The notes under the pieces: generated by a model
Database searches by the model: none
What the model was told of the DNA's origin: nothing
What the model saw: the letters and a program-made list of their open reading frames with translations, nothing else
Assembly: GCA_944326585.1 (NCBI GenBank)
Contig: CALVEN010000001.1
Location: forward strand, 186,001 to 250,000
DNA from: Candidatus Gastranaerophilales bacterium
GTDB lineage: Bacteria > Cyanobacteriota > Vampirovibrionia > Gastranaerophilales > Gastranaerophilaceae
DNA: 64,000 bases
Reading direction: 5' to 3'
Part shown: one piece after another, positions 1 to 64,000 of the stretch
Numbering within the stretch: position 1 is the first letter of the stretch
Layout: every line of letters begins with the position of its first letter
Translations under genes and position numbers: made by a program

Positions 1-114
1 ACGGTAAAATATTGTAAAAACAGAGTGTCAGATTGTATGGAGGATTTGGCGCCGGATATTGTTATTAATACATTGAAAGATAAATTCGGGACTATATCCG
101 GCAAAAAATTATAA
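1..114 (+). CDS. C-terminal end of an unidentified protein (cut by window edge)
   Basis: An open frame runs from the first base of the window to a TAA at 112-114 and gives the last 37 residues of a protein that begins outside the window. The visible piece contains two cysteines, an acidic stretch (MEDLAPDIV) and a lysine-rich tail ending GKKL. Nothing in it identifies a family. It converges on the small minus-strand gene that ends at 132. That it is coding is inferred only from the clean open frame and the fit to its neighbour. Confidence 0.4.
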   Translation, partial: TVKYCKNRVSDCMEDLAPDIVINTLKDKFGTISGKKL

Positions 115-131
115 AATTTCAGACATCAATA

Positions 132-494
132 TCAAATTTGCGGTGTTTTATTTTCCAAAGAGTTTGCCTGTTGGGCTAATTCTTCAGCGTTAACTTCCGA
201 TTGGCGGACTTTACGGAATGTAATAATATTTTTTTGTTTGTTAAAAATCGGATTCCATGGTGCCAATTCTTTATATTTTGAAGAATCCAGCTCAGCTTCC
301 ATTTCGCGAATGAATGAATCCGAAGAAATATCTTCGCCGCTGTTAATCCGGAGTGTGGTTCTTGCATTTACTTTTTCAAGATATTTGTCGCGTACATTGC
401 ATTTTAATTTATGTTTTGTTGACCACCATTCGGGGTTTTTAAATGTTTTACCGTCAATTTGAAGTTTACTTACAAGATCTCCTATTTTAGGCAT
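132..494 (-). CDS. hypothetical protein, 120 aa
   Basis: This is a small soluble protein of 120 residues with no membrane segment or signal peptide. It is rich in Lys, Glu and Asn, and contains a Trp pair (PEWWSTKHKL, near residue 22) and an acidic central part. The start ATG at 494 has AAGGA about 8 nt upstream. It lies 57 nt downstream of asd on the same strand and could be the last gene of the dapB-asd transcript. I do not recognise the family, and no function can be assigned from sequence. Confidence 0.6.
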   Translation of the reverse strand: MPKIGDLVSKLQIDGKTFKNPEWWSTKHKLKCNVRDKYLEKVNARTTLRINSGEDISSDSFIREMEAELDSSKYKELAPWNPIFNKQKNIITFRKVRQSEVNAEELAQQANSLENKTPQI

Positions 495-551
495 ATATGT
501 TTCCTTTATTTTTACAGCAAATCTTATAAAAATTGAAAATAAAAAATTTTG

Positions 552-1568
552 CTAAAATAATTCCATTTCGGTAATTTTTTTACAAATTCTTACTGTGTTT
601 AGCGCGGCGCCTATTCTGAGGTTGTCTGCCACACACCATAATGTTATTCCGTTTTCAAATGCAATATTTTTTCTTATACGACCGACAAAAACCGGGTCAA
701 CATATTCTGCATCGCGCGTTGTCGGGTATTCAAAGTTATCAGGATTGTCTATAACTTTGACTCCGTAAGATTTTTTAAGAATTTCTCTGACTTCATCAGG
801 TGTAATTTTATTCTCAAATTCAATATCTACGGCTTCGCTGTGACCGCGATAAACAGGAACTCTGACAGCTGTACATGAAATAGGTGTGTCAGACGCAAGA
901 TGAAGAATTTTTTTAGTTTCATTTGTGACTTTCATTTCTTCTTTTGTGTAACCGTTTTCGCAAAATACGTCAATCTGCGGGATTACATTAAAAGAAATCG
1001 GCTTTTTGAAGCATACATTTTCAAATTTTTCACCGTTTAATTTGGCTTTTGTATCTGCAGTGAGTTCATTTATAGCTGCAAGACCTGCTCCGGAAACTGA
1101 TTGATATGTTGATACAATAAGCCTTTTTATTTTTGCTTTATCATTCAATGGTTTTAAAACAAGCATTAATTGAGATGTTGAACAATTCGGGTTTGCGATA
1201 ATGCCTTTGTGTTTTTTTAAATCTTCGTCGTTTACGCCTGCAATTACAAGAGGAACATCTTCCTCCATTCTGAAAGCCGATGAATTATCAATCAAAACCC
1301 CGCCGCGTTTTACAATTTCAGGCGCAAATTTTTTGGATGTAGAGCCTCCTGCTGATGCTATAACAATATTAATTCCGTCAAAAGATTCGGGTTTTGCTTC
1401 TTCAACAGTGTATTTTTTACCTTGAAATTCCAATTCTTTTCCTGCGCTTTTTGCACTGGATAAAAGTTTCAGTTCATTATATTGAACGTCAAGCTCATCC
1501 ATAATCTTTAAAATTTCGCGTCCTACAACGCCTGTTGCGCCTAAAATTGCAATGTTTGGTTTTCTCAT
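552..1568 (-). CDS. asd: aspartate-semialdehyde dehydrogenase
   Basis: The enzyme reduces aspartyl phosphate to aspartate semialdehyde with NADPH, the branch-point step to lysine/diaminopimelate, threonine and methionine. The N-terminal nucleotide-binding motif GATGVVG is at residues 10-16. The active-site cysteine is C129 in NPNCSTSQL. The conserved GHSEAVDIEF segment is near residue 240. At 338 residues the length is normal for the family. It starts 9 nt downstream of dapB, so the two consecutive diaminopimelate-pathway genes are almost certainly one operon. Confidence 0.96.
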   Translation of the reverse strand: MRKPNIAILGATGVVGREILKIMDELDVQYNELKLLSSAKSAGKELEFQGKKYTVEEAKPESFDGINIVIASAGGSTSKKFAPEIVKRGGVLIDNSSAFRMEEDVPLVIAGVNDEDLKKHKGIIANPNCSTSQLMLVLKPLNDKAKIKRLIVSTYQSVSGAGLAAINELTADTKAKLNGEKFENVCFKKPISFNVIPQIDVFCENGYTKEEMKVTNETKKILHLASDTPISCTAVRVPVYRGHSEAVDIEFENKITPDEVREILKKSYGVKVIDNPDNFEYPTTRDAEYVDPVFVGRIRKNIAFENGITLWCVADNLRIGAALNTVRICKKITEMELF

Positions 1569-1577
1569 AAAATACCT

Positions 1578-2330
1578 CTATAATATATTCTCTAATCCGT
1601 AAATAAAATCATTGTGCTTAAAAACATGTTCCGTTGCCATTAAAATCCCCGGCATGTAACATTTTCTGTCGGTCGAATCGTGTCTGATTGAAAGTGTCTG
1701 CCCCATTGAACCGAAAAGAACCTCTTGAGATGCCATGAATCCGGGCATTCTGACTGAATGTATATGGATGCCGGAATATGATTTTCCGCCTCTTGCACCT
1801 TGAATTGTTTCGGTTTCAGGACAGTTGCCTGCGGTGAAACTTTCTTTTGCTTTTGACATCATTAATGCTGTTTTTATTGCCGTGCCTGATGGGGCATCTT
1901 TTTTCTGGTTGTGGTGAAGCTCAATAATTTCCGCATTGTCAAAGTATTTTGCGCAAAGTTCTGCGCATTTCATCATCAAAACCGCACCCGTTGAAAAATT
2001 CGGTGCAATAAAACAGCCTGTATTATTTTCTTTGGAGAGTTTTTCAAGCTCGTTGATTTGTTCGTCGGTTAATCCTGTTGTGCCTATTACGATTTTTATA
2101 TTGTGTGTAAGGCAATATTTTGCATTTTCATAGATTGATTTCGGCTGGGTAAAATCAATTACGATGTCAAATTCGCAATTTTTTGAAGCCTCATCAATTG
2201 ATTGGAAAACACCTTCCGCTGACGTTATATCAATTTGTGCGGCAAGTTCTGTTGCAGGATGTTCTTTAACTGCATTTACAACTTCTTTGCCCATTTTGCC
2301 TAAAGCTCCGCATACTGCAACTTTTATCAT
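1578..2330 (-). CDS. dapB: 4-hydroxy-tetrahydrodipicolinate reductase
   Basis: DapB reduces hydroxytetrahydrodipicolinate with NAD(P)H in diaminopimelate and lysine synthesis. The dinucleotide-binding GALGKMG is at residues 8-14, VIDFT at 57-61 and VIGTTG at 81-86. The catalytic signature ELHHNQKKDAPSGTA carries the His pair (139-140), the Lys and the substrate-binding SGT. At 250 residues it is full length. It is the first gene of the dapB-asd pair and is divergent from the PC4-like gene at 2414 across 83 bases, which therefore hold both promoters. Confidence 0.96.
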   Translation of the reverse strand: MIKVAVCGALGKMGKEVVNAVKEHPATELAAQIDITSAEGVFQSIDEASKNCEFDIVIDFTQPKSIYENAKYCLTHNIKIVIGTTGLTDEQINELEKLSKENNTGCFIAPNFSTGAVLMMKCAELCAKYFDNAEIIELHHNQKKDAPSGTAIKTALMMSKAKESFTAGNCPETETIQGARGGKSYSGIHIHSVRMPGFMASQEVLFGSMGQTLSIRHDSTDRKCYMPGILMATEHVFKHNDFIYGLENIL

Positions 2331-2413
2331 AATTTCTCTCCTTTTGTCATTTTATTTTAGCATAAAACAAAAAATTTGTGTTATTATAATTTTATTAGTT
2401 AAGGAGGAAAATT

Positions 2414-2647
2414 ATGGCAGACGCAAAAAATTTGGCAGTTATTGAGAGAAGCGAAACAGAGCAGTTACAGATTTCTATCAGTGAATATAAAGGTAAAAGT
2501 TACCTTAATATGAGAATATTTTATACAACCGACGGCGGTGCAAGCTGGCTTCCGACCAAAAAAGGCGTAACCTTTACTCCTGATCAGCTTGATCTTTTGG
2601 AAGAGGCCATACAGGAAGCAAGAAAAGAATTTATGGCTGAGGAATAA
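2414..2647 (+). CDS. PC4/p15-family single-stranded DNA-binding protein
   Basis: This 77-residue protein matches the small bacterial relatives of the PC4/p15 transcription coactivator: KGKSYLNMRIFYTTDGG followed by WLPTKKGVTFTPDQLDLL, the family's beta-sheet core and C-terminal helix. These proteins bind single-stranded or melted DNA. A strong ribosome binding site (AAGGAGG) lies 8 nt before the ATG. Its TAA shares a base with the ATG of priA (TAATG), so the two are translationally coupled; pairing with a replication-restart helicase fits a DNA-binding role. The family call is by motif recognition, and the function here is inferred. Confidence 0.75.
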   Translation: MADAKNLAVIERSETEQLQISISEYKGKSYLNMRIFYTTDGGASWLPTKKGVTFTPDQLDLLEEAIQEARKEFMAEE

Positions 2648-4845
2648 TGAAATACGCTCTTGCTCTTGTGAATATAAAAGGGCTGGGGGTAAAAACTTTC
2701 AGTTATTTAATTCCTGATGAGATGAAGGACAAAATTCAAATCGGTCAGGCGATTCTGGTGCCTTTCGGGCGTCAGGGGCTTATTAATGCTTTTTGTGTGG
2801 GGTTTTCGGATTATCTGTCCGGAGATTTTAAGGTAAAAAAGATAAGTAAAATTCTTGATGAAAAGCCGCTTTTTTCCATTGATTATTTAAAATTACTCGA
2901 ATGGGTTGCAAATTACTACTGCTGTGATCTGGTTACTGTTTTGAACGCGGCAATTCCTTTGAAATTAATTGAAAAAGCTTCAAAAACCGAACAGGCGGTT
3001 GAATTTGTACAGTTTGACGGGGCGACAAAGAGGCAAAAAGAGGTTCTGGAAATTTTGCAAAAATCCGGCAAAATGCCTTTGCTTTTGTTTGAACGTCAGG
3101 CAAAAACAACGCGTAATACCATTAAAAAACTGGAAGAACTCGGGTGTTTAAATATTACGGCGGAAGAATTATACCGCAACCCGCTTGATATATTAAAAAT
3201 TACGGAAAAAGAACCGCTGTTTGAACTTTCACCCGATCAGCAAAAAGTCTACGAAGGGATAAAAAATAAAGCTGAAGGTAATAAAACAATATTACTTCAT
3301 GGTGTTACGGCAAGCGGCAAAACGGAAGTTTATTTTAAATTAATTGACGATACAATCAAAGCAGGTAAAAATGTTTTGTTTCTGGTTCCTGAAATCGCAC
3401 TTGCATCACAATTAACCAAGCGTCTGGCGAAAAAATTCGGCACTGATGACGTTGCAATATGGCACAGCAGTATCTCTGACGGCGAACGTTATGATGTATG
3501 GCAAAAATTATACAAAAATGAAATTAAAATACTTGCGGGTGCGCGTTCGGCTGTTTTTGCACCATTACAAAATATCGGTTTAATTATAATTGATGAGGAG
3601 CACGAAAGCGCCTATAAACAAACAAATCCTGCGCCAAGATATGATGCGCGTGTAGTTGCGCGTAAACTTGCAGAATTCCATAACTGCCCGCTTTTATTGG
3701 GATCTGCAACGCCCGATATTTCGGTTTACTACAGGGCAGTGAATTCCGGTAATCTTTTTGAGCTTAAAAAAAGATATAATGATGCAAAAGTTCCGCCGGT
3801 TACCGTCATAAATATGCAGGAATACGGCCGCGCGGCTTACAAAAATGTGATTTCCAAACCTTTGCAGGTCGCGATTAATGAAACTTTAGATAATAATCAG
3901 CAGGTGATTTTGTTAATTAACCGCCGCGGGTTTTCAACGTTTACCCAGTGTCAGGCATGCGGGCATGTGATTGAATGCCCTAATTGCGCTATCCCGATGA
4001 TCTGGCACGCGCGTGAACAGCGTTTGAAATGTCACTATTGCAACCACAGTGAAAGCTTTCCTGATTTTTGTCCCGAATGCGGTTCTGACGCTTTGAAAAA
4101 CAGCGGAACAGGCACCCAGAAGATTGAACAGTACATCAAAGAGCTTTATCCTGATAAAAAAGTTGAACGTATCGACAGCGACATTCTTGTCAGAAAAGGC
4201 GAACACATAAGGCTTTTGGAGCGATTTCAAAAGGGAGATATAGATATTCTGGTCGGCACGCAGATGATTGCAAAAGGTTTGGATAACCCGAATGTTACGC
4301 TTGTCGGGGTTATTTCGGCTGATGCAAGCTTCAATCTGCCGGATTTCAGAGCATCAGAGCGCGGATTTCAGCTTTTGACTCAGGTTGCAGGTCGTGCCGG
4401 ACGCGGAGATTTTGCGGGACGTGTGTTTTTCCAAACTTATAACCCTGAATTTTATGCGCTTGAAAGTGCTAAATCCCAAAATTACGGTGAATTTTTTGAA
4501 AAAGAAATTATTGCCCGTGAGGAATTTGATTACCCGCCTTTCAGTCAGATTATAAGACTTGTTCTGGCTTGTGAAAATAACTTCCGCGCGGAAAAATCAG
4601 CACAGGAGATTGCCTTGAGACTTTGTACAATGGTTGAAAAATACGGAATATCAGAGCGGATTGAGGTTTTGGGCCCCACAAACTGTGTAATTGAGCGGCT
4701 CAACGGGCAGTATCGTTTTCAAATCCTTATTAAAAACAAGATGGATGAAAAAGGTCACAGATTTATTTCAAGTTTTCTGAACAAAATCACAATGCCAAAA
4801 GATATTAAGCTCACAATAGATGTGGATCCGCTGGATATTTTATAA
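2647..4845 (+). CDS. priA: primosomal replication-restart helicase PriA
   Basis: PriA recognises stalled forks and reloads the replicative helicase. The 732-residue protein has the N-terminal DNA-binding region, Walker A GVTASGKTEVY near residue 219, the DEEH Walker B box near residue 316, and the zinc-binding cysteines grouped at about 435-488 (CQACGHVIECPNC, CHYCNH, CPECG). The helicase motif VGTQMIAKGLD and the QVAGRAGRG motif are intact. It is coupled to the upstream PC4-like gene. Its stop codon overlaps the stop of the convergent XRE gene by 6 bases. Confidence 0.97.
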   Translation: MKYALALVNIKGLGVKTFSYLIPDEMKDKIQIGQAILVPFGRQGLINAFCVGFSDYLSGDFKVKKISKILDEKPLFSIDYLKLLEWVANYYCCDLVTVLNAAIPLKLIEKASKTEQAVEFVQFDGATKRQKEVLEILQKSGKMPLLLFERQAKTTRNTIKKLEELGCLNITAEELYRNPLDILKITEKEPLFELSPDQQKVYEGIKNKAEGNKTILLHGVTASGKTEVYFKLIDDTIKAGKNVLFLVPEIALASQLTKRLAKKFGTDDVAIWHSSISDGERYDVWQKLYKNEIKILAGARSAVFAPLQNIGLIIIDEEHESAYKQTNPAPRYDARVVARKLAEFHNCPLLLGSATPDISVYYRAVNSGNLFELKKRYNDAKVPPVTVINMQEYGRAAYKNVISKPLQVAINETLDNNQQVILLINRRGFSTFTQCQACGHVIECPNCAIPMIWHAREQRLKCHYCNHSESFPDFCPECGSDALKNSGTGTQKIEQYIKELYPDKKVERIDSDILVRKGEHIRLLERFQKGDIDILVGTQMIAKGLDNPNVTLVGVISADASFNLPDFRASERGFQLLTQVAGRAGRGDFAGRVFFQTYNPEFYALESAKSQNYGEFFEKEIIAREEFDYPPFSQIIRLVLACENNFRAEKSAQEIALRLCTMVEKYGISERIEVLGPTNCVIERLNGQYRFQILIKNKMDEKGHRFISSFLNKITMPKDIKLTIDVDPLDIL

Positions 4846-5085
4846 TTCATTCATAAAATCGTTAATTTCTTGGAAGTCGAAGAAATCTTTCATTGTAATT
4901 CCAAGCCCTGTACAAATTTTAATAATTGTATATGCACGCGGCTCTTTCATATTTCTTTCAATCTCACTTAATCCGCCTTTAGAAATGCCGCTTTGATATG
5001 CAAGTTGCTCCAGCGTTAAATTGTGCTGCTTTCTTAAGTCTGCTATTCTTTGGCAGATTATTTTGTTGAAAGTTCTATTTGGCAT
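4840..5085 (-). CDS. XRE-family helix-turn-helix regulator
   Basis: This small one-domain repressor-type protein has the helix-turn-helix near its N terminus (RIADLRKQHNLTLEQLAYQS then GISKGGLSEIERN). A longer open frame reaches back to 5136 inside dxr, but I place the start at the ATG at 5085 because it overlaps the dxr stop by only 11 bases and puts the HTH in the usual position. The gene follows dxr on the same strand and is probably co-transcribed with it. Its target is unknown. Four other small XRE proteins occur in the window. Confidence 0.8.
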   Translation of the reverse strand: MPNRTFNKIICQRIADLRKQHNLTLEQLAYQSGISKGGLSEIERNMKEPRAYTIIKICTGLGITMKDFFDFQEINDFMNEL

Positions 5086-6172
5086 AATTTTTAATAAATT
5101 CTTTTGTTTTTTCGCGGATGTCTTTGTCGATTTCAAAGATTTCGTCTATTGTAGGGTTTTGGATAACTTTGTGTTCTGACATCATTTTTTCAACTATTTC
5201 GTAGATATTATAGAGCTTGATTTTTCCGTCCAGAAATGCAAAAACAGCTTCTTCATTTGCCGCATTAAGGCATGTTGTCATGGTTCCGCCTGTTTTGCCT
5301 GCTTTGTAGGCAAGTTTTACGCACGGGAATTTTTCAAAATCAGGTTTTTCAAAGTCCAGCCGCGCAATTTCCGCAAAACTGAAACTTTTTGACTTTATCC
5401 CATCAAATCTTTCAGGATAAGATATGGCATATTGAATTGGGATGTGCATACTCGGCAGTCCTAATTGAGCGATTACACTGCCGTCTTTGTATTCTATTGC
5501 GGAATGTACAATGCTTTGCGGGTGAATTACAACTTCTATATCATCATAATTAAATCCGAAAAGGTGATGCGCCTCAATGATTTCCAGTCCTTTGTTCATC
5601 AAAGTTGCGCTGTCAACAGTTATTTTTTTACCCATATGCCATTTTGGGTGCGCAAGTGCCTCTTTGACTGTTGCGTTTTTCATATCATCAACGGATTTGT
5701 GTAAAAAAGGCCCGCCGGAGGCCGTAATAATTAATTTATCCACCTGAGAAATATCTTTTATGCACTGGTGGATTGCACAGTGTTCGCTGTCGACAGGGAT
5801 TATTTTAACCCCGTGTTTTTTTGCTTCCTTCATCACAATATCGCCTGCCATAACAAGGGTTTCTTTATTTGCAAGCGCTATATTTATGCCGTTTTTTATT
5901 GCGGTAAGCGTCGGGCGTAATCCGATTTTGCCTGAACATGCAACTAATATTATGTCGTTTTCTTTATCGGAACAGATTTTTTCAAGACCTTGTTCGCCCA
6001 GAACTGTATATTTTGGTTTGAATTTTTTTGTCTGAGCTTCTAAAAGCTCTTTATTGTGCCCGCCTGCCAGTGCAATTATTTCAAATTTGTCCTGAAGTTT
6101 TTCAAGAACTTCCAGAGCCTGAGTTCCGATTGAACCCGTTGAGCCGATTATGCTTATTCTTTTCTTTCCCAT
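5075..6172 (-). CDS. dxr: 1-deoxy-D-xylulose 5-phosphate reductoisomerase
   Basis: Dxr converts DXP to 2-C-methylerythritol 4-phosphate with NADPH, the committed step of the non-mevalonate isoprenoid pathway. Visible landmarks are the N-terminal GSTGSIG (10-16), the NKETLVMAG segment, the metal-ligand region VDSEHCAIHQC, the flexible-loop neighbourhood KWHMGKKITVDSATLMNKGLE (shown here in part), and HPQSIVHS. The 365 residues are slightly short for the family but all domains are present. No ribosome binding site precedes the ATG; instead TATAAT ends 6 nt upstream, a leaderless arrangement. Confidence 0.96.
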   Translation of the reverse strand: MGKKRISIIGSTGSIGTQALEVLEKLQDKFEIIALAGGHNKELLEAQTKKFKPKYTVLGEQGLEKICSDKENDIILVACSGKIGLRPTLTAIKNGINIALANKETLVMAGDIVMKEAKKHGVKIIPVDSEHCAIHQCIKDISQVDKLIITASGGPFLHKSVDDMKNATVKEALAHPKWHMGKKITVDSATLMNKGLEIIEAHHLFGFNYDDIEVVIHPQSIVHSAIEYKDGSVIAQLGLPSMHIPIQYAISYPERFDGIKSKSFSFAEIARLDFEKPDFEKFPCVKLAYKAGKTGGTMTTCLNAANEEAVFAFLDGKIKLYNIYEIVEKMMSEHKVIQNPTIDEIFEIDKDIREKTKEFIKNYAK

Positions 6173-6243
6173 AAATGTATTATATTACAAAGAAAATACG
6201 AGGGGTATTTTTTTGTAGGGCAGGTATGCCCAACCTATATGCT

Positions 6244-7104
6244 TTATTTAGGCAAACAGTCCCAATAACCTTTTGTATTATCCTCAGGACATTTGTCATG
6301 CACTGCATACCAGCTGCAGCCAATTCCGTTGGCAGCCTGGTTTGAGTCTTTTCTGCATGGATATCCCTTTTGTTCCGCTACGGCTATACATGAATAGTAA
6401 TAGTTTCCTTTTGATGGATATTTTTCTTCACATACGGCAATTGCAGCATCCCGATCATCATCAGTATATATTGAACTTTGCTTTATAGGCTGGAGATAAT
6501 CATTATTGTCCATGTGGAAAGAAAATATATCGTGCCCTAAAGCGTTGGGACCTTTATCAGGACCGTTCATGTCAAATGTAAAACCGAGCTTGGCGCTGTT
6601 AATTACCATATCGTAACAGCTTCCGTCAGCAAGTAGTTTTCCAGGGGTAGCTATGGAACCTATATCAGTGTACGCTGTATTTTTTTTATTATATGTAACT
6701 ACGTCATTTTTATATTCACAGGTACCAACCTGTTTAAAATACTTGTTAAAAATGGCAAAACATTCCTCTTTATTCAGATATTCAAATTTTCCTGCATTCG
6801 CGTCTATAGTCTTTAATAAAGTGCAATATGATTTGAAATTACCGTTAGTTTCACTTTTGGCAAGTAATACAGCCTGCGAAATTTCAGCATATTTTTTTGT
6901 AAACTGAGTTTTTAAAACTTTTTTTTGATAATTTGCCACAAGCGTCGGAATAGTCATAGCGGCAACTATTCCAATAATTCCAAGGGTAATTAAGACTTCG
7001 GCTATGGTAAAAGCGGGAATTGGAAAATTATTTTCGAGACCATAGCGGAGCCGGAGGTGAGAGCGTCGTCGAGAAAATAATTTTCCAATTCCCGACAAAC
7101 TCAA
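6244..7104 (-). CDS. prepilin-like protein, family B leader, reading frame broken at a C9 tract
   Basis: This is a type IV pilin-like protein with a prepilin-peptidase site (PAFTIAEVLITLGIIG, then IVAAMTIPTLV) and a C-terminal domain with the local signature NGPDKGPNALGHDIFSF and many cysteines. The open frame as read begins at a TTG at 7104. The likely start is the ATG at 7169, which has AAGGAG 8 nt upstream and a promoter at 7191-7219, but a nine-C tract (7121-7129) throws it out of frame and it stops at 7113. One added base joins the two frames without any stop. A 21-bp inverted repeat (7015-7035 and 7073-7093) sits in the leader just before the hydrophobic segment. Cell-surface fibre or secretion pseudopilin is inferred from the family. 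Confidence 0.8.
   Translation of the reverse strand: MSLSGIGKLFSRRRSHLRLRYGLENNFPIPAFTIAEVLITLGIIGIVAAMTIPTLVANYQKKVLKTQFTKKYAEISQAVLLAKSETNGNFKSYCTLLKTIDANAGKFEYLNKEECFAIFNKYFKQVGTCEYKNDVVTYNKKNTAYTDIGSIATPGKLLADGSCYDMVINSAKLGFTFDMNGPDKGPNALGHDIFSFHMDNNDYLQPIKQSSIYTDDDRDAAIAVCEEKYPSKGNYYYSCIAVAEQKGYPCRKDSNQAANGIGCSWYAVHDKCPEDNTKGYWDCLPK
7015..7093. repeat. 21-bp perfect inverted repeat inside the prepilin leader
   Basis: Arms 7015-7035 and 7073-7093 are exact reverse complements and would make a long hairpin in DNA or mRNA, with a 37-base GC-richer loop. It lies between the C9 tract and the prepilin cleavage site and keeps the pilin frame open. It looks like a small palindromic insertion. 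Confidence 0.85.
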
Positions 7105-7112
7105 GTCCAGTG

Positions 7113-7169
7113 CTAATCTCGGGGGGGGGCGACTATCTGAACCGCTTTTCGTGCAACCTTTTTCAACAT
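7113..7169 (-). other. short out-of-frame leader ORF of the 6244-7104 prepilin
   Basis: This 18-codon frame starts at ATG 7169, reads MLKKVARKAVQIVAPPRD and stops at TAG 7113-7115 because of the nine-C tract. Its first 14 codons closely match the leader at 53999. With ten C it would continue as APPPRLALDLSLSG into the pilin. Confidence 0.7.
7121..7129. repeat. nine-base homopolymer (G9 on + strand, C9 in the gene)
   Basis: Nine consecutive G are read on the plus strand, followed by CGACT. This is one of four copies of the 14-mer GGGGGGGGGCGACT, here antisense to its gene. It is the point where the leader and pilin frames separate. Confidence 0.95.
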
Positions 7170-7190
7170 ATTTAATCTCCTTTTTCCTTT

Positions 7191-7219
7191 ATTAAATATT
7201 ATTTTTAATAAATTGTCAA
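7191..7219 (-). promoter_or_regulatory. sigma70-type promoter of the 7169 leader
   Basis: On the minus strand TTGACA (7214-7219) is separated by 17 bases from TTTAAT (7191-7196). The same spacing and boxes precede the paralogous leader at 53999. Confidence 0.75.
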
Positions 7220-7224
7220 GAAAT

Positions 7225-7246
7225 AAAAAAGAGCCCGAAGGGGCTC
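7225..7246 (-). terminator. rho-independent terminator of the hydrogenase operon
   Basis: A six-base GC stem (GAGCCC/GGGCTC, loop GAAG) at 7231-7246 is followed on the minus strand by a T run. It lies 4 bases after the stop of the hydrogenase gene and directly before the next promoter. Confidence 0.85.
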
Positions 7247-7250
7247 TTTT

Positions 7251-8726
7251 TTATTTTTCTATTTTTTCTTCGTTTACAAGGTGTTCGCTTTCGTTTACAT
7301 AACCCGTTAATTGTTTCAGTGCCTGCTTATAGGCGTTTACAGTGCCGTTTCCGCCCAGGCAGCCTCCGGGGCATGCCATAACTTCAATCAGGTTGCCGAG
7401 TTCGCAAACTCCGTTTTTCGCATATTTTTTCAAATCGCGTATGGTTTGTTTGTCTAATCCGTTAATTATAACAGGATATGTAGGCAAGTGTTCCGGCAGC
7501 ATTGTCTGAACCGCATTTGCAACACCGCCTGTTACTGCGTAATTTCTGGCTTCGGCAGAGGCTTCTGTTTTAAATTTGGATTCACCGCATTCAGATACCT
7601 GTATTCCCAATGCTACAAACCATGCGCCGAGTTCTTCGTAATTCAATACGTAATTGACATTCGGATTTTGCATTGCCTCTTTACGTTTTGCGTTACACGG
7701 GCTGAAAAATACCGTCACAGCATCAGGATGTTCTTTTTTAACAATTTCTGCCGTGTAGTAAAGCGGAGTTTTTGTGTCTGATCTGAAAGGTTTCATCTCA
7801 GGAATATGTTTTTCAACAAGTTCATTGTAACCCGCACAGCATGAAGTTGTCATAAATTCAGCGCCTGCTTCAAGTCTTTCTTCAAATTCTTTTGCCTCTG
7901 TTTTTGTCGTAACATCAGCACCCTGAGCTACTTCATATACATCCGTAAATCCTAATTTCATTATAGCTTCTTTTAATTGTGCCGGTGTACAAGGTAATTG
8001 CCCCATAATGGCAGGTGCTACCATTGCGATAACTTTTTTGCCGGATTTAATATTTTTTAATATATCAATAATCTGGCTTTTTTCATGTACTGCTCCAAAA
8101 GGACATGCTGCAACGCATTTGCCGCATGAAATACATTTTTCAAAGTCGATTTTTGCATGACCGTCTTCGCCCTTGGCTATTGCTCCTACAGGACATGCGT
8201 TTTCGCAGGGAACAATAATTTTGGTTATTGCATGGTATGGACAAACCTGAACGCACATTCCGCAGTTTTTGCATTTTTCCGGATCAATTACCGATTTACC
8301 GTTTTGTATGCTTATTGCTCCGAATTTGCAGGTGTTTACGCAAGGTCTTGCAACACAACCCTGACAAAGATCGGTTACGTAAATCCTTGAAGGTACACAT
8401 CCTTTGCAAGCTGTTGTAAGTACTGTCAGAGGATTTTTTTCAGGCTCTGTACGCTCTAAAGATTCTTTTGCAAGTGTTGATAATTCAATGCTGTCATCAG
8501 CTTCTTCAATTGCCATTCCAAGCCCTGCAACGGCTCTGTCGCGTAATATTGCGCGTTCTTTGTGGATACAACATCTGTACGGAACTTCACTCCCTTTCGG
8601 ACGCATTGCATAAGGGATTAAGCGCGTGTTTTCCGGGAAATCGTCGCTTAAGTATGCTTTTATTAATCTTACTAAAATTTCACGCTTCAGGTGTGAAGTT
8701 TGTTTCGGGGCACTATTCATACTCAT
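7251..8726 (-). CDS. [FeFe] hydrogenase, monomeric, non-prototypical active-site loops
   Basis: This protein has the H-cluster loops of [FeFe] hydrogenases: L1 TSCCAGY (294-300), L2 FSPCNAK (341-347) and L3 EVMACPGGC (448-456). Ferredoxin-type cysteine clusters precede them at about 121-133, 152-162, 174-178 and 198-208, for electron delivery. The proton-transfer cysteine of L1 is present, but the usual Pro is Ala, and L2 reads SPC instead of MPC. This suggests a group other than classical group A, perhaps group B. It is the last gene of the operon starting at 12151 and probably disposes of fermentation electrons as H2. Cytoplasmic; no signal peptide. Confidence 0.9.
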   Translation of the reverse strand: MSMNSAPKQTSHLKREILVRLIKAYLSDDFPENTRLIPYAMRPKGSEVPYRCCIHKERAILRDRAVAGLGMAIEEADDSIELSTLAKESLERTEPEKNPLTVLTTACKGCVPSRIYVTDLCQGCVARPCVNTCKFGAISIQNGKSVIDPEKCKNCGMCVQVCPYHAITKIIVPCENACPVGAIAKGEDGHAKIDFEKCISCGKCVAACPFGAVHEKSQIIDILKNIKSGKKVIAMVAPAIMGQLPCTPAQLKEAIMKLGFTDVYEVAQGADVTTKTEAKEFEERLEAGAEFMTTSCCAGYNELVEKHIPEMKPFRSDTKTPLYYTAEIVKKEHPDAVTVFFSPCNAKRKEAMQNPNVNYVLNYEELGAWFVALGIQVSECGESKFKTEASAEARNYAVTGGVANAVQTMLPEHLPTYPVIINGLDKQTIRDLKKYAKNGVCELGNLIEVMACPGGCLGGNGTVNAYKQALKQLTGYVNESEHLVNEEKIEK

Positions 8727-8741
8727 ATTTCTTTTTCCTTA

Positions 8742-8999
8742 CTAACTTAATTTTTTTTCAATTGCTGCTAAAACTTTTTCAACGGTTGCTTCTTTTATAA
8801 TATCGTCATCAACTTTTACATACGGTGCTTTTGAAAATTCCCAGTCGATTGAGCATAAGCCAAGACACGGAACTCCTGATACATCTACTCTGTCACCATA
8901 TTTTTTAGGAACAAGTTCAATCAATTCCTGTAAATTTGCTGAACCCATTACGAAACATGTTGTTCCTAAACACACCTTAACACTAACTTTTTTGTCCAT
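8742..8999 (-). CDS. thioredoxin-like [2Fe-2S] ferredoxin (NuoE-like)
   Basis: The 85-residue protein has the four-cysteine pattern of thioredoxin-fold [2Fe-2S] ferredoxins: C10 and C15 (CX4C), then C45 and C49 (CX3C). Such proteins act as electron-carrying subunits related to NuoE and the small subunits of electron-bifurcating hydrogenases. It sits between the phosphatase and the [FeFe] hydrogenase genes, 15 bases upstream of the latter, so it is likely an electron partner of that enzyme. A second, divergent paralogue opens the operon at 12151. Confidence 0.85.
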   Translation of the reverse strand: MDKKVSVKVCLGTTCFVMGSANLQELIELVPKKYGDRVDVSGVPCLGLCSIDWEFSKAPYVKVDDDIIKEATVEKVLAAIEKKLS

Positions 9000-9015
9000 A
9001 CTTCTATCCTCTCGT

Positions 9016-10179
9016 TTATATATACTGTATGCTTACTTTTTTAAAATATTTACTTTGCAGTACTTCTGCAATCTTTTTGATTATGTTTTTACGAATTTCT
9101 ATTTCAACCGGAAGTGCCGGATCATAATGTGCCTGGTTTAGTTTTGCTCCAACCATAAAGTTTATGCAATCACTATCCAATAAAAAGTTTACCAGCTTTC
9201 CTGCTGCGTTGTCAATATCCGATGTACCGTTTTCAAGATATTCCAATGTTTTTGTTAAAGTTAAAACGCCTTCGGTCACTAAATCCACACCGTCCATATA
9301 AGAACATGAAGGCAGTTTTCCTATACTTATAGTGGTGTCCATTGTTATTGGTCTGTTTAGTTCTCTGGATATCAGGTTAGCTGTTGTACCGCCGCATATT
9401 GCTTTTTTGCCTTTGAAATTTGCAAACATTCTGGCATATTCAGCGTCTTTTGATTGATGGTACGGCGGACCGGTAAATATTAATGACTCTCTCGGATCGC
9501 GGAAATATAAAACACATGCGGATATATCATCTTTTGGCCGTCTGTCTGTTTCAATATTTCGTGCTTGGTTTACAAGATAGTGGGACAATTCAGAGCTTGA
9601 AATATCCGGATGTTCCTTTAGTTTGTCCTGTAAAAGTACAATTAATCCGTCACGTCTTAAGCCCAGTTTTAATCTTCCCCCGCCAAGCCCCGATTGCGTT
9701 ACGCCGTCAGAACAAAAAATAAGTCTGTCACCGAGTTTTAAATCTATTTTGTAAATTTTCATTTTGCGGTTTTTGAAGGTTTTTGACTGAATGGTTTCAA
9801 AATTCGGCTGTAAAACTTCATTATTCCTTATCCATATAAATTCAGGGTTACCTTCTTCGACTATTTTGGCGTGTCCGTCATCATTAACATCAATTGCCGA
9901 AAATGTTGAATAGCTTATGTGGCGGACTTTGCATACAGGAAGCGCATTCATTACAATTTCGGCTGCTTTGCGGATTGAAATTTGTTGATTTTCAATAAAT
10001 CTTAAAAGCATTGTTGCTGTCATACAAGACAAGATGTTTGCTTTAATTCCGCTGCCGAGTCCGTCGGATAAAACAGCTATAAGGCGAGCTTCATCCGGAT
10101 ATCTTTTTGATACAAAATAATCCCCGTAGGCATTCTGATCATATTTTTTCATTTGACTGCAGTCAATGTCAATGAACAC
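9016..10179 (-). CDS. SpoIIE/PP2C-type protein phosphatase linked to hydrogenase
   Basis: The N-terminal part is a PP2C/SpoIIE phosphatase domain, with the metal-binding SDGLGSGIKAN near residues 38-48, IFCSDGVTQSG in the middle and PKDDIS further on, all containing the expected aspartates. The C-terminal ~150 residues form a second domain (KGKKAICGGTTANLISREL) seen in clostridial hydrogenase-associated phosphatases. Its start overlaps the end of the sensory hydrogenase by 11 bases. From gene order I infer that it dephosphorylates a Ser/Thr target in response to the hydrogenase sensor. No kinase or anti-sigma partner is visible nearby. Confidence 0.85.
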   Translation of the reverse strand: MFIDIDCSQMKKYDQNAYGDYFVSKRYPDEARLIAVLSDGLGSGIKANILSCMTATMLLRFIENQQISIRKAAEIVMNALPVCKVRHISYSTFSAIDVNDDGHAKIVEEGNPEFIWIRNNEVLQPNFETIQSKTFKNRKMKIYKIDLKLGDRLIFCSDGVTQSGLGGGRLKLGLRRDGLIVLLQDKLKEHPDISSSELSHYLVNQARNIETDRRPKDDISACVLYFRDPRESLIFTGPPYHQSKDAEYARMFANFKGKKAICGGTTANLISRELNRPITMDTTISIGKLPSCSYMDGVDLVTEGVLTLTKTLEYLENGTSDIDNAAGKLVNFLLDSDCINFMVGAKLNQAHYDPALPVEIEIRKNIIKKIAEVLQSKYFKKVSIQYI

Positions 10180-11899
10180 TTATGTCCTCCGAAGTTTCAT
10201 CTTTATCATCAAAATCGTCTGCAATTGAACTTAACAGCGTTTCCGTTTCTACCATATGTTCGCCTAATAAACATGCGATTTCCTGAACAATTGAGATATT
10301 CTTTGAAATAACTTCATGTGCCTTTTGTGAAATTTTTTCACGATTTGTTTCTGTTTGGGTAACGTCAGTGATTACGGCACCTACAATTTCGTTTTCTTCA
10401 ATTGTAAATGCACTTATATCAAGCAGCCGGTTTTTAACGGGATAACGTTCTTTATGCAAATCTTTGCCGGTTTTTAATATGGTTTTGAAAATATCCGCAA
10501 AATCTACAATTCTGTCAATTGCGGCGCCTGTCATGCCATCAGGTCTTGCTTTAAAAATTTCGTACATATCGCCTGTAAACATTTTCATAAAACTGTCATT
10601 TGCTTCCAAAATGTTCATATTGTTGTCGACCATAACAACCGCTGCAGGCATGCATCTAAACATTGCAGCGGCTTTTCGGACTGCAATTTTTCTCATATAT
10701 GATACACACATGGAAGTTTCCGCATCACCGTTTAAAAGCGCCACAGCCATATCACGGCATGTAGGATAACCGCATCCGCCGCAGTTCAGTTCATCATCAA
10801 CGGAATGTTTACCTATTCGTTTCAGCGCATTTAATATATCTTCCATCGGGTATGTTTTGTGTTTTACTTTGGATGAAGTGTAATCAATATCCACAACAAC
10901 CGTCGGTTTTTTAGGTATTACCAGACGATGTTTTACGTTTGATAAGACATCCGATACAACACTTATGCCTGCTTTATCTGTGGATATACACGGTCCTGCA
11001 ACACATCCGCCTTCGCATGACAGACCTTCAACAAAAATGACTTTATCAAGTTTTTCAGGTTTGAGATTTGCTAAAGCTTTTTCAAAATTTGAAAGGCCGC
11101 AGACATCAATGAGTTGTATATGTTCTTTTATTCCGACTCTTTTGATTGTTTCATTCATTCCTCCGTCTATCGGGTATAGTGCACCTTCGTGTGCAGAGTG
11201 CGGAACAAATTTATTTTTATTGTCAACGGATATCTTTGAAATATCACCGATATCGTTGTTTATCCATTGTTTTAATTCTTCAAAAGTCAGCGCTGCATCT
11301 ATTAATTCTCCTTGGTCGGATTCATTTTTTTTGCCGATACATGGACCTATAAATACGATTGAAATATCTTCGCCGAATTTTTCTTTAAGCATTTTGGCAT
11401 GTGTCATTGCAGGTGAACCTATTGGTGTAATGTTATTAGTGAATTCCGGATGATAATGTCTTATAAAGTCTACTATAACAGGGCATGCGCTTGATATAAA
11501 CAGACCTTTTTCTGAGTTATTCAACAATTCTGCCGTCTTTATTGAAACTTCTTCTGCTCCGAGTGCGGTTTCGGAAACATCTTTAAACCCTAAACGTTTA
11601 AGAATTGAAATTATTTTTTCTTCAGTCATTTCAAAAACACCGCTCCAGGAGGGTGCAAGTGATACATAGACATCTTTTTTTGAAAGTAAAAGTTTTTTTG
11701 CTTTATCAATATCTGTTCGAACACGTTTTGCACCGGCAGGGCAGGCTTTTACACATGTCCCGCAGGCAATGCATTTGTCGGGAATTACTGACGCGTGGCC
11801 GTCTTCTATTTTAATAGCTTTTACGTGGCATTCACGGACGCATTTGTAGCAGTCGTGGCATTCGTTTACAAGCGTATAAACCGGATTTTGTTTGTCCAT
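10169..11899 (-). CDS. putative H2-sensing [FeFe] hydrogenase with PAS domain
   Basis: The order of domains is two ferredoxin clusters (C14-C24 and C43-C53), an H-cluster domain with L1 SSACPVI (136-142), L2 GPCIGKK (185-191) and L3 EGLSCEGGC (291-299), a further 4Fe-4S motif CGGCGYPTC (373-381), and a PAS domain at about 410-520. Alanine replaces the proton-transfer cysteine of L1 and Gly replaces the Met of L2. These substitutions are known from slow, sensory group C hydrogenases. With the PP2C gene directly downstream it fits the phosphatase-linked type. I infer that it senses H2 or redox state and controls the phosphatase. Confidence 0.88.
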   Translation of the reverse strand: MDKQNPVYTLVNECHDCYKCVRECHVKAIKIEDGHASVIPDKCIACGTCVKACPAGAKRVRTDIDKAKKLLLSKKDVYVSLAPSWSGVFEMTEEKIISILKRLGFKDVSETALGAEEVSIKTAELLNNSEKGLFISSACPVIVDFIRHYHPEFTNNITPIGSPAMTHAKMLKEKFGEDISIVFIGPCIGKKNESDQGELIDAALTFEELKQWINNDIGDISKISVDNKNKFVPHSAHEGALYPIDGGMNETIKRVGIKEHIQLIDVCGLSNFEKALANLKPEKLDKVIFVEGLSCEGGCVAGPCISTDKAGISVVSDVLSNVKHRLVIPKKPTVVVDIDYTSSKVKHKTYPMEDILNALKRIGKHSVDDELNCGGCGYPTCRDMAVALLNGDAETSMCVSYMRKIAVRKAAAMFRCMPAAVVMVDNNMNILEANDSFMKMFTGDMYEIFKARPDGMTGAAIDRIVDFADIFKTILKTGKDLHKERYPVKNRLLDISAFTIEENEIVGAVITDVTQTETNREKISQKAHEVISKNISIVQEIACLLGEHMVETETLLSSIADDFDDKDETSEDISVH

Positions 11900-11911
11900 T
11901 TATTCTCCTTG

Positions 11912-12151
11912 TCAGACGTTTTTTTCTAAAATTTCTTTTAATTTATCTATATCAACGTTGTTATATTCTTGACCGTTAATGTAGATATTGGGACCTGATG
12001 CACATTTATTCTCGCATCTTGAACCTTCCAGCTCTATATTTGCATCAATTCCGTGTTCTTTTATATAATCCTCAAGAAATGCCAGATTTTCTTGATTTCC
12101 GCGCGCAAAGCATGAACTTCCCATGCATACAGTTATATTTAATTTTGTCAT
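11912..12151 (-). CDS. thioredoxin-like [2Fe-2S] ferredoxin
   Basis: The 79-residue protein carries C9 and C14 (CX4C) and C46 and C50 (CX3C), the ligand set of a thioredoxin-fold [2Fe-2S] cluster. A ribosome binding site (GAGAGGA) precedes the ATG. It is the first gene of the hydrogenase operon, 12 bases before the sensory hydrogenase, and probably passes electrons to it. It is only distantly similar to the paralogue at 8742. Confidence 0.85.
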   Translation of the reverse strand: MTKLNITVCMGSSCFARGNQENLAFLEDYIKEHGIDANIELEGSRCENKCASGPNIYINGQEYNNVDIDKLKEILEKNV

Positions 12152-12203
12152 ACTGTCCTCTCAATGTATATTTTAGCTTATGTTCCAAAATAGAGCAAGT
12201 TTT

Positions 12204-13493
12204 TTATAAAATTCTTGCATAAATTTTATCAATATTCTGCAGGAAGGCTTTTTTGTCAAAAATTGTTTCAAGTTCCTGCGGAGTAATCAAATTAATTATA
12301 TCTTTATCATTCAATAGGTTTTCTTTAAAATTCCCGTGGTTGTTAAAAGCATCAAGCGCATTTCTTTGAACAATTGAATAGGCGTCTTCGCGGCTTAAAC
12401 CTTTTGACACAAGCGTTAAAAGGACTTTTTGTGAAAAGACTATACCGCCGAATTTATCAGTATTTTTAAGCATGTTGTCTTCGTGGACAACAAGATTTTC
12501 AACAATTCCGTTAAATCTGTTCAGCATAAAATCCACAAGGGTTAAGCTGTCAGGGAAGATTATTCTTTCTGCGGAACTATGTGAAATATCTCTTTCATGC
12601 CATAGCGGAATATTTTCCAAGGCAACGATAGAATTTGCTCTTACAACTCTTGCAAGTCCGCATAAATTTTCGGATAAAACCGGATTTTTCTTATGGGGCA
12701 TTGCTGAAGACCCTTTTTGGTGTTCTCCGAAGCCTTCTTCAACCTCCAGAACTTCAGTCCTTTGCAGATGTCTGATTTCTGTTGCAAACTGTTCAATAAC
12801 ACTTGCAATCAAAGCCAAAGACTGCATAAAGTATGCGTGGTAATCTCTTGCGATAATTTGTGTGGATATTCTTGCAGGCTTAAGTCCGAGGTGTTTACAT
12901 GTAATTTGTTCAACGTCGGGTGAGATGTTGCTGTAAGTGCCAACAGGACCCGAAATTTGTCCGACGCGGATTTGTTCAAGCGCATGTTCAAAGTTATTTT
13001 TCTGGCGTTCAAGGATATCTATCCAGCTGCATAATTTTACGCCAAAGGTCATAATTTCCGCATGTATTCCGTGCGAACGTCCTATGCAAATTGTATTTTT
13101 GTGTTTTTCGGCTAATTTTTTAATTGAATTAATGGTTTTATTCAAATCTTCAAGGATAATTTTGCCGCTGTCTTGAATTTGCAGGGCAAAAGCCGTATCA
13201 ATTACGTCGGAACTTGTAAGACCGACATGCATATATCTTCCTAAATCGCCCAGACTTTCGTTGACATTGGTTAAAAATGCGATGACGTCGTGTCTGACTT
13301 CACGTTCGATTTCGTCAATGCGTTTTACATCAAATCTTGCGCGTTGTTTGATTATTAGAACATCTTCTTTCGGAATTTCGCCGAGTTCCGCATAAGCCTC
13401 GCAAACCGCTATTTCTACATTAAGATAATATTGAAATTTGGATTCCAGAGTCCAAATTTTTGCCATTTCTTCGCGTGAATATCTTTCTATCAT
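12204..13493 (-). CDS. purB: adenylosuccinate lyase
   Basis: PurB cleaves SAICAR and adenylosuccinate with release of fumarate in purine synthesis. The fumarase/aspartase superfamily signature GSSAMPHKKNP is present near residue 260, with the TSSDVIDTA segment near residue 93 and the GRSHGIHAE catalytic-His segment near 139. At 429 residues it is full length. There is no ribosome binding site; TAAAAT ends 6 nt before the ATG, a leaderless arrangement. It lies 52 bases upstream of the hydrogenase operon and may be transcribed separately from it. Confidence 0.95.
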   Translation of the reverse strand: MIERYSREEMAKIWTLESKFQYYLNVEIAVCEAYAELGEIPKEDVLIIKQRARFDVKRIDEIEREVRHDVIAFLTNVNESLGDLGRYMHVGLTSSDVIDTAFALQIQDSGKIILEDLNKTINSIKKLAEKHKNTICIGRSHGIHAEIMTFGVKLCSWIDILERQKNNFEHALEQIRVGQISGPVGTYSNISPDVEQITCKHLGLKPARISTQIIARDYHAYFMQSLALIASVIEQFATEIRHLQRTEVLEVEEGFGEHQKGSSAMPHKKNPVLSENLCGLARVVRANSIVALENIPLWHERDISHSSAERIIFPDSLTLVDFMLNRFNGIVENLVVHEDNMLKNTDKFGGIVFSQKVLLTLVSKGLSREDAYSIVQRNALDAFNNHGNFKENLLNDKDIINLITPQELETIFDKKAFLQNIDKIYARIL

Positions 13494-13668
13494 AGTTTTA
13501 TTTTAACATAAATAAATATTTACATAATGTATATTATCGGAGGCATACAAGCAGGAGTGCTTTGTTATGTTTCGATAATATGTATTATGTAATAAAACTT
13601 AACAAAAAAGGCAATTTCGGGGCTGTTATATACTTTATATATAAAAGAGGATAATAAGAGGGATACCT

Positions 13669-14151
13669 ATGGTCGATAAGACAAGTAAAATTTTAACCGA
13701 ACAGCAATTTAATAAGTCTCCGTTTAAAATTATTATGTCTTATTCTGACTATCTGGATAAGGCTCTTAAATACGGTTCGGCTTTTACATTTTCAAGGGCT
13801 TTAAACTTGCAAAAAACAGAGGATTTGACCGAAGGTATAAAGGATTCAGTTAAGGGCTGGGCGCTTGAAAAAGAAGTAAAAAAAGATGAGGCAGAAGCGC
13901 GATATTATGCGGCTTTAGCTCAATATGATTCCATGAAAAATGCTGAATATGAAGCATATAAAAATTTGCAATATGCAACGAATATGTTTGGCGAAAATTC
14001 TTCCAAATACAATGATGCATTTAAAAAATATAATTTGTCCGCAAAATCTTTATTTGATGCGGATGTGGATTTAGGTTGTGCTAGAGATCAGTTTAATTTT
14101 GCAAATACTTCCGCATTTAAAGCTTATCTTACAACAAGAAATTTAGCTTAA
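13669..14151 (+). CDS. hypothetical protein, 160 aa
   Basis: The protein is soluble and largely helical by composition, rich in Ala, Lys, Tyr and Asn, without a signal peptide or membrane segment. The middle part (about 65-150) alternates charged and aromatic residues (ARYYAALAQYD, YEAYKNLQYA) and could form a helical bundle. GAGGG lies upstream of the ATG. Its first eleven bases (ATGGTCGATAA) are identical to those of the unrelated-looking gene at 19315. I do not recognise the family; it is probably lineage-specific. Confidence 0.6.
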   Translation: MVDKTSKILTEQQFNKSPFKIIMSYSDYLDKALKYGSAFTFSRALNLQKTEDLTEGIKDSVKGWALEKEVKKDEAEARYYAALAQYDSMKNAEYEAYKNLQYATNMFGENSSKYNDAFKKYNLSAKSLFDADVDLGCARDQFNFANTSAFKAYLTTRNLA

Positions 14152-14262
14152 TTATATTTAACATCCCTAGTTTTGGGTATTGCAATTTTTTTTTGATATA
14201 TTAAAATTTCCTTTGTAGAGTGCTTACGCCAATATGTCACTCAACAATAAAGGAAAAACAAT

Positions 14263-14532
14263 ATGTCAATTAACTTGAAAAACAAAAAAGAAATCGTGAA
14301 AAAATACGGTGCAAACGAAAAAGATACAGGTTCTGCTGCCGTTCAAATCGCGATGATGAGCAAAAAAATCGCTGAACTTACCGAACATTTGAAAACTAAT
14401 CAAAAAGATTTCGCTACAAAAAGAGGTCTTTTGATGTTGGTCGGTAAAAGAAAAAGATTACTTGCTTACGTTAAAAATCAAAATCTTGATGAATACAGAG
14501 ATTTGATTAAAAAGTTAAAAATCAGAGGTTAA
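14263..14532 (+). CDS. rpsO: 30S ribosomal protein S15
   Basis: S15 binds 16S rRNA and helps assemble the platform of the small subunit. The 89-residue protein shows the family core: DTGSAAVQIAMMSKKIAELTEHL, followed by the RGLLMLVGKRKRLLAYVK helix. It has AAAGGA upstream of the ATG and is followed 8 bases later by a strong terminator, so it is probably monocistronic. Confidence 0.97.
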   Translation: MSINLKNKKEIVKKYGANEKDTGSAAVQIAMMSKKIAELTEHLKTNQKDFATKRGLLMLVGKRKRLLAYVKNQNLDEYRDLIKKLKIRG

Positions 14533-14540
14533 TTCTTAAA

Positions 14541-14571
14541 AAAATACCGGTCTTTATGACCGGTATTTTTT
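14541..14571 (+). terminator. terminator after rpsO
   Basis: A 12-bp stem (AAAATACCGGTC with GACCGGTATTTT, loop TTTAT) ends in a T run just after the rpsO stop. It also faces the end of gyrA and could act in both directions. Confidence 0.9.
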
Positions 14572-14590
14572 ATTCTAAATTATTTTTTTG

Positions 14591-17137
14591 TTATTCCTGA
14601 CTATTATCCAACAGACTTGTCTGTTCAATTTCCTGTTCCGGTTGAACTGGAGTTTCTGATTTAATAGTTACGTCATCTTCATCAGGATTAATAATTTTGT
14701 TTACTGAAACAACAGAGTCGTTGTCAACAAGGTTTTGAGCCCTTACACCGGTTGCCGGACGACCTTGCTGCGAAATTGAGCCTGCGTTAATCCTTGTTAC
14801 AATTCCGTTTGCCGTAACAAGCATTATATCGTCGCTGTCTTTTACAATTGTCAGGGCAACAAGTCTGGATGAACTTGTTTTGAATTTTGTTGCAATAAGC
14901 CCTATACCGCCTCTGTTTTGTGTTCTGAATTCTGAAAGTTTTGTACGTTTTCCAAAACCGTCAGAAGTTACAACCAGCAGGTCAGCGTCGTAATCTTTCG
15001 GGACAATATCGCATCCTACAATTTCATCGCCGGTGCGTAATTTCATAGACGTTACGCCGCGTGCGCTTCTGCCGAGAGGTCTTAAGTCCTGTATCGGGAA
15101 TCGGATTGCCATACCGCAGGAGGTTCCGATTATAATTTCGTCTTTTGCGGTTGCAAGTTTTACCCAATTTAATTTGTCGCCTTCTTCAAGTCCGATTGCG
15201 ATTATGCCGTTTCGTCTTATGTTTGCAAAGTTATCAAGTTCGATACGTTTGATGTAACCTTTTTTCGTCAGCATAATTAAATTCAAGTCATGTGAGAAAG
15301 TGCTTACAGGAACGACTGCCGTAATGCTTTCATCCTGTTCAATCGGAAGAACGTTTACAATCGGCAAGCCTTTTGCCTGACGTCCGCCTTCGGGGAAGTC
15401 GTATACATTCAGGCTGTACACGGTTCCTTTTGATGAGAAGAACAATACTTTATCATGCATCATTGCCGTGAAGAAGTGTTGTATGTCATCGTCTTCTTTT
15501 GTTTTAATGCCTGATTTGCCGCGTGTTGCACGGTTTTGGCGTTCAAATGTATCAAGAGAAATACGTTTCAGATACCCTTGATGTGTTATAAATACAGCCA
15601 TTGGTGTGTTTGGAGTCAAGTCTTCAATTGTAACTTCGCCCTGTTCCGGCAGAATTTGGGTTTTTCTGTCGTCGCCGTATTTTTCTTTGTCTTCCAAAAG
15701 TTCTGTTTTAATTATGTTCAAAACTTTCTGGCGGCTTGCAAGTATATCTTCGTATTCTGCAATCTTTTTGACTAATTCATCATATTCGGCTTTAACTTTA
15801 TCCTGCTCTAATCCTGTCAAACGTCTTAATTGCATTTCCAGAATAGCGTTTGATTGGTCTGCATCAAGCCCGAATCTTGACATTAAAGCTGTTCTTGCAT
15901 CCTCAATAGTTTTGGATTTTTTGATAATTTCAATAACTTCGTCAATTGAACCAAGTGCTATGATTAAACCTGCCAAAATGTGCGCTCTGATTTTAGCTTT
16001 TTTGAGGAAGAAAATAGTTCTTCTTGTAACAATTTCAACCCTGTGTTCAACAAATTCTTCCAGAACTTGTTTTAAATTCAATAATCTCGGCTGTTTGCCG
16101 CATAATGCAAGCATATTTACGCCGAAAGTCGTTGCAAGCTGGGTGTATTTGAATAAGTTATTTTTAACAACATCGGGTTTCGCGTCACGTTTAAGCTCAA
16201 TAACAATTCTCATTCCTTCGCGGTCGGATTCGTCGCGAATGTCTGAAATGCCGTTAATTCTCTGTTCTTTAACAAGATCGGCAATTTTTTCAATAAGCAT
16301 TGATTTATTGACCTGATAAGGAATTTCGGTAATAACAATTGCTGTTCTTGCCTGACGTCCGCCGCCACCTGCAATTTCTTCAAAGTTTGCAACGGCAGAC
16401 ATTTTAATAGAGCCTCTGCCGGTTTCATAAGCCTGTCTTATGTCATTTAAGCCGATAATTGTTGCCGCAGTCGGGAAATCAGGACCTTTAATATATTCCA
16501 TAAGTCCGTCAACTGTGATGTCAGGATTATCTATTAATGCAACCGTGCCGTCAACAATTTCGCAAAGGTTGTGGGGCGGAACGTTTGTTGCCATACCTAC
16601 CGCAATTCCTGAACATCCGTTTAATAAAAGCATCGGAAGCCTTACGGGCAAAACAGAAGGCTCCTGCAATGATCCGTCAAAGTTTGGTTCAAATTCAACC
16701 GTTTCACAGTCAATATCCGCGAGCATTGATTGAGTTATTTTGTGCATACGGGCTTCCGTATAACGCATTGCAGCAGCTCCGTCGCCGTCAACCGAACCGA
16801 AGTTTCCGTGTCCGTCAACAGTTAAGTATCTTGTTGAAAAGTCTTGAGCCATACGAACTAAAGCTTCATATACAGCTGTATCACCGTGCGGGTGGTATTT
16901 ACCGAGAACTTCACCGACTATACGGGCACATTTCTTAAACGGTTTGTCAGGTGTCATACCAAGTTCGTTCATTGCGTATAAAATACGTCTGTGAACAGGT
17001 TTTAAGCCGTCCCTTACATCAGGCAGCGCGCGACCTACAATTACGCTCATTGCATAATCAATGTATGAACGTTTCATTTCTTCTCTTATATTAACAGGAA
17101 CGATTTTTCCGTCATTAAAAATATTCTGCTGGCTCAA
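14591..17137 (-). CDS. gyrA: DNA gyrase subunit A
   Basis: GyrA is the breakage-reunion subunit of gyrase. The catalytic tyrosine is Y126 in AAMRYTE. The quinolone-determining region reads [17 protein letters not shown], with Thr and Glu at the positions equivalent to E. coli Ser83 and Asp87; both are natural variants in other bacteria. The C-terminal beta-pinwheel contains a GyrA-box-like QNRGGIG, which favours gyrase over ParC. The 848-residue protein ends in an acidic, Gln-rich tail. It starts with GGAG upstream of the ATG. Confidence 0.96.
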
Positions 17138-17240
17138 AATTTTCTCCTTCTACTCCCTTTTATACCAAAATTATAGCATAAACACATTATAAAGTCCTAA
17201 TTTTAAAGTAATCTTTACATACAATTGTCTATTTATATTT

Positions 17241-17274
17241 AAAATAAGAGGGGAAATATTTCCTCTCTTATTTT
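17241..17274 (-). terminator. terminator of RNase P RNA
   Basis: A long inverted repeat (AAAATAAGAGGGGAAA with TTTCCTCTCTTATTTT) lies immediately after the 3' end of the RNase P RNA and ends in a T-rich stretch on the minus strand. Confidence 0.75.
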
Positions 17275-17731
17275 ATAAAGCAGTTCATAAGCCGTGTTCT
17301 GTTTCTAGATAATCATCTGTCTGGGAATGCGGTTACCCGCAAACTCTAGCGATTTTTCCGAAGTGGGCGGACAGCCTTTATAACCTTCGATTTAATCTTG
17401 CATTCGACCGGGGGTTGCCTAGCTGATACCTCTCGATACCACTGGTGAAGCTCTTAACTCACCGTTGCACCATCGCCTGTGATATAAAATCCATCGGCAG
17501 TCTCGGCGTTAAGTTTAACGCCTCGAATTATTGGCGGTTCGGAAAAGCGTGGTTTTCCTCACCGGGTCGTGCTGGGTTCGTGCCTTATGGCACTCACGCG
17601 GCGCACTAGCCAAAATTCGACATTTCTGTGGTCCTTTCCACCGACTCGCGTCGTCCGGACTTTCTCCGGCGGTCTGTCCTTGAATGCACGGACTTTCCTC
17701 ACATTTCTGCGCGATTATCCGGCTGCTTTAT
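17275..17731 (-). ncRNA. rnpB: RNase P RNA (class A)
   Basis: On the minus strand the sequence starts with a helix around AAGCAGCCGG and carries the class A hallmarks: GAGGAAAGTCCG near the 5' end, a GACAGACCGCC region and, at the 3' end, CAGAACACGGCTTATG. The first and last bases (AAAGCAG and CTGCTTT) pair as helix P1. About 457 nt long, it forms the catalytic RNA that matures tRNA 5' ends. The boundaries are set from the P1 helix and are good to a few bases. Confidence 0.93.
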
Positions 17732-17751
17732 AGTTTTATTATATCATAAAA

Positions 17752-18465
17752 TTAATCTGTCAAGGATGAGCTTACCTGCAAAGCTTCTCTTACCCAGGTT
17801 TGATTTTCGGGTATCTCAATTGTGCCGTCATCTTTTATGATCATTGAAAATCTGTCAAAGTTTTTGGTTCTGTCTTTGCATTTAGTATCAGCGTCGGAAT
17901 CTCCTTGCATGCAGTTGGGTTTGTTAGCACCGTTTACGTCTACAGTAATAACGGTTGTAGTTGAAAAAGTTTCAACTTTATGTGTTGTGCGTAAATCCCA
18001 TGCTATTCCGTCCGGTGTTGTAAATGATCTGCAATATTCCCATCCGCTGCTTCCGCCGGGACTGATAGGAGGATTCTCCGGATCATATGATTCGCTCGGA
18101 CATTCATCGTCAATTTCTCCGTCGGTGTTAAGATGAGCGGAAAATAAATCTATAAATTTTGCAAATGCGCCGTGGCCGTCATTTGTAGGCGTTGTCCCGC
18201 CGTATGTTTTACCGCCGTATGTGACAGGATCAGTGTTGTCAAAGCCGACTGTTTCATTACCGTCAGAATCTATCATGGGATATAAATTCGGATTATTTAT
18301 CATATCGCTTACTATGTTTGAAGTTGTATAGTAGGCTCTTTTCATCATTATTTTATTTTGGTTTGGCATTGTTTTCATTATTGTTGGAAGTAATGCCGCA
18401 CACAAAAGTCCAAGCACTGTTAGTGCTATCATTAATTCTGACAATGTGAATCCTGGTTTTTTCAT
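17752..18465 (-). CDS. prepilin-like protein (class with GFTLSELM)
   Basis: The short leader MKKPG precedes FTLSELMIALTVLGLLCAALLPT, a canonical type IV prepilin cleavage site and hydrophobic helix with Glu at +5. The globular part ends with VDVNGANKPNCMQGD and a C-terminal QVSSSLTD. A GGAGG ribosome binding site precedes the ATG. It follows the paralogue at 18476 by 10 bases on the same strand, so they are one operon. No homopolymer tract is present. A minor pilin or pseudopilin role is inferred; no assembly genes are in the window. Confidence 0.85.
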   Translation of the reverse strand: MKKPGFTLSELMIALTVLGLLCAALLPTIMKTMPNQNKIMMKRAYYTTSNIVSDMINNPNLYPMIDSDGNETVGFDNTDPVTYGGKTYGGTTPTNDGHGAFAKFIDLFSAHLNTDGEIDDECPSESYDPENPPISPGGSSGWEYCRSFTTPDGIAWDLRTTHKVETFSTTTVITVDVNGANKPNCMQGDSDADTKCKDRTKNFDRFSMIIKDDGTIEIPENQTWVREALQVSSSLTD

Positions 18466-18475
18466 ATTCCTCCAT

Positions 18476-19147
18476 TTATTTTGTTAAAGATGAACTTGCT
18501 TGAATTGCTTCTATCGCCCATGTATCATCTTCGTTTATTTTTATTGTGCCGTCTGCAGACAGCTTTATTCTGAATTGGTCAAAATTAGCAGTTCTTTTTT
18601 TACAGTTTTCCGCAGTGCTGCCTTCATAACAATTGGGTTTTCTGTCACCGTTTATATCTATACCAATCATAAGAGTAGCGGTATAGCTGCCTTTTGTTAA
18701 TTTTTTCTTGGCAAATGCCCATGTTACACCGTCTTCCGATTCAATAAAATAGCAGGATGAAGCTGCTCCGTTGCAGGCGGCTAGCCCCGAACGTGAATAT
18801 GCCGTATTTGTTTTCATAGCATTTTCATTTGCTAATGGCATTGCGCTTGAGGATAAATTTTTATAAAACAGATAAGGAAATTTTGCATCTGATGATGCGC
18901 AGTCAAATCCTATATAGCCGTCATTTCCGTCATCGGGGCATAATCCGAAAATTACCGGATAGTGCCCTGAATCATTTATTAATTCTTGTGTGATGTCCGT
19001 AAATACATTGTATGCTTTTTTCATCATCATTTTGTTATGGTTGGGGTTGTTATTTAACAGTGTGGGAAGTACAATAGCGCATACTATTCCTAATACTGCC
19101 AATGCTACCAGTAATTCTGATAATGTGAATGCATTAGATTTTTTCAT
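18476..19147 (-). CDS. prepilin-like protein (class with AFTLSELL)
   Basis: The leader MKKSNA precedes FTLSELLVALAVLGIVCAIVLPTLL, a prepilin cleavage site with Ala at -1. The C-terminal part carries GIDINGDRKPNCYEG and ends QASSSLTK, closely similar in layout to the downstream paralogue (QVSSSLTD), so the pair arose by tandem duplication. GAGG lies upstream of the ATG. The reading frame is intact without a homopolymer tract, unlike four other prepilins here. Confidence 0.85.
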   Translation of the reverse strand: MKKSNAFTLSELLVALAVLGIVCAIVLPTLLNNNPNHNKMMMKKAYNVFTDITQELINDSGHYPVIFGLCPDDGNDGYIGFDCASSDAKFPYLFYKNLSSSAMPLANENAMKTNTAYSRSGLAACNGAASSCYFIESEDGVTWAFAKKKLTKGSYTATLMIGIDINGDRKPNCYEGSTAENCKKRTANFDQFRIKLSADGTIKINEDDTWAIEAIQASSSLTK

Positions 19148-19314
19148 AAACTATCCTCTTTATCATAATACCATAGTTTATTGTCTTTTTCAAGAAAAGT
19201 GATATAATCTTAGTATGTAAATATTTTTTTACATTGTAGCAAATTAATTTATTTAGTGGAGTTAAAATTACATCAGGTTAGTTATAATCTAATAAACACA
19301 AAGGGTATAATTAT

Positions 19315-19680
19315 ATGGTCGATAACAGATCTGCAGGATTTTTCGGAATCGGCGGCGCGTTTAATTTTAAAAGCGGCGATATATCCGGCACCGCTGCCCG
19401 TACTCAGGATGATAAAATGGGACAGGGCGGTGAATATTTTGCACAGCAAAAACGTGAAGAAGATGAGGCTCAGGAACAAAATCAATATATGGATCAGAGC
19501 GCTGTTTTGCGCGCAACATTGAATTCGCTGGCTATGATGAATGTTGCGGATGTTATTAATGCCAAAAAAAAGAAGATTACCCTCAAAGGTAAATCCAAAG
19601 AGGATATCAAAAATAAAAAAATTGAGGAATCTTTAAAAATTAATACCAATCAAGACACCGAAGATGAAGATTTTTATTAA
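19315..19680 (+). CDS. hypothetical protein, 121 aa, charged tail
   Basis: The protein has a Gly-rich N-terminal part (SAGFFGIGGAFNFKSGD) followed by a Gln/Glu-rich stretch and a very charged C-terminal third (KKKKITLKGKSKEDIKNKK, then an acidic end). It has no membrane segment. AAAGGG lies upstream of the ATG, and its first eleven bases equal those of the gene at 13669. It converges on the gene ending at 19677 with a 4-base overlap. I do not recognise it. Confidence 0.55.
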   Translation: MVDNRSAGFFGIGGAFNFKSGDISGTAARTQDDKMGQGGEYFAQQKREEDEAQEQNQYMDQSAVLRATLNSLAMMNVADVINAKKKKITLKGKSKEDIKNKKIEESLKINTNQDTEDEDFY

Positions 19681-20174
19681 CCGAATATGTTAATATCTTC
19701 AGGCTTTTCTTCTTTTTTGTGTCCGTTAGCTAAAAGTTCGCCGTGGTAGAAAGGATTTGATCCTTTTTTATCTTTTGCGGCGCTGAAACTTACTATTGAA
19801 TTGAATTTCGGAGCTTCTGCAGCCTTTTGTACATCTGCACCTTCATAAACTGAAAATGCAAGTTTGCCTTCAACATTTTTTTGTATTTGTTGTGCTGCCT
19901 GTGTGTTTAAAAATTTGATTGAATTCAAAACGTTTTCGTTGAGTTGAATCTGCAGACCGGAATTGTTCATTGCAATCTGGCGTGATGTTTGTGAGTCTAC
20001 TTTGTATAAATCCAAACCCAATTCCTGAGCTCTGAAAGCGCTGTTTGCAGAACCTGTTTGAGCTTTCATTGCTTTTGCCTGAGCTCTTTTAAGGATTTCG
20101 GCAGATACTTCTTTTAAAATAGAAGTATCAATGCCGGTTTTGTAATTTTGAGTGTAATTTACATTAAGACTCAT
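19677..20174 (-). CDS. hypothetical protein, 165 aa
   Basis: This soluble, Gln/Asn/Ala-rich protein begins MSLNVNYTQNYKTG. I chose the ATG at 20174 because AAGGG lies just before it, while the upstream in-frame ATG at 20213 has none. The middle shows amphipathic helices (LKEVSAEILKRAQAKAMKAQ) and the end carries an acidic EEKPEDINIFG. The N-terminal style resembles flagellin-type or secreted helical proteins, but I see no definite motif. Function unknown. Confidence 0.55.
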   Translation of the reverse strand: MSLNVNYTQNYKTGIDTSILKEVSAEILKRAQAKAMKAQTGSANSAFRAQELGLDLYKVDSQTSRQIAMNNSGLQIQLNENVLNSIKFLNTQAAQQIQKNVEGKLAFSVYEGADVQKAAEAPKFNSIVSFSAAKDKKGSNPFYHGELLANGHKKEEKPEDINIFG

Positions 20175-20341
20175 CTGATTATCCCTTTTCCCTTGTATCT
20201 TTTTATTCGGCATTTTTGTGGTTAAACTTTAATTTTTGCCTTTATTTTTGTTACAAAGCTTAACATTAAAGTAAATCATGGCAATTGCATGGTGTATAAA
20301 TGCGTTTATATATATAGAGTATATAAAAAAGAGGTATATTA

Positions 20342-20779
20342 ATGACTTATTGGTGCGGATATAATCCGGGAGTAACTGATACAGTAACTGGTATTCAAGC
20401 CGGTCTTGCCGGTTTGAACGGTATAATAAATTATTTTGATGCACGGAACAGAGGTGCAAATGTCGGGCAGGCTGTATCATATGGTTTAGGTACCACGACA
20501 ATGGGTATTGGTAATGCACTTTTGGGCAATGTTGTTGATAAAAGCACACACAGTTATCTGGGTTCAACTATGAACAGTGTTATGACAACATTTGCAGGAG
20601 GAAATCCTTTTGCCGCATCTGTTGGAATGACCGGAACTGCACTTGCTACATCAATGTTTATGATGCCGCCTGTCCCGATGTTTGGCGGATATTATTCAGC
20701 GTGGTCTGCACCTATGATGTTTGGCAGTCCTATGATGTTTGGGATGCCTGCTTTTGGCGGGTTCTGCTGCCGCTGTTAA
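20342..20779 (+). CDS. Gly/Met-rich small protein with CCRC terminus
   Basis: The 145-residue protein is rich in Gly, Met, Ala and Thr. It has a moderately hydrophobic body and a C-terminal part of repeated Met-Phe-Gly units (MMFGSPMMFGMPAFGG) ending in FCCRC. AAGAGG lies upstream of the ATG, next to a TATATA-rich region. The Met and Cys richness could reflect metal binding or a membrane-inserted or self-assembling protein, but nothing identifies it. Its 3' end overlaps the convergent gene at 20730 by 50 bases, and its terminator lies within that gene. Confidence 0.6.
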   Translation: MTYWCGYNPGVTDTVTGIQAGLAGLNGIINYFDARNRGANVGQAVSYGLGTTTMGIGNALLGNVVDKSTHSYLGSTMNSVMTTFAGGNPFAASVGMTGTALATSMFMMPPVPMFGGYYSAWSAPMMFGSPMMFGMPAFGGFCCRC

Positions 20780-22004
20780 GAAGTTTCCAATCTTTTGAAA
20801 CCCTGTCTAATACTGACGGGGTTTTTTGTTTGTTCAGCAGAATCTCTTGTACTGCTGAATTTATAAGGGTATTTATTTCTTTTTGATTTCTTTCTGATTT
20901 TAGTGCAGGTTGAATTTTTTTCAGTTGTTTTGCACTTATTACACGGGCTTTTGCCATTAAATCCGAGTTGTCATATTTTGTATAAAAATCATTTTGCAAT
21001 GACGATTTATTTACGGCAATAATATTGGTCAATTTCGCAAGTTCAAGCTGGTTTTTTTCGTTTGTAAGGAAAAGGGCGAATTTTAAGGCTTCCTGTTTAT
21101 GTTTTGCTTTCAACGGTATAATAAAATTCATCAATGAAAAATCGTACTGTCCCAAATCTCCTGTTAATTGAACTGAAACGTCAGTGTTTGTATAGGTTGA
21201 GGGTGCATTTTCTTTAATCATATTTAAAAAATTTGCACCGGCTTGGAACAATGCAATATTTTCAGCCATATATTTTTCAAGCGCCTCACGATGGGTTTGT
21301 GTTATTGATTCTTTCGGTATAAGATCGTTTATATATAGGGTTTTGAAAAAATTAAAAACTTCAACGGATTTTGTTGAATTTATGTTTTCGGCGGAATTTA
21401 CACCGTATTTGTTCAGAATTCTTAGCATTGTATCATTTTCCGAGATATTCGGAAGCCAGATGTAGGCATTTGTTTTTTCTTTGATTTGTTTTGCAATATT
21501 ACTCATTTGAGTATAAGTTTCCGGAACTTGCAGCCCTGCTTTGTTAAATAATTTTTTATTATAAATCGTAACTGCTGATGTTGCATACCATGGGATTGAA
21601 TAAAGTTTTCCGTTGTATTTTAATGTTTCAATAATTTGCGGAACAAATTGTCCGGTTGAATTTTCGTCAATTTCATATAATGCGCCTTTTTGAGCGAGAA
21701 TTGCCGAAAAATCAGGGTTTAAATTGATTAAATCCGGCGGATTATCGCTAAGAACAGAGGCAAGAGTTCGTTTTTCCCCCTCTGAAAACGGCACGTCTAT
21801 CCATTTGATTTTTATATCAGGATTTTGGGCTTCAAATTCTTTTATAACTCCGTTAATATATTCTGAAAAATCACTCATCTGAAGTGTCCAGAAAACCACT
21901 TCATTTTGTGTTTTCTCACCGGTTGAATGAAAATTGTATTTTACAGCTGTAAAAATCAGACCTAAAAGTAATATAAGACCAATGGAAACAAAGAATTTTT
22001 TCAT
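20730..22004 (-). CDS. ABC transporter sugar-binding protein (family 1)
   Basis: A hydrophobic N-terminal signal/anchor (MKKFFVSIGLILLLGLIF) is followed by a family 1 extracellular solute-binding fold: VVFWTLQ at the start of the mature part, FEAQNPDIKIKWIDVPF, then PPDLINLNPDF and LYSIPWYATSAVTIYNK typical of carbohydrate-binding proteins. No lipobox cysteine is visible. GGAG lies upstream of the ATG. No permease or ATPase gene is adjacent, so it is an orphan binding protein, but it is divergent from a GH13 glucan-acting protein at 22118, which suggests an oligosaccharide ligand. Confidence 0.85.
   Translation of the reverse strand: MKKFFVSIGLILLLGLIFTAVKYNFHSTGEKTQNEVVFWTLQMSDFSEYINGVIKEFEAQNPDIKIKWIDVPFSEGEKRTLASVLSDNPPDLINLNPDFSAILAQKGALYEIDENSTGQFVPQIIETLKYNGKLYSIPWYATSAVTIYNKKLFNKAGLQVPETYTQMSNIAKQIKEKTNAYIWLPNISENDTMLRILNKYGVNSAENINSTKSVEVFNFFKTLYINDLIPKESITQTHREALEKYMAENIALFQAGANFLNMIKENAPSTYTNTDVSVQLTGDLGQYDFSLMNFIIPLKAKHKQEALKFALFLTNEKNQLELAKLTNIIAVNKSSLQNDFYTKYDNSDLMAKARVISAKQLKKIQPALKSERNQKEINTLINSAVQEILLNKQKTPSVLDRVSKDWKLLNSGSRTRQKQASQTS
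20799..20827 (+). terminator. terminator of the Gly/Met-rich gene
   Basis: The stem AACCCTGTC/GACGGGGTT with loop TAATACT is followed by a T run, 20 bases after the stop at 20779. It lies inside the 3' coding end of the opposite gene. Confidence 0.75.
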
Positions 22005-22117
22005 TAATGTTGCTCCTTAGTGCAATTATACTATAAATATTTATTTCAGGTAAATTTTAAAATCATTTGCAAAAAAAACTCAGGTCTGATAATATGTATT
22101 TATAAAGGGGAATTTGT

Positions 22118-23659
22118 ATGATTAAGAGAGTTTTAGTTTTATTAGGGGCAATATTTTTAACAGCGTCATCAAGCTTTGCATCCGATGTTTGGGTTAATGA
22201 TTTGAGATCTTTGTTTTTGAATAATAATGCGATAATTTATGAAATAAATTTGAGAACCTTCGGCGCGCAGGATATTAATAAAGACGGCATTATCGATAAA
22301 TCCGAAGGGGAAGAAAGCGGAAATTTTTTAAACGCTATCGCAAGACTTGATGAATTAATGACCTCCGGTGTTAATACTATTCACGTATTGCCTGTTATGG
22401 CAACAGGCAAAACAAAAGCTCTCGGCTCTGCGGGGTCATTATATGCGGCGGCAAGTTTTAATGAATTGAATCCGCAGTTAAAGAGCGATAAATCGGCTTT
22501 ATCTCTGGAAGAACAGGCTGTAAAATTTATTAACGAAGCTCATAAGAGAAGAATAAGAGTTATAATCGATCTTCCGTCCTGCGGAGCGTACGATCTTTAT
22601 TTAAAACGTCCCGAATTATTTGTAAAAGATGCTTCAGGTCAGCCGGTGATTCCGTCGGATTGGACTGATGTAAGACTTTTGAATGCAGGTAATGAAAATA
22701 ATATAAATCATGATGTTTATAATCTTTATAAGGGGTTTGTTGATTACGTTATTCAGCTCGGGGCAGACGGTATAAGAGCCGATGCTGCCACTTCAAAACC
22801 CGCAAAATTTTGGAAAGAGCTTATAAGTTATTCAAGGAATAGAGATCCGCAGTTTATGTGGCTTGCGGAAGCATCTGATTCATGGACTGAAGCTGTTTCT
22901 CCAGAGGCTGTGTTTACACCGTATGATAAACTTTTGGAAGCCGGTTTTGACGGTTTTTACGGAAGTTATTTTAATATGAAAGATTGGCGCACTGCGTCAG
23001 AATTGATGAATCATATAAAATTTACAAATTCTTTAAAAACTAAATACGGTGAGCCTAAAGCCGTTATCGGGAGTTTTACGACACATGATGAATTAAGTCC
23101 TGTTTTAATCAACGGACAGCCATACAGTAACATGATTTTGTGGCTTAATTCAACGCTGCCTGTTAATGCTTATTATGTTGACGGTTTTGACACGGGCGAT
23201 AACTATATTTATCTCTGGGGTAATAAAAAAGCACGCACCACTTATACTGATGATGAATATTATTTTGTACACCGCGGCAAGCTTGATATATTTAATTTTT
23301 CCCGTCAGCCCGGCGGCAAAAATACTAATTTTAAACAGGATTTTATAATGGCAAACGGGTTCAAACAGTTTATTGCACCTGTTCTTGCCAACGGCAGGTT
23401 CGTTGAACTTAAATCCGGTAATCCGTCAGTTTTTGCTTACGGTATATCTTATAATAAAACCACTGTTTTGGTATTCGGAAATATGAATTTCAGGGCAAAT
23501 AATGAGGCTGTTATCAAAGTCCGCGGATATAATGATTCATTTTTGACAATACCTGTTGAAATGGATACGGCTCCGATTTCGGAAAAAGATAAATTTAAAG
23601 TTAATCTTATGCCCGGCGAAATCCAGGTATTGCTTGTGAATAATTTTGAGCTAAAATAA
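22118..23659 (+). CDS. secreted GH13 (alpha-amylase family) protein with EF-hand-like loop
   Basis: A signal peptide (to about residue 21, SSFAS) precedes an alpha-amylase-type barrel. The GH13 catalytic triad is visible as the nucleophile Asp in GADGIRADAA (near 220), the acid Glu in LAEASDS (near 250) and the Asp in TTHDE (near 327). Near residue 52 is a calcium-binding DINKDGIIDKSE loop of EF-hand or dockerin type inserted in the first barrel segment. It probably hydrolyses or rearranges alpha-glucans outside the cytoplasm. It is divergent from the sugar-binding protein gene at 22004. Confidence 0.85.
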   Translation: MIKRVLVLLGAIFLTASSSFASDVWVNDLRSLFLNNNAIIYEINLRTFGAQDINKDGIIDKSEGEESGNFLNAIARLDELMTSGVNTIHVLPVMATGKTKALGSAGSLYAAASFNELNPQLKSDKSALSLEEQAVKFINEAHKRRIRVIIDLPSCGAYDLYLKRPELFVKDASGQPVIPSDWTDVRLLNAGNENNINHDVYNLYKGFVDYVIQLGADGIRADAATSKPAKFWKELISYSRNRDPQFMWLAEASDSWTEAVSPEAVFTPYDKLLEAGFDGFYGSYFNMKDWRTASELMNHIKFTNSLKTKYGEPKAVIGSFTTHDELSPVLINGQPYSNMILWLNSTLPVNAYYVDGFDTGDNYIYLWGNKKARTTYTDDEYYFVHRGKLDIFNFSRQPGGKNTNFKQDFIMANGFKQFIAPVLANGRFVELKSGNPSVFAYGISYNKTTVLVFGNMNFRANNEAVIKVRGYNDSFLTIPVEMDTAPISEKDKFKVNLMPGEIQVLLVNNFELK

Positions 23660-23680
23660 TATATTCTTTAGTTTAGATTA

Positions 23681-23709
23681 TTGCCAAAAAGTGAAAAATT
23701 TGCTAATAT
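23681..23709 (+). promoter_or_regulatory. promoter of the 23736 prepilin leader
   Basis: TTGCCA (23681-23686), a 17-base spacer and TAATAT (23704-23709) are followed by AAGGAG (23721-23726) and the ATG at 23736. The same layout precedes the 35646 leader. Confidence 0.75.
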
Positions 23710-23735
23710 GATTAAGTAAAAAAGGAGAAACGCAC

Positions 23736-23783
23736 ATGGAAAACAAAAGGTTTGAAAATAACGGGGGGGGGCGACTCTCCTAA
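23736..23783 (+). other. short out-of-frame leader ORF (family A) of the 23999-24868 prepilin
   Basis: The frame starts at ATG 23736, reads MENKRFENNGGGRLS and stops at TAA 23781-23783. If the nine-G tract had ten bases it would read NNGGGATLLSRQDKGFDG and continue for 88 codons without a stop to the ATG at 23999 and on through the pilin. Confidence 0.7.
23763..23771 (+). repeat. nine-base G tract
   Basis: Nine G followed by CGACTCTCCTAAGTAGA. The same 26 bases (tract plus 17) occur at 35664. The tract is the frame junction of the prepilin leader. Confidence 0.95.
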
Positions 23784-23998
23784 GTAGACAGGACAAGGGT
23801 TTTGACGGTACTGGTTGTGTAAAGTTACTAAGATACTATGGCACTAAGGCGCTAAGAAGGAACATTTGTAACATAAATGTAGGTCAGCTTTACCAAGCCG
23901 ACAGAAAAATTAACAGTCGGATTATTAGGATTATTAACCCTGATCCCCAAGATACAAAAAGAATTGACACAACCCCAGAAACAAATTATAATTCTAAT

Positions 23999-24868
23999 AT
24001 GATGAATTATAATTTAGAGATCCTGAAACGAGTTCAGGATGACACAAAACCTCACGCCACTCACCTCACTCACTTCACTCACGCAAAACGTGCCGCCTTC
24101 ACTCTGGCAGAAGTTTTAATAACCTTAGCCGTAATCGGTATAGTGGCAGCTATGACAATTCCGACTTTGATTAGTAATTATCAGGAAAAACAAACAATAT
24201 CCAAATTGCAAAAGGTTTATGCAACTTTGAAAAATGCTTTTGAAATGGGAAAAGTGCAACATGGCGATTATGAAACCTGGTCGTGGAATCAGATTCCTAA
24301 TGAGAACGCGGAAAAAATAAGTTATTTTTGGGAAACGTATGTATTTCCGCATTTAAAAGTCACAAAAAAATGTTTTCCTGTTTCAAGTGAATGTGTAGAA
24401 CCAATGTATCTTCTTTCCGGTTCAAGTCTTTCAAATACTTCATCTACGCGCGGTGCTTTTATTTTAGAGGATGGTACATCAGTATATACCTGGGCAAGCA
24501 GCGGTGATTTTTTCCCGCATATTTTTGTGTTTGCGGATATAAACGGTAAGGCAAAACCAAATATTGTCGGTAAAGATATATTTGTAATGTATTTTTCTCC
24601 TCAAAATCCCGGCAATAAGTTGGGTTCATTGGATGACGACGGGAATTTTGTAGATTCCGGGAAATTGATGACAAATGCTTATGGGTTAAGCTTTTACGGT
24701 GATATGGACGGTGTAACTGTTGAGGATTTAATGGACTCCAATTTTATCGTACAAAATGTAGAGGGAGCGAATAATAAAATGGGTTGTTCCAGCGGTAGTT
24801 TAGGATATGCCTGCGGAGCCGCCATAAAATTAAACGGATGGAAATTCCCGGACGGGTATCCTGACTAG
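23999..24868 (+). CDS. prepilin-like protein, family A leader, frame broken at a G9 tract
   Basis: The prepilin segment is AAFTLAEVLITLAVIG then IVAAMTIPTLI, with cleavage predicted before Phe34 of this frame. The globular part has ADINGKAKPNIVGKDIFVM and a Cys-containing C terminus ending in GWKFPDGYPD. The ATG at 23999 has no ribosome binding site. The expressed start is more likely ATG 23736, which has promoter and ribosome binding site but is out of frame by one base at the G9 tract. The leader before the pilin includes a copy of a palindromic repeat (24017-24044) and short TCAC-rich tandem repeats (about 24049-24080), all translated without a stop. Confidence 0.8.
   Translation: MMNYNLEILKRVQDDTKPHATHLTHFTHAKRAAFTLAEVLITLAVIGIVAAMTIPTLISNYQEKQTISKLQKVYATLKNAFEMGKVQHGDYETWSWNQIPNENAEKISYFWETYVFPHLKVTKKCFPVSSECVEPMYLLSGSSLSNTSSTRGAFILEDGTSVYTWASSGDFFPHIFVFADINGKAKPNIVGKDIFVMYFSPQNPGNKLGSLDDDGNFVDSGKLMTNAYGLSFYGDMDGVTVEDLMDSNFIVQNVEGANNKMGCSSGSLGYACGAAIKLNGWKFPDGYPD
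24017..24044. repeat. REP-like 28-base palindromic repeat within prepilin leader
   Basis: The sequence differs at one base from the repeat at 57375-57402 that flanks the GIY-YIG gene. It forms a hairpin (ATCCTGAA with TTCAGGAT) and is read in frame as part of the pilin leader. Confidence 0.85.
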
Positions 24869-24873
24869 GTTTT

Positions 24874-24903
24874 TGAAAAGCTCCCTTGAAGGGAGTTTTT
24901 TTT
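24874..24903 (+). terminator. terminator of the 23999-24868 prepilin
   Basis: A hairpin built on CTCCC/GGGAG, extended by A:T pairs, is followed by eight T, 6 bases after the pilin stop. It also faces the end of the gene at 24902. Confidence 0.8.
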
Positions 24904-26035
24904 ATGTTATTTTTTTTACGAATTCAGCAATTGAATAGGCTTCAATGGTGCCTACTATTATTTTAAATTCCGGCAAAGCCTTTTCCAGTTCTTTTTTCAT
25001 AGGCGCTAAAAGCCCGGGGATTATTATTTCGCGTGTTTTGACTTTGTTTAAAATATCGAATTTTTTCAGTGTTTTTGCGACCATTTTGGCGGTGAATTTT
25101 TCGGCTGACCATGCAGTTAATACGCTCATTCCGCCTGCCGGTGTCACTATTAAGTATGACGGCACTTTTAAATTCTGCAGTTCATTTGCAACCGCATAAA
25201 AAGTCAGTGCAAAGTTTGTTGTCATAAAAACAAGCGAATTTTCATCGGGGTTATTGAATTCATATATTTTAGGCTCTACCTGTAACGGTTTTTGCGGGTC
25301 TGTATATATATTCTGGCGAAGTGTCATAAGTGTTGCGAAAAGACTTTCGTCAAAATCCTCAAAAACAAGCATATTTGCATATTTACACAAGTAATAACTT
25401 GCCCTCGCACATAAATTGAATTTGTTTGGCGAAGATTTAAGATAGACATATACAGGATCTGAATATTTTTCATCGCGTTCCGTAATGGCTTTTGTTCGTA
25501 TTTTTACAAGCTCACTTGCTGTTTTGGAAAAACTATTATCAATAATTTTTTTTAGCGAAAGTTTCAAAAAATCTTTTTCTTCTATATAAACAGTTTCATC
25601 GCAAAGGTTTTTAAGCGGATGTTTCCCTGCATTTTTCAGAATTACAAGGTCAACTTTCATTTTTTCGTTTATTCTGTTTATCTCAAAATTCTTAATTCTT
25701 TTAAGTTTTTCATTAAAATCCGGTGATTTGCAGTCAACTACAACCGCAAATACCGTTCTATTGACAAATTTTTTTTCGTGGCGGTACATAACATTTTCTC
25801 CGCCGATTTTCAGACCGTCAATTTTTATGGTTTTTTGCGGAGACTTTAGATTTTTTTTGTATAAATTTTTAAGTTCTTCCGGCATGTATTTACATCTGTC
25901 AAAAGTTATTTGTTTTTGCGCAAGTTTGATTGCAAAAGCCATGCAGGTCGGACATCCGCATTCTTTGCAATTGGTGTGGGCGGCTTTTTGGCTTCCCGGC
26001 AGGTATTTAAAAATTTCAAGTCCTGAAAGCTGCAT
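24902..26035 (-). CDS. corrinoid/iron-sulfur protein large subunit-like (AcsC/CdhE type)
   Basis: The N-terminal 4Fe-4S motif with C23, C26, C31 and C48 (TNCKECGCPTC), preceded by GLEIFKYLPG, matches the gamma subunit of the acetyl-CoA synthase corrinoid protein. The C-terminal corrinoid-binding part is also recognisable (TNFALTFYAVANE, then GGMSVLTAWSAEKFTA and IIPGLLAPMKKELEK). At 377 residues it is shorter than typical AcsC (about 445), with a reduced central barrel. It overlaps the small-subunit gene at 26035 by one base. CO dehydrogenase and acetyl-CoA synthase genes are absent nearby, so a different methyl-transfer role is possible. Confidence 0.8.
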   Translation of the reverse strand: MQLSGLEIFKYLPGSQKAAHTNCKECGCPTCMAFAIKLAQKQITFDRCKYMPEELKNLYKKNLKSPQKTIKIDGLKIGGENVMYRHEKKFVNRTVFAVVVDCKSPDFNEKLKRIKNFEINRINEKMKVDLVILKNAGKHPLKNLCDETVYIEEKDFLKLSLKKIIDNSFSKTASELVKIRTKAITERDEKYSDPVYVYLKSSPNKFNLCARASYYLCKYANMLVFEDFDESLFATLMTLRQNIYTDPQKPLQVEPKIYEFNNPDENSLVFMTTNFALTFYAVANELQNLKVPSYLIVTPAGGMSVLTAWSAEKFTAKMVAKTLKKFDILNKVKTREIIIPGLLAPMKKELEKALPEFKIIVGTIEAYSIAEFVKKIT

Positions 26036-26808
26036 TATGTCAATCCTTTCATAATTTTTATATTTTCAGGATTGTACATTACAATAATATCGGCACCTGC
26101 GGCTTTTACTGCAGAGGCAGAGGCAATTTCAAACATTTGGGCACGTGTTTTTAAATCGCCCCAGCTTTTTGAAAAAGTATCATATTTAGCTTCTTTTGTC
26201 CGCAGACTTTCTTGTGACACAAAACTTATAATCGGGAAATTTAAATACCGGTCATCTTCAAGTTTTATTTTTTCAATAATACTGTATCCGTAATCCAGTC
26301 CGTAACCGAGTCCTCCTATATCAGTGTCTATTATTATATTTTCCGGCGGCAGTCCTGTATCAACCGCAAGAATATTCAGTTCTCTGCATAAATTTATATC
26401 TATAGGACTTTTTAGAACAATTTTATGCTTGCCGTTTATGATCAAAGGTAAAATTTCTTTGTAGGTTTGTTCATTTGCGTAAGATATTATACATTTTCTG
26501 TCTAATATTTTAATAAGTGCCGGCAAAAGTCCTGTATTAATTTTGTTGTTGTAAACGCCGTTTATCATCAACGGCTTTGTAATTTTAGGCAAAAGGGTTT
26601 TTAAAATTTTTACTGCTTTGGGGATATCGGATTCGGTTTTTACGTTGAATTTCAGACACAAGATGTCACAGGCACTTGATTGTGCCTTATCAATCAATAG
26701 TCCCCTTTTTTTTGTACGAAAGAACTCTTTTGCAATTTGAAAATTATCTTCGGGATTGAAAATATTTATTTCAAGTGCGTAAAGAGTTTTATGAATTTTC
26801 CCTTTCAC
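26035..26808 (-). CDS. corrinoid/iron-sulfur protein small subunit-like (AcsD/CdhD type)
   Basis: The protein resembles the TIM-barrel small subunit of the corrinoid iron-sulfur protein, with the family segment [22 protein letters not shown], followed by [19 protein letters not shown], a WGD motif and [20 protein letters not shown] at the C terminus. At 257 residues it lacks part of the N-terminal region of full-length AcsD (about 320). It begins inside the 3' end of ftsH (20-base overlap) and ends on the start of the large subunit, so ftsH-acsD-acsC form one transcript. The pathway it serves here is unclear. Confidence 0.75.
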
Positions 26809-28672
26809 TTTGAACTTTTTCCATTAATTCCACGAAACGTTTTTCGTCAATAGTTTCTTCATCCAGTAAAGTTTTTGAAATATATTCAAGCATATCCCTG
26901 TTTTCTGTGAGAAGTTTTTTTGCTATTGCATAGCGTTCATCTACAATCTTTTTAACTTCTTTGTCAATTTCTGCGGCAATTTCTTCCGAAAAATCTCTTG
27001 TATGACCGAAATCACGTCCCATAAAGACGTGTTCTTCACTTTTTCCGTATTGCAGGTTACCCATTTTTTCGGACATACCGTAAGTTGTTACCATATTTCT
27101 TGCAAGCGAAGTTACTTTTTCCAAATCATTTGAAGCACCTGTTGTGATTGAATCTTTGCCGTATACGATTTCTTCCGCAACACGTCCGCCGAGTGTCATT
27201 GTAATTCTATCCAGTAATTGAGATTTTTTCATTGTAAGGTGGTCTTTTTCAGGTAGAGTCATTGTAACTCCAAGCGCCATACCGCGCGGAATTATTGATA
27301 CTTTATGTAAAGGATCGGTATTCTTTAAAAGTTTTGCCAGAAGGGCGTGACCAACTTCATGGTAAGCTGTATTTTCTTTTTCTTCATCAGATATAATTCT
27401 GCTTTTCTTTTCCGGTCCTGCCATAACTTTATCAATAGCTTCTTCCAGATTTTCCATATTTATTTCTTTCTGGTCGTGGCGCGCTGCAAGAAGTGCCGCT
27501 TCGTTCAGCAGGTTCTGCAAATCAGCACCGGTAAATCCGGGTGTCCGTTTTGCAAGAACTTTCAATTCAACATCACTTGCAAGCGGTTTATTTTTTGCAT
27601 GAACCTGCAAAATTTGTTCTCTGCCTAAAATATCAGGACGATTAATTACAATTTGTCTGTCAAATCTTCCCGGTCTTAGTAGTGCGTTATCCAGAATGTC
27701 GGGTCTGTTGGTAGCCGCTATAACTATTATATTAACGTTTTCATCAAATCCGTCCATTTCAACGAGTAATTGGTTCAGGGTCTGCTCTCTTTCGTCGTGT
27801 CCGCCGCCCAAACCTGCGCCTCTTTGACGGCCTACGGCATCAATTTCATCAATAAAAATGATACAAGGCTGATGTTTTTTCGCCTGTTCAAACAAATCTC
27901 TTACACGGCTTGCACCGACACCGACGAACATTTCAACAAAGTCAGATCCGCTTATTGAGAAAAACGGAACGCCGGCTTCTCCGGCAACTGCTTTTGCCAT
28001 AAGAGTTTTACCTGTACCCGGTGCGCCCACTAAAAGTACGCCTTTCGGAATTTTTGCCCCGAGTTTTATGTATTTTTCGCCGTGTTTTAAAAAGTCGACT
28101 ATTTCTTCAAGTTCTTTTTTTTCTTCGTCTATACCTGCAACATCTTTAAATGTTGTTTTTACTTTGCTGTCCAAAAGCATTTTTGCTTTGCTTTTGCCAA
28201 AAGACATTGCCTGAGAACCGCCTGCCTGAATGCTTTTTGCCATTACAACAAGAAAAACTATAAATAAAAGCGGTAACAATAAGGAGCCAAGAATTCCCAA
28301 TAACTGTGAGGATTCGGCAGGTTTTTTTACGGTAATTTCAACATCGGCAGCTTCCAATTTTTTCATTAAATCCGGATCATCAGGTGTTAAAACTTTATAT
28401 TGTACCTGAGGAACTTTTTTCTCTACAATGCCGAAAGGGCTTTGTTCTTTTACGGTTTGTTCCGCAGCCGGCTGGTTTGCCGGTATTGCAATTAAGTAGT
28501 CATCTGCTTTTTCAATTTTTTCAAATTCTTTGTTGTTTAATTTTTCAATAAAATTTGAGTATGAAAGCTCGCTTGTGCTTGTTGTCGGACCTGCCATAAA
28601 TACTGATGATACAAACACCAGAACAACAATTGTTAATACTATATACATACCTGCAGATTGACTTTTATTCAT
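26789..28672 (-). CDS. ftsH: ATP-dependent zinc metalloprotease FtsH
   Basis: FtsH is a membrane-anchored AAA protease for quality control of membrane proteins. Two transmembrane segments (about residues 7-27 and 124-146) flank a periplasmic domain. The AAA domain has GAPGTGKT near residue 214, the [15 protein letters not shown] Walker B region and the second region of homology. The zinc site HEVGH is near residue 439. At 627 residues it is normal. A GAGAGG ribosome binding site precedes the ATG. Its end overlaps the acsD-like gene. Confidence 0.97.
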
Positions 28673-28852
28673 TTAATTAACCTCTCACTAATAAAATCCT
28701 TTTTTATTATATCGCAAAAAGATTAAAATGTGTATAGGCAAAAATACTATAAAATAATATTGCTAAATTGTAATAATAACAGGTTTTTAAGCAATTTTTA
28801 ACTTCAAAAAGTTTTTATATATATGCGAGGACTCATATTTAAAGGAGAATAG

Positions 28853-29305
28853 ATGTCAGTAAACGGACCGTTTAAAAAAGATCCGCGTGATTTGCCGCAT
28901 GCGGGTGTATCAAAGGCAAACATGGAAGAAGTCAATGAAGTTTGCGATTGGCTTTATGATGCAATTGACGGATTAGGTACGGATAACATAGGTTTTGAAC
29001 GTGCTTTGTTAAAAATTGAAAAAAATAACGTTATAGAAATATTGAACAGGTGGGATTCCACATACGGAAAACAATACGGCGAAAGTTTCGTGCAGTGTTT
29101 TTTGAATGATGCGGATAAAAGACAAAGACGTGTTTACGGGTCAAGGATTATAGATTGTATGCTGCAAAGAGCAGAAGATTACGGCTTGAATTTGCATCCG
29201 TATATTGATAATGCAAAAAATGAGCTTTATACAATCGGAAGCAGCTATACAATAAATGAAAATATTGAAGAAATGCGCAGAATTTTATACGGAACCGATT
29301 ATTAA
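28853..29305 (+). CDS. annexin-like GLGTD-motif protein, 150 aa
   Basis: The protein contains AIDGLGTDNIGFERALLKI, which resembles the GLGTDE calcium-binding loop and following helix of an annexin repeat, then NRWDSTYGKQYGESFVQCFLND, similar to the second half of such a repeat. It has no signal peptide or membrane segment. AAGGAG lies before the ATG. It converges on the TonB-system operon with a 4-base overlap. Annexin-type repeats are uncommon in bacteria; binding to membranes or calcium is only inferred from the motif. Confidence 0.6.
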   Translation: MSVNGPFKKDPRDLPHAGVSKANMEEVNEVCDWLYDAIDGLGTDNIGFERALLKIEKNNVIEILNRWDSTYGKQYGESFVQCFLNDADKRQRRVYGSRIIDCMLQRAEDYGLNLHPYIDNAKNELYTIGSSYTINENIEEMRRILYGTDY

Positions 29306-29694
29306 ATTTGAGTAACTGAAATACTTGTTATTCCTGAATTTCGCGCATTATCCATTAATTTAACAACTGCACCGTGGGTTGCGTCACCGTCGGATTCTAT
29401 CATCAATCCGTCGGGATAATCTTTTGCAAGCTGTTTTAACGTTGTTTCCAAGCTGTCAGCAGCGATTTCTTCCCCGTCAATATAATATCTGTCATCCGCA
29501 GACACCGTGACTGATAATATTTTTGTGTCATTATTTTGAATTTGTTCCTGATCAACCATTTCCGGTACTGTCAGGTTTAATCCCTGCTGATCCAATAACG
29601 GCGCAATTACCATCATAATAATCAACAGTACCAAAAATATATCAGTTAACGGTGTTATATTAATTTCATTAAATGTATCACGGTTTCTGGACAT
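29302..29694 (-). CDS. exbD: ExbD/TolR-family biopolymer transport protein
   Basis: The protein has the ExbD/TolR N terminus (INITPLTDIFLVLLIIMMVIAP) with the functional membrane Asp, one transmembrane helix and a periplasmic domain that ends in GITSISVTQI. At 130 residues it is a normal length. It is the last gene of the operon tonB-like/exbB/exbD/exbD and is a paralogue of the gene 5 bases upstream. It forms part of the proton-driven motor that energises outer-membrane transport. Confidence 0.93.
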   Translation of the reverse strand: MSRNRDTFNEINITPLTDIFLVLLIIMMVIAPLLDQQGLNLTVPEMVDQEQIQNNDTKILSVTVSADDRYYIDGEEIAADSLETTLKQLAKDYPDGLMIESDGDATHGAVVKLMDNARNSGITSISVTQI

Positions 29695-29699
29695 TATTA

Positions 29700-30149
29700 T
29701 TACCCTTTGATTTCGTTATCTTCTTTAAGTTCTTTTTGTTCTTTTTTAGTTAAGGGTTCGCCTGCAACAATAAGCTTTTTGTATTCGGCATCCTGCGCAG
29801 CATTCATAACCTGCATTATCTCGGAACTTTTTACCTGCGAATCTGCTTTTACAACCACTTCCGGCTTTTCGAGCATATCTCTTATCGCCAAAAGTTCATC
29901 TACCAGTTGGTCAGGCGTGATTTGTTTACCGTTTATGAACATCAAGCCTTCTTTAGTAATTGCAATTTCCGCTTTATTTTGTTCAATGGCAATGCCGCTG
30001 TTGATTTCCGGTACCGTAATAGTGTTATCTATTGATTGGAATGACGGTGCAATAACCATCATAATAATCAACAGAACAAGGAAAATATCCGTCAGCGGTG
30101 TTATGTTGATTTCTGTAAAAAGCTTGCCTTTTTTTGAATTCATTGCCAT
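29700..30149 (-). CDS. exbD: ExbD/TolR-family biopolymer transport protein
   Basis: Like its downstream paralogue it has INITPLTDIFLVLLIIMMVIAPSF with the essential membrane aspartate and one transmembrane helix, then a periplasmic domain with the MQVMNAAQDAEYKKLIV segment. It is 149 residues, with a charged C-terminal tail (KKEQKELKEDNEIKG). Two ExbD copies in one operon are common where heterodimers or two systems are used. It lies 13 bases downstream of exbB. Confidence 0.93.
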   Translation of the reverse strand: MAMNSKKGKLFTEINITPLTDIFLVLLIIMMVIAPSFQSIDNTITVPEINSGIAIEQNKAEIAITKEGLMFINGKQITPDQLVDELLAIRDMLEKPEVVVKADSQVKSSEIMQVMNAAQDAEYKKLIVAGEPLTKKEQKELKEDNEIKG

Positions 30150-30162
30150 TTTTTATTAATCC

Positions 30163-30810
30163 TTATATTGCATTAGATGTCGGAGATGTTATGGTTGTTT
30201 CATCTTCCGAGTCAACAAAGCTTAAGAAGAGCAATTTGATTAACTGGAAGTCATCTTCATAACGTTTAACAATGGATTGGAAAGAGTTGTAGAAAATAAC
30301 CGCAACAATCGCAACACCAAGACCGAATGCGGTTGCAATCAAAGCGGAACCGATACCCATTGCAACTGCAGCTGACTGGTTTCCTTGTACTGCCAGATCC
30401 TGAAATGTATAAAGAATTCTTACAACCGTTCCGAACAAACCTAAAAACGGAGCCACACCGCCGATTGTACCTAAAATTGTCAGGTGGCTTTCAAGTTTTC
30501 TGGTTGCAAGTGCTGCAGCAATATCAAATGAGCGGGAAAATCCGTTTCTTTGTTCCGAGAAAATTCTGACAGCTTCTTCGGTAACTTCACCGATTACGCC
30601 GCCGCATTGGATTGCAAGACTTTGTGCGCCTTGAAGATTGTTTTTGGCAAGTTCTTTTTGTAATTTAGGAATAAAAAGAACAACGTCCCTTTTGTTTCTT
30701 TTGTAGAAAGAAAATCTGTTGATAACTACTGCCACAACAAGTATTGAACAGATTAAAATCGGCAGTAATACCGGCCAGTCAAGTTTGATTGAATGTAATA
30801 ATAATTCCAT
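30163..30810 (-). CDS. exbB: MotA/TolQ/ExbB proton channel protein
   Basis: The 215-residue inner-membrane protein has three transmembrane helices: near the N terminus (LLPILICSILVVAVVI), and two later in the family core LGTIGGVAPFLGLFGTVVRI and GIGSALIATAFGLGVAIVAVIFYN. This core is diagnostic for TolQ/ExbB. With the ExbD proteins it forms the proton channel that powers the TonB-like protein encoded 24 bases upstream. Confidence 0.94.
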   Translation of the reverse strand: MELLLHSIKLDWPVLLPILICSILVVAVVINRFSFYKRNKRDVVLFIPKLQKELAKNNLQGAQSLAIQCGGVIGEVTEEAVRIFSEQRNGFSRSFDIAAALATRKLESHLTILGTIGGVAPFLGLFGTVVRILYTFQDLAVQGNQSAAVAMGIGSALIATAFGLGVAIVAVIFYNSFQSIVKRYEDDFQLIKLLFLSFVDSEDETTITSPTSNAI

Positions 30811-30834
30811 AGTTTTATCCTCTTTTTATGTACT

Positions 30835-31968
30835 TTAGTTATATCCTGATGCTCCAAATACGTTATAGTCAAATGTGAATTGAATATCAACGCTTGGTCC
30901 TTTGAATTCTGCCGGCAGCGGTCTGAACGGTGCTGTCAGTTGAACAGCGTTAATCGCAGCTTTATCGGCACTCGGAAGCCCTGATGATTTGAATACGCTG
31001 CAAGAAAGCAGTCTTCCGTCTTTTGCAATTTTAAATAAAAGCACAACACGTTTGCTTTCATTTCCTTTTGGCGGATCCCAGTTCATTTTAATTCTTCTTT
31101 GGAGATCTCTCATATAAGGTCCGAAATCAGGTTCTCTGATAGCATCAATTCCGGGTCTGCCTCCGCCTCCGCCTGGGTTGCCTATGTTACCTGAACCTGT
31201 TCCGCCGCCTCCGCCTTTAGCAAGGCGTGTTCCTGATGATGCGCCTCCGCCTGTCGGAGCAAGTGACGGGGCAGGAGCATAACTTCCGCCTCCGCCTTTT
31301 GCGGATGAACCTGAACTGCTTATCGGCCCTGTTGAATAACTGCCTGACTTTGTGCCGCCTGAAGGCACAGGAACTTTAAATGCTGATGACGGTTTTGGTG
31401 CTGTTTTTGGCGTCATCGGCGGCTTTAAAGACGGTCTGGCTGTCGGCGGATTTGGTTTTGCCTGTTGTGCTGCTTGGGGCTTCGAAGGTTGTTGTGCAGC
31501 AGGTTTTTGAGCAGGCTGTACGCTTTTTTGTGGTTGTTGAGCCGGTACTGGTTTTTTGACGGCAGGGGTGCTTGGTGTTTCTGCCCGCTGTGATTTTGAC
31601 GGTGCAGCTGACGGCATTGAAACTCTTTTGGTCGGGTCGTTTATCCCGCCTGTTCTTGAATTCATATCGGAACGATATGGTGTATTTTTGTTCAGAGGTG
31701 TTTCTTCTCTGTCAACAAGTACAAATTCAATATCGTTCATCTTTGGTTTTGGTCTTTCAAACAAAGCGAAATTTATTCCGAAAAATGCCAGTATAAGAAA
31801 AGCAAGCCATGCCGCACCTAAAACGGACGGGTGTAAGATAGTTGAGATAACAATGGACTTTTTCAAAGTTAATTCATCTTTGTCTTCCCGTAAAACCGCC
31901 GGTGTTGTGTAGGCGTTTGTTTGCTCTTCTTCTATTAAATTGTCTGTGTATTTTCCTAAGATAGACAT
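30835..31968 (-). CDS. TonB-like energy transducer with long Pro/Gly linker
   Basis: A cytoplasmic N terminus leads to one membrane helix (about 45-72). It is followed by a Pro/Ala/Lys/Gln-rich linker (about 115-205), a Ser/Gly-rich linker (about 205-275, with several GGGG runs), and a TonB C-terminal domain (about 285-377: YMRDLQRRIKMNWDPP and VFKSSGLPSADKAAINAV). At 377 residues the linker is longer than in classical TonB. As first gene of the operon it is the transducer for the ExbB/ExbD motor. No TonB-dependent receptor lies in the window. Confidence 0.88.
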   Translation of the reverse strand: MSILGKYTDNLIEEEQTNAYTTPAVLREDKDELTLKKSIVISTILHPSVLGAAWLAFLILAFFGINFALFERPKPKMNDIEFVLVDREETPLNKNTPYRSDMNSRTGGINDPTKRVSMPSAAPSKSQRAETPSTPAVKKPVPAQQPQKSVQPAQKPAAQQPSKPQAAQQAKPNPPTARPSLKPPMTPKTAPKPSSAFKVPVPSGGTKSGSYSTGPISSSGSSAKGGGGSYAPAPSLAPTGGGASSGTRLAKGGGGGTGSGNIGNPGGGGGRPGIDAIREPDFGPYMRDLQRRIKMNWDPPKGNESKRVVLLFKIAKDGRLLSCSVFKSSGLPSADKAAINAVQLTAPFRPLPAEFKGPSVDIQFTFDYNVFGASGYN

Positions 31969-32034
31969 TTTTCCCTTTTGTATTTCCGGTAATAATTTTA
32001 GTTTAAATCTTTAATAATATTATTACCTGATTTA

Positions 32035-32781
32035 CTAATAATTGTTTTGATAAAGTGCGGGATTGACAGTGATTGGCTGGGTAAGTACCAATTCAATGGA
32101 AGCATTTGCCGGAATTTCCACATCATTTCCTTTGTCCCAAATTGATTTTGCGACGCCTAATCCTCCGCCTACAGCTGTTGCAAGAGCGGTTCCTTTGCCG
32201 AGGTCACCTCCTGAAAGAGCGCTTACAACAACACCTGTTACGGCTCCCGTGGTTGCGCCGACAGCTACGTCTTTTGTATATTCTTTTGTAACGTCAAGTT
32301 TTGTTCCGCCGACCAGTACACCTGTGTTATCGTCTGTTTTAATAACGGCGGATATCGGAATTTGTATACCGTAAGGTGTTACTATTTGTGTGAATCTTAC
32401 GAGCAATTTACCATTCAGACTCCCGCGTTTTGCTTTTGAAACTTGAAGAACTGTTCCCGTAACTGAACTTCCGGCAGGAGCAATTAAATTATTCCCGTAA
32501 TAAAAATCGGAGCCGAGAGCTACTGTTACGGTTTGTCCGAGAGTTAAATTTTGAGAGCTCAACGGTGTTGTAACAACAGTTTTAAATTGTTGTCCCGCAG
32601 GTACGCTGACAACACTTCCTTTTAATGTCCCGTTATTATAATTATAGTTATTTTGCTGATAGTAATTCGGTTGATAAAGAGGTGCCGGAGTGTTTTGTGT
32701 GTAATTATAATTTGCTGCGGCAAAAGCTGCTGTTCCGGTTAAAACTAAAGCTATAAGCGCAAAATTGATTTTTTTTATCAT
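32035..32781 (-). CDS. exported protein with glycine-zipper-like segment
   Basis: A signal peptide (MIKKINFALIALVLTGTAAFA) precedes an Asn/Tyr/Gln-rich segment, then a beta-rich domain (SVVSVPAGQQFKTVVTTPL, GNNLIAPAGSSVTGTVLQVS) of the kind seen in periplasmic VirB10-like or slow-assembling envelope proteins. A Gly/Ala/Val-rich segment (VAVGATTGAVTGVVVSALSG) resembles a glycine zipper. AGGGGAG precedes the ATG. It is encoded upstream of the TonB operon on the same strand, 66 bases away. I infer an envelope role only. Confidence 0.6.
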   Translation of the reverse strand: MIKKINFALIALVLTGTAAFAAANYNYTQNTPAPLYQPNYYQQNNYNYNNGTLKGSVVSVPAGQQFKTVVTTPLSSQNLTLGQTVTVALGSDFYYGNNLIAPAGSSVTGTVLQVSKAKRGSLNGKLLVRFTQIVTPYGIQIPISAVIKTDDNTGVLVGGTKLDVTKEYTKDVAVGATTGAVTGVVVSALSGGDLGKGTALATAVGGGLGVAKSIWDKGNDVEIPANASIELVLTQPITVNPALYQNNY

Positions 32782-32828
32782 AATTTCTCCCCTTTCTTCT
32801 TATATTCTATTTTATTGTTATGGTATTG

Positions 32829-33437
32829 TCAATTTGTTAAGGTGTGTGTTATGTATGCGGGTGCAGTCAGGATAATCAATCCTTCCTCGCCGGCATTTAC
32901 TTTTGTGTGTTCGCCCATTAATCTTTTACCGCCGGGTCTTATTTGCAGTGTAGGACCTCTGTGTGACCAGAAGCGGCCTTGAAAACGCTGTTGAAAATGC
33001 GGTACTTTTACATATTCCGCCGGTGCGGATAACCCTCCGCCTATCAGATTATTATTTGAAGTATATATATAACCGCGTATGGGAATTTCAAAAGTGTCAG
33101 ATAAAAGCATTTTTGAAATTCGGATTTTCATAGACGCATTTGTACCTATAACCGGTTCGTGAATTTCTTCAACGTAACCGAAAAATTCAGTACCCTTGGG
33201 AATTATGTTGGTTTCATGTAAAAATAAATCATTTGTGGCTATGAATTTTACCTTATAACCTTCAGGGCAATATTCGGTGGAAATCTCCTGAGTGTTTATA
33301 ATAGGAATAAATGTCCCCGCAGGAAGCTCTATCCCGTCATAATCCCTCATCGGCAGCTGGATATTATCAAATTCTTCCGCTAATGCTGCGGAAGCTAAAC
33401 CAAGAATTATGATTACAGCTGTCAGTAATTTCTTCAT
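32829..33437 (-). CDS. exported hypothetical protein
   Basis: A signal peptide (MKKLLTAVIIILGLASAALA) starts at the ATG at 33437, which I prefer to the upstream in-frame ATG at 33476 because it makes a normal signal peptide. The mature part has the same beta-type elements as the gene at 32035 (LPAGTFIPIINTQEIS, then NIIPKGTEFFGYVEEI and MKIRISKMLL), so the two are probably distant relatives acting in the envelope. No ribosome binding site is seen; TATAAT lies 7 nt upstream of the ATG. Confidence 0.6.
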   Translation of the reverse strand: MKKLLTAVIIILGLASAALAEEFDNIQLPMRDYDGIELPAGTFIPIINTQEISTEYCPEGYKVKFIATNDLFLHETNIIPKGTEFFGYVEEIHEPVIGTNASMKIRISKMLLSDTFEIPIRGYIYTSNNNLIGGGLSAPAEYVKVPHFQQRFQGRFWSHRGPTLQIRPGGKRLMGEHTKVNAGEEGLIILTAPAYITHTLTN

Positions 33438-33603
33438 AATTGTTATTATAACAGTTTTTTTGGAAATTTCAAACATTTAATTTTTGAGTTATGTAAAGTT
33501 TGATAGTTAAATATTACAAATGTAAACTTTTTTTTAATATACGCAATTCTATTCAAAAAAAATACTTTATATAAATGTGTATAGTGTTTAGGTGTGTATA
33601 ATT

Positions 33604-34158
33604 ATGTCCAATGCAGTTTCATCATTAATATTTGCATGCAGAAACGTCAATAAAACCGAAAACGGTGAAATTGGCAGAGCCCCTGTTGCTGCGGCTCAAA
33701 GTATAAATGTACTTAATCAAATCTCAAAATATAATAAAGTTATTGCAAAAGGTACGGATGCTGCTGTGAGTGTTTTTGATAATCTTGCGCAAAAAAGTAA
33801 GGTTGTTGATTATACTGTTAAAGGTGTAAAATGGGCAACAAAGAATGTTAACCCTTTGATTTGTGTATCAGGCGGTGTAAAGGTTTTGATGTCTGATGAT
33901 AAAACAACTGTTGCGGTCAAAGAAGTTGCAGCGTTGTCTACTATGTTTGCCGGCGAAGCTGTTGCAAAGAAATTGTTACCTAAACTTATAGCAAAACTGC
34001 CTGTCGGAAGTAAGGCAGGTGCAATCATTAACGGTTTGTTATTTGTCGGCGCATCTATTGCATCCTATTCCGCAGGGGAAAAATTGGGTACCGGTTTAGC
34101 TAAGGAAGTTAAGACTAATTGGGCTAAAGAGCCTCAAAAAATCAATCAAATGGCTTAA
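33604..34158 (+). CDS. hypothetical protein with hydrophobic C-terminal half
   Basis: The 184-residue protein starts MSNAVSSLIFACRNV; I use the ATG at 33604, as the upstream in-frame GTG (33592) has no better support. The second half has alternating hydrophobic stretches with Gly/Ala (AALSTMFAGEAVAKKLLPKL, AGAIINGLLFVGASIASYSA), possibly membrane-associated. The TATATAA-rich upstream region resembles that of other small lineage genes here. No family recognised. Confidence 0.5.
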   Translation: MSNAVSSLIFACRNVNKTENGEIGRAPVAAAQSINVLNQISKYNKVIAKGTDAAVSVFDNLAQKSKVVDYTVKGVKWATKNVNPLICVSGGVKVLMSDDKTTVAVKEVAALSTMFAGEAVAKKLLPKLIAKLPVGSKAGAIINGLLFVGASIASYSAGEKLGTGLAKEVKTNWAKEPQKINQMA

Positions 34159-34192
34159 GCAAACATACTTTTAAATATGCTATAATAATTGT

Positions 34193-35062
34193 ATGAAAAA
34201 GATTATTACAGCTTGTTTTGTTTTTCTTGTTATTAATAACCCTTGTTTTGCAATAAAAATAGGGCTGCAAACCGCCGTAAAAGAAATCGGTGTCGGAGCA
34301 AGCACGGAAGCTGTTATTATTGATGCAAATACAAATAAAAGTATTTGTTCGCTTGATGCTATGAAAGGTTATGAGGTACGTCCCTACAGAAATAAAATTG
34401 CCATTAAATATAACGGTAAATTTTATAAAATAGACAGCGATAACGTTGTTTTAAAAACAGAAAAAGAGGGATTTGTAAGCGTTAAAAACAAATGGTACCG
34501 CGGCATTTTAATGATACAAAATAAAGACGGCAGGCTGACGGTTATAAATAATGTTGACATCGAAGATTACATAAAAGGCGTAGTTCCGTCAGAGATGCCG
34601 TCGGGCTGGGAGCCGGAGGCTTTAAAAGCACAGGCTATTGCGGCAAGAAGTTTTGCGCTTGCAAATTTAGGTAAACGTGCAAAATTCGGATATGATTTGA
34701 ATGATACAACCGAAGATCAGGTTTATGGCGGAGCAGCGGTCGAAACTTATAAAACAAATCAGGTTGTTGATGATACTAAAGGTCTGGTGCTTATATATGA
34801 TTTAAAAATTATTCCGGCATATTATTCGGCGTCAGCCGGCGGACAAACAATTAACTCATCTGATGTCTGGGGAAGTGATTTGCCGTTTATAAGATCTGTA
34901 CCTTCCTATGATGATAACGTTAAAAAAAACGGGCATGGTGTCGGTATGTCGCAGCATGGTGCTAACAATTTAGCTAAACAGGGCTATAATGCATACCAAA
35001 TTTTACAATATTTTTACAAAAATGTTAAGTTTGCCCGTATAAATCCTGAGTATTATCATTAG
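34193..35062 (+). CDS. SpoIID/LytB-domain protein
   Basis: A signal peptide (to about residue 20) precedes a SpoIID/LytB domain with the hallmark VEDYIKGVVPSEMP-type segment (here IEDYIKGVVPSEMPSGW), EALKAQAIAARSFALAN, and the C-terminal NGHGVGMSQHGANNLAKQGY. SpoIID proteins are peptidoglycan lytic transglycosylases acting on stripped glycan strands. There are no sporulation genes around, so a vegetative cell-wall role is likely. A longer paralogue is at 54096. TATAAT ends 6 nt before the ATG, without ribosome binding site. Confidence 0.9.
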   Translation: MKKIITACFVFLVINNPCFAIKIGLQTAVKEIGVGASTEAVIIDANTNKSICSLDAMKGYEVRPYRNKIAIKYNGKFYKIDSDNVVLKTEKEGFVSVKNKWYRGILMIQNKDGRLTVINNVDIEDYIKGVVPSEMPSGWEPEALKAQAIAARSFALANLGKRAKFGYDLNDTTEDQVYGGAAVETYKTNQVVDDTKGLVLIYDLKIIPAYYSASAGGQTINSSDVWGSDLPFIRSVPSYDDNVKKNGHGVGMSQHGANNLAKQGYNAYQILQYFYKNVKFARINPEYYH

Positions 35063-35158
35063 AGCTTTTTTATGCCCGAAATGCTTATGGATACCGCTTT
35101 TTAGATATATATATTGCTGGATATGCACTATATATTTAAAAAAATTTTAAAAAAAAGC

Positions 35159-35186
35159 TTGCCAAAAACAAAAAAAATGCTATAAT
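35159..35186 (+). promoter_or_regulatory. promoter of the HU gene
   Basis: TTGCCA (35159-35164), a 16-base spacer and TATAAT (35181-35186) lie about 78 bases before the HU start codon, leaving an untranslated leader that ends in AAGGAGG. Confidence 0.7.
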
Positions 35187-35263
35187 AAATTTTGTCGAGA
35201 TACAAAAGCATGCGGAAAATGGTTTCTAATTTACCGTAGGCAAAAGGAAGAAGGAGGTTCGTA

Positions 35264-35536
35264 ATGAACAAAGAAGAATTAGTAAAAGAAGTATCAAAAA
35301 AAGCAAAAGTTTCTCAAAAAGCATCTGCTGACGTAATTGCAGCTACTTTAGAAACTATCCAAAAAACTGTTGCTAAAGGCAAAAAAGTTACTTTAGTTGG
35401 CTTTGGTACTTTTGAACCGCGTAAGAGAGCTGCTAGAACTGGTAGAAACCCGCAAACCGGTGCAGTATTGAAAATTGCTGCTAAAACAGTTCCTGCTTTC
35501 TCAGCTGGTAAAAAATTCAAAGAATTAGTAAAATAG
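35264..35536 (+). CDS. hup: DNA-binding protein HU
   Basis: HU is a histone-like dimer that bends DNA non-specifically. The 90-residue protein is full length and has the family arm region GFGTFEPRKRAARTGRNPQT and the C-terminal VPAFSAGKKFKELV. GAAGGAGG precedes the ATG. It is transcribed alone, from its own promoter to a strong terminator. Confidence 0.96.
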   Translation: MNKEELVKEVSKKAKVSQKASADVIAATLETIQKTVAKGKKVTLVGFGTFEPRKRAARTGRNPQTGAVLKIAAKTVPAFSAGKKFKELVK

Positions 35537-35558
35537 TTTTTTGAAGTTATAAATGTGA

Positions 35559-35589
35559 AGTGCCGGTCATTTATGACCGGCACTTTTTT
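35559..35589 (+). terminator. terminator after HU
   Basis: A 12-bp stem (AGTGCCGGTCAT with ATGACCGGCACT) is followed by six T. The next promoter (TTGCCA at 35591) begins immediately after. Confidence 0.9.
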
Positions 35590-35590
35590 A

Positions 35591-35619
35591 TTGCCAAAAA
35601 TTAGAATTTTTGATATAAT
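35591..35619 (+). promoter_or_regulatory. promoter of the 35646 prepilin leader
   Basis: TTGCCA (35591-35596), a 17-base spacer and TATAAT (35614-35619), followed by AAGGAG (35631-35636) and ATG 35646. It is the same design as at 23681. Confidence 0.8.
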
Positions 35620-35645
35620 AAACCCAAAACAAGGAGAGTGTTAAT

Positions 35646-35684
35646 ATGACTAGTTTCAATAACGGGGGGGGGCGACTCTCCTAA
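35646..35684 (+). other. short out-of-frame leader ORF (family A) of the 35864-36547 prepilin
   Basis: The frame from ATG 35646 reads MTSFNNGGGRLS and stops at TAA 35682-35684. With one more G it would read NNGGGATLLSRNSKGF and continue without a stop for 73 codons to 35864 and through the pilin. Confidence 0.7.
35664..35672 (+). repeat. nine-base G tract
   Basis: Nine G followed by CGACTCTCCTAAGTAGA, identical to the site at 23763. It is the frame junction of the prepilin leader. Confidence 0.95.
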
Positions 35685-35713
35685 GTAGAAATAGCAAGGG
35701 TTTTGCGGATATC

Positions 35714-35813
35714 TGTCATCCTGAGGCGAAGCCGAAGGATCTGCGGAGATTCTTCTTTTCCTCTCGCAAAACAATACTCAATTGTTTTGCTCGGCAGAGA
35801 GCTCAGAATGACA
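35714..35813. repeat. MITE-like element inside the prepilin leader
   Basis: A 100-base unit is bounded by near-perfect terminal repeats, TGTCATCCTGAG at the left and CTCAGAATGACA at the right, and contains an inner hairpin (GCAAAACAA with TTGTTTTGC, 35766-35790). The ends resemble the repeat flanking the GIY-YIG gene at 57375. It adds about 33 codons to the pilin leader without a stop. Confidence 0.75.
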
Positions 35814-35863
35814 TTAAAGAACTTAACGACTTTAAAAAGAAAGCCGGTGCTACGCACGTAGAC

Positions 35864-36547
35864 ATGTCAGGCAACATTCGTTGTGCCGCGTTTACTCTGG
35901 CAGAGGTTTTGATAACCCTTGCCATAATCGGCATTGTGGCTGCCATGACAATTCCTACTTTGGTGTCAAAATTTCAGGACAAAGCGCTTGTGTCTCAATT
36001 TAAAAAGACATATTCTTTATTAAATCAAGCGCTGCAGCTTACTAATTATCAAAATGGTGTTGAATATAAATGTTATACAAATAAACCTGAATCAGGGTCA
36101 CAGAATTATTATGAGTATTCGCAGTGTCGTGAATTCAGGGATACTTTTTTCAAAAATTTAAAATATGTAAAAAAAGAGATTGTTAATAGCTGGCCGTATA
36201 AATCAAAAGAAGAAGTTTTGGCTCAGGGTGGCGGTATAACGGGGGCAACTTGTTCATTTGCTATACTCCCAAATACATACAAATATTATTTGCAAGACGG
36301 TAGTATTATTTATTGGTATGTAGCCGTCGGTTCTTCTCATTCAGCATTTATTACTGTGGATGTAAACGGAGATAAAGGACCAAATAAATGGGGTTATGAT
36401 GTTTTTTATCTGACACCGACAAAAAGAAAAAACGGTTCTATAAGGATATACGAAGCGATTTGTACTATCTGGGAAAATGGCGGCAAAAGAGCATTTAATA
36501 TATTAAATGATATTGATGTAGTAAATGATGACTGGTTGCCTGATTAA
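35864..36547 (+). CDS. prepilin-like protein, family A leader, frame broken at a G9 tract
   Basis: The prepilin segment is CAAFTLAEVLITLAIIG then IVAAMTIPTLV, starting at residue 8 of this frame. The globular part has VDVNGDKGPNKWGYDVFYL and ends in DDWLPD. The ATG at 35864 has no ribosome binding site; ATG 35646, with promoter and ribosome binding site, is the likely start but lies one base out of frame at the G9 tract. The in-between leader contains a 100-base palindromic element and is stop-free in the pilin frame. The function is inferred as a pilus or pseudopilus subunit. Confidence 0.8.
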   Translation: MSGNIRCAAFTLAEVLITLAIIGIVAAMTIPTLVSKFQDKALVSQFKKTYSLLNQALQLTNYQNGVEYKCYTNKPESGSQNYYEYSQCREFRDTFFKNLKYVKKEIVNSWPYKSKEEVLAQGGGITGATCSFAILPNTYKYYLQDGSIIYWYVAVGSSHSAFITVDVNGDKGPNKWGYDVFYLTPTKRKNGSIRIYEAICTIWENGGKRAFNILNDIDVVNDDWLPD

Positions 36548-36634
36548 GTATTATTAATAACCTGTAAATTTAATATAAATTTTTGCCCTAAAAATTGACT
36601 TATGTTATAATTACTCTAAAAAAGGGGGAGAGTA

Positions 36635-37873
36635 ATGAATTTAGAACATATAAAAAAGGTGGATCCGGTTGTTGCCGAGCAGATAGAATTGGAGCTTAAA
36701 CGCCAGCAGGAAACTATAGAACTTATTGCGAGTGAAAATATAACATCACTTGCCGTAATGGAGGCTGCAGGGAGCGTTTTGACAAATAAATATGCGGAAG
36801 GCAAGCCGCACAAAAGGTTTTATAACGGCTGTGAGCATGTTGATGTGATTGAAGAAATTGCACAAAAAAGAGCTTGTGAACTTTTTAAAATGGATCATGC
36901 AAACGTTCAGCCGCATAGCGGTGCGCAGGCTAATATGGCAGTATTTATGTATTGCTTAAAACCCGGTGATAAGGTATTGGGTATGGATTTGTCAAACGGC
37001 GGGCATCTTTCTCACGGTTCTCCTGTTAACTTTTCAGGCTTATATTTTGACGTGGCAAGTTACGGTGTGGATGAAGACGGTAATATTGATTACGATGATG
37101 TTCTTAGAAAGGCAAAAGAACATAAACCGAAACTTATTATTTGCGGTGCAAGCAACTACTCAAAAATAATTGATTTTAAGAAGTTTAGAGAAATTGCCGA
37201 TGAAGTTGGTGCATATTTGTTGGCGGATATTGCGCATATTGCAGGGCTTGTTGTGACAGGTTTGCACCCGTCACCTGCGCCTTATGCCGATTTTGTGACG
37301 ACAACTACGCATAAATCATTGAGAGGGCCGAGAGGCGGGATTACAATGTGCCGTGAAGAGCATGCTGCAGGGATTGATAAAGCAATATTCCCCGGAATGC
37401 AGGGCGGACCTTTGGAGCATATTATTGCGGCAAAAGCCGTTGCTTTATACGAAGCTATGCAGCCGGAATTTAAAACTTATGCTGAACAGATTATTAAAAA
37501 TGCCAAAGCGCTTGCTCAAGGGCTTATGGATGAAGGTATGGATATTGTGGGCGGCATGACGGAAAACCATTTGATGACGCTTGATTTAAGAAGAACAGGC
37601 AAAACCGGAAAAGATATGGCAAATGTGCTTGAACGTGTCGGAATTACGGCTAATAAAAATACCGTTCCGAATGATCCGCAGAGTCCGTTTGTAACGTCAG
37701 GTATAAGACTCGGTACGCCTGCTGTTACAACCAGAGGTTTTAAAGAAGACGATATGACAGAAGTTGCAAAAATTATTGCATCTGCAATTTTTGCATCGGA
37801 TAACGAACAGGGTTTGAAAAATTTGCGCGAACGCTCTTTGAAACTTTGCAAAAAATATCCGTTATATCAATAG
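36635..37873 (+). CDS. glyA: serine hydroxymethyltransferase
   Basis: GlyA transfers the serine hydroxymethyl group to tetrahydrofolate, making glycine and methylene-THF. The PLP-binding lysine lies in [13 protein letters not shown] near residue 226. The N-terminal [11 protein letters not shown], the [13 protein letters not shown] segment and [10 protein letters not shown] are all typical. At 412 residues it is full length. GGGGGAG precedes the ATG. It is followed by a dispersed repeat rather than another gene. Confidence 0.97.
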
Positions 37874-37880
37874 ATTTACA

Positions 37881-37992
37881 TTTTATCCCTCGCCCCTTTG
37901 GGGAGAGGGTGTCCGAAGGACAGGAGAGGGGCTAAAATCCTGCAATCTTTTACCGCACCTTCTTACTCGCTCGCGCCATAATCACGGCGCGG
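37881..37992. repeat. dispersed repeat, copy 1
   Basis: This ~110-base GC-rich unit starts TTTTATCCCTCGCCCC and includes GGGGAGAGGGTGTC, GGAGAGGGGCTAAAATCCTG and CACGGCGCGG. A second copy at 49887-49984 is about 85% similar with small gaps. It lies between glyA and the next gene. Confidence 0.85.
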
Positions 37993-38085
37993 CTTGTCTG
38001 TTTCTTATTCCGCATATACTTATAAAATATATTATGTACATTTTTGTTTTATTTGCTATAATAAAAACGAAAAGGGAGAATAGTT

Positions 38086-39123
38086 ATTATTATCAGGTTA
38101 ACACATGCTCATATAATCGGTACGGTAATCGCCTATATTCTGGGTGTTTTTCTTGTGCCTCTGGTAATTAGTTTTTCCAAAAAAGAAGGACTCGTTGATG
38201 TCCCGAATGAACGAAAAATTCATACTAAACCTATTTCCCGTATCGGCGGCGTGGCTATCTGGACAAGTACCATGCTGACTTTTTTATGTCTGGTTTTTTT
38301 AAGCTATTATCCTTACGGCAGCCTGCTTTCAGGGATTTTACTCGGCAGCTCTTTGATGTTTTTATTGGGGCTTGTCGATGATGTATACGGGTTGGGCGCT
38401 AAATTTAAACTCTTTATTCAGGTTGCTATAGCCACTCTTGTTTATTTATTGGGTGTACAAATAAATGAAATCCCTTTGTTCGGCGGAATTGATTTGGGGA
38501 TTTTGTCTTACCCTATTACTTTGTTATGGATTGTAGGTATAAGTAATGCCGTGAATTTTATTGACGGCGTAGACGGGCTTGCGGGTTCCGTTGTGACGGT
38601 AAATGCGATTACGCTTGCCATAATCGCTGTTGCCATGACGCCTTCCAGTCCCATAAGCGCATTGATAGGTTTTATCCTTGCAGGTTCCATGCTTGCATTT
38701 TTGACTTATAACTTTAACCCGGCAAGAATTTTCATGGGTGACAGCGGTGCGCTGTTTTCAGGCTTTTTGCTTGCAACAATTTCAATTACCGGTGTTATGA
38801 AAGCCGCAACTCTCGCAATTATTCTGCCGTTTGTTGTTTTGGCAGTTCCTATTATGGATATAACTTATTCTTCTTTGAGAAGAATTTTTAAAGGTCAGTC
38901 GCCTTTTGTTGCTGATGCCGAACATATTCACCATAAACTTCTTCATGCAGGTTTTTCTCAGAAAAAAACCGTTGTGATTTTGACATCCGTTGCGATTATA
39001 GCAGGCGCTTTGGCATCACTGTTTATGGGAACTAATACAATTAAACATTATTTTATTTATATTCTTGCAATTGTATTAATAATGTTTGCGCTAAATTTAA
39101 TAAAACTATTGACAAAGAAATAA
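38086..39123 (+). CDS. WecA/MraY-family undecaprenyl-phosphate glycosyl-1-phosphate transferase
   Basis: This multi-spanning membrane enzyme transfers a sugar phosphate to undecaprenyl phosphate, starting a surface polysaccharide. Typical motifs are LVDVPNERKIHTKPISRIGG, LGLVDDVYGL, NAVNFIDGVDGLAG, FNPARIFMGDSGA and the His loop DAEHIHHKLL. Between the upstream stop (38062) and GTG 38155 there is no ATG, GTG or TTG, yet the frame encodes the missing first membrane helix (HIIGTVIAYILGVFLVPL). With GGGAG at 38074-38078, an ATT start at 38086 fits best. The minimum start would be GTG 38155. Confidence 0.88.
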   Translation: MIIRLTHAHIIGTVIAYILGVFLVPLVISFSKKEGLVDVPNERKIHTKPISRIGGVAIWTSTMLTFLCLVFLSYYPYGSLLSGILLGSSLMFLLGLVDDVYGLGAKFKLFIQVAIATLVYLLGVQINEIPLFGGIDLGILSYPITLLWIVGISNAVNFIDGVDGLAGSVVTVNAITLAIIAVAMTPSSPISALIGFILAGSMLAFLTYNFNPARIFMGDSGALFSGFLLATISITGVMKAATLAIILPFVVLAVPIMDITYSSLRRIFKGQSPFVADAEHIHHKLLHAGFSQKKTVVILTSVAIIAGALASLFMGTNTIKHYFIYILAIVLIMFALNLIKLLTKK

Positions 39124-39278
39124 CTTTCGTTTATAATGCACAACAAATAAAAGATTTTATAACTCAGTTTTAAATAGTATTTATTTAAAATATTTAAGTG
39201 TAAATCTTTACCATAATGTGAAAATATTGAAACTTAGTTTTAAAAGTTTCAAAAAGAACACGTATAAGGATTTATATT

Positions 39279-39671
39279 ATGAAAACACACGAAGTACAAC
39301 AAAATAGCTCATTAGGACATGGAATAAAATCCGCAATTATCGGCGGTGCAGTCGGTTATGCTGCAAAATATGCATTACCTTTAACAAGTCAGGAAATGGA
39401 TTCTGACTACAAACGTGTAGTCCATTTGATTAAGAAAAATGCCGTAAAGGCAAAACAGGATTTTTTCGCTGAGATAAAAGATCTTCCGACAAGATCTTTG
39501 GCTCATGATACGTATATTAATTCCGCAAAGAAATTTGCGAAACATAATATTTGTGCATATGATACAGCATTGAAAAAAATCAGACCTACAGCACCGTTTG
39601 TTATTGCAGGTGCCGTAACAGGTTTGGTAAGTTCATTCGTTTATAACGTTTTCAGAACTGATATCGGTTAA
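39279..39671 (+). CDS. hypothetical protein, 130 aa
   Basis: The protein has a Gly/Ala-rich segment near the N terminus (IKSAIIGGAVGYAAKYALPL) and another at the C terminus (TAPFVIAGAVTGLVSSFVYN), each long enough to be a membrane helix, around a charged middle part. AAGGA lies before the ATG. It converges with the XRE gene at 39633 with a 39-base overlap of coding ends. I do not recognise it. Confidence 0.5.
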   Translation: MKTHEVQQNSSLGHGIKSAIIGGAVGYAAKYALPLTSQEMDSDYKRVVHLIKKNAVKAKQDFFAEIKDLPTRSLAHDTYINSAKKFAKHNICAYDTALKKIRPTAPFVIAGAVTGLVSSFVYNVFRTDIG

Positions 39672-39884
39672 TTTTTTTAGAAAATTACCAGTGTCAATAT
39701 TTAAAATTCCGGCAATTTTTACATATTGATAAATTGTCGGACATTTTATACCTCGTTCAATATAGCCTACATAAGGCGCAGTGCAGTCTGCAAGTTCTGC
39801 AAGCTGTTCTTGTGTAAGATTCTTTCTTATCCTTTCGATTTTGAGATTTAAACCGAGTTCTTTTAAAAATTTGTCTTTGTCCAT
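39633..39884 (-). CDS. XRE-family regulator divergent from a prepilin
   Basis: This small repressor-type protein has the HTH LGLNLKIERIRKNLTQEQLAEL-type core (here residues 8-65) with CTAPYVGYIERG as the recognition part. I start it at ATG 39884, where TATAAT ends 6 nt upstream, instead of the ATG at 39908. It is divergent from the prepilin gene at 39971, and the region between has symmetrical sites, so it is likely to control that gene. A related arrangement exists at 62648. Confidence 0.8.
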   Translation of the reverse strand: MDKDKFLKELGLNLKIERIRKNLTQEQLAELADCTAPYVGYIERGIKCPTIYQYVKIAGILNIDTGNFLKKLTDISSENVINE

Positions 39885-39901
39885 TTTAATATTATATGAG
39901 C

Positions 39902-39965
39902 TTGACAATTCCCCGTGAAACTACTATAGTTATTATTAATAACTATAGTTAATTTATACGGGGAA
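39902..39965 (+). promoter_or_regulatory. promoter and candidate operator of the 39971 prepilin
   Basis: TTGACA (39902-39907), 17 bases and TATAGT (39925-39930) form the promoter. An 8-bp inverted repeat, TTCCCCGT (39909-39916) and ACGGGGAA (39958-39965), encloses it, and ACTATAGT occurs twice in between (39923-39930 and 39942-39949), once over the -10 box. These are plausible binding sites of the divergent XRE protein. Confidence 0.65.
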
Positions 39966-39970
39966 ATTTG

Positions 39971-40645
39971 ATGAATAATAAACTAAAGTTAAGAGCATTT
40001 ACATTAGCTGAAATTCTTATTACGTTAGGGATAATTGGCGTAATTGCAGCAATGACCATACCTACACTCGTTACTAAGTATCAGATTAAGGTATTACAAG
40101 CCGGTTTTAACAGAATGGATAAACAAATACGTGATGCACTTGTAGAATTACAATTTGAGAATAATACCGATGACTTTTTTAAAATGGCGTCTAATGCCGG
40201 ACTGGCTCAAAATACCAGATATTCTGAGATGTTCTATAAAAAATTTAATATTACAGATATATTGAGTAATAAATATTTTCAAAATATGGAATGTCCAAAA
40301 GGTTATTCCGGTAAAGAGCAGGAATGCCTTGTAAATGGTTTTTATTTGAAACCGAGACAAATACTAAAAGACGGAGCTACAATTTATTTTTTAATTAATT
40401 CATGGAAGAGTTATATTTGTTTTGATACAAACGGACCGTATAAAGGTCCGAATCGACTTGGTTATGATACATTTATTATTATTACGCGCACAGCAAAAAA
40501 TCTGGGTGAAGAATATAATGATCCTGAGTATTGCTCTGTAAATTCAGATAGTACACAAAATGGCTGGAGCTGTTATTATTATGCTAAAAATGATATAAAT
40601 CCGGATGATACAACACAGAGATACTGGGAAAATCTTAAATTTTAA
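39971..40645 (+). CDS. prepilin-like protein with divergent XRE regulator
   Basis: A short leader (MNNKLKLRA) precedes FTLAEILITLGIIG then VIAAMTIPTLV, with cleavage predicted at Ala-Phe. The globular domain has FDTNGPYKGPNRLGYDTFII and paired cysteines near the C terminus. I start at ATG 39971 with GGGGA upstream; a TTG directly before it is in frame but unneeded. The gene has no homopolymer tract and its frame is intact. Its end overlaps the convergent tyrA by 11 bases. Confidence 0.87.
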   Translation: MNNKLKLRAFTLAEILITLGIIGVIAAMTIPTLVTKYQIKVLQAGFNRMDKQIRDALVELQFENNTDDFFKMASNAGLAQNTRYSEMFYKKFNITDILSNKYFQNMECPKGYSGKEQECLVNGFYLKPRQILKDGATIYFLINSWKSYICFDTNGPYKGPNRLGYDTFIIITRTAKNLGEEYNDPEYCSVNSDSTQNGWSCYYYAKNDINPDDTTQRYWENLKF

Positions 40646-41411
40646 ACATTTTTTCGCGTTGAGATTTAATCTTTTGGATAATCTCGGCGTAATTTTTGCC
40701 GGTTAATTCCCCCAGAGATTTATACAGCTTTAAAATAGCATTTTGAATATTTTCGGCATTCATATTAACCATATCGCAAGCCATTTCTTCGTTGGACATT
40801 GCAAGCCGTGTCATGTCGCGGAAACCGCTGGACGCAATATCAAGAGCAAGTTTATTATCGCTTGCGGTCAAAAACAAGGCTTGGGCAACAACCATCGGCA
40901 TGTGAGAAATTAATGCAACCGCTTCGTCATGCTCTTTTGGCGTTGTAATAACCGGTTCTGCTCCGAGTTCTCTAATCAAATTTTCTAAATTTGTTCTTGC
41001 TTCTTTCGGAACAGCAAAACACGGTGTGATAACCCATCTGGCGCCTTTAAAAAGTCCGTCAAAAGAGTTTTCAAACCCTTTGTGTTCCGTGCCTGCCATA
41101 GGATGCGATGGAATAAAAATATAAGGACGTTCTTTTTGGCAGACAAAGGCTTTGAGGCTGCATACGTCGGTTACGATTGTGTCAGGGGGCAAGATGTGTT
41201 CAAGTGTATCCAGAACAGCAAGCGTTTTATTCATTGCAGTACATACAAAGACAATTTCGCAGTCTTTCAGGATTGCATAATCCGCTGTGATGTTGGGCAA
41301 AATCCCCTGCATGGAATTTGAAACCGCACGGACGTCATACCCCAGCGCTGTGAGTGATTTAAAAATCGACCCGCCGATTAGCCCTAAACCTACTACTCCG
41401 ATTTTTTTCAT
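40635..41411 (-). CDS. tyrA: prephenate dehydrogenase
   Basis: TyrA oxidatively decarboxylates prephenate (or arogenate) in tyrosine synthesis with NAD(P). The dinucleotide-binding GLGLIGGSIFKSL is at the N terminus (8-20), and the substrate-binding SHPMAGTEHKGFENS with the catalytic His region follows near residue 103. At 258 residues it has no regulatory ACT domain. TACAAT ends 6 nt before the ATG without a ribosome binding site. It is not next to other aromatic pathway genes. Confidence 0.92.
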   Translation of the reverse strand: MKKIGVVGLGLIGGSIFKSLTALGYDVRAVSNSMQGILPNITADYAILKDCEIVFVCTAMNKTLAVLDTLEHILPPDTIVTDVCSLKAFVCQKERPYIFIPSHPMAGTEHKGFENSFDGLFKGARWVITPCFAVPKEARTNLENLIRELGAEPVITTPKEHDEAVALISHMPMVVAQALFLTASDNKLALDIASSGFRDMTRLAMSNEEMACDMVNMNAENIQNAILKLYKSLGELTGKNYAEIIQKIKSQREKMFKI

Positions 41412-41452
41412 AAAGTTATTGTAGCATATTTTTTGTTTATTTCAAAGTTTTG

Positions 41453-41662
41453 TCAGAATTCTTTAAATACTATGCCGGGTTCAGTATTCAAAGCTTTGCA
41501 AACTTTAAAAATAGTTGTGATATAAACTTTTTTGCTCCCTTGTTCTATTCCCGCAAGGTACCTTTTACTTATTCCAATCTTTTCGGCAAGCTCCTTAAGG
41601 CTTATACCTTGTTCTTCCCGCAATTCTTTTATTTTGTGTCCAAAAAACTTGTGTGTCTCCAT
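41453..41662 (-). CDS. small XRE-family regulator
   Basis: The 69-residue protein is a single HTH domain: KIKELREEQGISLKELAEKI then GISKRYLAGIEQGSKK. GGAGG lies upstream of the ATG, and between the ribosome binding site and the divergent gene at 41724 there is a palindrome with TTGTTCT half-sites, a good candidate for autoregulation. It resembles Xre/Cro-type repressors of phage or stress modules, but no such module is adjacent. Confidence 0.85.
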   Translation of the reverse strand: METHKFFGHKIKELREEQGISLKELAEKIGISKRYLAGIEQGSKKVYITTIFKVCKALNTEPGIVFKEF

Positions 41663-41671
41663 GTTACCTCC

Positions 41672-41700
41672 TTGTTCTAATACAAGAACAACTTTGTTCT
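41672..41700. promoter_or_regulatory. candidate XRE operator
   Basis: TTGTTCT (41672-41678) and AGAACAA (41685-41691) form a palindrome with a 6-base centre, and a third TTGTTCT follows at 41694-41700. The site lies between two divergent XRE genes. Confidence 0.65.
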
Positions 41701-41723
41701 TATTTTAGTACATAATAAAAAAT

Positions 41724-41987
41724 ATGCAAGATAAAAAAGAAGTTTTAAAAAAAATACTGTCAGAAAAGATAAAAAAATATAGAAAAAGTTCTAATAAATC
41801 TATTAGCTTAATTTGTAATGAGATTGATTTATCCAAATCAATATGGTCTGATTTAGAAAAAGGAATAAAAGATCCTCAATTTTCAACTTTATGGCGAATA
41901 GCAGAAGGTTTAAATATCCCCTTATCGGAGATAATAATTGAAATTGAACATGAATTAAAGGGTAAAATAAACTTTATTGAGAACTAA
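41724..41987 (+). CDS. XRE-family regulator, divergent from 41453
   Basis: The 87-residue protein has a HTH-type domain (EKIKKYRKSSNKSISLICNE then IDLSKSIWSDLEKGIKDPQ), with the LWRIAEGLNIPLSEII helix typical of XRE proteins. No ribosome binding site precedes the ATG; CATAAT lies 7 nt upstream, again a leaderless look. It shares the TTGTTCT operator region with the divergent regulator. Its stop overlaps the end of proA by 4 bases. Confidence 0.8.
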   Translation: MQDKKEVLKKILSEKIKKYRKSSNKSISLICNEIDLSKSIWSDLEKGIKDPQFSTLWRIAEGLNIPLSEIIIEIEHELKGKINFIEN

Positions 41988-43237
41988 TCGAGGATTTCCT
42001 TATGGCGGAATTGTTTTGTGCCGTCAACATAATCTTTTACGATATGCCCTTTACCGATTAACTTGTATTTATATATGGTTAAACCTTCAAGACCGACCGG
42101 ACCTCTTGCATGAGTTTTGTTGGTGGAAATTCCGACCTCTGCTCCGAAACCGTATCTGAAACCGTCTGCAAACCTTGTTGACGCATTAAAGTACACCCCT
42201 GCAGAATCAACTTTGTTCATAAATTTTTCGGCATTTTCAATGTTTTTTGTAATAATGCTGTCGGTGTGTCCTGAACCGTAGGTGTTTATATGTTCGATTG
42301 CTTCGTCAAGATTTTTGACTTTTTTAAACGCAAGCGTTGTATCGCCATGTTCAAATGCCCATGTGTCGGGATCGCCAACCAGTTTTATTTCCGCTAATTG
42401 AAGTGAAGCAAGGAGCTTTTCCGTATCCGGAAATTTTTCGTGGATTAAAAGAGTTTCAACTGAATTGCAGGCGCTCGGGTACTGGGTTTTGGCATCAACA
42501 ATAACTTTTATTGCCATATCCAAATCTGCCGTTTCATCAACAAAAATGTGGCAAATTCCGTCGGCATGTCCAAGAACCGGAATTTTAGTGTTTTCTTTTA
42601 TAAATTTTACGAGTTTATTGCCGCCGCGCGGGATAATGAGGTTTATGTATTTGTCGCATTTCAGCATTTGGGCAACATCATCACGCGTGAACACCTGCTG
42701 CAAAACGTTTTTTGGGAAACCGTCGATTTCGTCAAGAGTTTTGTTAATAATCCCGAGCACGGTTTTATTTGTGTTAATTGATTCTTTGCCGCCTTTCAGT
42801 ATAACTGCGTTTGCGGATTTTATTGCAAGGGCAGAAATTTGGGCGATTACATCTGGTCTTGCCTCAAAAATTATCCCCAGAACACCTATAGGACAGCTCA
42901 CTTTATATAGCGTAAGCCCTTCATCAAGTTCGCGGACGAAAAGTTTTTTATTAACCGGATCTTCAAGTTTTGCAACATCGCGAATTCCCTGAATCATATC
43001 GCGCATTTTGTTTTCGTCAAGTTTTAGGCGGTTAAAGGTGGATTTTGAGATTTCGCCGGAAGTTACAAGGCTTTCGGCATCAAGCAAATCTTTTTTATTG
43101 GCTTCAAAAATTTCCGTTTTATTTTTTTCAAGATTATCGGCAATTTTCAAAAGCGCCTTGTTTTTCAAATCTGTTGAAATATCCGCAATCTCTAACGCTG
43201 CGGCTTTTGCGGTTTTTGCTATATTTTCAAAATCCAT
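41984..43237 (-). CDS. proA: gamma-glutamyl phosphate reductase
   Basis: ProA reduces glutamyl 5-phosphate to the semialdehyde in proline synthesis. The catalytic cysteine lies in YPSACNSVETLLIH. Other family segments are PIGVLGIIFEARPDV, NAVILKGGKES, IPRGGNKLVKFI and the C-terminal ARGPVGLEGLTIYKY. At 417 residues it is full length. It follows proB by 8 bases, with GGAG before the ATG. Confidence 0.96.
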   Translation of the reverse strand: MDFENIAKTAKAAALEIADISTDLKNKALLKIADNLEKNKTEIFEANKKDLLDAESLVTSGEISKSTFNRLKLDENKMRDMIQGIRDVAKLEDPVNKKLFVRELDEGLTLYKVSCPIGVLGIIFEARPDVIAQISALAIKSANAVILKGGKESINTNKTVLGIINKTLDEIDGFPKNVLQQVFTRDDVAQMLKCDKYINLIIPRGGNKLVKFIKENTKIPVLGHADGICHIFVDETADLDMAIKVIVDAKTQYPSACNSVETLLIHEKFPDTEKLLASLQLAEIKLVGDPDTWAFEHGDTTLAFKKVKNLDEAIEHINTYGSGHTDSIITKNIENAEKFMNKVDSAGVYFNASTRFADGFRYGFGAEVGISTNKTHARGPVGLEGLTIYKYKLIGKGHIVKDYVDGTKQFRHKEILD

Positions 43238-43245
43238 AAATTCTC

Positions 43246-44388
43246 CTATAAAATAGTAATGTTGTCGCGGGTTATGATTGCGTCGTAGTTTTTAAAGCCG
43301 AGAATTTTCAAGATATTATCGGAATGGTGTCCGATAAGTTTCTGGCATGAGGTTGAGCTGTAGTTTACAATTCCGCGTGCAAATTCTTTTTTATCTTCAT
43401 CAAGAATTGAGATGACATCACCCTTATTGAATTCATTAATAACTTCAATAATACCGATTGGCAAAAGGCTCTTTTCCTGTTCGATAAGTGCTTTTTTAGC
43501 ACCGTTATTAACGACAATTTTGCCGATAATATTTGTAGCGTAACCAATCCAGCGTTTTTTATCCGGAAGGTTGGTATTTTGGGGCAAAAACATTGTTCCG
43601 TAATCTTCGCCCGCAAATATTCTTCTTATAATATAAGGCACAGTGCCGTTTGCAATAAGCATTTTGCCGCCGAAACGGGTCACCATACGGGCTGCCATAA
43701 GTTTTGTTTCCATGCCGCCTCTGCCGCCTTCCGATACTCCGGACGCAAGTGCCATAATTTCATCCGTCACCCCGTCAACTTCTTTGATAAGTTTTGCATC
43801 GGGGTTATCTTTAGGATTAGCATCAAATAATCCGTCTATGTTGGACAAAATTACCAGTAAATCCGCATCAAGTTCGCTGGCAACAAGGGCGGATAATTTG
43901 TCGTTATCCGAAAAACAAACCTGCATGTTTTCGTATCTCGGTGCCATTTCTATTGTGGATACTGTGTCATTTTGATTTATTACAGGTACTACACCCAATT
44001 CCAAAAGCTTGTTTAACGTTGTTCTTAAGCTTAAATATCTTGTGCGGATTGAAAAATCGTCTTCTGTCAGAAGAATTTGTGCTGCAACAAGCCCGTAGGT
44101 GTCAAAGCCGTTTTCGTAAAGCGACATCAACTTTCCCTGACCGATAGCTGCACATGCTTGTTTTAAGGCAGTGCCTTCGGTACTTTCAAGCCCCAGTCTT
44201 TTTTTACCTAAACCTACGGCACCGGAGGTGATGACAATAACTTCTTTTCCTGATTTTACAAGTGCGGATATATCTTCAATAAATGAAAAAATTCGCGGCA
44301 TGGAAACATTTCCGTCTCCGTTGCGTAAAATATTCGTGCCGAGCTTTATTACTATACGTTTTGCTTCTATAAATTCTTTTCTGTCCAT
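43246..44388 (-). CDS. proB: glutamate 5-kinase with PUA domain
   Basis: ProB phosphorylates glutamate as the first step to proline. The amino-acid kinase core is seen in RIVIKLGTNIL, VITSGAVGLGKKRLGL, INQNDTVST and GRGGMETKLMAARM. A C-terminal PUA domain follows (KKRWIGYATNIIGKIVV to the end). I start at ATG 44388 (MDRKEFIEAKRI), not the longer frame to 44436, because TATACT ends 6 nt upstream. It heads the proBA operon and is divergent from alr across 59 bases. Confidence 0.95.
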   Translation of the reverse strand: MDRKEFIEAKRIVIKLGTNILRNGDGNVSMPRIFSFIEDISALVKSGKEVIVITSGAVGLGKKRLGLESTEGTALKQACAAIGQGKLMSLYENGFDTYGLVAAQILLTEDDFSIRTRYLSLRTTLNKLLELGVVPVINQNDTVSTIEMAPRYENMQVCFSDNDKLSALVASELDADLLVILSNIDGLFDANPKDNPDAKLIKEVDGVTDEIMALASGVSEGGRGGMETKLMAARMVTRFGGKMLIANGTVPYIIRRIFAGEDYGTMFLPQNTNLPDKKRWIGYATNIIGKIVVNNGAKKALIEQEKSLLPIGIIEVINEFNKGDVISILDEDKKEFARGIVNYSSTSCQKLIGHHSDNILKILGFKNYDAIITRDNITIL

Positions 44389-44447
44389 AAGTAAAGTATA
44401 ACAAAAAATGAATATACAAACAATAATTTTTGTCATATACTTTTGTT
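44389..44447. promoter_or_regulatory. divergent leaderless promoters of proB and alr
   Basis: Between the two start codons there are only 59 bases. TATACT ends 6 nt before the ATG on each side (44436-44441 for alr; the mirrored box for proB at 44395-44400). TTGTTT lies 17 bases upstream of the proB box. No ribosome binding sites are visible. Confidence 0.6.
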
Positions 44448-45569
44448 ATGAAAAATGTCAGACAAACAAATATTAATATGCATCGTGATGCGTGGGTTGA
44501 AATAAATATTGATAATCTTGAACATAATATTAAAGAAATAAAAAAATATGTTCCTGAAGATACAAAGTTATTGGGAGTGGTTAAAGCTGATGCATACGGA
44601 CACGGCGCCGTCATGCTTGCGCCGACTATTCTTGCAAGCGGTATTGATATGCTCGGCGTTGCCTCAATTGATGAAGGGGTTGATTTGCGTAACGCTAAAA
44701 TAAACTGCGATATTCTTGTCCTCGGAGCAGTTCCTGTATGGGCTGTCGAAAGTGCCGTCAAAGCGGATTTGAGTATTTCTATATTTTCAAAAGGTCATAT
44801 TGAAGCATGCAGACAGGCTTACGAAAGAACGGGAATTAAACCTAAAGTCCATATAAAACTTGATACCGGCATGAACAGAATTGGTGTTTCTGAAGATTTT
44901 GCAGTCGAATTTATAAAAGATGTCCAAAGTTGTGGTTTTGTGAATCTTCAAGGAATATTTACCCATCTTGCAATGGCGGAAAGTATTGAAGAAACTCAAA
45001 AACAAATTGATAAGTGGAATAAAATTATTTCTCAAATTGATACAACAGGCTTGTTGCTGCATATTCAAAATACGGCAGGAACAATGAGTTACACAATAAA
45101 CGGAACAAATATGCGCCGTGTCGGGATTGCTCTGTACGGACTGGCTCCCGATTATCCTCCATGTTTAAATCAAAAGCCTGATTTAAAACCTTTGATTTCA
45201 TTAAAAGGTCGTATCGTAAATATTCATACTGCAAAAGACGGTGAAGGCGTCAGTTATTCTTATACGTACAGAGCTCACGGGAATCGTATTATTGCAACTT
45301 TACCGATAGGTTATGCCGACGGGGTTCCGAGGGCACTGTCAAACAGAATTCTCGGGCTGTTAAACGGTCATAAAGTTCCGCAGGTAGGAAATATTACAAT
45401 GGATCAAATGATGTTTGATATAACCGGTGTTGATGCGCAGCTCGGAGATATTATAACACTTTTGGATGAAGAACATTCCGTTGATAATTGGGCAAATATG
45501 CTCGGTACGATTAATTATGAACTTATATGCAGGCTAAAAGTCAGATTGCCGAGAATTTATACGAGGTAG
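44448..45569 (+). CDS. alr: alanine racemase
   Basis: Alr makes D-alanine for peptidoglycan with PLP. The PLP lysine is in LLGVVKADAYGHGA near residue 41, RVGIALYGLAPDY lies in the barrel, and the C-terminal domain has SYSYTYRAHGNRIIATLPIGYADG with the catalytic Tyr. At 373 residues it is full length. ATG 44448 is preceded by TATACT at a 6-nt distance; an upstream TTG at 44430 is in frame but unlikely. The lpd gene starts 2 bases after its stop. Confidence 0.95.
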   Translation: MKNVRQTNINMHRDAWVEINIDNLEHNIKEIKKYVPEDTKLLGVVKADAYGHGAVMLAPTILASGIDMLGVASIDEGVDLRNAKINCDILVLGAVPVWAVESAVKADLSISIFSKGHIEACRQAYERTGIKPKVHIKLDTGMNRIGVSEDFAVEFIKDVQSCGFVNLQGIFTHLAMAESIEETQKQIDKWNKIISQIDTTGLLLHIQNTAGTMSYTINGTNMRRVGIALYGLAPDYPPCLNQKPDLKPLISLKGRIVNIHTAKDGEGVSYSYTYRAHGNRIIATLPIGYADGVPRALSNRILGLLNGHKVPQVGNITMDQMMFDITGVDAQLGDIITLLDEEHSVDNWANMLGTINYELICRLKVRLPRIYTR

Positions 45570-45571
45570 AT

Positions 45572-46825
45572 ATGGAAAAAGATTTTGATTTCGGGATCAT
45601 AGGTTCCGGTCCTGCCGGATATACAGCGGCGTTGAGTGCGGCTTCTTCCGGTAAAAAAGTTGTATTGTTTGAAAAAGATTTGATTGGCGGAGTTTGTCTT
45701 AACCGAGGCTGTATTCCTACAAAAACCATGCTGCATTCTGCGGAAATTTATGAATACATTAATAATTCTCTTGATTTGGGAATTTGTGTGGATAATTGCA
45801 AGGTTGATTTTGCTAAAATTGCCGAAAGAAAACGCGCTGTTGTTGAAAAATTGCGCAACGGTCTTGAACGCTCATTCAAAAATGCTGGTATAACCATAGT
45901 TAACGCTAAAGCGGCAATTCTTGATAAGAACACAATTGAGGCTGACGGAAAAACATACAGCTGCGAACAAATTATTGCCGCTGTCGGTTCAAGCCCGCGT
46001 ATAATCAATGGCATGGAATATGATCATAAATTAATTCTGTCGTCTGATGATGTTTTGGATTTTGAAAATTTGCCTGAAAGTATTGTGATAATCGGCTCCG
46101 GTGCTATCGGTATTGAATTTTCAAGAATTTTGTCGGCTTTTAATGTCGATGTTACGGTCGTTGAAATCGCTCCGAATCTCTTGCCGTTAGCTGATATTGA
46201 AGTTTCAAAACGCGTTGAAAGAATATTCAAGTCAAAAGGAATCAAATTTTATACGAATACCTCCGTTGAAAAAATTGAAAAATCAGACAACCGCGTTCAT
46301 ATAAAACTTTCAAACGGCGAAAATTTAGAGGCGGATTGCACATTGCTTGCTGTCGGGCGAGTCCCGAATGAAGTCGAAAAAGTTGATGGTGTAACATATA
46401 TTGGCGATGCGGCAGGTTCAATTCAGCTTGCACATTTTGCAAGCAAGCAGGCTTTAGAAAAAGTTATCCAAATTCCGTTTGACAAAACGCTTGTTCCGTC
46501 AGTGGTTTACGGTAATCCTGAAATTGCATGGATTGGTAAACGCGAGCAGGATTTGGAATCCGGTACGTATCAAAAAGCCATGATACCGATTTCTGCTCTT
46601 GCAAAATCCCAGTGTGACGGGGCTTTGGATGGTATGATGAAAATTCTCGTACGGGATAATAAGATTATCGGTGCACATATAGTTTCAAAAGAGGCATCAT
46701 CTTTGATACAGCAGCTGGTTATTGCAATGCAGACAAATACCACCGTAGAGGAGCTTAAGGCGGTTTGTTTCGCGCATCCGACATACTCAGAGGGGATTTT
46801 TGAATGTCTTATGAGGTTGCAATAA
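45572..46825 (+). CDS. lpdA: dihydrolipoamide dehydrogenase, short form
   Basis: The FAD-binding GIIGSGPAGYTAAL is at the N terminus and the redox-active disulfide in GGVCLNRGCIPTKTM. The NAD domain has VIIGSGAIGIEFSRIL, and the C-terminal dimer interface has the His-Glu segment CFAHPTYSEGIFE. At 417 residues it is about 40 short of typical E3. The loop between VGRVPN and the second FAD motif (YIGDAAGS) is cut from about 35 to about 10 residues. ATG 45572 follows GAGG. It is coupled to lipA, so it serves a lipoyl enzyme. Confidence 0.92.
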   Translation: MEKDFDFGIIGSGPAGYTAALSAASSGKKVVLFEKDLIGGVCLNRGCIPTKTMLHSAEIYEYINNSLDLGICVDNCKVDFAKIAERKRAVVEKLRNGLERSFKNAGITIVNAKAAILDKNTIEADGKTYSCEQIIAAVGSSPRIINGMEYDHKLILSSDDVLDFENLPESIVIIGSGAIGIEFSRILSAFNVDVTVVEIAPNLLPLADIEVSKRVERIFKSKGIKFYTNTSVEKIEKSDNRVHIKLSNGENLEADCTLLAVGRVPNEVEKVDGVTYIGDAAGSIQLAHFASKQALEKVIQIPFDKTLVPSVVYGNPEIAWIGKREQDLESGTYQKAMIPISALAKSQCDGALDGMMKILVRDNKIIGAHIVSKEASSLIQQLVIAMQTNTTVEELKAVCFAHPTYSEGIFECLMRLQ

Positions 46826-47667
46826 TGCGTCAAAGACTTCCTGAATACCTTAAAAGACCCATAATTGACACCGATAAAACCCGAACCGTCCGAAAAATTT
46901 TAAAAACAAAATGTCTTAATACGGTTTGCGAGAACGCGAGATGCCCGAATAAAAATGAATGTTATTCAAAAAACACCGCAACATTTTTGATTATGGGCAA
47001 TAATTGTACCAGAAACTGCCGTTATTGTAATATTTCCTGCGCAAAACCCGAACCTTTGGATTTGGAAGAACCGGGGCATATTGCGGAAGCTGTTATGGCT
47101 TTGAATTTAAAATATGCTGTTATAACATCCGTCACGCGTGATGATTTGCCCGATGGCGGCGCTCAGCATTTTGCAAATTGTATTTATGAAATCAGAAAGC
47201 TTTCACCTGAGACAAAAATTGAAATTCTTACACCTGATTTTAAAGGCTGCAAAAAGTCTTTAGACATAATTATTAATGCGCATCCGGAAGTTTTTAACCA
47301 TAATATCGAAACGGTCAAGGATCTATTTAAAATTGCAAGACCGCAGGGGAATTATGATACATCTTTAAAAGTTTTAAAGTACGTAAAAGATAACAGCGAT
47401 ATTTTGACTAAATCCGGTTTAATGGTCGGACTTGGAGAAACTGTTGAACAAATTGAATCTACTTTGCATGACTTGCATAATGCGGGTTGTGATATTGTAA
47501 CCATAGGACAATATATCCAGCCGTCAAAAATGCATTTGCCGGTCGCTAAATATTATACGCCGGAAGAATTTAAGGCACTGGAAATGATTGCCCGATCTGC
47601 CGGAATTATGCATTATCAAATCGGACCGTTGGTAAGAAGTTCTTACAAAGCTGCAGAGTTATTTTGA
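46825..47667 (+). CDS. lipA: lipoyl synthase
   Basis: LipA is a radical-SAM enzyme that inserts two sulfurs into protein-bound octanoate. The auxiliary cluster cysteines (CLNTVCENARCPNKNEC) and the SAM-cluster motif CTRNCRYC are both visible, followed by TSVTRDDLPDGGAQHF and the C-terminal RSSYKA. I use ATG 46825, which shares a base with the lpd stop (TAATG), so translation is coupled. 280 residues, full length. No lipB or lipoyl-dependent E2 is in the window. Confidence 0.96.
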   Translation: MRQRLPEYLKRPIIDTDKTRTVRKILKTKCLNTVCENARCPNKNECYSKNTATFLIMGNNCTRNCRYCNISCAKPEPLDLEEPGHIAEAVMALNLKYAVITSVTRDDLPDGGAQHFANCIYEIRKLSPETKIEILTPDFKGCKKSLDIIINAHPEVFNHNIETVKDLFKIARPQGNYDTSLKVLKYVKDNSDILTKSGLMVGLGETVEQIESTLHDLHNAGCDIVTIGQYIQPSKMHLPVAKYYTPEEFKALEMIARSAGIMHYQIGPLVRSSYKAAELF

Positions 47668-47874
47668 TTTCTTTTCTACAATTTTAAATTCGTAGCCAAG
47701 ATAATCCAATAATTCTTGAACCAGTCTGAAGCGGATGCTTCCGGACAGGAACATCTTTGAAAGATTACTCGGGAACGGCACCTTGTGCCCTTCGGCTTTC
47801 ATCTTTTTGAGAACTTTGCTCATGGACTTCCCGTTTCTTACGAGAATGACTTTTATTTCCTCATATATATTCAT
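47659..47874 (-). CDS. small hypothetical protein, possibly DNA-binding
   Basis: The 71-residue protein is basic (MSKVLKKMKAEGHKVPFPSN) and ends with LLDYLGYEFKIVEKKSK, a tail seen in some small HTH proteins. I start at the second of two adjacent ATGs (47874) because TATAAT ends 6 nt before it. It converges on lipA with a 9-base overlap. The HTH assignment is weak; no family is certain. Confidence 0.5.
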   Translation of the reverse strand: MNIYEEIKVILVRNGKSMSKVLKKMKAEGHKVPFPSNLSKMFLSGSIRFRLVQELLDYLGYEFKIVEKKSK

Positions 47875-48051
47875 CATAATATTATATTATTCTATTTTTT
47901 GTTTTTGACAAAAATAACAATATTGATATTAAAATAAATAATTATTTTATTATTTTTAATAATAAAGATTAAGAATAAGTCATTGGTTTATTACACTTGT
48001 TAAGAAAAAATTTTTATGATAGCATATTTTTTATAAAAAGAGGTATATATT

Positions 48052-48711
48052 ATGCAAGCCCGAAGAGCAGCAAGAGAACTGGCATTTATATTATTTTCCC
48101 AGTTTGACAAAAAAATAACCAAATATTCACAAAATGATTTAGAAAATATAATTTTAAAGTCCGTAAGAATCTTAACAAGCAATGCAAGCGATGAGTTAAA
48201 ACTCGCGGTTGGTGCGCTTATTGACATGAAAAATCGTATTGATGATTATGAAGCGGAACATGAAATAAATCTTAACAGACCATTGGAAGTGGCAAATTTA
48301 CCCGTACCGTTGCCGATGACATCTGATATGACAGGTCGTATTGACGAGATGATTGATATTGCGGAAAAAGCGTTACTGGCGTTGGAGATTGCTGAATTTA
48401 CCACGCTTGAATCTCAAAATGACGTTAAAAATTACGCAATTAAGATTGCCGAATTGTTCCAAAAAAATCATGAAGAAGTTGACAAAACCATTCAAAAGTA
48501 TTCAAAGGGCTGGGATATTGACCGTTTGGTAAAAATGGATAAAGATATCTTGAGGATTGCTATTGTTGAACTTTTGTATATAAAAGACGCGCCGATGAAA
48601 GTTGTTGTTGATGAAGCGCTTGAATTGGCGAAAAAATATTCAACTGATGACAGTGCGGCATTTATCAATGGAATTCTGGCAAAAGTTATTATAGATAACG
48701 GATTGAGTTAA
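48052..48711 (+). CDS. nusB: transcription antitermination factor NusB
   Basis: NusB binds boxA RNA with S10 in rRNA antitermination. The N-terminal ARRAARELAFILFSQFD and the C-terminal helical core (WDIDRLVKMDKDILRIAIVELLYIKDAPMKVVVDEALELAKKY, given here as the recognised region from about residue 160, ending ILAKVI) are typical. At 219 residues it is longer than usual, with an inserted acidic stretch at about 60-110. AAGAGG lies upstream of the ATG. It overlaps ftsY by one base (TAATG). Confidence 0.93.
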   Translation: MQARRAARELAFILFSQFDKKITKYSQNDLENIILKSVRILTSNASDELKLAVGALIDMKNRIDDYEAEHEINLNRPLEVANLPVPLPMTSDMTGRIDEMIDIAEKALLALEIAEFTTLESQNDVKNYAIKIAELFQKNHEEVDKTIQKYSKGWDIDRLVKMDKDILRIAIVELLYIKDAPMKVVVDEALELAKKYSTDDSAAFINGILAKVIIDNGLS

Positions 48712-49625
48712 TGTTTAAGTTTTTTTCGGATAGTTTTGATAATTTTAAGAAAAAAATATCAAATACCGCGTCAAATTTAGTCGAAAATGTTGTAAATTCC
48801 GTATCTGAGGAGGAGGAATTTTCGGAATTTGTTCTTGATGATATGGAGGATTTGCTTATAGGAGCTGATTTAGGCGTAAATTATGCAGCGGAACTTGTTG
48901 ATAATCTTCGGGATCAAGATAAAATAAAGCCGTCGGATGTTAAGAATTATTTAAAAAATGAATTTGAAAAAGTTTTACAAGATGCCGGAAACACCGTGCT
49001 TAATTATAAAGACGGTGAATTAAACATTTATTTTATAACGGGGGTTAACGGTGTCGGAAAAACAACATTAATCGGCAAATTGGCATATAAATTTAAAAAT
49101 GAAGGCAAAAAAGTTTTGATAGCTGCGGGTGATACTTTCCGTGCGGCAGCAGAGGAGCAGCTTGATATCTGGTCAAAGCGTGCAGGTGCGGATATTGTAA
49201 GACGCGATAAGGCAGATCCGGCGTCTGTTGTTTATGAAGCTATACAAAAAGCTAAAAATGACCGTTATGATGTAATTCTGGTGGATACAGCCGGTCGTTT
49301 GCAGAATAAATACAATTTAATGGAAGAATTGAAAAAGATTAAATCAGTCATTGATAAAAATGCATCGGAAAATTTGAGGGAGTGCATGCTTGTTTTGGAT
49401 GCAAATACGGGGCAGAACGGTTTGCAGCAGGCAAAAGTTTTTGCAGATGCCGTGAATTTGACCTCTGTTGCTTTAACAAAACTTGACGGTTCAGCAAAGG
49501 GTGCAATAGTTCTGGCAGTTGCAAAGGAGATGAAACTTCCTGTCAAACTTGTCGGCATCGGCGAAAAAATGGAAGATTTGAAGGATTTTAATTCTGACGA
49601 ATTTATTCAAGCCTTGTTTGAATAA
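48711..49625 (+). CDS. ftsY: signal recognition particle receptor FtsY
   Basis: FtsY is the SRP receptor GTPase for co-translational membrane insertion. The G motifs are clear: GVNGVGKTTLIGKLA near residue 115, DTFRAAAEEQL, DTAGRLQNKYNLMEEL, TKLDGSAKGA and the C-terminal GIGEKMEDLKDF. At 304 residues it has a short N-terminal acidic domain. It is coupled to nusB by overlapping stop and start codons. Confidence 0.96.
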   Translation: MFKFFSDSFDNFKKKISNTASNLVENVVNSVSEEEEFSEFVLDDMEDLLIGADLGVNYAAELVDNLRDQDKIKPSDVKNYLKNEFEKVLQDAGNTVLNYKDGELNIYFITGVNGVGKTTLIGKLAYKFKNEGKKVLIAAGDTFRAAAEEQLDIWSKRAGADIVRRDKADPASVVYEAIQKAKNDRYDVILVDTAGRLQNKYNLMEELKKIKSVIDKNASENLRECMLVLDANTGQNGLQQAKVFADAVNLTSVALTKLDGSAKGAIVLAVAKEMKLPVKLVGIGEKMEDLKDFNSDEFIQALFE

Positions 49626-49722
49626 TTTATATAAAAAGTGCCAAAGCATGAGTGAGCAGAGGCTGAAGGTCTTTGCGAAGGCAAAGACCGCAACGCCGTT
49701 TAATGCGAAGAGAGGCACGACA

Positions 49723-50289
49723 CTTTACATAAAAACTATTATAGGCATGTATCAGCATTTTCTTTCTCTTTTTTTGCGAAGAAAAGAGAAAGAAAACGCT
49801 GGCAAAAGAAAGAGAAACACGCAAATAAACTTGCAATCCTATGGATTGCTCAAGCCCTAACGGGCGCACTTTGTGCCGTTGCAGTATTTTATCCCTCGCC
49901 CCCTTGGGGTAGAGGGTGTCACGCAGTGACGGGAGAGGGGCTAAAATCCTGCAATCTCTAACCGCGCCTATAATCACGGCGCGGTTTAACAAAATATTCG
50001 ACCTTAACGGAACGAGCAATCATTACATAACGAGTGGCAAAGCCACAATATCATGTTGACAACAATGGTAAAACTTATTTTGTCTTAGCTAAATAAACAA
50101 AGCGAGCGTTGTCTGAGCGATTGTTTTTTAGATCCCGCAACGAGTGCGGGATGACGTAAAAGCGAGTTTGCGAGCTCAGGCTGAATTATAGTAATGATTA
50201 GCGAGTGCAGTTCCGGTCGAGAGCTTCTTTGGGTACTTTCTTATCGGTATAAGAAAGTAACAACTTCCGATAATAGTTTTTATGTAAAG
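49723..50289. repeat. pair of 20-bp inverted repeats bounding 527 bases
   Basis: Positions 49723-49742 and 50270-50289 are exact reverse complements (core TTTACATAAAAACTATTAT). A third partial copy of the right arm (AGTTTTTATGTAA) is at about 50382-50394. Size and ends are like a non-autonomous element. Confidence 0.7.
49887..49984. repeat. dispersed repeat, copy 2
   Basis: This copy matches 37881-37992, with the same beginning (TTTTATCCCTCGCCCC) and end (TAATCACGGCGCGG). It differs in the hairpin centre (TGTCACGCAGTGACGGG instead of TGTCCGAAGGACAGG), where the palindrome is kept by paired changes. Confidence 0.85.
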
Positions 50290-50418
50290 GGGTAATACTA
50301 ATGCTTGTATTAGTTTACCAATAATCGTATTAAGCGCTTTTACCAATGTCTACACAATATGTTGTCGTGCCTTTGGCACTAGTTTTTATGTAATTTATTT
50401 TTATTTTATAATTTTTTT

Positions 50419-51042
50419 ATGGTAAAGGTTTTAAAAACAGCAACAACAAAATTAAATAATAAAATTGAACTTTTAGGAAACGACAATCATAAAAATATCC
50501 TTGTAATCGGCGTTTTTCACGGGGATGAGCCGCAGGGGAAATTTCTGATTGATGAATATTTAAAAATTAATCCGAATTCGCAGCTTTTATTCATTCCATG
50601 CCTTAATCCTGACGGCATGGCAATTGATACAAGAACAAACTCAAACGGTGTGGATTTAAACAGGAATTTTCCGACAAAAAATTGGGAATTAACAGAAAGG
50701 AACGATTCTTTCGGCGGCGAAATTTCAGCAAGTGAAATTGAGACTAAATTTTTAATTGACGTTATTAATGAATACAAACCAGTTGCCGTATTAACGTTGC
50801 ATGCGCCTTTTAAGGTAGTAAATTATGACGGTCCTGCAGATGAGATTGCAGAAAAAATAGGACGGATAATTTGTTATCCTGTTGCTGCAAGTATAGGTTA
50901 TCCAACCCCCGGAAGCTTTGGCACGTATATGGGTGTGGAACGGAATATCCCGACAATTACCCTTGAATTGGATGAAGAATGCCCGGTTCAGGATTTGATT
51001 GAACCGGTGCATAAGATTTTTGAATTATTTGAGAAAATCTGA
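50419..51042 (+). CDS. M14-family (MpaA-like) zinc carboxypeptidase
   Basis: This short M14 metallopeptidase resembles murein-peptide amidases. The zinc ligands are in FHGDEPQG (His and Glu) and TLHAPF (His); the substrate-binding NPDGMAID and GVDLNRNFPT follow the first; the catalytic Glu is in ITLELDEE near the C terminus. It probably cleaves the gamma-D-glutamyl-diaminopimelate bond of peptidoglycan peptides during recycling; no signal peptide is visible, which fits a cytoplasmic enzyme. 207 residues. TATAAT ends 6 nt before the ATG. Confidence 0.85.
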   Translation: MVKVLKTATTKLNNKIELLGNDNHKNILVIGVFHGDEPQGKFLIDEYLKINPNSQLLFIPCLNPDGMAIDTRTNSNGVDLNRNFPTKNWELTERNDSFGGEISASEIETKFLIDVINEYKPVAVLTLHAPFKVVNYDGPADEIAEKIGRIICYPVAASIGYPTPGSFGTYMGVERNIPTITLELDEECPVQDLIEPVHKIFELFEKI

Positions 51043-51651
51043 TTACCAGAATTTCCACCATGGTTTACTTTGTTTTTCAAAATATTCTGCGGCTTCTTCT
51101 TTAAGACGCTGTTCTTCAGCCAGTTCTTCGTCAGTTCTGATATCAATTCTTAAACGACCTTTTTCGCCTTCGTCGTTAATTACATTGGCAAAAATTATAC
51201 CGGCTTCCGTTGCATCAGCTGCCGGAACAATCTCCGGAACAAATTTTCCGTTTTTATCCGGGAAGTAGCCAATTTCCATTTCATCAAGTTTGTATTCGGA
51301 TTTTGCTTTTTGAAGTTCTTCTTTTGCAACTTCTGCATAGGTTGCACCGTTTAAATCATCACGATCGAGAAAATTATGTTCACCCTTGAAATCGTCGCCG
51401 CGTGCAGCAGCTTTAATTAATGCTGCCTGATAACGGGTTACTTCCATAACATTATCTTCAATAGTCTTTCCGTTTTTGTCGTAAACTTTTCCGTCTCTGA
51501 TTGTCCATTCGGCTTCATTTCCTGTAACTTTTGCATTTTTAAAATTGATTACAAAAGTTTCCTGCGTGTCTTTATTTTTTACCGTAACCGGTGTATATCC
51601 GCCGATATCACCAAATCTTGTTTGTTTAACTACAGTTCCATCTCCGGGCAT
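51043..51651 (-). CDS. hypothetical protein, 202 aa, WW-containing tail
   Basis: The soluble, acidic protein has beta-rich N-terminal sequence (TPVTVKNKDTQETFVINFKN), a central helical part and a Glu-rich helix (EELAEEQRLKEEAAEYFEKQ) ending in SKPWWKFW. AGGAGG precedes the ATG. It abuts the convergent peptidase gene with no space. I do not recognise the family. The DKNGK motifs (two copies) could bind calcium, but this is weak. Confidence 0.6.
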   Translation of the reverse strand: MPGDGTVVKQTRFGDIGGYTPVTVKNKDTQETFVINFKNAKVTGNEAEWTIRDGKVYDKNGKTIEDNVMEVTRYQAALIKAAARGDDFKGEHNFLDRDDLNGATYAEVAKEELQKAKSEYKLDEMEIGYFPDKNGKFVPEIVPAADATEAGIIFANVINDEGEKGRLRIDIRTDEELAEEQRLKEEAAEYFEKQSKPWWKFW

Positions 51652-51777
51652 AGAATATCCTCCTTGTTATTTGTTATATTTTATTAAACAAATTTGTGAC
51701 ATCTAAATTGCTATTAAGTTAAAATAAATTTACAAAAGGTTTATGTTTGTTGTAAAATTAAATAAGAGGACAAACTT

Positions 51778-53151
51778 ATGAAATTGCACAATTCTTATAC
51801 CAATACTGTTGAAGATTTTAAACCAATTGAAGAAAATAAAGTGAAAATGTACGTCTGCGGTCCGACGGTTTACGATTACGCACACCTGGGGCATGCAAGA
51901 TGTTATATTACGTGGGATGTTTTATACAGATATTTAAAATTTAAAGGCTATGACGTCACATATTGCCGGAATGTTACGGATGTTGATGACAAAATTCTTA
52001 AAAAAGCCGAAAAAGAAAACAAAACTCCCGAAGAAGTTTCACAATACTGGTATAAGCAGTTTGAAAATTCCATGAAAGCTTTGAATACTTTAAAGCCTGA
52101 TGTGGAGCCGTTTGCTACGAAAACTCTCGGCGAAATGATATCGATTATAAAAGATTTAATAAAAAACGGCTATGCTTATGAAGCAAACGGCGATGTGTAT
52201 TTCAGGGTTAAAAAATTCCCGCGGTACGGTTATCTTTCAAAACAGCCGATTGATAAGCTTGAAAGCGGTGCAAGGATTGAGGTTGGAGAACATAAAGAAG
52301 ATCCTCTTGATTTTGCATTGTGGAAAAAAGACGAAAAATTCGGTTACAATTCACCGTGGGGTGTGGGACGTCCCGGATGGCATATTGAATGTTCCGCTAT
52401 GAGCCGTAAATATTTGGGTAAAACAATTGATATTCACGCCGGCGGAGCTGATTTGATTTTCCCTCACCATGAAAATGAAATCGCACAATCCGAATGCGCA
52501 AACGGCTGCAAGTTTGTAAATTACTGGCTTCATAACGGTTTTGTGACTATTAATAAAGAAAAAATGTCAAAATCTCTCGGGAATTTCCTGACGATTGACG
52601 ATCTGTTGAAAAAATACGACTCAAATACAATAAGATTTTTTATCCTGACAAACCATTACAGAATGCCCGTCGAGTTTTCGGATGAAGCTTTAGCATCAGC
52701 TCAGGCAGGTGTTAAACGCCTTTTGAATGCAAAACGTACAAAGATTAACGAGGATTTTGATATTACCCAAACAGATGAATACAAAGAATTTGTTGACGCT
52801 ATGGACGATGATTTGAACACATCTAAAGCTCTCGCTGTTTTGTTTGAACTCGCTAATAAAGCAAATAAAGACGATAAAGATGCGTTTACGATTTTGTATA
52901 AACTTGCATCAGTTCTCGGTTTTAGTTTTGAAAAAGCAGAGCTTTCAAAAGAAGAACTTGAAAAAGCCGCAGCCCATGTGTCAGAAGTTCTGGGTGAAAA
53001 ATTTAATTCAATGGATGAACTGATAGAATTCCGTAAAAAAGCCCGTGAGGAAAAGAATTGGGCTGTCGCTGACAAAATCCGTATAGCGCTTGACGAAGTC
53101 GGAATTGTGGTGAAAGATTCCAAAGACGGCACGGTTATAGAATCGAAGTAA
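51778..53151 (+). CDS. cysS: cysteinyl-tRNA synthetase
   Basis: CysS charges tRNA-Cys. The class I HIGH motif is HLGHARCY (near 36), the zinc ligands include the Cys of MYVCGPTVYDYAH, the Cys of HIECSAMS and a HHENEIAQSEC segment, and the KMSKS loop is KMSKSLGNF. At 457 residues it is full length, with the C-terminal anticodon-binding domain present. GAGGA lies upstream of the ATG. Confidence 0.97.
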   Translation: MKLHNSYTNTVEDFKPIEENKVKMYVCGPTVYDYAHLGHARCYITWDVLYRYLKFKGYDVTYCRNVTDVDDKILKKAEKENKTPEEVSQYWYKQFENSMKALNTLKPDVEPFATKTLGEMISIIKDLIKNGYAYEANGDVYFRVKKFPRYGYLSKQPIDKLESGARIEVGEHKEDPLDFALWKKDEKFGYNSPWGVGRPGWHIECSAMSRKYLGKTIDIHAGGADLIFPHHENEIAQSECANGCKFVNYWLHNGFVTINKEKMSKSLGNFLTIDDLLKKYDSNTIRFFILTNHYRMPVEFSDEALASAQAGVKRLLNAKRTKINEDFDITQTDEYKEFVDAMDDDLNTSKALAVLFELANKANKDDKDAFTILYKLASVLGFSFEKAELSKEELEKAAAHVSEVLGEKFNSMDELIEFRKKAREEKNWAVADKIRIALDEVGIVVKDSKDGTVIESK

Positions 53152-53232
53152 TCGGGTTAAAAATTAATAAGATAGTCCGGTATGACAGACGATTGTCGGG
53201 CTGAAAGATTAAACACAGCCTTTGTAAGCAGA

Positions 53233-53949
53233 TTAATTTCCGTACCAGTAATCGGCATTACCCCAGCGTCTTATCCATTCCCCGCAGGTATTTCCGTTAC
53301 TGGCCTTATTACCATCAGCCAATTTATTTTCTTTACTGCAGGCATTTCTTATTCTATTGTCCGAAAAATCATGCCCATATGGCAATATACCTTTTGGAGT
53401 TATTGCAAACCAGAAATGATCCAAACCCAAACGATTAAATTTATTTACGGATATAAATACTGTCATAGTACCGCAATCACCATTTATAACGTATTCTTCA
53501 CCATCTGTATTAATACTTGTTCTGGTGCAGCCTTTATATACGTTGTTATAAAGTAAAACAATGCCGTTGTTAAATTTTTCTTTAACCATATTGGTATACT
53601 GTCCTAAATGACCATATCGTGCTTCTCCTGATAAAGCAACATCTTCAATATCACTCGGCAGACAGCCTTTTTTATAATGACATTTTTCGGAAATTCTCAT
53701 GTATTTAGACAAAATGTTCGCCAAATCTTCAGGAGCATTCAGATCCCATGTTTCAATGGCACCGTTTTCTGCAACAGCCATAGTAAATGCATTAGCCAGA
53801 GTTGAATAAACCCATTTAAATCTTGTGACGGTAACTTTTTCCTGATATTTTGCGACAAGCGTAGGAATAGTCATGGCCGCAACAATGCCGATGATTGCGA
53901 GGGTAATTAAGACTTCAGCTAAGGTAAAAGCCTTGCCTAGTCTGTACAT
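53233..53949 (-). CDS. prepilin-like protein, family B leader, frame broken at a C9 tract
   Basis: The prepilin segment GKAFTLAEVLITLAIIG then IVAAMTIPTLV starts at residue 6. The globular domain ends with six cysteines in all and RRWGNADYWYGN, with ISVNKFNRLGLDHFWF in place of the usual DxNG signature. ATG 53949 lies directly after the C9 tract and lacks a ribosome binding site. The leader ATG at 53999 has promoter and GGAGAG, but reads out of frame through nine C and stops at 53937, 12 bases beyond ATG 53949, so re-initiation is possible. With ten C the leader (MLEKVTKKAVQIVAPPP) is fused to the pilin. Confidence 0.8.
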   Translation of the reverse strand: MYRLGKAFTLAEVLITLAIIGIVAAMTIPTLVAKYQEKVTVTRFKWVYSTLANAFTMAVAENGAIETWDLNAPEDLANILSKYMRISEKCHYKKGCLPSDIEDVALSGEARYGHLGQYTNMVKEKFNNGIVLLYNNVYKGCTRTSINTDGEEYVINGDCGTMTVFISVNKFNRLGLDHFWFAITPKGILPYGHDFSDNRIRNACSKENKLADGNKASNGNTCGEWIRRWGNADYWYGN

Positions 53950-53999
53950 CGGGGGGGGGCGACTATCTGAACCGCTTTTTTAGTGACCTTTTCCAACAT
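53937..53999 (-). other. short out-of-frame leader ORF of the 53233-53949 prepilin
   Basis: The frame from ATG 53999 reads MLEKVTKKAVQIVAPPRCTD and stops at TAG 53937-53939. It is nearly the same peptide as at 7169 and has the same promoter and ribosome binding site layout. Confidence 0.7.
53951..53959. repeat. nine-base homopolymer (G9 on + strand, C9 in the gene)
   Basis: Nine G then CGACTATCTGAACCGC on the plus strand, the same as at 7121. It is antisense to the gene and marks the frame junction. Confidence 0.95.
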
Positions 54000-54020
54000 A
54001 TTATCTCTCCTCTTTCCTTT

Positions 54021-54049
54021 ATTAAATATTATTTTGCATATTTTGTCAA
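54021..54049 (-). promoter_or_regulatory. promoter of the 53999 leader
   Basis: On the minus strand TTGACA (54044-54049), 17 bases and TTTAAT (54021-54026). The -10 region and the following AATAAAGGAAA are identical to the copy at 7191. Confidence 0.75.
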
Positions 54050-54095
54050 GAATTTTTCGGTTAATGAAGAATAATGTTTGTCATATAATATTTAT

Positions 54096-55805
54096 ATGAA
54101 AAGAGCTTTGCTTTTATTTTTAATATTTTTGGTTTGTCCTTTTGTGAATGCGGAATCCGTCGTTCCTGAAGCTACTTTGGAAATAGCCCGCGAGGCGGAA
54201 ATCAGAGCTGCTTATGAAAAGCCTAAATCCGAAATTGTCCGCGTAGGGCTTGGCGACAATTCGTTTAACAAATATGATTATGATAATGCAGGAATTTTTG
54301 CTGAAACTGAGATGAATGTTTTTGACGGTTCGGAATTACTTGTAAATGTTCCTGCATATAAAACGGTTAATGTAAAGCTTTCTTCCGATATGTTTGTTTT
54401 GACATACGATAACGGTGAAGTTATTGATCAGGTCAAAGGGCCTGTGAGATTTGTGTGCAATGACGGGAGATTAGGCGTAAAAAATTTAAAACGTGTAGGC
54501 GCTCAGGCTTTTTATAGAGGCGAAATCGAGATTACAAAGTATAATAAAAGGCTCGGGCGTTTTCATATTGTGAACGTTATTGAGGTTGAAGATTATCTGA
54601 AAGGTGTTGTGCCGAATGAAATGCCTGTGCATTTCGGTCTTGAAGCACTAAAGGCTCAGAGCGTTGCCGCAAGAAATTATGTATTATCACCGAGAGTAAA
54701 GGCTTATGACGCTTTTGATGTTGTGGACAGTGTTGCAAGTCAGGTGTATTTCGGCGCAGGGTCTGAAAAAGATTTAGGCACCCGTGCTGTCGAAGAAACT
54801 GAAGGTATTGTCGCGCTTTACAATTGGGATTTAATTCTTGCCCAGTATTCATCAACCGCAGGCGGGTATACAGAGAGTTTTGCAAATGTTTTTTCCGACC
54901 CTAAATCAAAAGCGTTCCCGTCGGTTTCAAAACCTTATTTGATTGCAAAACCTGATATGCTCAGCCAGAAATCTTTATCCGTTGAAGAAGATGCTGCGGC
55001 ATTTTACAAATCAAAACCCGATTCTTATGATATGAAGTCACCCTATTTCAGATGGGAAAGAACCTGGACAAAAGATGAACTCCAAAAAGTTTTGCAGTCA
55101 AATCTTGCGGCACAATCAGCAACGGGATTTGTTCATCCTGAATTCAGAAAAGGCGACAAGCTTGATGATATTGTTAAACTTGATGTTAAGCGACGCGGCG
55201 AATCCGGTAAAATTATTGAAATGGAAATTGTCACTAAATCCCAAAATTATAAGGTGTATAAAGAACTTGTTGTCCGCAGACTGTTGACAAATAAGGGCAA
55301 AGCGCTCCCGAGTGCGAATGTTGTATTTGAACATACCCTTGATGAGGATGGGAACCTTATTTCAGTCACGGCTTTTGGTGGAGGTTTCGGGCATGGCGTG
55401 GGTTTGAGTCAATACGGTGCAGGGTTTATGGCAACTGAATTAAAATTGCCTTATGAAAAAATTCTTAAACATTATTACACCGGAATTACCCTCGGCACAA
55501 ACCCTTTTGTTCTGTCTGCGGATAAAAATATTGTATCTCAGAATTTTTATACCAAAGATAAACATGCTGAACTTGTTGTTGATAATAAGTACCAATTATC
55601 CCATTTTTTGGTTAATATAAATGGTAAGGAAAAAGATATCAAGCTTTCAAAAAACTTTTTTAACAGAGTCGAAAAAATTGATATCTCAAGGCATCTGAAA
55701 CACGGAAAAAATACAATAGTATTTTATTATCCCGAAGATGAGGATAAAAATAAAGGTTTAAGAATATACGCGGAGTTGACGGCAAAAGATGACGGATTAT
55801 TCTGA
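54096..55805 (+). CDS. SpoIID/LytB-domain protein, long form
   Basis: The protein starts with a signal peptide (MKRALLLFLIFLVCPFVNA) and contains a SpoIID domain: IEVEDYLKGVVPNEMP near 165, EALKAQSVAARNYVLS, and GGGFGHGVGLSQYGAGFMA near 430. A ~90-residue C-terminal extension follows. SpoIID enzymes cut glycan strands in peptidoglycan. TATAAT ends 6 nt before ATG 54096, without ribosome binding site. The 3' end overlaps murJ by 17 bases, linking it to cell-wall synthesis. Confidence 0.9.
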   Translation: MKRALLLFLIFLVCPFVNAESVVPEATLEIAREAEIRAAYEKPKSEIVRVGLGDNSFNKYDYDNAGIFAETEMNVFDGSELLVNVPAYKTVNVKLSSDMFVLTYDNGEVIDQVKGPVRFVCNDGRLGVKNLKRVGAQAFYRGEIEITKYNKRLGRFHIVNVIEVEDYLKGVVPNEMPVHFGLEALKAQSVAARNYVLSPRVKAYDAFDVVDSVASQVYFGAGSEKDLGTRAVEETEGIVALYNWDLILAQYSSTAGGYTESFANVFSDPKSKAFPSVSKPYLIAKPDMLSQKSLSVEEDAAAFYKSKPDSYDMKSPYFRWERTWTKDELQKVLQSNLAAQSATGFVHPEFRKGDKLDDIVKLDVKRRGESGKIIEMEIVTKSQNYKVYKELVVRRLLTNKGKALPSANVVFEHTLDEDGNLISVTAFGGGFGHGVGLSQYGAGFMATELKLPYEKILKHYYTGITLGTNPFVLSADKNIVSQNFYTKDKHAELVVDNKYQLSHFLVNINGKEKDIKLSKNFFNRVEKIDISRHLKHGKNTIVFYYPEDEDKNKGLRIYAELTAKDDGLF

Positions 55806-57384
55806 TAATAAAACAACAAGTGTATTGAAAGCGGCATGGCTTATTGCTGTGGTTACTGTTTTCAGCAAACTCATAGGGTTTATCAGAGATGTTGTAATCG
55901 CGAATTATTACGGCACTTCCATGGTATCTGATGCTTATTTTTATGCATATCAAATTCCCGCGCTGGCAATAATTTTATTGGGCGGCGTAGGAGGACCTTT
56001 CCACAGTGCAACAGTTGCCGTATTTTCAAAACTTATACCGAATTTGCGCGAAAAACCTCAGGAAGAAGTCAAAAAGTTGTTTTCAACTTTTATGACAACA
56101 ACGATAATTTTCTTCGCGATTTTGGCTTTATTATGCTATTTCTTTGCAACACCTATAATGAATTTGATAGTATCCGGCGGAAGCCCCGAACTTGTTCAGC
56201 TTGCGGCGGAACATTTAAGAATTATGTCGCCCGTATTGATTATAGGCGGAATTGTCGGTATTTATTACGGAATTCTTGTAACTTACCGGTATTTTATGCT
56301 GCCGAATTTGTCGCCTATTGTTATGAGTCTTGTAATTATCGTTATGGTAATGACTGCAAGAAGCGACAACGCAGGTGTAATTCTGGCATGGGCAACTACA
56401 ATCGGTGCGGTTTTACAGCTGGTTTTACAATATCCGAAAATCAGACAGCTGGGGTTTAAGTTTAAACCGAATTTGGATGTTTTAAATAATGTTCAGTTCA
56501 AAAATATTTGTGAATTATTGTTTCCTGCGGTATTAAGCTCGACCGTCGGACAGGTGCATATTTATGTGGATATGTTTTTTGCATCATCATTGAATGAGGG
56601 TGTTTGGACGGCAATAGGTTATGCCAACAGAGTTTTCCAATTCCCTGTCGGAATTCTGGTAACTGCGTTTCTGGTTCCGTTATTTCCGATTTTTTCAAGA
56701 CTTGTAGCGGACGGGGATATGCAGGGAATAAAAACATATTTTAATAAAGGTGTCGGTGTTTTATTTTTCGGGGCTATACCGATAATTATAGGCATTCTGG
56801 TTCTTGGAACGGACGGTGTAAGGCTTATATTTGAACGCGGTGCGTTTGATGAGAGGGCTACGTTTATGGTGACGGAAGCCTTGTGGTTTTTGTCATTTTC
56901 TATTATTCCGTATGTGTTCCGCGACAGTATAACCCGTGTTTATTATTCGTTTAATGATTCCGCAACCCCTTTTATGATTGCGTTTTCTTCAATTGTTTTG
57001 AAGGTGTTTTTGAATATCCTTTTGATAAATATATTACATTTCGGAATAGGCGGGATTACCCTTTCAACTTCACTTGTGACATTATTTAACGCTTGTATGC
57101 TCGGGATTTTGATGTCTAAAAAAATTAAAATGGACTATGGAGTTTTGTTTAAAAATCTTTTGAAAATGTGTATTGCGGGTTTGATTACGTTTATTTTGTG
57201 TCTTGCGGCAGCTATTGCGTTTGACAAATTCATTGAGCTACCGAAATATATTTTTGAAATTGTGAAAATAACAATTGTCGGAGTTATATGCCTTGGAACA
57301 TACATCTGGCTAAACCTGTTATTAAAAATGGATTATGCAAAAGAATTGTTTGACAGAGTATATAGTAAACTAAGGAGATCCTGA
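55789..57384 (+). CDS. murJ: lipid II flippase MurJ
   Basis: MurJ (MviN) moves lipid II across the inner membrane. The 531-residue protein has about 14 hydrophobic helices and the family N terminus FSKLIGFIRDVVIANYYGTS, with the conserved Arg and Asp of MOP flippases. PFHSATVAVFSKLIP and GIYYGILVTYRYFMLPNLSPI are also typical. Its start lies inside the SpoIID gene, showing translational coupling. A REP-like repeat touches its stop codon (57375). Confidence 0.94.
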   Translation: MTDYSDNKTTSVLKAAWLIAVVTVFSKLIGFIRDVVIANYYGTSMVSDAYFYAYQIPALAIILLGGVGGPFHSATVAVFSKLIPNLREKPQEEVKKLFSTFMTTTIIFFAILALLCYFFATPIMNLIVSGGSPELVQLAAEHLRIMSPVLIIGGIVGIYYGILVTYRYFMLPNLSPIVMSLVIIVMVMTARSDNAGVILAWATTIGAVLQLVLQYPKIRQLGFKFKPNLDVLNNVQFKNICELLFPAVLSSTVGQVHIYVDMFFASSLNEGVWTAIGYANRVFQFPVGILVTAFLVPLFPIFSRLVADGDMQGIKTYFNKGVGVLFFGAIPIIIGILVLGTDGVRLIFERGAFDERATFMVTEALWFLSFSIIPYVFRDSITRVYYSFNDSATPFMIAFSSIVLKVFLNILLINILHFGIGGITLSTSLVTLFNACMLGILMSKKIKMDYGVLFKNLLKMCIAGLITFILCLAAAIAFDKFIELPKYIFEIVKITIVGVICLGTYIWLNLLLKMDYAKELFDRVYSKLRRS

Positions 57385-57731
57385 AACAAGTTCAGGATGA
57401 CAGAGGTCTGAATGCCGAATCAGTATTATGTATACATATTAACAAATAAAATTAATACGGTTTTTTATATAGGTGTAACGTCAAATCTTATAAAACGAGT
57501 ATATGAACATAAGCAGAAATTTGTTGAAGGTTTTACTGAAATGTATAATGTTGACAAACTCGTATATTTTGAATGTACAAATGATATCGAAAGCGCAATT
57601 AAACGTGAAAAACAGTTAAAAAATTGGCATAGAGATTGGAAAATCAATTTAATAAAAGAAAAAAATCCATTATTCAAAGACCTATATGATGATATAATTT
57701 AATTGTCATCCTGAACTTGTTTCAGGATCTC
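57375..57731. mobile_element. GIY-YIG gene enclosed by 28-bp perfect inverted repeats
   Basis: Positions 57375-57402 and 57704-57731 are exact reverse complements of 28 bases (core ATCCTGAAACAAGTTCAGGAT). Each is itself a palindrome able to form a hairpin. They enclose only the 291-base GIY-YIG gene. One-mismatch and related copies without the gene are at 24017 and 35714. The layout is like a small autonomous element with its non-autonomous copies; mobility is inferred. Confidence 0.6.
57412..57702 (+). CDS. GIY-YIG nuclease-domain protein
   Basis: This 96-residue protein is a single GIY-YIG domain: YYVYILTNKINTVFYIGVTS carries the two Tyr-containing signatures, LIKRVYEHK the conserved Arg and His, and the Glu-rich IESAIKREKQLKNWHRDWK the end of the domain. 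It resembles the UPF0213/YhbQ group. The stop codon lies 1 base before the right inverted repeat and the ATG 9 bases after the left one. It probably acts on the flanking hairpins, by analogy with REP-associated enzymes; this is inference. Confidence 0.88.
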   Translation: MPNQYYVYILTNKINTVFYIGVTSNLIKRVYEHKQKFVEGFTEMYNVDKLVYFECTNDIESAIKREKQLKNWHRDWKINLIKEKNPLFKDLYDDII

Positions 57732-57744
57732 TGGAGAAGTTAAA

Positions 57745-58335
57745 ATGAAATTACGGAATGAAAAAGAAATTATAGAAACACTTAAAAACGGCGGGGTAAT
57801 AACCTATGTCACGGATACTGTCTGGGGGCTTGGCTGTTTGCCGGATAATGAAAACGCCGTAAAAAAAATTTATGAAATTAAAAAACGCGAGATGCAAAAA
57901 CCTTTAATACTTATGTCAAATGAGGTTTATAATCTTTTGGACTATGTCGAGCCGCTGCCAAAGCTTGCATGTAAGCTGATAAAAAAATATTTTCCCGGTG
58001 CCTTGACCCTCGTGGTTAAAAAAAGCAAAAATACTCCTGATTTTATAACCTCCGGCATGGATACTGTGGGAATAAGAGTTCCAGATAATGAGGTTTTCAA
58101 AAGAATTTGCGAAATTGTCCCGGGGCATGTTCTTGCAACAACAAGCGCAAACCTATCCCATCAGCCTTCCGCAAAAAGCTATGAGCAGGCTTTTGAAAAT
58201 ATGAACGGGCTAAGTGATATTGTTATAAAAGATTACGGTTATGAATGTAAAGGTTTGGAATCCACTGTCTGCGGAGTCTTTGGAGATGATTTAAAAATTT
58301 TCAGACAGGGAGAAATTTACATTTCGTTAGATTAG
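57745..58335 (+). CDS. YrdC/Sua5-family threonylcarbamoyl-AMP synthase
   Basis: The enzyme makes threonylcarbamoyl-AMP for the t6A37 modification of tRNAs. The ATP/threonine-binding pocket is seen as TDTVWGLGCLPDN near residue 20, then the KKREMQKPLILM Lys/Arg segment, PGALTLVVK, VGIRVPDN and the ATTSANLSHQPS motif near 130. At 196 residues it is the short YrdC form. GGAGAAG precedes the ATG, partly formed by the end of the repeat at 57731. Confidence 0.92.
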   Translation: MKLRNEKEIIETLKNGGVITYVTDTVWGLGCLPDNENAVKKIYEIKKREMQKPLILMSNEVYNLLDYVEPLPKLACKLIKKYFPGALTLVVKKSKNTPDFITSGMDTVGIRVPDNEVFKRICEIVPGHVLATTSANLSHQPSAKSYEQAFENMNGLSDIVIKDYGYECKGLESTVCGVFGDDLKIFRQGEIYISLD

Positions 58336-58395
58336 GCAATTTTTCCTCTTTGAAATTCTTTATATTATTATAGGGGATTAAAAAAGGGGAATATT

Positions 58396-59358
58396 TTGGC
58401 AAGCGTCGCTAAAATCGGCGGTATTTTATCAACTGTCGTAAAATCACCGAATATCAGAAAAATCGTTTACTCTACAGGCGGCAGTAAACCAACATTTTTT
58501 GATGCGTTTAAGGCATTTAATTCAAAACCCCATATGGCAGAAAAATTGGCAAAACGGATTAATGAGGTTTCCGGCAAAATACAATCTGCTGCAGATGAAA
58601 TTTTAAGACCAATGTGCGATGATTTAGGGGAATTTGGCAGCAGGATTAAAAAAGTTGATAAAATTACCGGTAAAATTCCGCGGGCAATGAACGATTTATC
58701 TTTAGATGATGCGGTTGAGTATATAGCAAACAACAAAATAACAAATATTATAGGTGACGGCTACGGTGCAAGGATTATTATAAACAATCCGAAAGATGTT
58801 CCGGTATTGTTGCGGCGGCTGGCAGACGCCCATAAATCCGGCAAGTTGAAACTTACGCTGGTGGAAAATTACAGAGGCAACGGCATAAATCCGTATATCA
58901 ACGGCAACAATATACGTATGCTTAATGAAATCGGTGCAGGGAAAAATATTACGCTTAATAAAATTAAAAGTGCCGGTTATACCAGAGCTAATACGGATAT
59001 TTTTATTGACGGGTTCAAAATTGAATTTCAGATAGGCGGAAAGCATACAACCCGTTTTGGTGAAGTTGAACATTATTTGCATGATATGCGGTTGAGCGGG
59101 ACTCCGGATTTGAGTAAATTAAATGAGGCTCAAAAAGAATTGTTCTATAAAATGAGAAAAGAGTATACTCTGTTAAAACTGAATAAAAAATTGGATGAAT
59201 CATACAATAAATATCTTACGCAGGTCTGGAAAACTCTTAAAGAAGCTGAAGAAAAGAGTCTTTTTCCATTTGTTCTGCCGGAGCTGCCGCAGGGAATCCC
59301 AAAAATTCTTTCAGCTGAATATCTGTTCAAATTAGAAAAGATTAAAACAAAATTGTAA
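58396..59358 (+). CDS. RelA/SpoT-fold candidate protein, 320 aa
   Basis: Translation likely starts at TTG 58396 behind AAAAGGGG. The N-terminal ~100 residues are helical. The middle (about 110-240) has elements like an alarmone-synthetase domain: IIGDGYGARIIINN (compare D-x-x-G-x-R-I), SAGYTRANTDIFIDGFKIEFQI (compare GYxSxH and ExQI) and GEVEHYLHDMR at the position of the conserved AExxH. The C terminus is coiled-coil-like. It could be a degenerate RelA/SpoT homologue, toxin or effector. Motif similarity is suggestive, not certain. Confidence 0.5.
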   Translation: MASVAKIGGILSTVVKSPNIRKIVYSTGGSKPTFFDAFKAFNSKPHMAEKLAKRINEVSGKIQSAADEILRPMCDDLGEFGSRIKKVDKITGKIPRAMNDLSLDDAVEYIANNKITNIIGDGYGARIIINNPKDVPVLLRRLADAHKSGKLKLTLVENYRGNGINPYINGNNIRMLNEIGAGKNITLNKIKSAGYTRANTDIFIDGFKIEFQIGGKHTTRFGEVEHYLHDMRLSGTPDLSKLNEAQKELFYKMRKEYTLLKLNKKLDESYNKYLTQVWKTLKEAEEKSLFPFVLPELPQGIPKILSAEYLFKLEKIKTKL

Positions 59359-59413
59359 CAAATTGTTACTGCGGGGTTAAAAAAATTTATTTATATTGTT
59401 TAATGTCTATGAA

Positions 59414-59785
59414 ATGATTGTTTTTAATCCAAAATACATACCTCAAAAATCCGCAAAAAATATAGTTAAAAAGGCTTGTGTCGAACTCGGATATAAAATC
59501 GGTAAGGACGCAAATCCGAGAGTGTCTTTTGATGTTGCGGAAATTAAGGGCAAAGCTGTTTTATCAGTGCAAAAACTCATAACGGAAAAAAATAAAGGTG
59601 TTTATCTGAAAGTTTTTAAAGGCAAAGATAATGCCTCCATGCTGCTTGCTAAAGGCAAAGAACGTACACTCAAAAGTTTTATTCAAAAATCCCCGCGAGT
59701 TGTCAGCGCCAAAATTAATGAAATGTCTGTTGCTTTAAAAAAAGCCGCAAGAGATGAAGCTAAAAGCCTTACGGATTTTACTTAA
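59414..59785 (+). CDS. hypothetical basic protein, 123 aa
   Basis: The lysine-rich protein (MIVFNPKYIPQKSAKNIVKK) has no signal peptide or clear domain. I start at ATG 59414; an in-frame TTG lies at 59396. No ribosome binding site is obvious. It follows the RelA/SpoT-like gene by 55 bases on the same strand and overlaps the end of mtnA by 8 bases. It might be a partner of the upstream gene, but nothing shows this directly. Confidence 0.5.
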   Translation: MIVFNPKYIPQKSAKNIVKKACVELGYKIGKDANPRVSFDVAEIKGKAVLSVQKLITEKNKGVYLKVFKGKDNASMLLAKGKERTLKSFIQKSPRVVSAKINEMSVALKKAARDEAKSLTDFT

Positions 59786-60827
59786 AAGCTTCTGCAATTG
59801 ATTTTTTATAATCCGGTCTTAGAATTCCTTTTTCAGTGATTATGCCGGAAATAAGTTCATGGGGGGTTACGTCAAAGCCCGGGTTTATTATATTAACACC
59901 TTCTGCGCATATTGCTTTTCCGTTAATATGCGTAACTTCATCATGCGAACGTTCTTCAATCGGGATTTCGTCGCCTGACTTTATGTTGATGTCAATTGTA
60001 GAAAGCGGGGCTGCAATATAGAAAGGTATATTGTGGTATTTTGCAGCGATTGCGACTGTATAAGTCCCGATTTTATTTGCAGTATCGCCGTTTGCGGCAA
60101 TTCTGTCCGCACCTGTGACAACCATATCTATCATGCCTTTTTTCATGAAATATGAACACATGCCGTCTGTTATAAGGGTTGTCGGAATTCCGTCCATTGT
60201 AAGTTCAAGTGTGGTAATTCTTGCACCCTGCTGGCGCGGACGGGTTTCATCAGCAAAAACTTGAATTGTCGGATCATTTGCAAATGCCGAACGCACAACG
60301 CCAAGTGCAGTTCCGTAACCGACTGTTGCAAGAGCGCCTGCGTTGCAGTGGGTCAAAATCGTTGCGCCTTTTGGCACAACTTCCGCACCATAATCACCGA
60401 TTTTTTTGTTGATTTCAATGTCTTCATTTTCAAGCTTTATGGCATTTTGTTTGAGTTCTTCAATTATGCCTTTTACATCGGATTTTGAATTTTTTATAAC
60501 TTCTTTTTGTTTTTTAACCGCCCACATCAAATTCACGGCTGTCGGTCGGGAAGTTGCCATATAATCCGCTTTTTCAAGAAGTTTTTTAATAAATTCATCA
60601 CGCGGCAGATTTTTTAATTCCTGAGCATATAAAACAACCCCGTGTGCGCCTGCTATACCGATTGCCGGTGCGCCTCTGACAATCATTGTTTTTATTGCAT
60701 CAAACATATTATCGCCGGTTTTTATATCAACATATTTGAATTCATATGGAAAAAGAGTCTGATCAACCATTCTGGAAAATGTGTCAACCCATTCTATTGT
60801 TCTTATTTTTGATTTGAATTCTGTCAT
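59778..60827 (-). CDS. mtnA: S-methyl-5-thioribose-1-phosphate isomerase
   Basis: MtnA isomerises methylthioribose 1-phosphate in the methionine salvage pathway. Family landmarks are MIVRGAPAIGIAGAHG near the N terminus, THCNAGALATVGYGTALG with the catalytic Cys, TRPRQQGARI, the catalytic Asp in TGADRIAANGDTANKIGT, and AAPLSTID. At 349 residues it is full length. GGAG precedes the ATG. It follows the gene at 60835 by 7 bases. No other salvage gene is adjacent. Confidence 0.94.
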   Translation of the reverse strand: MTEFKSKIRTIEWVDTFSRMVDQTLFPYEFKYVDIKTGDNMFDAIKTMIVRGAPAIGIAGAHGVVLYAQELKNLPRDEFIKKLLEKADYMATSRPTAVNLMWAVKKQKEVIKNSKSDVKGIIEELKQNAIKLENEDIEINKKIGDYGAEVVPKGATILTHCNAGALATVGYGTALGVVRSAFANDPTIQVFADETRPRQQGARITTLELTMDGIPTTLITDGMCSYFMKKGMIDMVVTGADRIAANGDTANKIGTYTVAIAAKYHNIPFYIAAPLSTIDINIKSGDEIPIEERSHDEVTHINGKAICAEGVNIINPGFDVTPHELISGIITEKGILRPDYKKSIAEAFK

Positions 60828-60834
60828 TATCTCC

Positions 60835-61308
60835 TCACTTTAATTTAAAATGTTCTTCATTGTCTTTTTTATTCAACAATTGGAAAAAATCTATTCCGTA
60901 AAATGTTAAAAATCCCGAAAAAGCGTTAATGGTTGCCGCCAAAACTCCCATAAAGATTACAAGTACAATAATTAAGCCCAGGCTTGCGTTATTCAGAGCC
61001 ATTGATACTCCATAATTCGGGTAATACCGGAAAAATCTTGCAAGCACTATTATTATCGGGATATAAAATATTGAAAATCCTATAAATGAAATAAAACCTA
61101 TGATAGCGCCTAAAACGGCACTTTCCTGAACGGTTGTGATTTTGAGCATATCAAGTTTAGTCATAAATAAAATGACGGCTGTCGAAGACAGACACATCAA
61201 AATCCAGAAAGCAATTTCGCCGATATAAGGAATAATTGTTATAACTCCCAGTGCTGCGCCTAAAAATATACTCAATAGACTAACCTGTTTCAAGACATTT
61301 TTGTTCAT
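60835..61308 (-). CDS. hypothetical membrane protein, 157 aa
   Basis: The protein has about four hydrophobic helices (near 10-45, 62-90 and 112-140) separated by short loops, with a charged tail (NKKDNEEHFKLK). It overlaps the stop of ruvC by 4 bases (ATGA-type), with AAGGAG before the ATG, and is followed closely by mtnA, giving the operon ruvC - membrane protein - mtnA. I do not recognise a family and nothing suggests its substrate or function. Confidence 0.65.
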   Translation of the reverse strand: MNKNVLKQVSLLSIFLGAALGVITIIPYIGEIAFWILMCLSSTAVILFMTKLDMLKITTVQESAVLGAIIGFISFIGFSIFYIPIIIVLARFFRYYPNYGVSMALNNASLGLIIVLVIFMGVLAATINAFSGFLTFYGIDFFQLLNKKDNEEHFKLK

Positions 61309-61775
61309 ATATTACTCCTTGTATGGCAGATTGCAATAGCAATTGAATCCACTGTGTCATCAAGCTTTGGCAATGTTTCAACGCCTAGCGCAAGTTTTAC
61401 CATATGGTCAACTTCTTTTTTGTCGGCTCTGCCGTAGCCTGTCAAAACCTGTTTGACTTCCATAGGTGTATATTCAAAAATCGGAATTCCGAATTGTTCC
61501 AGAACGGTCAGGATTACTCCTCTTGCGTGTGATACCGGCATAACGGTAGTCTGGTTTTTGAAGTAGAATAATTTTTCAATAGCAGCTTCATCAGGCTGAT
61601 ATTTTTCAACAATAGTTCTCATATCGTTGAAAATTTCCAACAATCTTTTTGACTCTCTGTCGTCTTTGGATGTTTGAATTGAACCGGAATGGAGAAGTTT
61701 TACGTTTTCTCCGTCAAAATCCACAATGCTGTAGCCGACAATTGCCATCCCGGGATCTATACCTAAAATTTTCAT
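61305..61775 (-). CDS. ruvC: Holliday junction resolvase RuvC
   Basis: RuvC cuts four-way junctions in recombination. The catalytic acidic residues are recognisable in ILGIDPGMAIVGYSI (Asp7), the AIEKLFYFKN segment (Glu), and DDTVDSIAIAICH (Asp pair). At 156 residues the length is normal. TATAAT ends 6 nt before the ATG. RuvA and RuvB are not in the window. Confidence 0.95.
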   Translation of the reverse strand: MKILGIDPGMAIVGYSIVDFDGENVKLLHSGSIQTSKDDRESKRLLEIFNDMRTIVEKYQPDEAAIEKLFYFKNQTTVMPVSHARGVILTVLEQFGIPIFEYTPMEVKQVLTGYGRADKKEVDHMVKLALGVETLPKLDDTVDSIAIAICHTRSNI

Positions 61776-61808
61776 ACCTTTATTATAGCATAAAAAGTTA
61801 TGAGAATT

Positions 61809-62540
61809 TTACCATGGATAATCCTCTGCGAATTTCCAGCCGTCCATTTGGATTAGGGCGGTGCATGCAAAGTTATCGTATACTTTACCTGCGGGGTTTT
61901 CAGTACATTTATTTAATAAACTACTACGTTTGTATCCTGCGCCACTGGGTAATAATTTATTTTTGTTTGTGGATAATGTAAATTGAAAGACATCACGACC
62001 AATAACATTTGGTCCTGCTTTTCCGTTTATATCTATGGAAATTAGTGGGGCTGATATAAAGTGAGTAGTAACGCCATCAATTTCAGTGGTAGACCCGTTG
62101 TAGGTAAAAAATATTATAGTTCCGTTGTTGACTTCAGTAGTGTAAACTTTAGAATTTTCGTTGTAATATGATTTTCCGTCCTTTGATTTAAAACCGGAAT
62201 ACCCGATATCTTTCAGCTTAACCTTGCCATAATTTTTTGAAACTCGGAGATAAGGAAGAAAATATTTTTCTGCATATTCTTTTATATATTGTAAATTATC
62301 ATCATTCGGATTAACAGTTGTGCCGTAGTATTTTTGATATCCCCAGGTTGAGACATCTCCGTATTCAACCTGAGCCATTTTAACGGCATTGGATAATACA
62401 CTGAAAGTTTGTGAAAGTCTGGATGCAAACTCACGTTTCTGGTAATTTACAATCAAAGTCGGAATAGTCATAGCTGCAACAATACCGATTATGCCGATGG
62501 TTATTAAAACTTCTGCCAGTGTAAAAGCATGTTTATTCAT
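61809..62540 (-). CDS. prepilin-like protein with divergent XRE regulator
   Basis: The short leader MNKHA precedes FTLAEVLITIGIIG then IVAAMTIPTLI, a prepilin cleavage site. The globular domain has IDINGKAGPNVIGRDVFQFTL and ends in QMDGWKFAEDYPW, very like the C terminus of the 23999 prepilin (GWKFPDGYPD). GGAG lies before the ATG. No homopolymer tract is present. It is divergent from the XRE gene at 62648, which may regulate it. Confidence 0.88.
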   Translation of the reverse strand: MNKHAFTLAEVLITIGIIGIVAAMTIPTLIVNYQKREFASRLSQTFSVLSNAVKMAQVEYGDVSTWGYQKYYGTTVNPNDDNLQYIKEYAEKYFLPYLRVSKNYGKVKLKDIGYSGFKSKDGKSYYNENSKVYTTEVNNGTIIFFTYNGSTTEIDGVTTHFISAPLISIDINGKAGPNVIGRDVFQFTLSTNKNKLLPSGAGYKRSSLLNKCTENPAGKVYDNFACTALIQMDGWKFAEDYPW

Positions 62541-62647
62541 TTTTACTCCAATATCTAAACAATACTCAAGTTAATATTTATTATAGCAAATATTAGATTT
62601 ATGATAATCTCTTTCTAATAAAATGTCAACAATATAAAATAATTTTT

Positions 62648-62866
62648 ATGAAAGAAAATTTTGCTTATATTTTGGGGTCAAATATAAAAGCGGAAAGATT
62701 GCGAAGGCATTATACACAGGATGACCTTGCTGAGCTGCTTGATATGAGCGTAAATTATGTGGGCAAAATCGAACGCGGAGTTATTATTCCGAGTGCATTT
62801 GTTATATACAAATTGTCACAAATTCTGAAAGTAGAAATAAATGAATTTTTTAAAGAAATTGTATAA
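62648..62866 (+). CDS. XRE-family regulator divergent from a prepilin
   Basis: The 72-residue one-domain regulator has the HTH in NIKAERLRRHYTQDDLAELL and MSVNYVGKIERGVIIP. It is clearly related in layout to the protein at 39633, which is also divergent from a prepilin gene. No ribosome binding site is seen; TAAAAT lies 7 nt before the ATG. It probably binds in the 107-base gap to the prepilin at 62540. Confidence 0.87.
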   Translation: MKENFAYILGSNIKAERLRRHYTQDDLAELLDMSVNYVGKIERGVIIPSAFVIYKLSQILKVEINEFFKEIV

Positions 62867-62885
62867 ATATTTATATTAAAAATAT

Positions 62886-63275
62886 TTATATTAAATAAGT
62901 TTCAATCTCAGAAACAAAGTACTTTGTTTCTTCTATGGATGCAAGTATTTCTTTAGCATCAGGTTCATACATAAAGTCATAATCAGATTTTTGTCTGTTG
63001 GTAAATGCTTCTTTATATATCCTAAACAATTGTTCGTCAAAAATTTTATCAGTATAAATATATTTTTTATTGAACCAGCTCATTAATTGTGAATGTTTTG
63101 AAGTAATAAAATCTTCTTTGTAGGCAAGGGCTGTCACTGCATAGAATATTGCATAATATAACCGGTTTTGGCATGTTGAATAAAATTTATTTTGAAAGTT
63201 GCTTTCAGCGGATGAAATGGCTTCATGAGATTTTTTCAGAGCATTATTAATAAGAATTTTTTTATCTTGCGCCAT
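62886..63275 (-). CDS. HEPN-domain protein (toxin candidate of HEPN/MNT pair)
   Basis: The 129-residue helical protein matches the HEPN family, with NRLYYAIFYAVTALAYKEDF and the later FTNRQKSDYDFMYEPDAKE region. HEPN proteins next to minimal nucleotidyltransferases are often RNase toxins neutralised by AMPylation. Its start overlaps the end of the nucleotidyltransferase gene by 14 bases. The catalytic RX4-6H motif is not plainly visible: the expected position reads NRQKSDYDF, so ribonuclease activity is uncertain. Confidence 0.82.
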   Translation of the reverse strand: MAQDKKILINNALKKSHEAISSAESNFQNKFYSTCQNRLYYAIFYAVTALAYKEDFITSKHSQLMSWFNKKYIYTDKIFDEQLFRIYKEAFTNRQKSDYDFMYEPDAKEILASIEETKYFVSEIETYLI

Positions 63276-63579
63276 AATATATACCTCTGTTTACGACTTG
63301 ATTGTAATACACGGGGTTATTTTTTAATTCGGTAAGTGTCATTGGATGTATATCAAATATTAAATCAAGTTCGGCTTCCAATCTGCCGATAATTCCCCAT
63401 AAATTCATTCTTTCTTCACGGCTCAGTGAATTATCAAATAAAGCGACTAAATCTATATCACTGTCATTTTTGGCAGTATTATTAGCATACGAACCGTACA
63501 AATAAACTCCGTTAAAGTCAGAATAAAAATCTTTTATTTTATTATTCAATTTTTTTATAATTCGGTCGATTTTTTTCAT
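63262..63579 (-). CDS. minimal nucleotidyltransferase (MNT, antitoxin candidate)
   Basis: The 105-residue protein carries the nucleotidyltransferase signature GSYANNTAKNDSDIDLV near residue 28, with both metal-binding aspartates, and the third acidic residue in ELDLIFDIHPM. In HEPN/MNT modules it modifies the HEPN protein. TATAAT ends 6 nt before the ATG. It is the first gene of the pair. Confidence 0.88.
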   Translation of the reverse strand: MKKIDRIIKKLNNKIKDFYSDFNGVYLYGSYANNTAKNDSDIDLVALFDNSLSREERMNLWGIIGRLEAELDLIFDIHPMTLTELKNNPVYYNQVVNRGIYYGAR

Positions 63580-63618
63580 AAAGATATTATATCATTTTTG
63601 TACATAAATATCAACAAT

Positions 63619-63656
63619 AAAAGCGGGGAGTTCATTTGAACTTCCCGCTTTTTGGT
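63619..63656 (-). terminator. terminator after dnaK
   Basis: A 14-bp stem (AAAGCGGGGAGTTC and GAACTTCCCGCTTT, loop ATTT, one G:T pair) lies 16 bases after the dnaK stop. T runs on both sides make it usable in both directions. Confidence 0.85.
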
Positions 63657-63671
63657 GTAAGAATTTTTTTA

Positions 63672-64000
63672 TTATTCTTTAGTATATTCAGCGTCGATTA
63701 CGTCGTCGTCTGAACCTTTGTTTTCTTCGGTAGATGCGCTTTCGCTGTTAGCAGATTGAGCGGCATCTTCTTTTTGTACTGCTTCGTAAGCTTTTTGAGA
63801 AATTCCGAACATTGTCTGCTGCAATTCTTCTGATAATTTTTTCAATTCATCAGTCGGTTTGTTTTCGTCAATAGCTTTTTGAAGAGCTTCTTTTTGTTCA
63901 TTCAATTTGGTTTGATCGGCAGAATCAATTTTGCCTTCAAAATCTTTTACGATTCTTTCAGCGGAGCTGATTAAGCTTGCTGCATTATTTTTGATTTCAG
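63672..64000 (-). CDS. dnaK: molecular chaperone DnaK, C-terminal end (cut by window edge)
   Basis: The open frame continues through the right edge of the window. It reads EIKNNAASLISSAERIVKDF, then EGKIDSADQTKLNEQKEALQ, the helical lid of DnaK, followed by the QQTMFGISQKAYEA segment and a disordered acidic tail ending DDDVIDAEYTKE, the usual DnaK C terminus. About 110 residues are visible. The ATPase and substrate-binding domains lie outside. Confidence 0.93.
   Translation of the reverse strand, partial: EIKNNAASLISSAERIVKDFEGKIDSADQTKLNEQKEALQKAIDENKPTDELKKLSEELQQTMFGISQKAYEAVQKEDAAQSANSESASTEENKGSDDDVIDAEYTKE

Follow-up and report, generated by a model that had tools for sequence, protein, structure and literature searches.

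A palindromic element of 100 nucleotides lies at 35714–35813 (+) inside the leader of a prepilin gene and in the frame of the pilin, which raises the question of how such an element came to be carried within a coding region and whether it serves any purpose there. The window analyzed here is a 64,000-nucleotide stretch, C1:186001–250000, of the 1.70-Mb, 16-contig genome of a Candidatus Gastranaerophilales bacterium.

The prepilin gene and its homopolymeric tract

In the gene that carries the element, a Shine–Dalgarno-like AAGGAG (35631–35636, +) is followed by the start codon (35646–35648, +) of a short coding stretch, ATG-ACT-AGT-TTC-AAT-AAC-G9, encoding MTSFNN ahead of a tract of nine G residues (35664–35672, +). 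As assembled, the tract is in the OFF state: the start frame meets TAA directly after it and closes at once (MTSFNNGGGRLS-stop), and a shift of +1 or −2 is needed. With ten or seven G residues, the frame runs through the leader (35673–35890, +), in which the pilin frame is open throughout, into the mature pilin FTLAEVLITLAIIG (35891–36547, +, including the stop codon). The class III prepilin N-terminal methylation and cleavage motif is present, with PF07963 (26.4 bits) and TIGR02532 (22.5 bits) both above their cut-offs.

Three further prepilin leaders of the window bear such tracts. The second contains a G9 tract (23763–23771, +) and a REP-like palindrome, GAGATCCTGAAACGAGTTCAGGATGACA, at 24017–24044 (+), across which the pilin frame is open (EILKRVQDD); the third contains a C9 tract on the coding strand (7121–7129, −) and an inverted repeat at 7015–7093 (−); and the fourth, with a C9 tract at 53951–53959 (−), is short and lacks a palindrome. 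The first-pass annotation had reported both additional palindromes, and each was found in the sequence, the 21-bp arms of the inverted repeat being perfect. It had also contrasted palindromes in three of the four tract-bearing leaders with none in the four other prepilin leaders of the window. These counts hold, but the connection to the tract itself does not: the other four leaders have only 7–15 open codons, so the contrast mostly reflects leader length. A tract-specific link was accordingly dropped, most leaders without a tract having fewer than 50 open codons, and the palindromes are tied to long leaders rather than to the tract as such.

Approximately 60 prepilins were identified in the host genome, 37 of whose leaders carry a G/C homopolymer, and 37 of the 43 listed G/C tracts of at least 8 residues fall in prepilin leaders. 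Among the remaining listed tracts, one lies beside a divergent pilin and one heads an orphan leader (L125, C1:393302), in which a G12 tract and REP repeats are present with no prepilin recognized behind them. Within the same genus, species G009, G011 and G012 hold 71–82 prepilins each, most of those sampled being tract-bearing, and tracts are also present in other genera of the family. A Shine–Dalgarno sequence and an ATG precede the tract in nearly all leaders, and G9 is the dominant tract length in four species. Among the 124 leaders across the genus with a clear start, 22 tracts are in frame and the others require a shift, of +1 in 91 cases and of +2 in 11, with homopolymer lengths taken as assembled from one assembly per species. 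One G9 tract, in species G013 (L373), was first taken as in frame and was computed to be out of frame. In a few pairs with near-identical flanks, the tracts differ in length (11/10 and 10/12), and one relative has C11 in frame versus C10 out of frame. Judged from these sequences, the tracts are likely phase-variable contingency loci. In the assemblies most of them are out of frame, and translation can then reach the pilin only through a change of the tract or slippage.

By the latter route, transcriptional slippage or ribosomal frameshifting would get past the homopolymer, with no switch through slippage of the DNA, and expression would be low but constant. This would account for the 91 of 124 tracts that need exactly +1, for the mere 22 in frame and for the dominance of G9 across four species. 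We regard it as unlikely, albeit the weightiest of the alternatives to the readings adopted here, as the tract lengths that vary between near-identical flanks resemble those of known contingency loci. In Campylobacter and Neisseria, poly-G contingency loci have their tracts within the 5′ portion of the coding sequence of surface-protein genes, and a wrong frame leads to an early end of translation. The present loci are similar in that G/C tracts of 7–13 residues lie in the 5′ coding part and translation soon ends when they are out of frame; they differ in that the switch precedes a long neutral leader and recurs in dozens of prepilins per genome. A search of the open literature found nothing joining Gastranaerophilales with phase variation, and papers on Melainabacteria pilins were off topic by title or abstract.

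Structure of the composite element

The element is present exactly where it had been described, its ends being TGTCATCCTGAG (35714–35725) and CTCAGAATGACA (35802–35813), with an inner 10-bp hairpin, GCAAAACAAT/ATTGTTTTGC, at 35766–35790. It is stop-free in the pilin frame (CHPEAKPKDLRRFFFSSRKTILNCFARQRAQND). The 100 nucleotides fold at −38.2 kcal/mol, whereas shuffled sequences average −24.9 (z −4.3), and none of 200 shuffles folded as well. A hairpin masking the ribosome-binding site around the tract was also considered and dropped, the fold there being weak (z −1.3).

The first-pass annotation had assigned the element to the MITE or REP type. The type was right, but the single element resolves into two nested ones of different families. 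The outer part consists of two CGTC/TGTC-type REPs in inverted order, with TGTC at both outer ends; the first unit, TGTC-ATCCTGAGGCGAAGCCGAAGGAT-CT (35714–35742, +), has copies of 28–29 nt across the genome. Nested inside is a segment (35756–35800, +) containing the inner hairpin (35760–35799, +). In an alignment with species G011, this segment is replaced by 6 nt, a net difference of 39 nt; although the length of the whole element is not divisible by three, the part that varies between species thus corresponds to exactly 13 codons.

Genome-wide, the element has 42 matches, 9 of which lie in prepilin leaders, and all 9 are oriented like the pilin. As the leaders make up less than 1% of the genome, this location exceeds chance. 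Outside prepilins, TGTCATCCTGAG units also form evenly spaced arrays at C8:36554–36886, C8:47684–47882 and C12:24215–24579, with a spacing of approximately 85–168 bp.

CGTC-type REPs carry a terminal CGTC, often replaced by TGTC or CCTC, and most, though not all, have tails that fit CCA (PMC3733652). The present repeats resemble them in their TGTC or CGTC end, inverted dimers and some intragenic copies. The copy at 57704, ATCCTGAA-CTTGT-TTCAGGAT, fits the AT-starting stem of 8–9 bp with a loop of 4–5 nt, having an 8-bp stem and a 5-nt loop, and the stem of the first unit of the element has two mismatches. They differ in that the CCA tail is missing, being CT or CTC here, that the host belongs to the Gastranaerophilales, and that they bracket GIY-YIG genes.

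The inner hairpin points to another family. The genome contains a single RAYT gene, C9:339–869 (NF047646, 143.9 bits against a cut-off of 80), which is the only Y1 transposase found in it, and this gene is flanked by two full copies of the inner hairpin upstream and one partial copy downstream, all in the same orientation. The GTAG tag was not found in 35756–35801. Because this tag is absent and the flanking copies are direct, we regard the inner hairpin as RAYT-associated rather than as a classical GTAG REP. The copies beside the only RAYT gene recall RAYT-associated REPs and REPINs (PMC2817692, PMC3116915), from which the hairpin differs in lacking GTAG, in its direct rather than inverted flanks and in its few copies.

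Leaders with an open frame and an unconstrained sequence

In the 37 tract-bearing leaders of the host genome (10,689 nt), the pilin frame contains 4 stops in 3,541 codons, whereas the remaining frames have 334 and 302. All but one of these leaders (36/37) are fully open from the tract to the cleavage site, with peptides of up to approximately 200 residues; leaders containing a stop number 1 of 37 here and 6 of 40 in G012. From their sequence, the leaders look translated. The opposing view, that they are untranslated 5′ regions with the pilin starting at an internal ATG (35864) and the open frame being incidental, could draw on that in-frame ATG, 27 nt ahead of the mature pilin, and on the majority of tracts that are out of frame as assembled. 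We consider it the least probable of all the alternatives: 4 stops against 302–334 in the other frames cannot be incidental, and position 35864 lacks the Shine–Dalgarno sequence that nearly all leaders have, together with an ATG, ahead of the tract.

The substitutions in the leaders are spread evenly over codon positions. Mismatches at the first, second and third positions number 9,736:10,165:9,892 over all pairs, which are not independent because the leaders are mutually homologous, and 133:123:125 over 45 disjoint pairs, which reduce this dependence without abolishing it; with repeats masked, the comparison rests on 115 counts (31:45:39). The corresponding values are 554:380:1,186 for pilin bodies and 4,658:1,135:26,714 for the N-terminal helix. 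The pN/pS ratio of leaders is 0.82, or 0.98 over all pairs, versus 0.11–0.12 for pilin bodies. The strong constraint on the pilin bodies shows that copies out of frame are not dead genes. Most simply read, the data mean that a leader must stay open while its sequence is irrelevant, as expected if it were removed by prepilin peptidase, although the neutral pattern could partly date from the existence of the repeats outside leaders.

These results bear on the possibility that the leader peptide is functional and that the palindrome benefits the gene as a peptide segment or as an RNA hairpin, which might act in translational control of the pilin. The strong fold of the element RNA (z −4.3) and the retention of long leaders, up to approximately 200 codons, in four species speak for such a role. 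The amino-acid sequence of the leaders is unconstrained, the reading frame of one and the same repeat varies among leaders (200 of 2,573 alignments are out of register), and the element is missing from orthologues of the pilin, all of which makes this explanation very improbable. No sign was found that the palindrome has a function within a leader whose amino-acid sequence appears to evolve neutrally.

Accumulation of repeats in leaders

DNA repeated elsewhere in a 400-kb sample of genome stretches with rough ORF calls accounts for 61% of leader sequence, 17% of intergenic sequence and 2.7% of coding sequence. The repeats are thus enriched in these leaders, and the equal frequency in all regions that the first-pass annotation had named as evidence against its proposal was not found. 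Among leaders of at least 60 nt, 30 of 35 carry repeats of three named families. The enrichment concerns repeat families and not palindromes in general, since perfect inverted repeats are about as common in leaders as in intergenic regions (45% versus 29% for arms of at least 10 bp; 13% versus 16% for at least 12 bp). In leaders, the TGA-containing sense frame of GTCAT-type repeats is used at only 2 of 95 sites, so insertions are seemingly retained only where the frame stays open.

Rickettsia palindromic elements (RPEs), palindromes of approximately 150 bp held in frame inside ORFs (reviewed in PMC10969869), offer a parallel for a palindrome in frame within a protein-coding gene. A family link may run through the CGTC type, to which RPE-4 and RPE-6 belong (PMC3733652). 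The two cases differ in that palindromes here collect in one gene class, the prepilin leaders, where the peptide is neutral and probably discarded, whereas in Rickettsia they occupy unrelated genes.

Exchange of leaders between genes and species

Leaders with and without the element occur in related species, a comparison that the earlier annotation had proposed. The window leader is 99% identical to one in G011 that precedes an unrelated pilin, the bodies of the two pilins sharing 23% identity. Between AACG9 and the first pilin codon, the two leaders differ by one base and the nested hairpin (45 nt versus 6 nt). The glyA gene, which adjoins the window pilin, is 84% identical between the host species and G011, so the leader moved recently. 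Orthologues of the pilin itself in G011 and G004, likewise followed by glyA, have leaders of approximately 90–100 nt without the element. More broadly, many gene pairs with unrelated bodies have leader stretches that are 95–100% alike, and because these near-identical stretches often end approximately 68 nt into the pilin helix, exchange of leaders by recombination is suggested. A separate prepilin pair, L073 and L328, from species G000 and G011, is 99.8% identical over 630 nt of leader and pilin and was likely transferred whole and recently.

Long leader stretches common to paralogues would also be produced if the repeats in leaders were due only to duplication of pilin genes together with their leaders, and not to insertion of mobile repeats. 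This is improbable, given that these repeats are also found outside leaders and bracket GIY-YIG, 23S-rRNA-intervening-sequence protein (23S-IVP) and RAYT genes, and that leaders alike in all else can have or lack the nested hairpin.

Nuclease genes bracketed by repeats

A GIY-YIG nuclease gene in the window (57412–57702, +; PF01541, 60.9 bits) is bracketed by repeats of the class that forms the outer palindrome, CGTC-type REPs at 57377–57404 (−) and 57704–57731 (+), which form a 28-bp exact inverted repeat. Together with a second GIY-YIG gene, it has exact inverted CGTC-type brackets of 28–29 bp. Scanning the flanks of match coordinates for an exact inverted repeat of at least 12 on both sides identified 11 of 21 GIY-YIG genes over relatives, two of the 11 being near-identical orthologues, compared with 2 of 400 random places and 3 of 352 control ORFs. 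The repeats at the bracketed loci (57377–57731 in the window; L424; L427–L455 in relatives) are mostly of the CGTC type and end in TGTC or CGTC. Two of the scoring control ORFs encode a 23S-IVP and a DUF559 nuclease. Genes for these two proteins each have 23-bp inverted repeat brackets at L134:18181–18549 (−) and L148:12662–13030 (+), respectively. The repeat family at the 23S-IVP gene is also common in leaders (26/35).

GIY-YIG genes are thus associated with CGTC-type REPs, and we hypothesize that the nuclease mobilizes them. A tentative extension, which we hold to be possible but short of probable, is that CGTC-type REPs are non-autonomous partners of small GIY-YIG elements, with parallel pairs formed by one repeat family with 23S-IVP and another with DUF559, and that phase-switched prepilin leaders offer a translated safe harbor from which DNA is passed as cassettes between pilin genes and species.

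A probable neutral passenger in a probably discarded leader

The explanation that we favor, with a probability of roughly 0.8, is that a composite mobile palindrome persists here as a neutral passenger in a translated, discarded prepilin leader free of amino-acid constraint. A RAYT-type hairpin would have entered one REP of an inverted CGTC/TGTC-type pair, giving rise to the composite. Translation would start at the ATG just before the G/C tract and, at the right tract length, proceed through the leader into the pilin, after which prepilin peptidase would cleave before the FTLAEV helix. We propose that the leader is free of amino-acid constraint because the resulting peptide is discarded. Selection in the leader would then act only against stops in the pilin frame and shifts of it, and the approximately 36 leaders per genome would constitute a translated neutral zone in which REP-type repeats gather and are swapped between pilin genes.

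The locus represents a rare and clear-cut example of a long coding stretch that selection holds open while its amino acids show no visible constraint, and it explains how mobile palindromes can persist inside genes. The GIY-YIG nuclease becomes a candidate enzyme for CGTC-type REPs, for which a 2013 survey by Di Nocera found no dedicated transposase (PMC3733652). For the organisms themselves, the findings point to a large group of prepilins under tract control in gut Gastranaerophilales, of which the open literature searched contains no description.

Follow-up and report, generated by a model that had tools for sequence, protein, structure and literature searches.

Few natural AUU start codons have appeared in print. 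The infC gene, which encodes initiation factor IF3, starts with AUU or AUA in E. coli and other bacteria and is autoregulated (PMC9410913, PMC13009471), with IF3 discriminating against the AUU codon of infC (PMC9410913). The E. coli poly(A) polymerase gene pcnB also has an AUU start, for which Binns and Masters 2002 is cited (PMC9410913, PMC13009471, PMC1780047). Conserved non-AUG starts with a strong Shine-Dalgarno (SD) sequence are reported for cvfC1 (AUU) and ccpN (AUA) of S. aureus, where reporters with an AUU or AUA start yielded, in poor medium, roughly 10% of the output from AUG (PMC13009471). For lepA of Borrelia burgdorferi and Bacillus licheniformis, an AUU start was proposed from sequence alone (PMC1780047). 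A preliminary description of the locus studied here had called ATT starts rare and known mainly from infC; infC is indeed a known case, and so are pcnB and S. aureus cvfC1, with AUA in ccpN.

We analyzed a 64,000-nucleotide stretch of DNA from a Candidatus Gastranaerophilales bacterium (the window), in which a gene for a polyprenyl-phosphate sugar-phosphate transferase appears to start with AUU. AUU-start genes are already known (infC, pcnB, and cvfC1), and the transferase adds a very probable member. Like infC, it would start with an AUH codon (AUU, AUA, or AUC) behind an SD; unlike infC, which is autoregulated by its own product, it cannot be, so any effect of IF3 would be exerted in trans. 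Like pcnB, it is an AUU-start gene other than infC, but the two proteins are unrelated, and in the transferase gene a single codon position carries AUU in some members of a bacterial family and AUG in others. With cvfC1 and ccpN it shares a conserved non-AUG start and a strong SD; those are other genes in another phylum and were studied with reporters, whereas the transferase start, like that of lepA, is proposed from sequence. Two species are named for lepA, whereas the transferase pattern is lineage-wide. A literature search found nothing on topic about an AUU start in wecA or tagO or about start codons in Gastranaerophilales, most subscription journals lying outside its coverage.

The transferase frame is bounded upstream by an in-frame TAA stop (38062 to 38064, forward strand) and ends at 39123. 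Within it, the first ATG, GTG, or TTG is a GTG at 38155 to 38157, which lies downstream of the codons for the first membrane helix. The codons after the stop read AAA CGA AAA GGG AGA ATA GTT ATT ATT ATC AGG TTA, the first ATT being at 38086 to 38088, and the SD GGGAG (38074 to 38078) stands 7 nt before it. The sole ATG nearby, at 38105, begins a different reading frame of just 3 codons. Both the lack of a usual start codon (ATG, GTG, or TTG) between the stop and GTG 38155 and the placement of GGGAG ahead of ATT 38086 had been pointed out in the preliminary description and were confirmed in the sequence. Read from the ATT, the gene spans 38086 to 39123 on the forward strand (345 codons plus stop).

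The product matched PF00953 (Glycos_transf_4) with 141.1 bits (cut-off, 27) and fell below the NCBIfam cut-offs of both the WecA model TIGR02380 (138.7 bits; cut-off, 326.05) and the MraY model TIGR00445 (71.2 bits; cut-off, 192.05). The earlier assignment to a WecA/MraY family is therefore sound at the superfamily level, and WecA is too specific a name. Enzymes of the Glycos_transf_4 family commit the shared polyprenyl-phosphate carrier to surface polymers. Of the solved structures, MraY matched best, and since that alignment begins at residue 5 of the ATT frame, it covers helix 1. Two named records that encode this protein at 98 to 100% identity are labeled Candidatus Gastranaerophilales. 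A distant paralogue (30% identity) is present elsewhere in the window's genome (G000:C16). The gene upstream (36635 to 37873, forward strand) is an open reading frame whose sequence looks glyA-like (serine hydroxymethyltransferase). Between this gene and the promoter lies a palindromic-looking stretch (37880 to 37940; CTCGCCCCTTTGGGGAGAGGG...GAGAGGGGC) that resembles a dispersed repeat in appearance.

We compared the start region among 16 genomes of the same genus (g1), 15 of which have a readable N-terminus. One genome (G003) holds only a 30%-identity paralogue, and in another (G001) the gene is split over two contigs; it was read in locus L018, which was left out of the tree and of the isoleucine column test described below (hence 14 rows), and a C-terminal piece (L016) was not used. 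The codon aligned to 38086 (codon 0) was ATT in all 15 rows. A sequencing error that erased an ATG, which the preliminary description had named as a possible refutation, is excluded by the presence of ATT in 15 genomes. The orthologue comparison that it had proposed also showed that the GTG equivalent is not conserved: at the position of GTG 38155, 9 of the 15 rows carry GTG and the other 6 carry GTT or GTA.

These data bear on whether translation instead begins at GTG 38155, with the first helix absent and the upstream conservation noncoding. GTG is a usual start codon, it is the one picked by a gene caller limited to ATG, GTG, and TTG, and a second promoter-like site lies upstream of it (38090 to 38117). 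Apart from its absence in 6 of 15 rows, one genus row (L005) has no usual start in its first 50 codons, the codons upstream of the GTG show amino acid conservation with synonymous change, and the frame aligns to solved MraY across the region that would be lost. We find this reading hardly credible.

Four genus rows are exceptions to the lack of a usual start codon near the ATT. In L014 an in-frame ATG occupies codon -8, which is upstream of the SD and overlaps the TATAAT box of that row; L008, L009, and L010 carry a TTG at +4, a position too distant from the SD. Initiation at a neighboring non-AUG codon, ATT 38089, ATC 38092, or ATA 38080, was also weighed. The gene begins with an ATT ATT ATC run, GGGAG is spaced compatibly at 10 nt from 38089 and 13 nt from 38092, and an automatic scorer chose codon +1, equivalent to 38089, over codon 0 in 10 of 15 genus rows. 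Codon +1, however, reads ATA or TTT elsewhere in the genus and TTA in genus g36, the third base of +2 varies, and ATA 38080 is 1 nt from the SD, whereas codon 0 is ATT in every genus row and carries the ATG of 41 sister-genus rows. A start at one of these neighbors is thus quite improbable. Codon choice also set codon 0 apart: of 42 isoleucine columns invariant across the 14 genus rows, 40 varied in codon, column 9 was ATA throughout, and column 0 alone was always ATT.

Across the wider family, the transferase was present in 140 of 146 genomes (E up to 1e-60). Together with the further genus rows, these gave 148 readable start regions (L161, cut by a contig end, was dropped). An ATG start was found in 101 of the 148, in 41 of them (12 genera) exactly at codon 0 and in the others at -3 to +3. 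The remaining 47 rows, from 12 of 40 genera, had no ATG start and carried ATT (45 rows), ATA (1 row), or ATC (1 row) behind an SD, a tally in which the offsets of 14 rows were set by eye. The automatic caller gave 43 ATT, 2 ATA, 1 ATC, and 1 GTG; this GTG (L066, codon -7) lies upstream of the SD of its row, which we counted among the ATT, ATA, or ATC rows (ATH rows). Genera g25, g26, and g28 each hold both the ATT and the ATG state, and in g26 the two occur at the same codon with similar leaders. With ATT in every one of the 15 genus rows, relatives that have ATG at this very position, and GTG 38155 unconserved, ATT 38086 is very probably the start site, conserved in the genus and exchanged with ATG. 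That this codon is the start is what the preliminary description had suspected.

The coding boundary could be placed with the 33 family rows that needed no offset, since the amino acid varies at codons -1 and -2 and is fixed at 0, +2, and +4. In these rows codon +2 is unconstrained at its third base (ATC, 14; ATT, 10; ATA, 9), whereas codon 0 hardly varies (ATT in 31 of 33). ATT makes up 55% of the isoleucine codons elsewhere in the same genes, compared with 45 of 47 at the start of the ATH rows; a naive binomial value for codon 0, with shared ancestry ignored, is 4e-10.

No usual codon occurs between the upstream stop and codon +11 in 36 of the 47 ATH rows. The other 11 have one in frame, either upstream of the SD (ATG at -8 in L014 and L105, GTG at -7 in L066 and at -13 in L088, TTG at -17 in L074 and L100) or as a TTG at +4 or +5 (five rows). 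TTG is also in range in 6 of the 101 ATG rows, so the lack of GTG and TTG is not absolute; because the automatic caller takes ATG before GTG or TTG, those six rows could start at GTG or TTG. No family row requires such a start, which argues for AUU as such, beyond any weak start.

The sequence pattern is consistent with an AUU start that is kept by selection as a translational throttle, possibly sensitive to IF3. Start site and throttle taken jointly, we favor this account with moderate confidence; it is weakened by that bundling and by the further usual codons in 11 of 47 ATH and 6 of 101 ATG rows. Also against a throttle, 101 of 148 relatives do without AUU. The AUU could also be the true start yet neutral or mildly deleterious, persisting since little enzyme is needed, with no selection and no link to IF3. 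The restriction of the ATH state to 47 of 148 rows speaks for such drift, as does its repeated change: in a FastTree phylogeny of 159 rows, the ATT/ATG state needs 10 to 11 changes, of which 7 are required by starred branches. That tree was built with FastTree only, so its support values are weak evidence, and its changes are counted without direction; it omits L018 and L161 and includes 12 of the 19 loci from elsewhere in the order described below, one of which (L196) has no state. Drift among weak codons should also have produced GTG and TTG, which start 16 of 132 resolved genes in the window's genome (a rough figure, with 18 of 150 genes unresolved and a caller that leans on SD matches), yet no row needs one, and ATT is kept in all 15 genus rows while 40 of 42 invariant isoleucine columns vary in codon. 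We regard a neutral weak start as possible but rather unlikely.

The apparent non-AUG state extends past the family but does not characterize the enzyme superfamily. Five other families of the order supplied 19 loci. Close to the N-terminus, 11 of these have an ATG in frame, 2 (L204 and L206) have TTG, and 6 (L191, L193, L194, L195, L202, and L203) lack a usual start and instead show a purine-rich stretch with ATT or ATA after it; in L191 a TTG lies some 22 codons further upstream. Eight families at a greater distance supplied another 20 loci, 17 of which have a usual codon in frame. In the remaining three, L266 to L268 of family f9, of the same class, GGAGG precedes an ATC or ATT by about 9 nt (L267 has ATGs further down), which suggests that non-AUG starts of the transferase may predate the order. 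In all 33 further relatives that were read, among them Bacillota and cyanobacteria, a usual codon lies close to the N-terminus; they were drawn from 80 loci, the other 47 being from Gastranaerophilales or relatives, with several duplicating contigs of the genomes already used.

A promoter scan identified TGTACA-16-TATAAT, with TG before the second hexamer, at 38035 to 38062 on the forward strand, one of 2 promoter-like sites in the scanned stretch, where shuffled sequences average 1.0. Of the 15 genus rows, 13 carry a TATAAT element 26 to 31 nt ahead of the ATT, which leaves scant space for a start further upstream. From this site, transcription is predicted to start at about 38069, leaving a leader of about 17 nt; as this position is inside the frame, starts further upstream would be absent from the RNA. 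In L011 and L015 the transferase gene instead follows close behind the upstream gene, and ATT is still present. In the family, 11 of 47 ATH rows have the end of a glyA-like gene 4 to 212 nt ahead of the start, and 41 of 101 ATG rows have one at 0 to 111 nt. The second promoter-like site, TTATCA-16-TATAAT, falls within the beginning of the coding sequence, and its ATA codon is that of column 9, the only other single-codon column among the invariant isoleucine columns of the genus.

The initiation machinery appeared ordinary. The 16S tail of the window's genome contains CACCTCCTTTCT, and its duplex with the transferase leader was calculated at -9.0 kcal/mol. The 16S 3′ tail is GGATCACCTCCTTTCT, which is normal, in the three genomes in which a 16S gene was found among nine searched, ruling out an altered anti-SD there. 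An SD match of at least 4 nt is present in all 47 ATH rows (mean, 4.53), whereas 25 of 101 ATG rows have 3 nt or fewer (mean, 3.85); these SD figures and the codon counts are raw row counts uncorrected for shared ancestry. With that caveat, the strong SDs of the ATH rows fit the published link between non-AUG starts and strong SDs (PMC13009471).

A dedicated initiator tRNA, or a start rule relaxed throughout the genome, would be another source of AUU starts in this lineage. A single initiator-type tRNA, bearing the anticodon CAU, was found, and none of the 35 tRNA matches read, out of 44, resembled another initiator. To gauge the genome-wide background, 400 kb of the window's contig was compared with 387 kb of an ATG-bearing relative, giving 150 nonoverlapping reciprocal-best gene pairs; this comparison spans roughly one quarter of the genome, with infC outside it. 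In 38 of the 150 pairs, the alignment begins at least 3 codons before the first usual start in the window's genome. Judged by eye, clear homology beyond that start occurs for the transferase alone (28 codons), 1 gene in 150. Five other pairs have their usual start 22, 17, 14, 13, and 12 codons in, and we judged these to be chance extensions of the alignment into a poorly matching leader; one of the pairs has 28% identity. With 1 of 150 genes affected, a wide relaxation of start rules was rejected, and neither the tRNA matches read nor the gene pairs gave any support for a special initiator or a relaxed rule, to which we attach next to no credence. In the same survey, a gene of the window's genome that is presumably gyrA-like (row A_-_216851; AAGGAGAAAATTTTGAGC), could start at a TTG or at the ATT codon just before it and was read as TTG.

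Under the throttle account, the ordinary initiator tRNA would read AUU 38086 on an SD-led mRNA with the short leader predicted above. Selection would retain the AUU for keeping production of the membrane enzyme lower than AUG would allow, and lineages would alternate between AUU and AUG at one codon. IF3 would probably reject the AUU-initiator pair as usual, so that output would track the balance between IF3 and ribosomes. What the sequences show is the start site with its conservation and the ATG found there in relatives; low output, selection for low output, and IF3 sensitivity are inferred.

We also examined infC and the RNase Y gene, which, less securely, appear to have non-AUG codons behind an SD as well, infC in the family and RNase Y in five genera. 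infC was found in 14 of 16 genus and 59 of 60 family genomes. ATA (25 loci), ATT (13 loci), or ATC (4 loci) stands 3 to 12 nt after the SD in 42 of 44 infC loci read, among them that of the window's genome (L184; G000:C8). A usual codon is absent between the SD and the IF3 homology in 11 of the 44; all 14 loci of the window's genus have an ATG at the homology start, so that an infC AUA start there is likely, not forced. RNase Y (TIGR03319; 662 bits; cut-off, 454) is present in 57 of 60 family genomes. In 8 of 30 loci (L445 to L452; genera g6, g17, g20, g33, and g34), ATC (7 loci) or ATA (1 locus) directly follows a leader ending in GGACA, and the other 22 have ATG near the aligned start. Four of the eight have an in-frame ATG 10 to 11 codons upstream, and an ATG comes three codons downstream in both g6 loci and eight codons downstream in the g33 locus. 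L445 alone has no nearby ATG, its first usual codon being a TTG at +7.

GGACA also directly precedes the transferase start in 8 of 47 ATH rows (L018 of the window's genus, g36, g5, and g40) and in 0 of 101 ATG rows, and it occurs in 12 of 14 infC leaders of the window's genus. The window's own transferase gene does not have it, and the leaders of family f7 (GGAGAAAGAACT and GGAGATAGAACG) do not share it. A scan with the motif AGGANAGGACAATH gave 9 matches in 78 genomes versus 19 for a reversed control; 4 of the 9 were at the transferase gene, 2 at RNase Y, and 3 at neither. The motif does not predict starts, and a regulon defined by it was rejected. A small non-AUG regulon in Gastranaerophilales, comprising infC, the transferase (AUU), and RNase Y (AUC or AUA, in five genera), some with a shared GGACA-ending purine leader and with the AUH-bearing gene differing by subclade, is a speculative and doubtful proposition, weakened by the in-frame ATG upstream in half of the eight RNase Y loci. 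If it were true, the level of IF3 would set, in trans, the rates of cell-surface polymer initiation and mRNA decay.

The transferase offers many natural comparisons of AUU with AUG at one codon, with at least 7 state changes on the tree, and these make the purpose of a non-AUG start testable. Gene callers restricted to ATG, GTG, and TTG will truncate the transferase in genomes like the window's, losing the first membrane helix. For the organism, the likely effect of the AUU start is a low and possibly IF3-dependent supply of the enzyme that commits the polyprenyl-phosphate carrier to surface polymers, as the weak output of the S. aureus reporters (PMC13009471) and IF3 discrimination in infC (PMC9410913) would lead one to expect.
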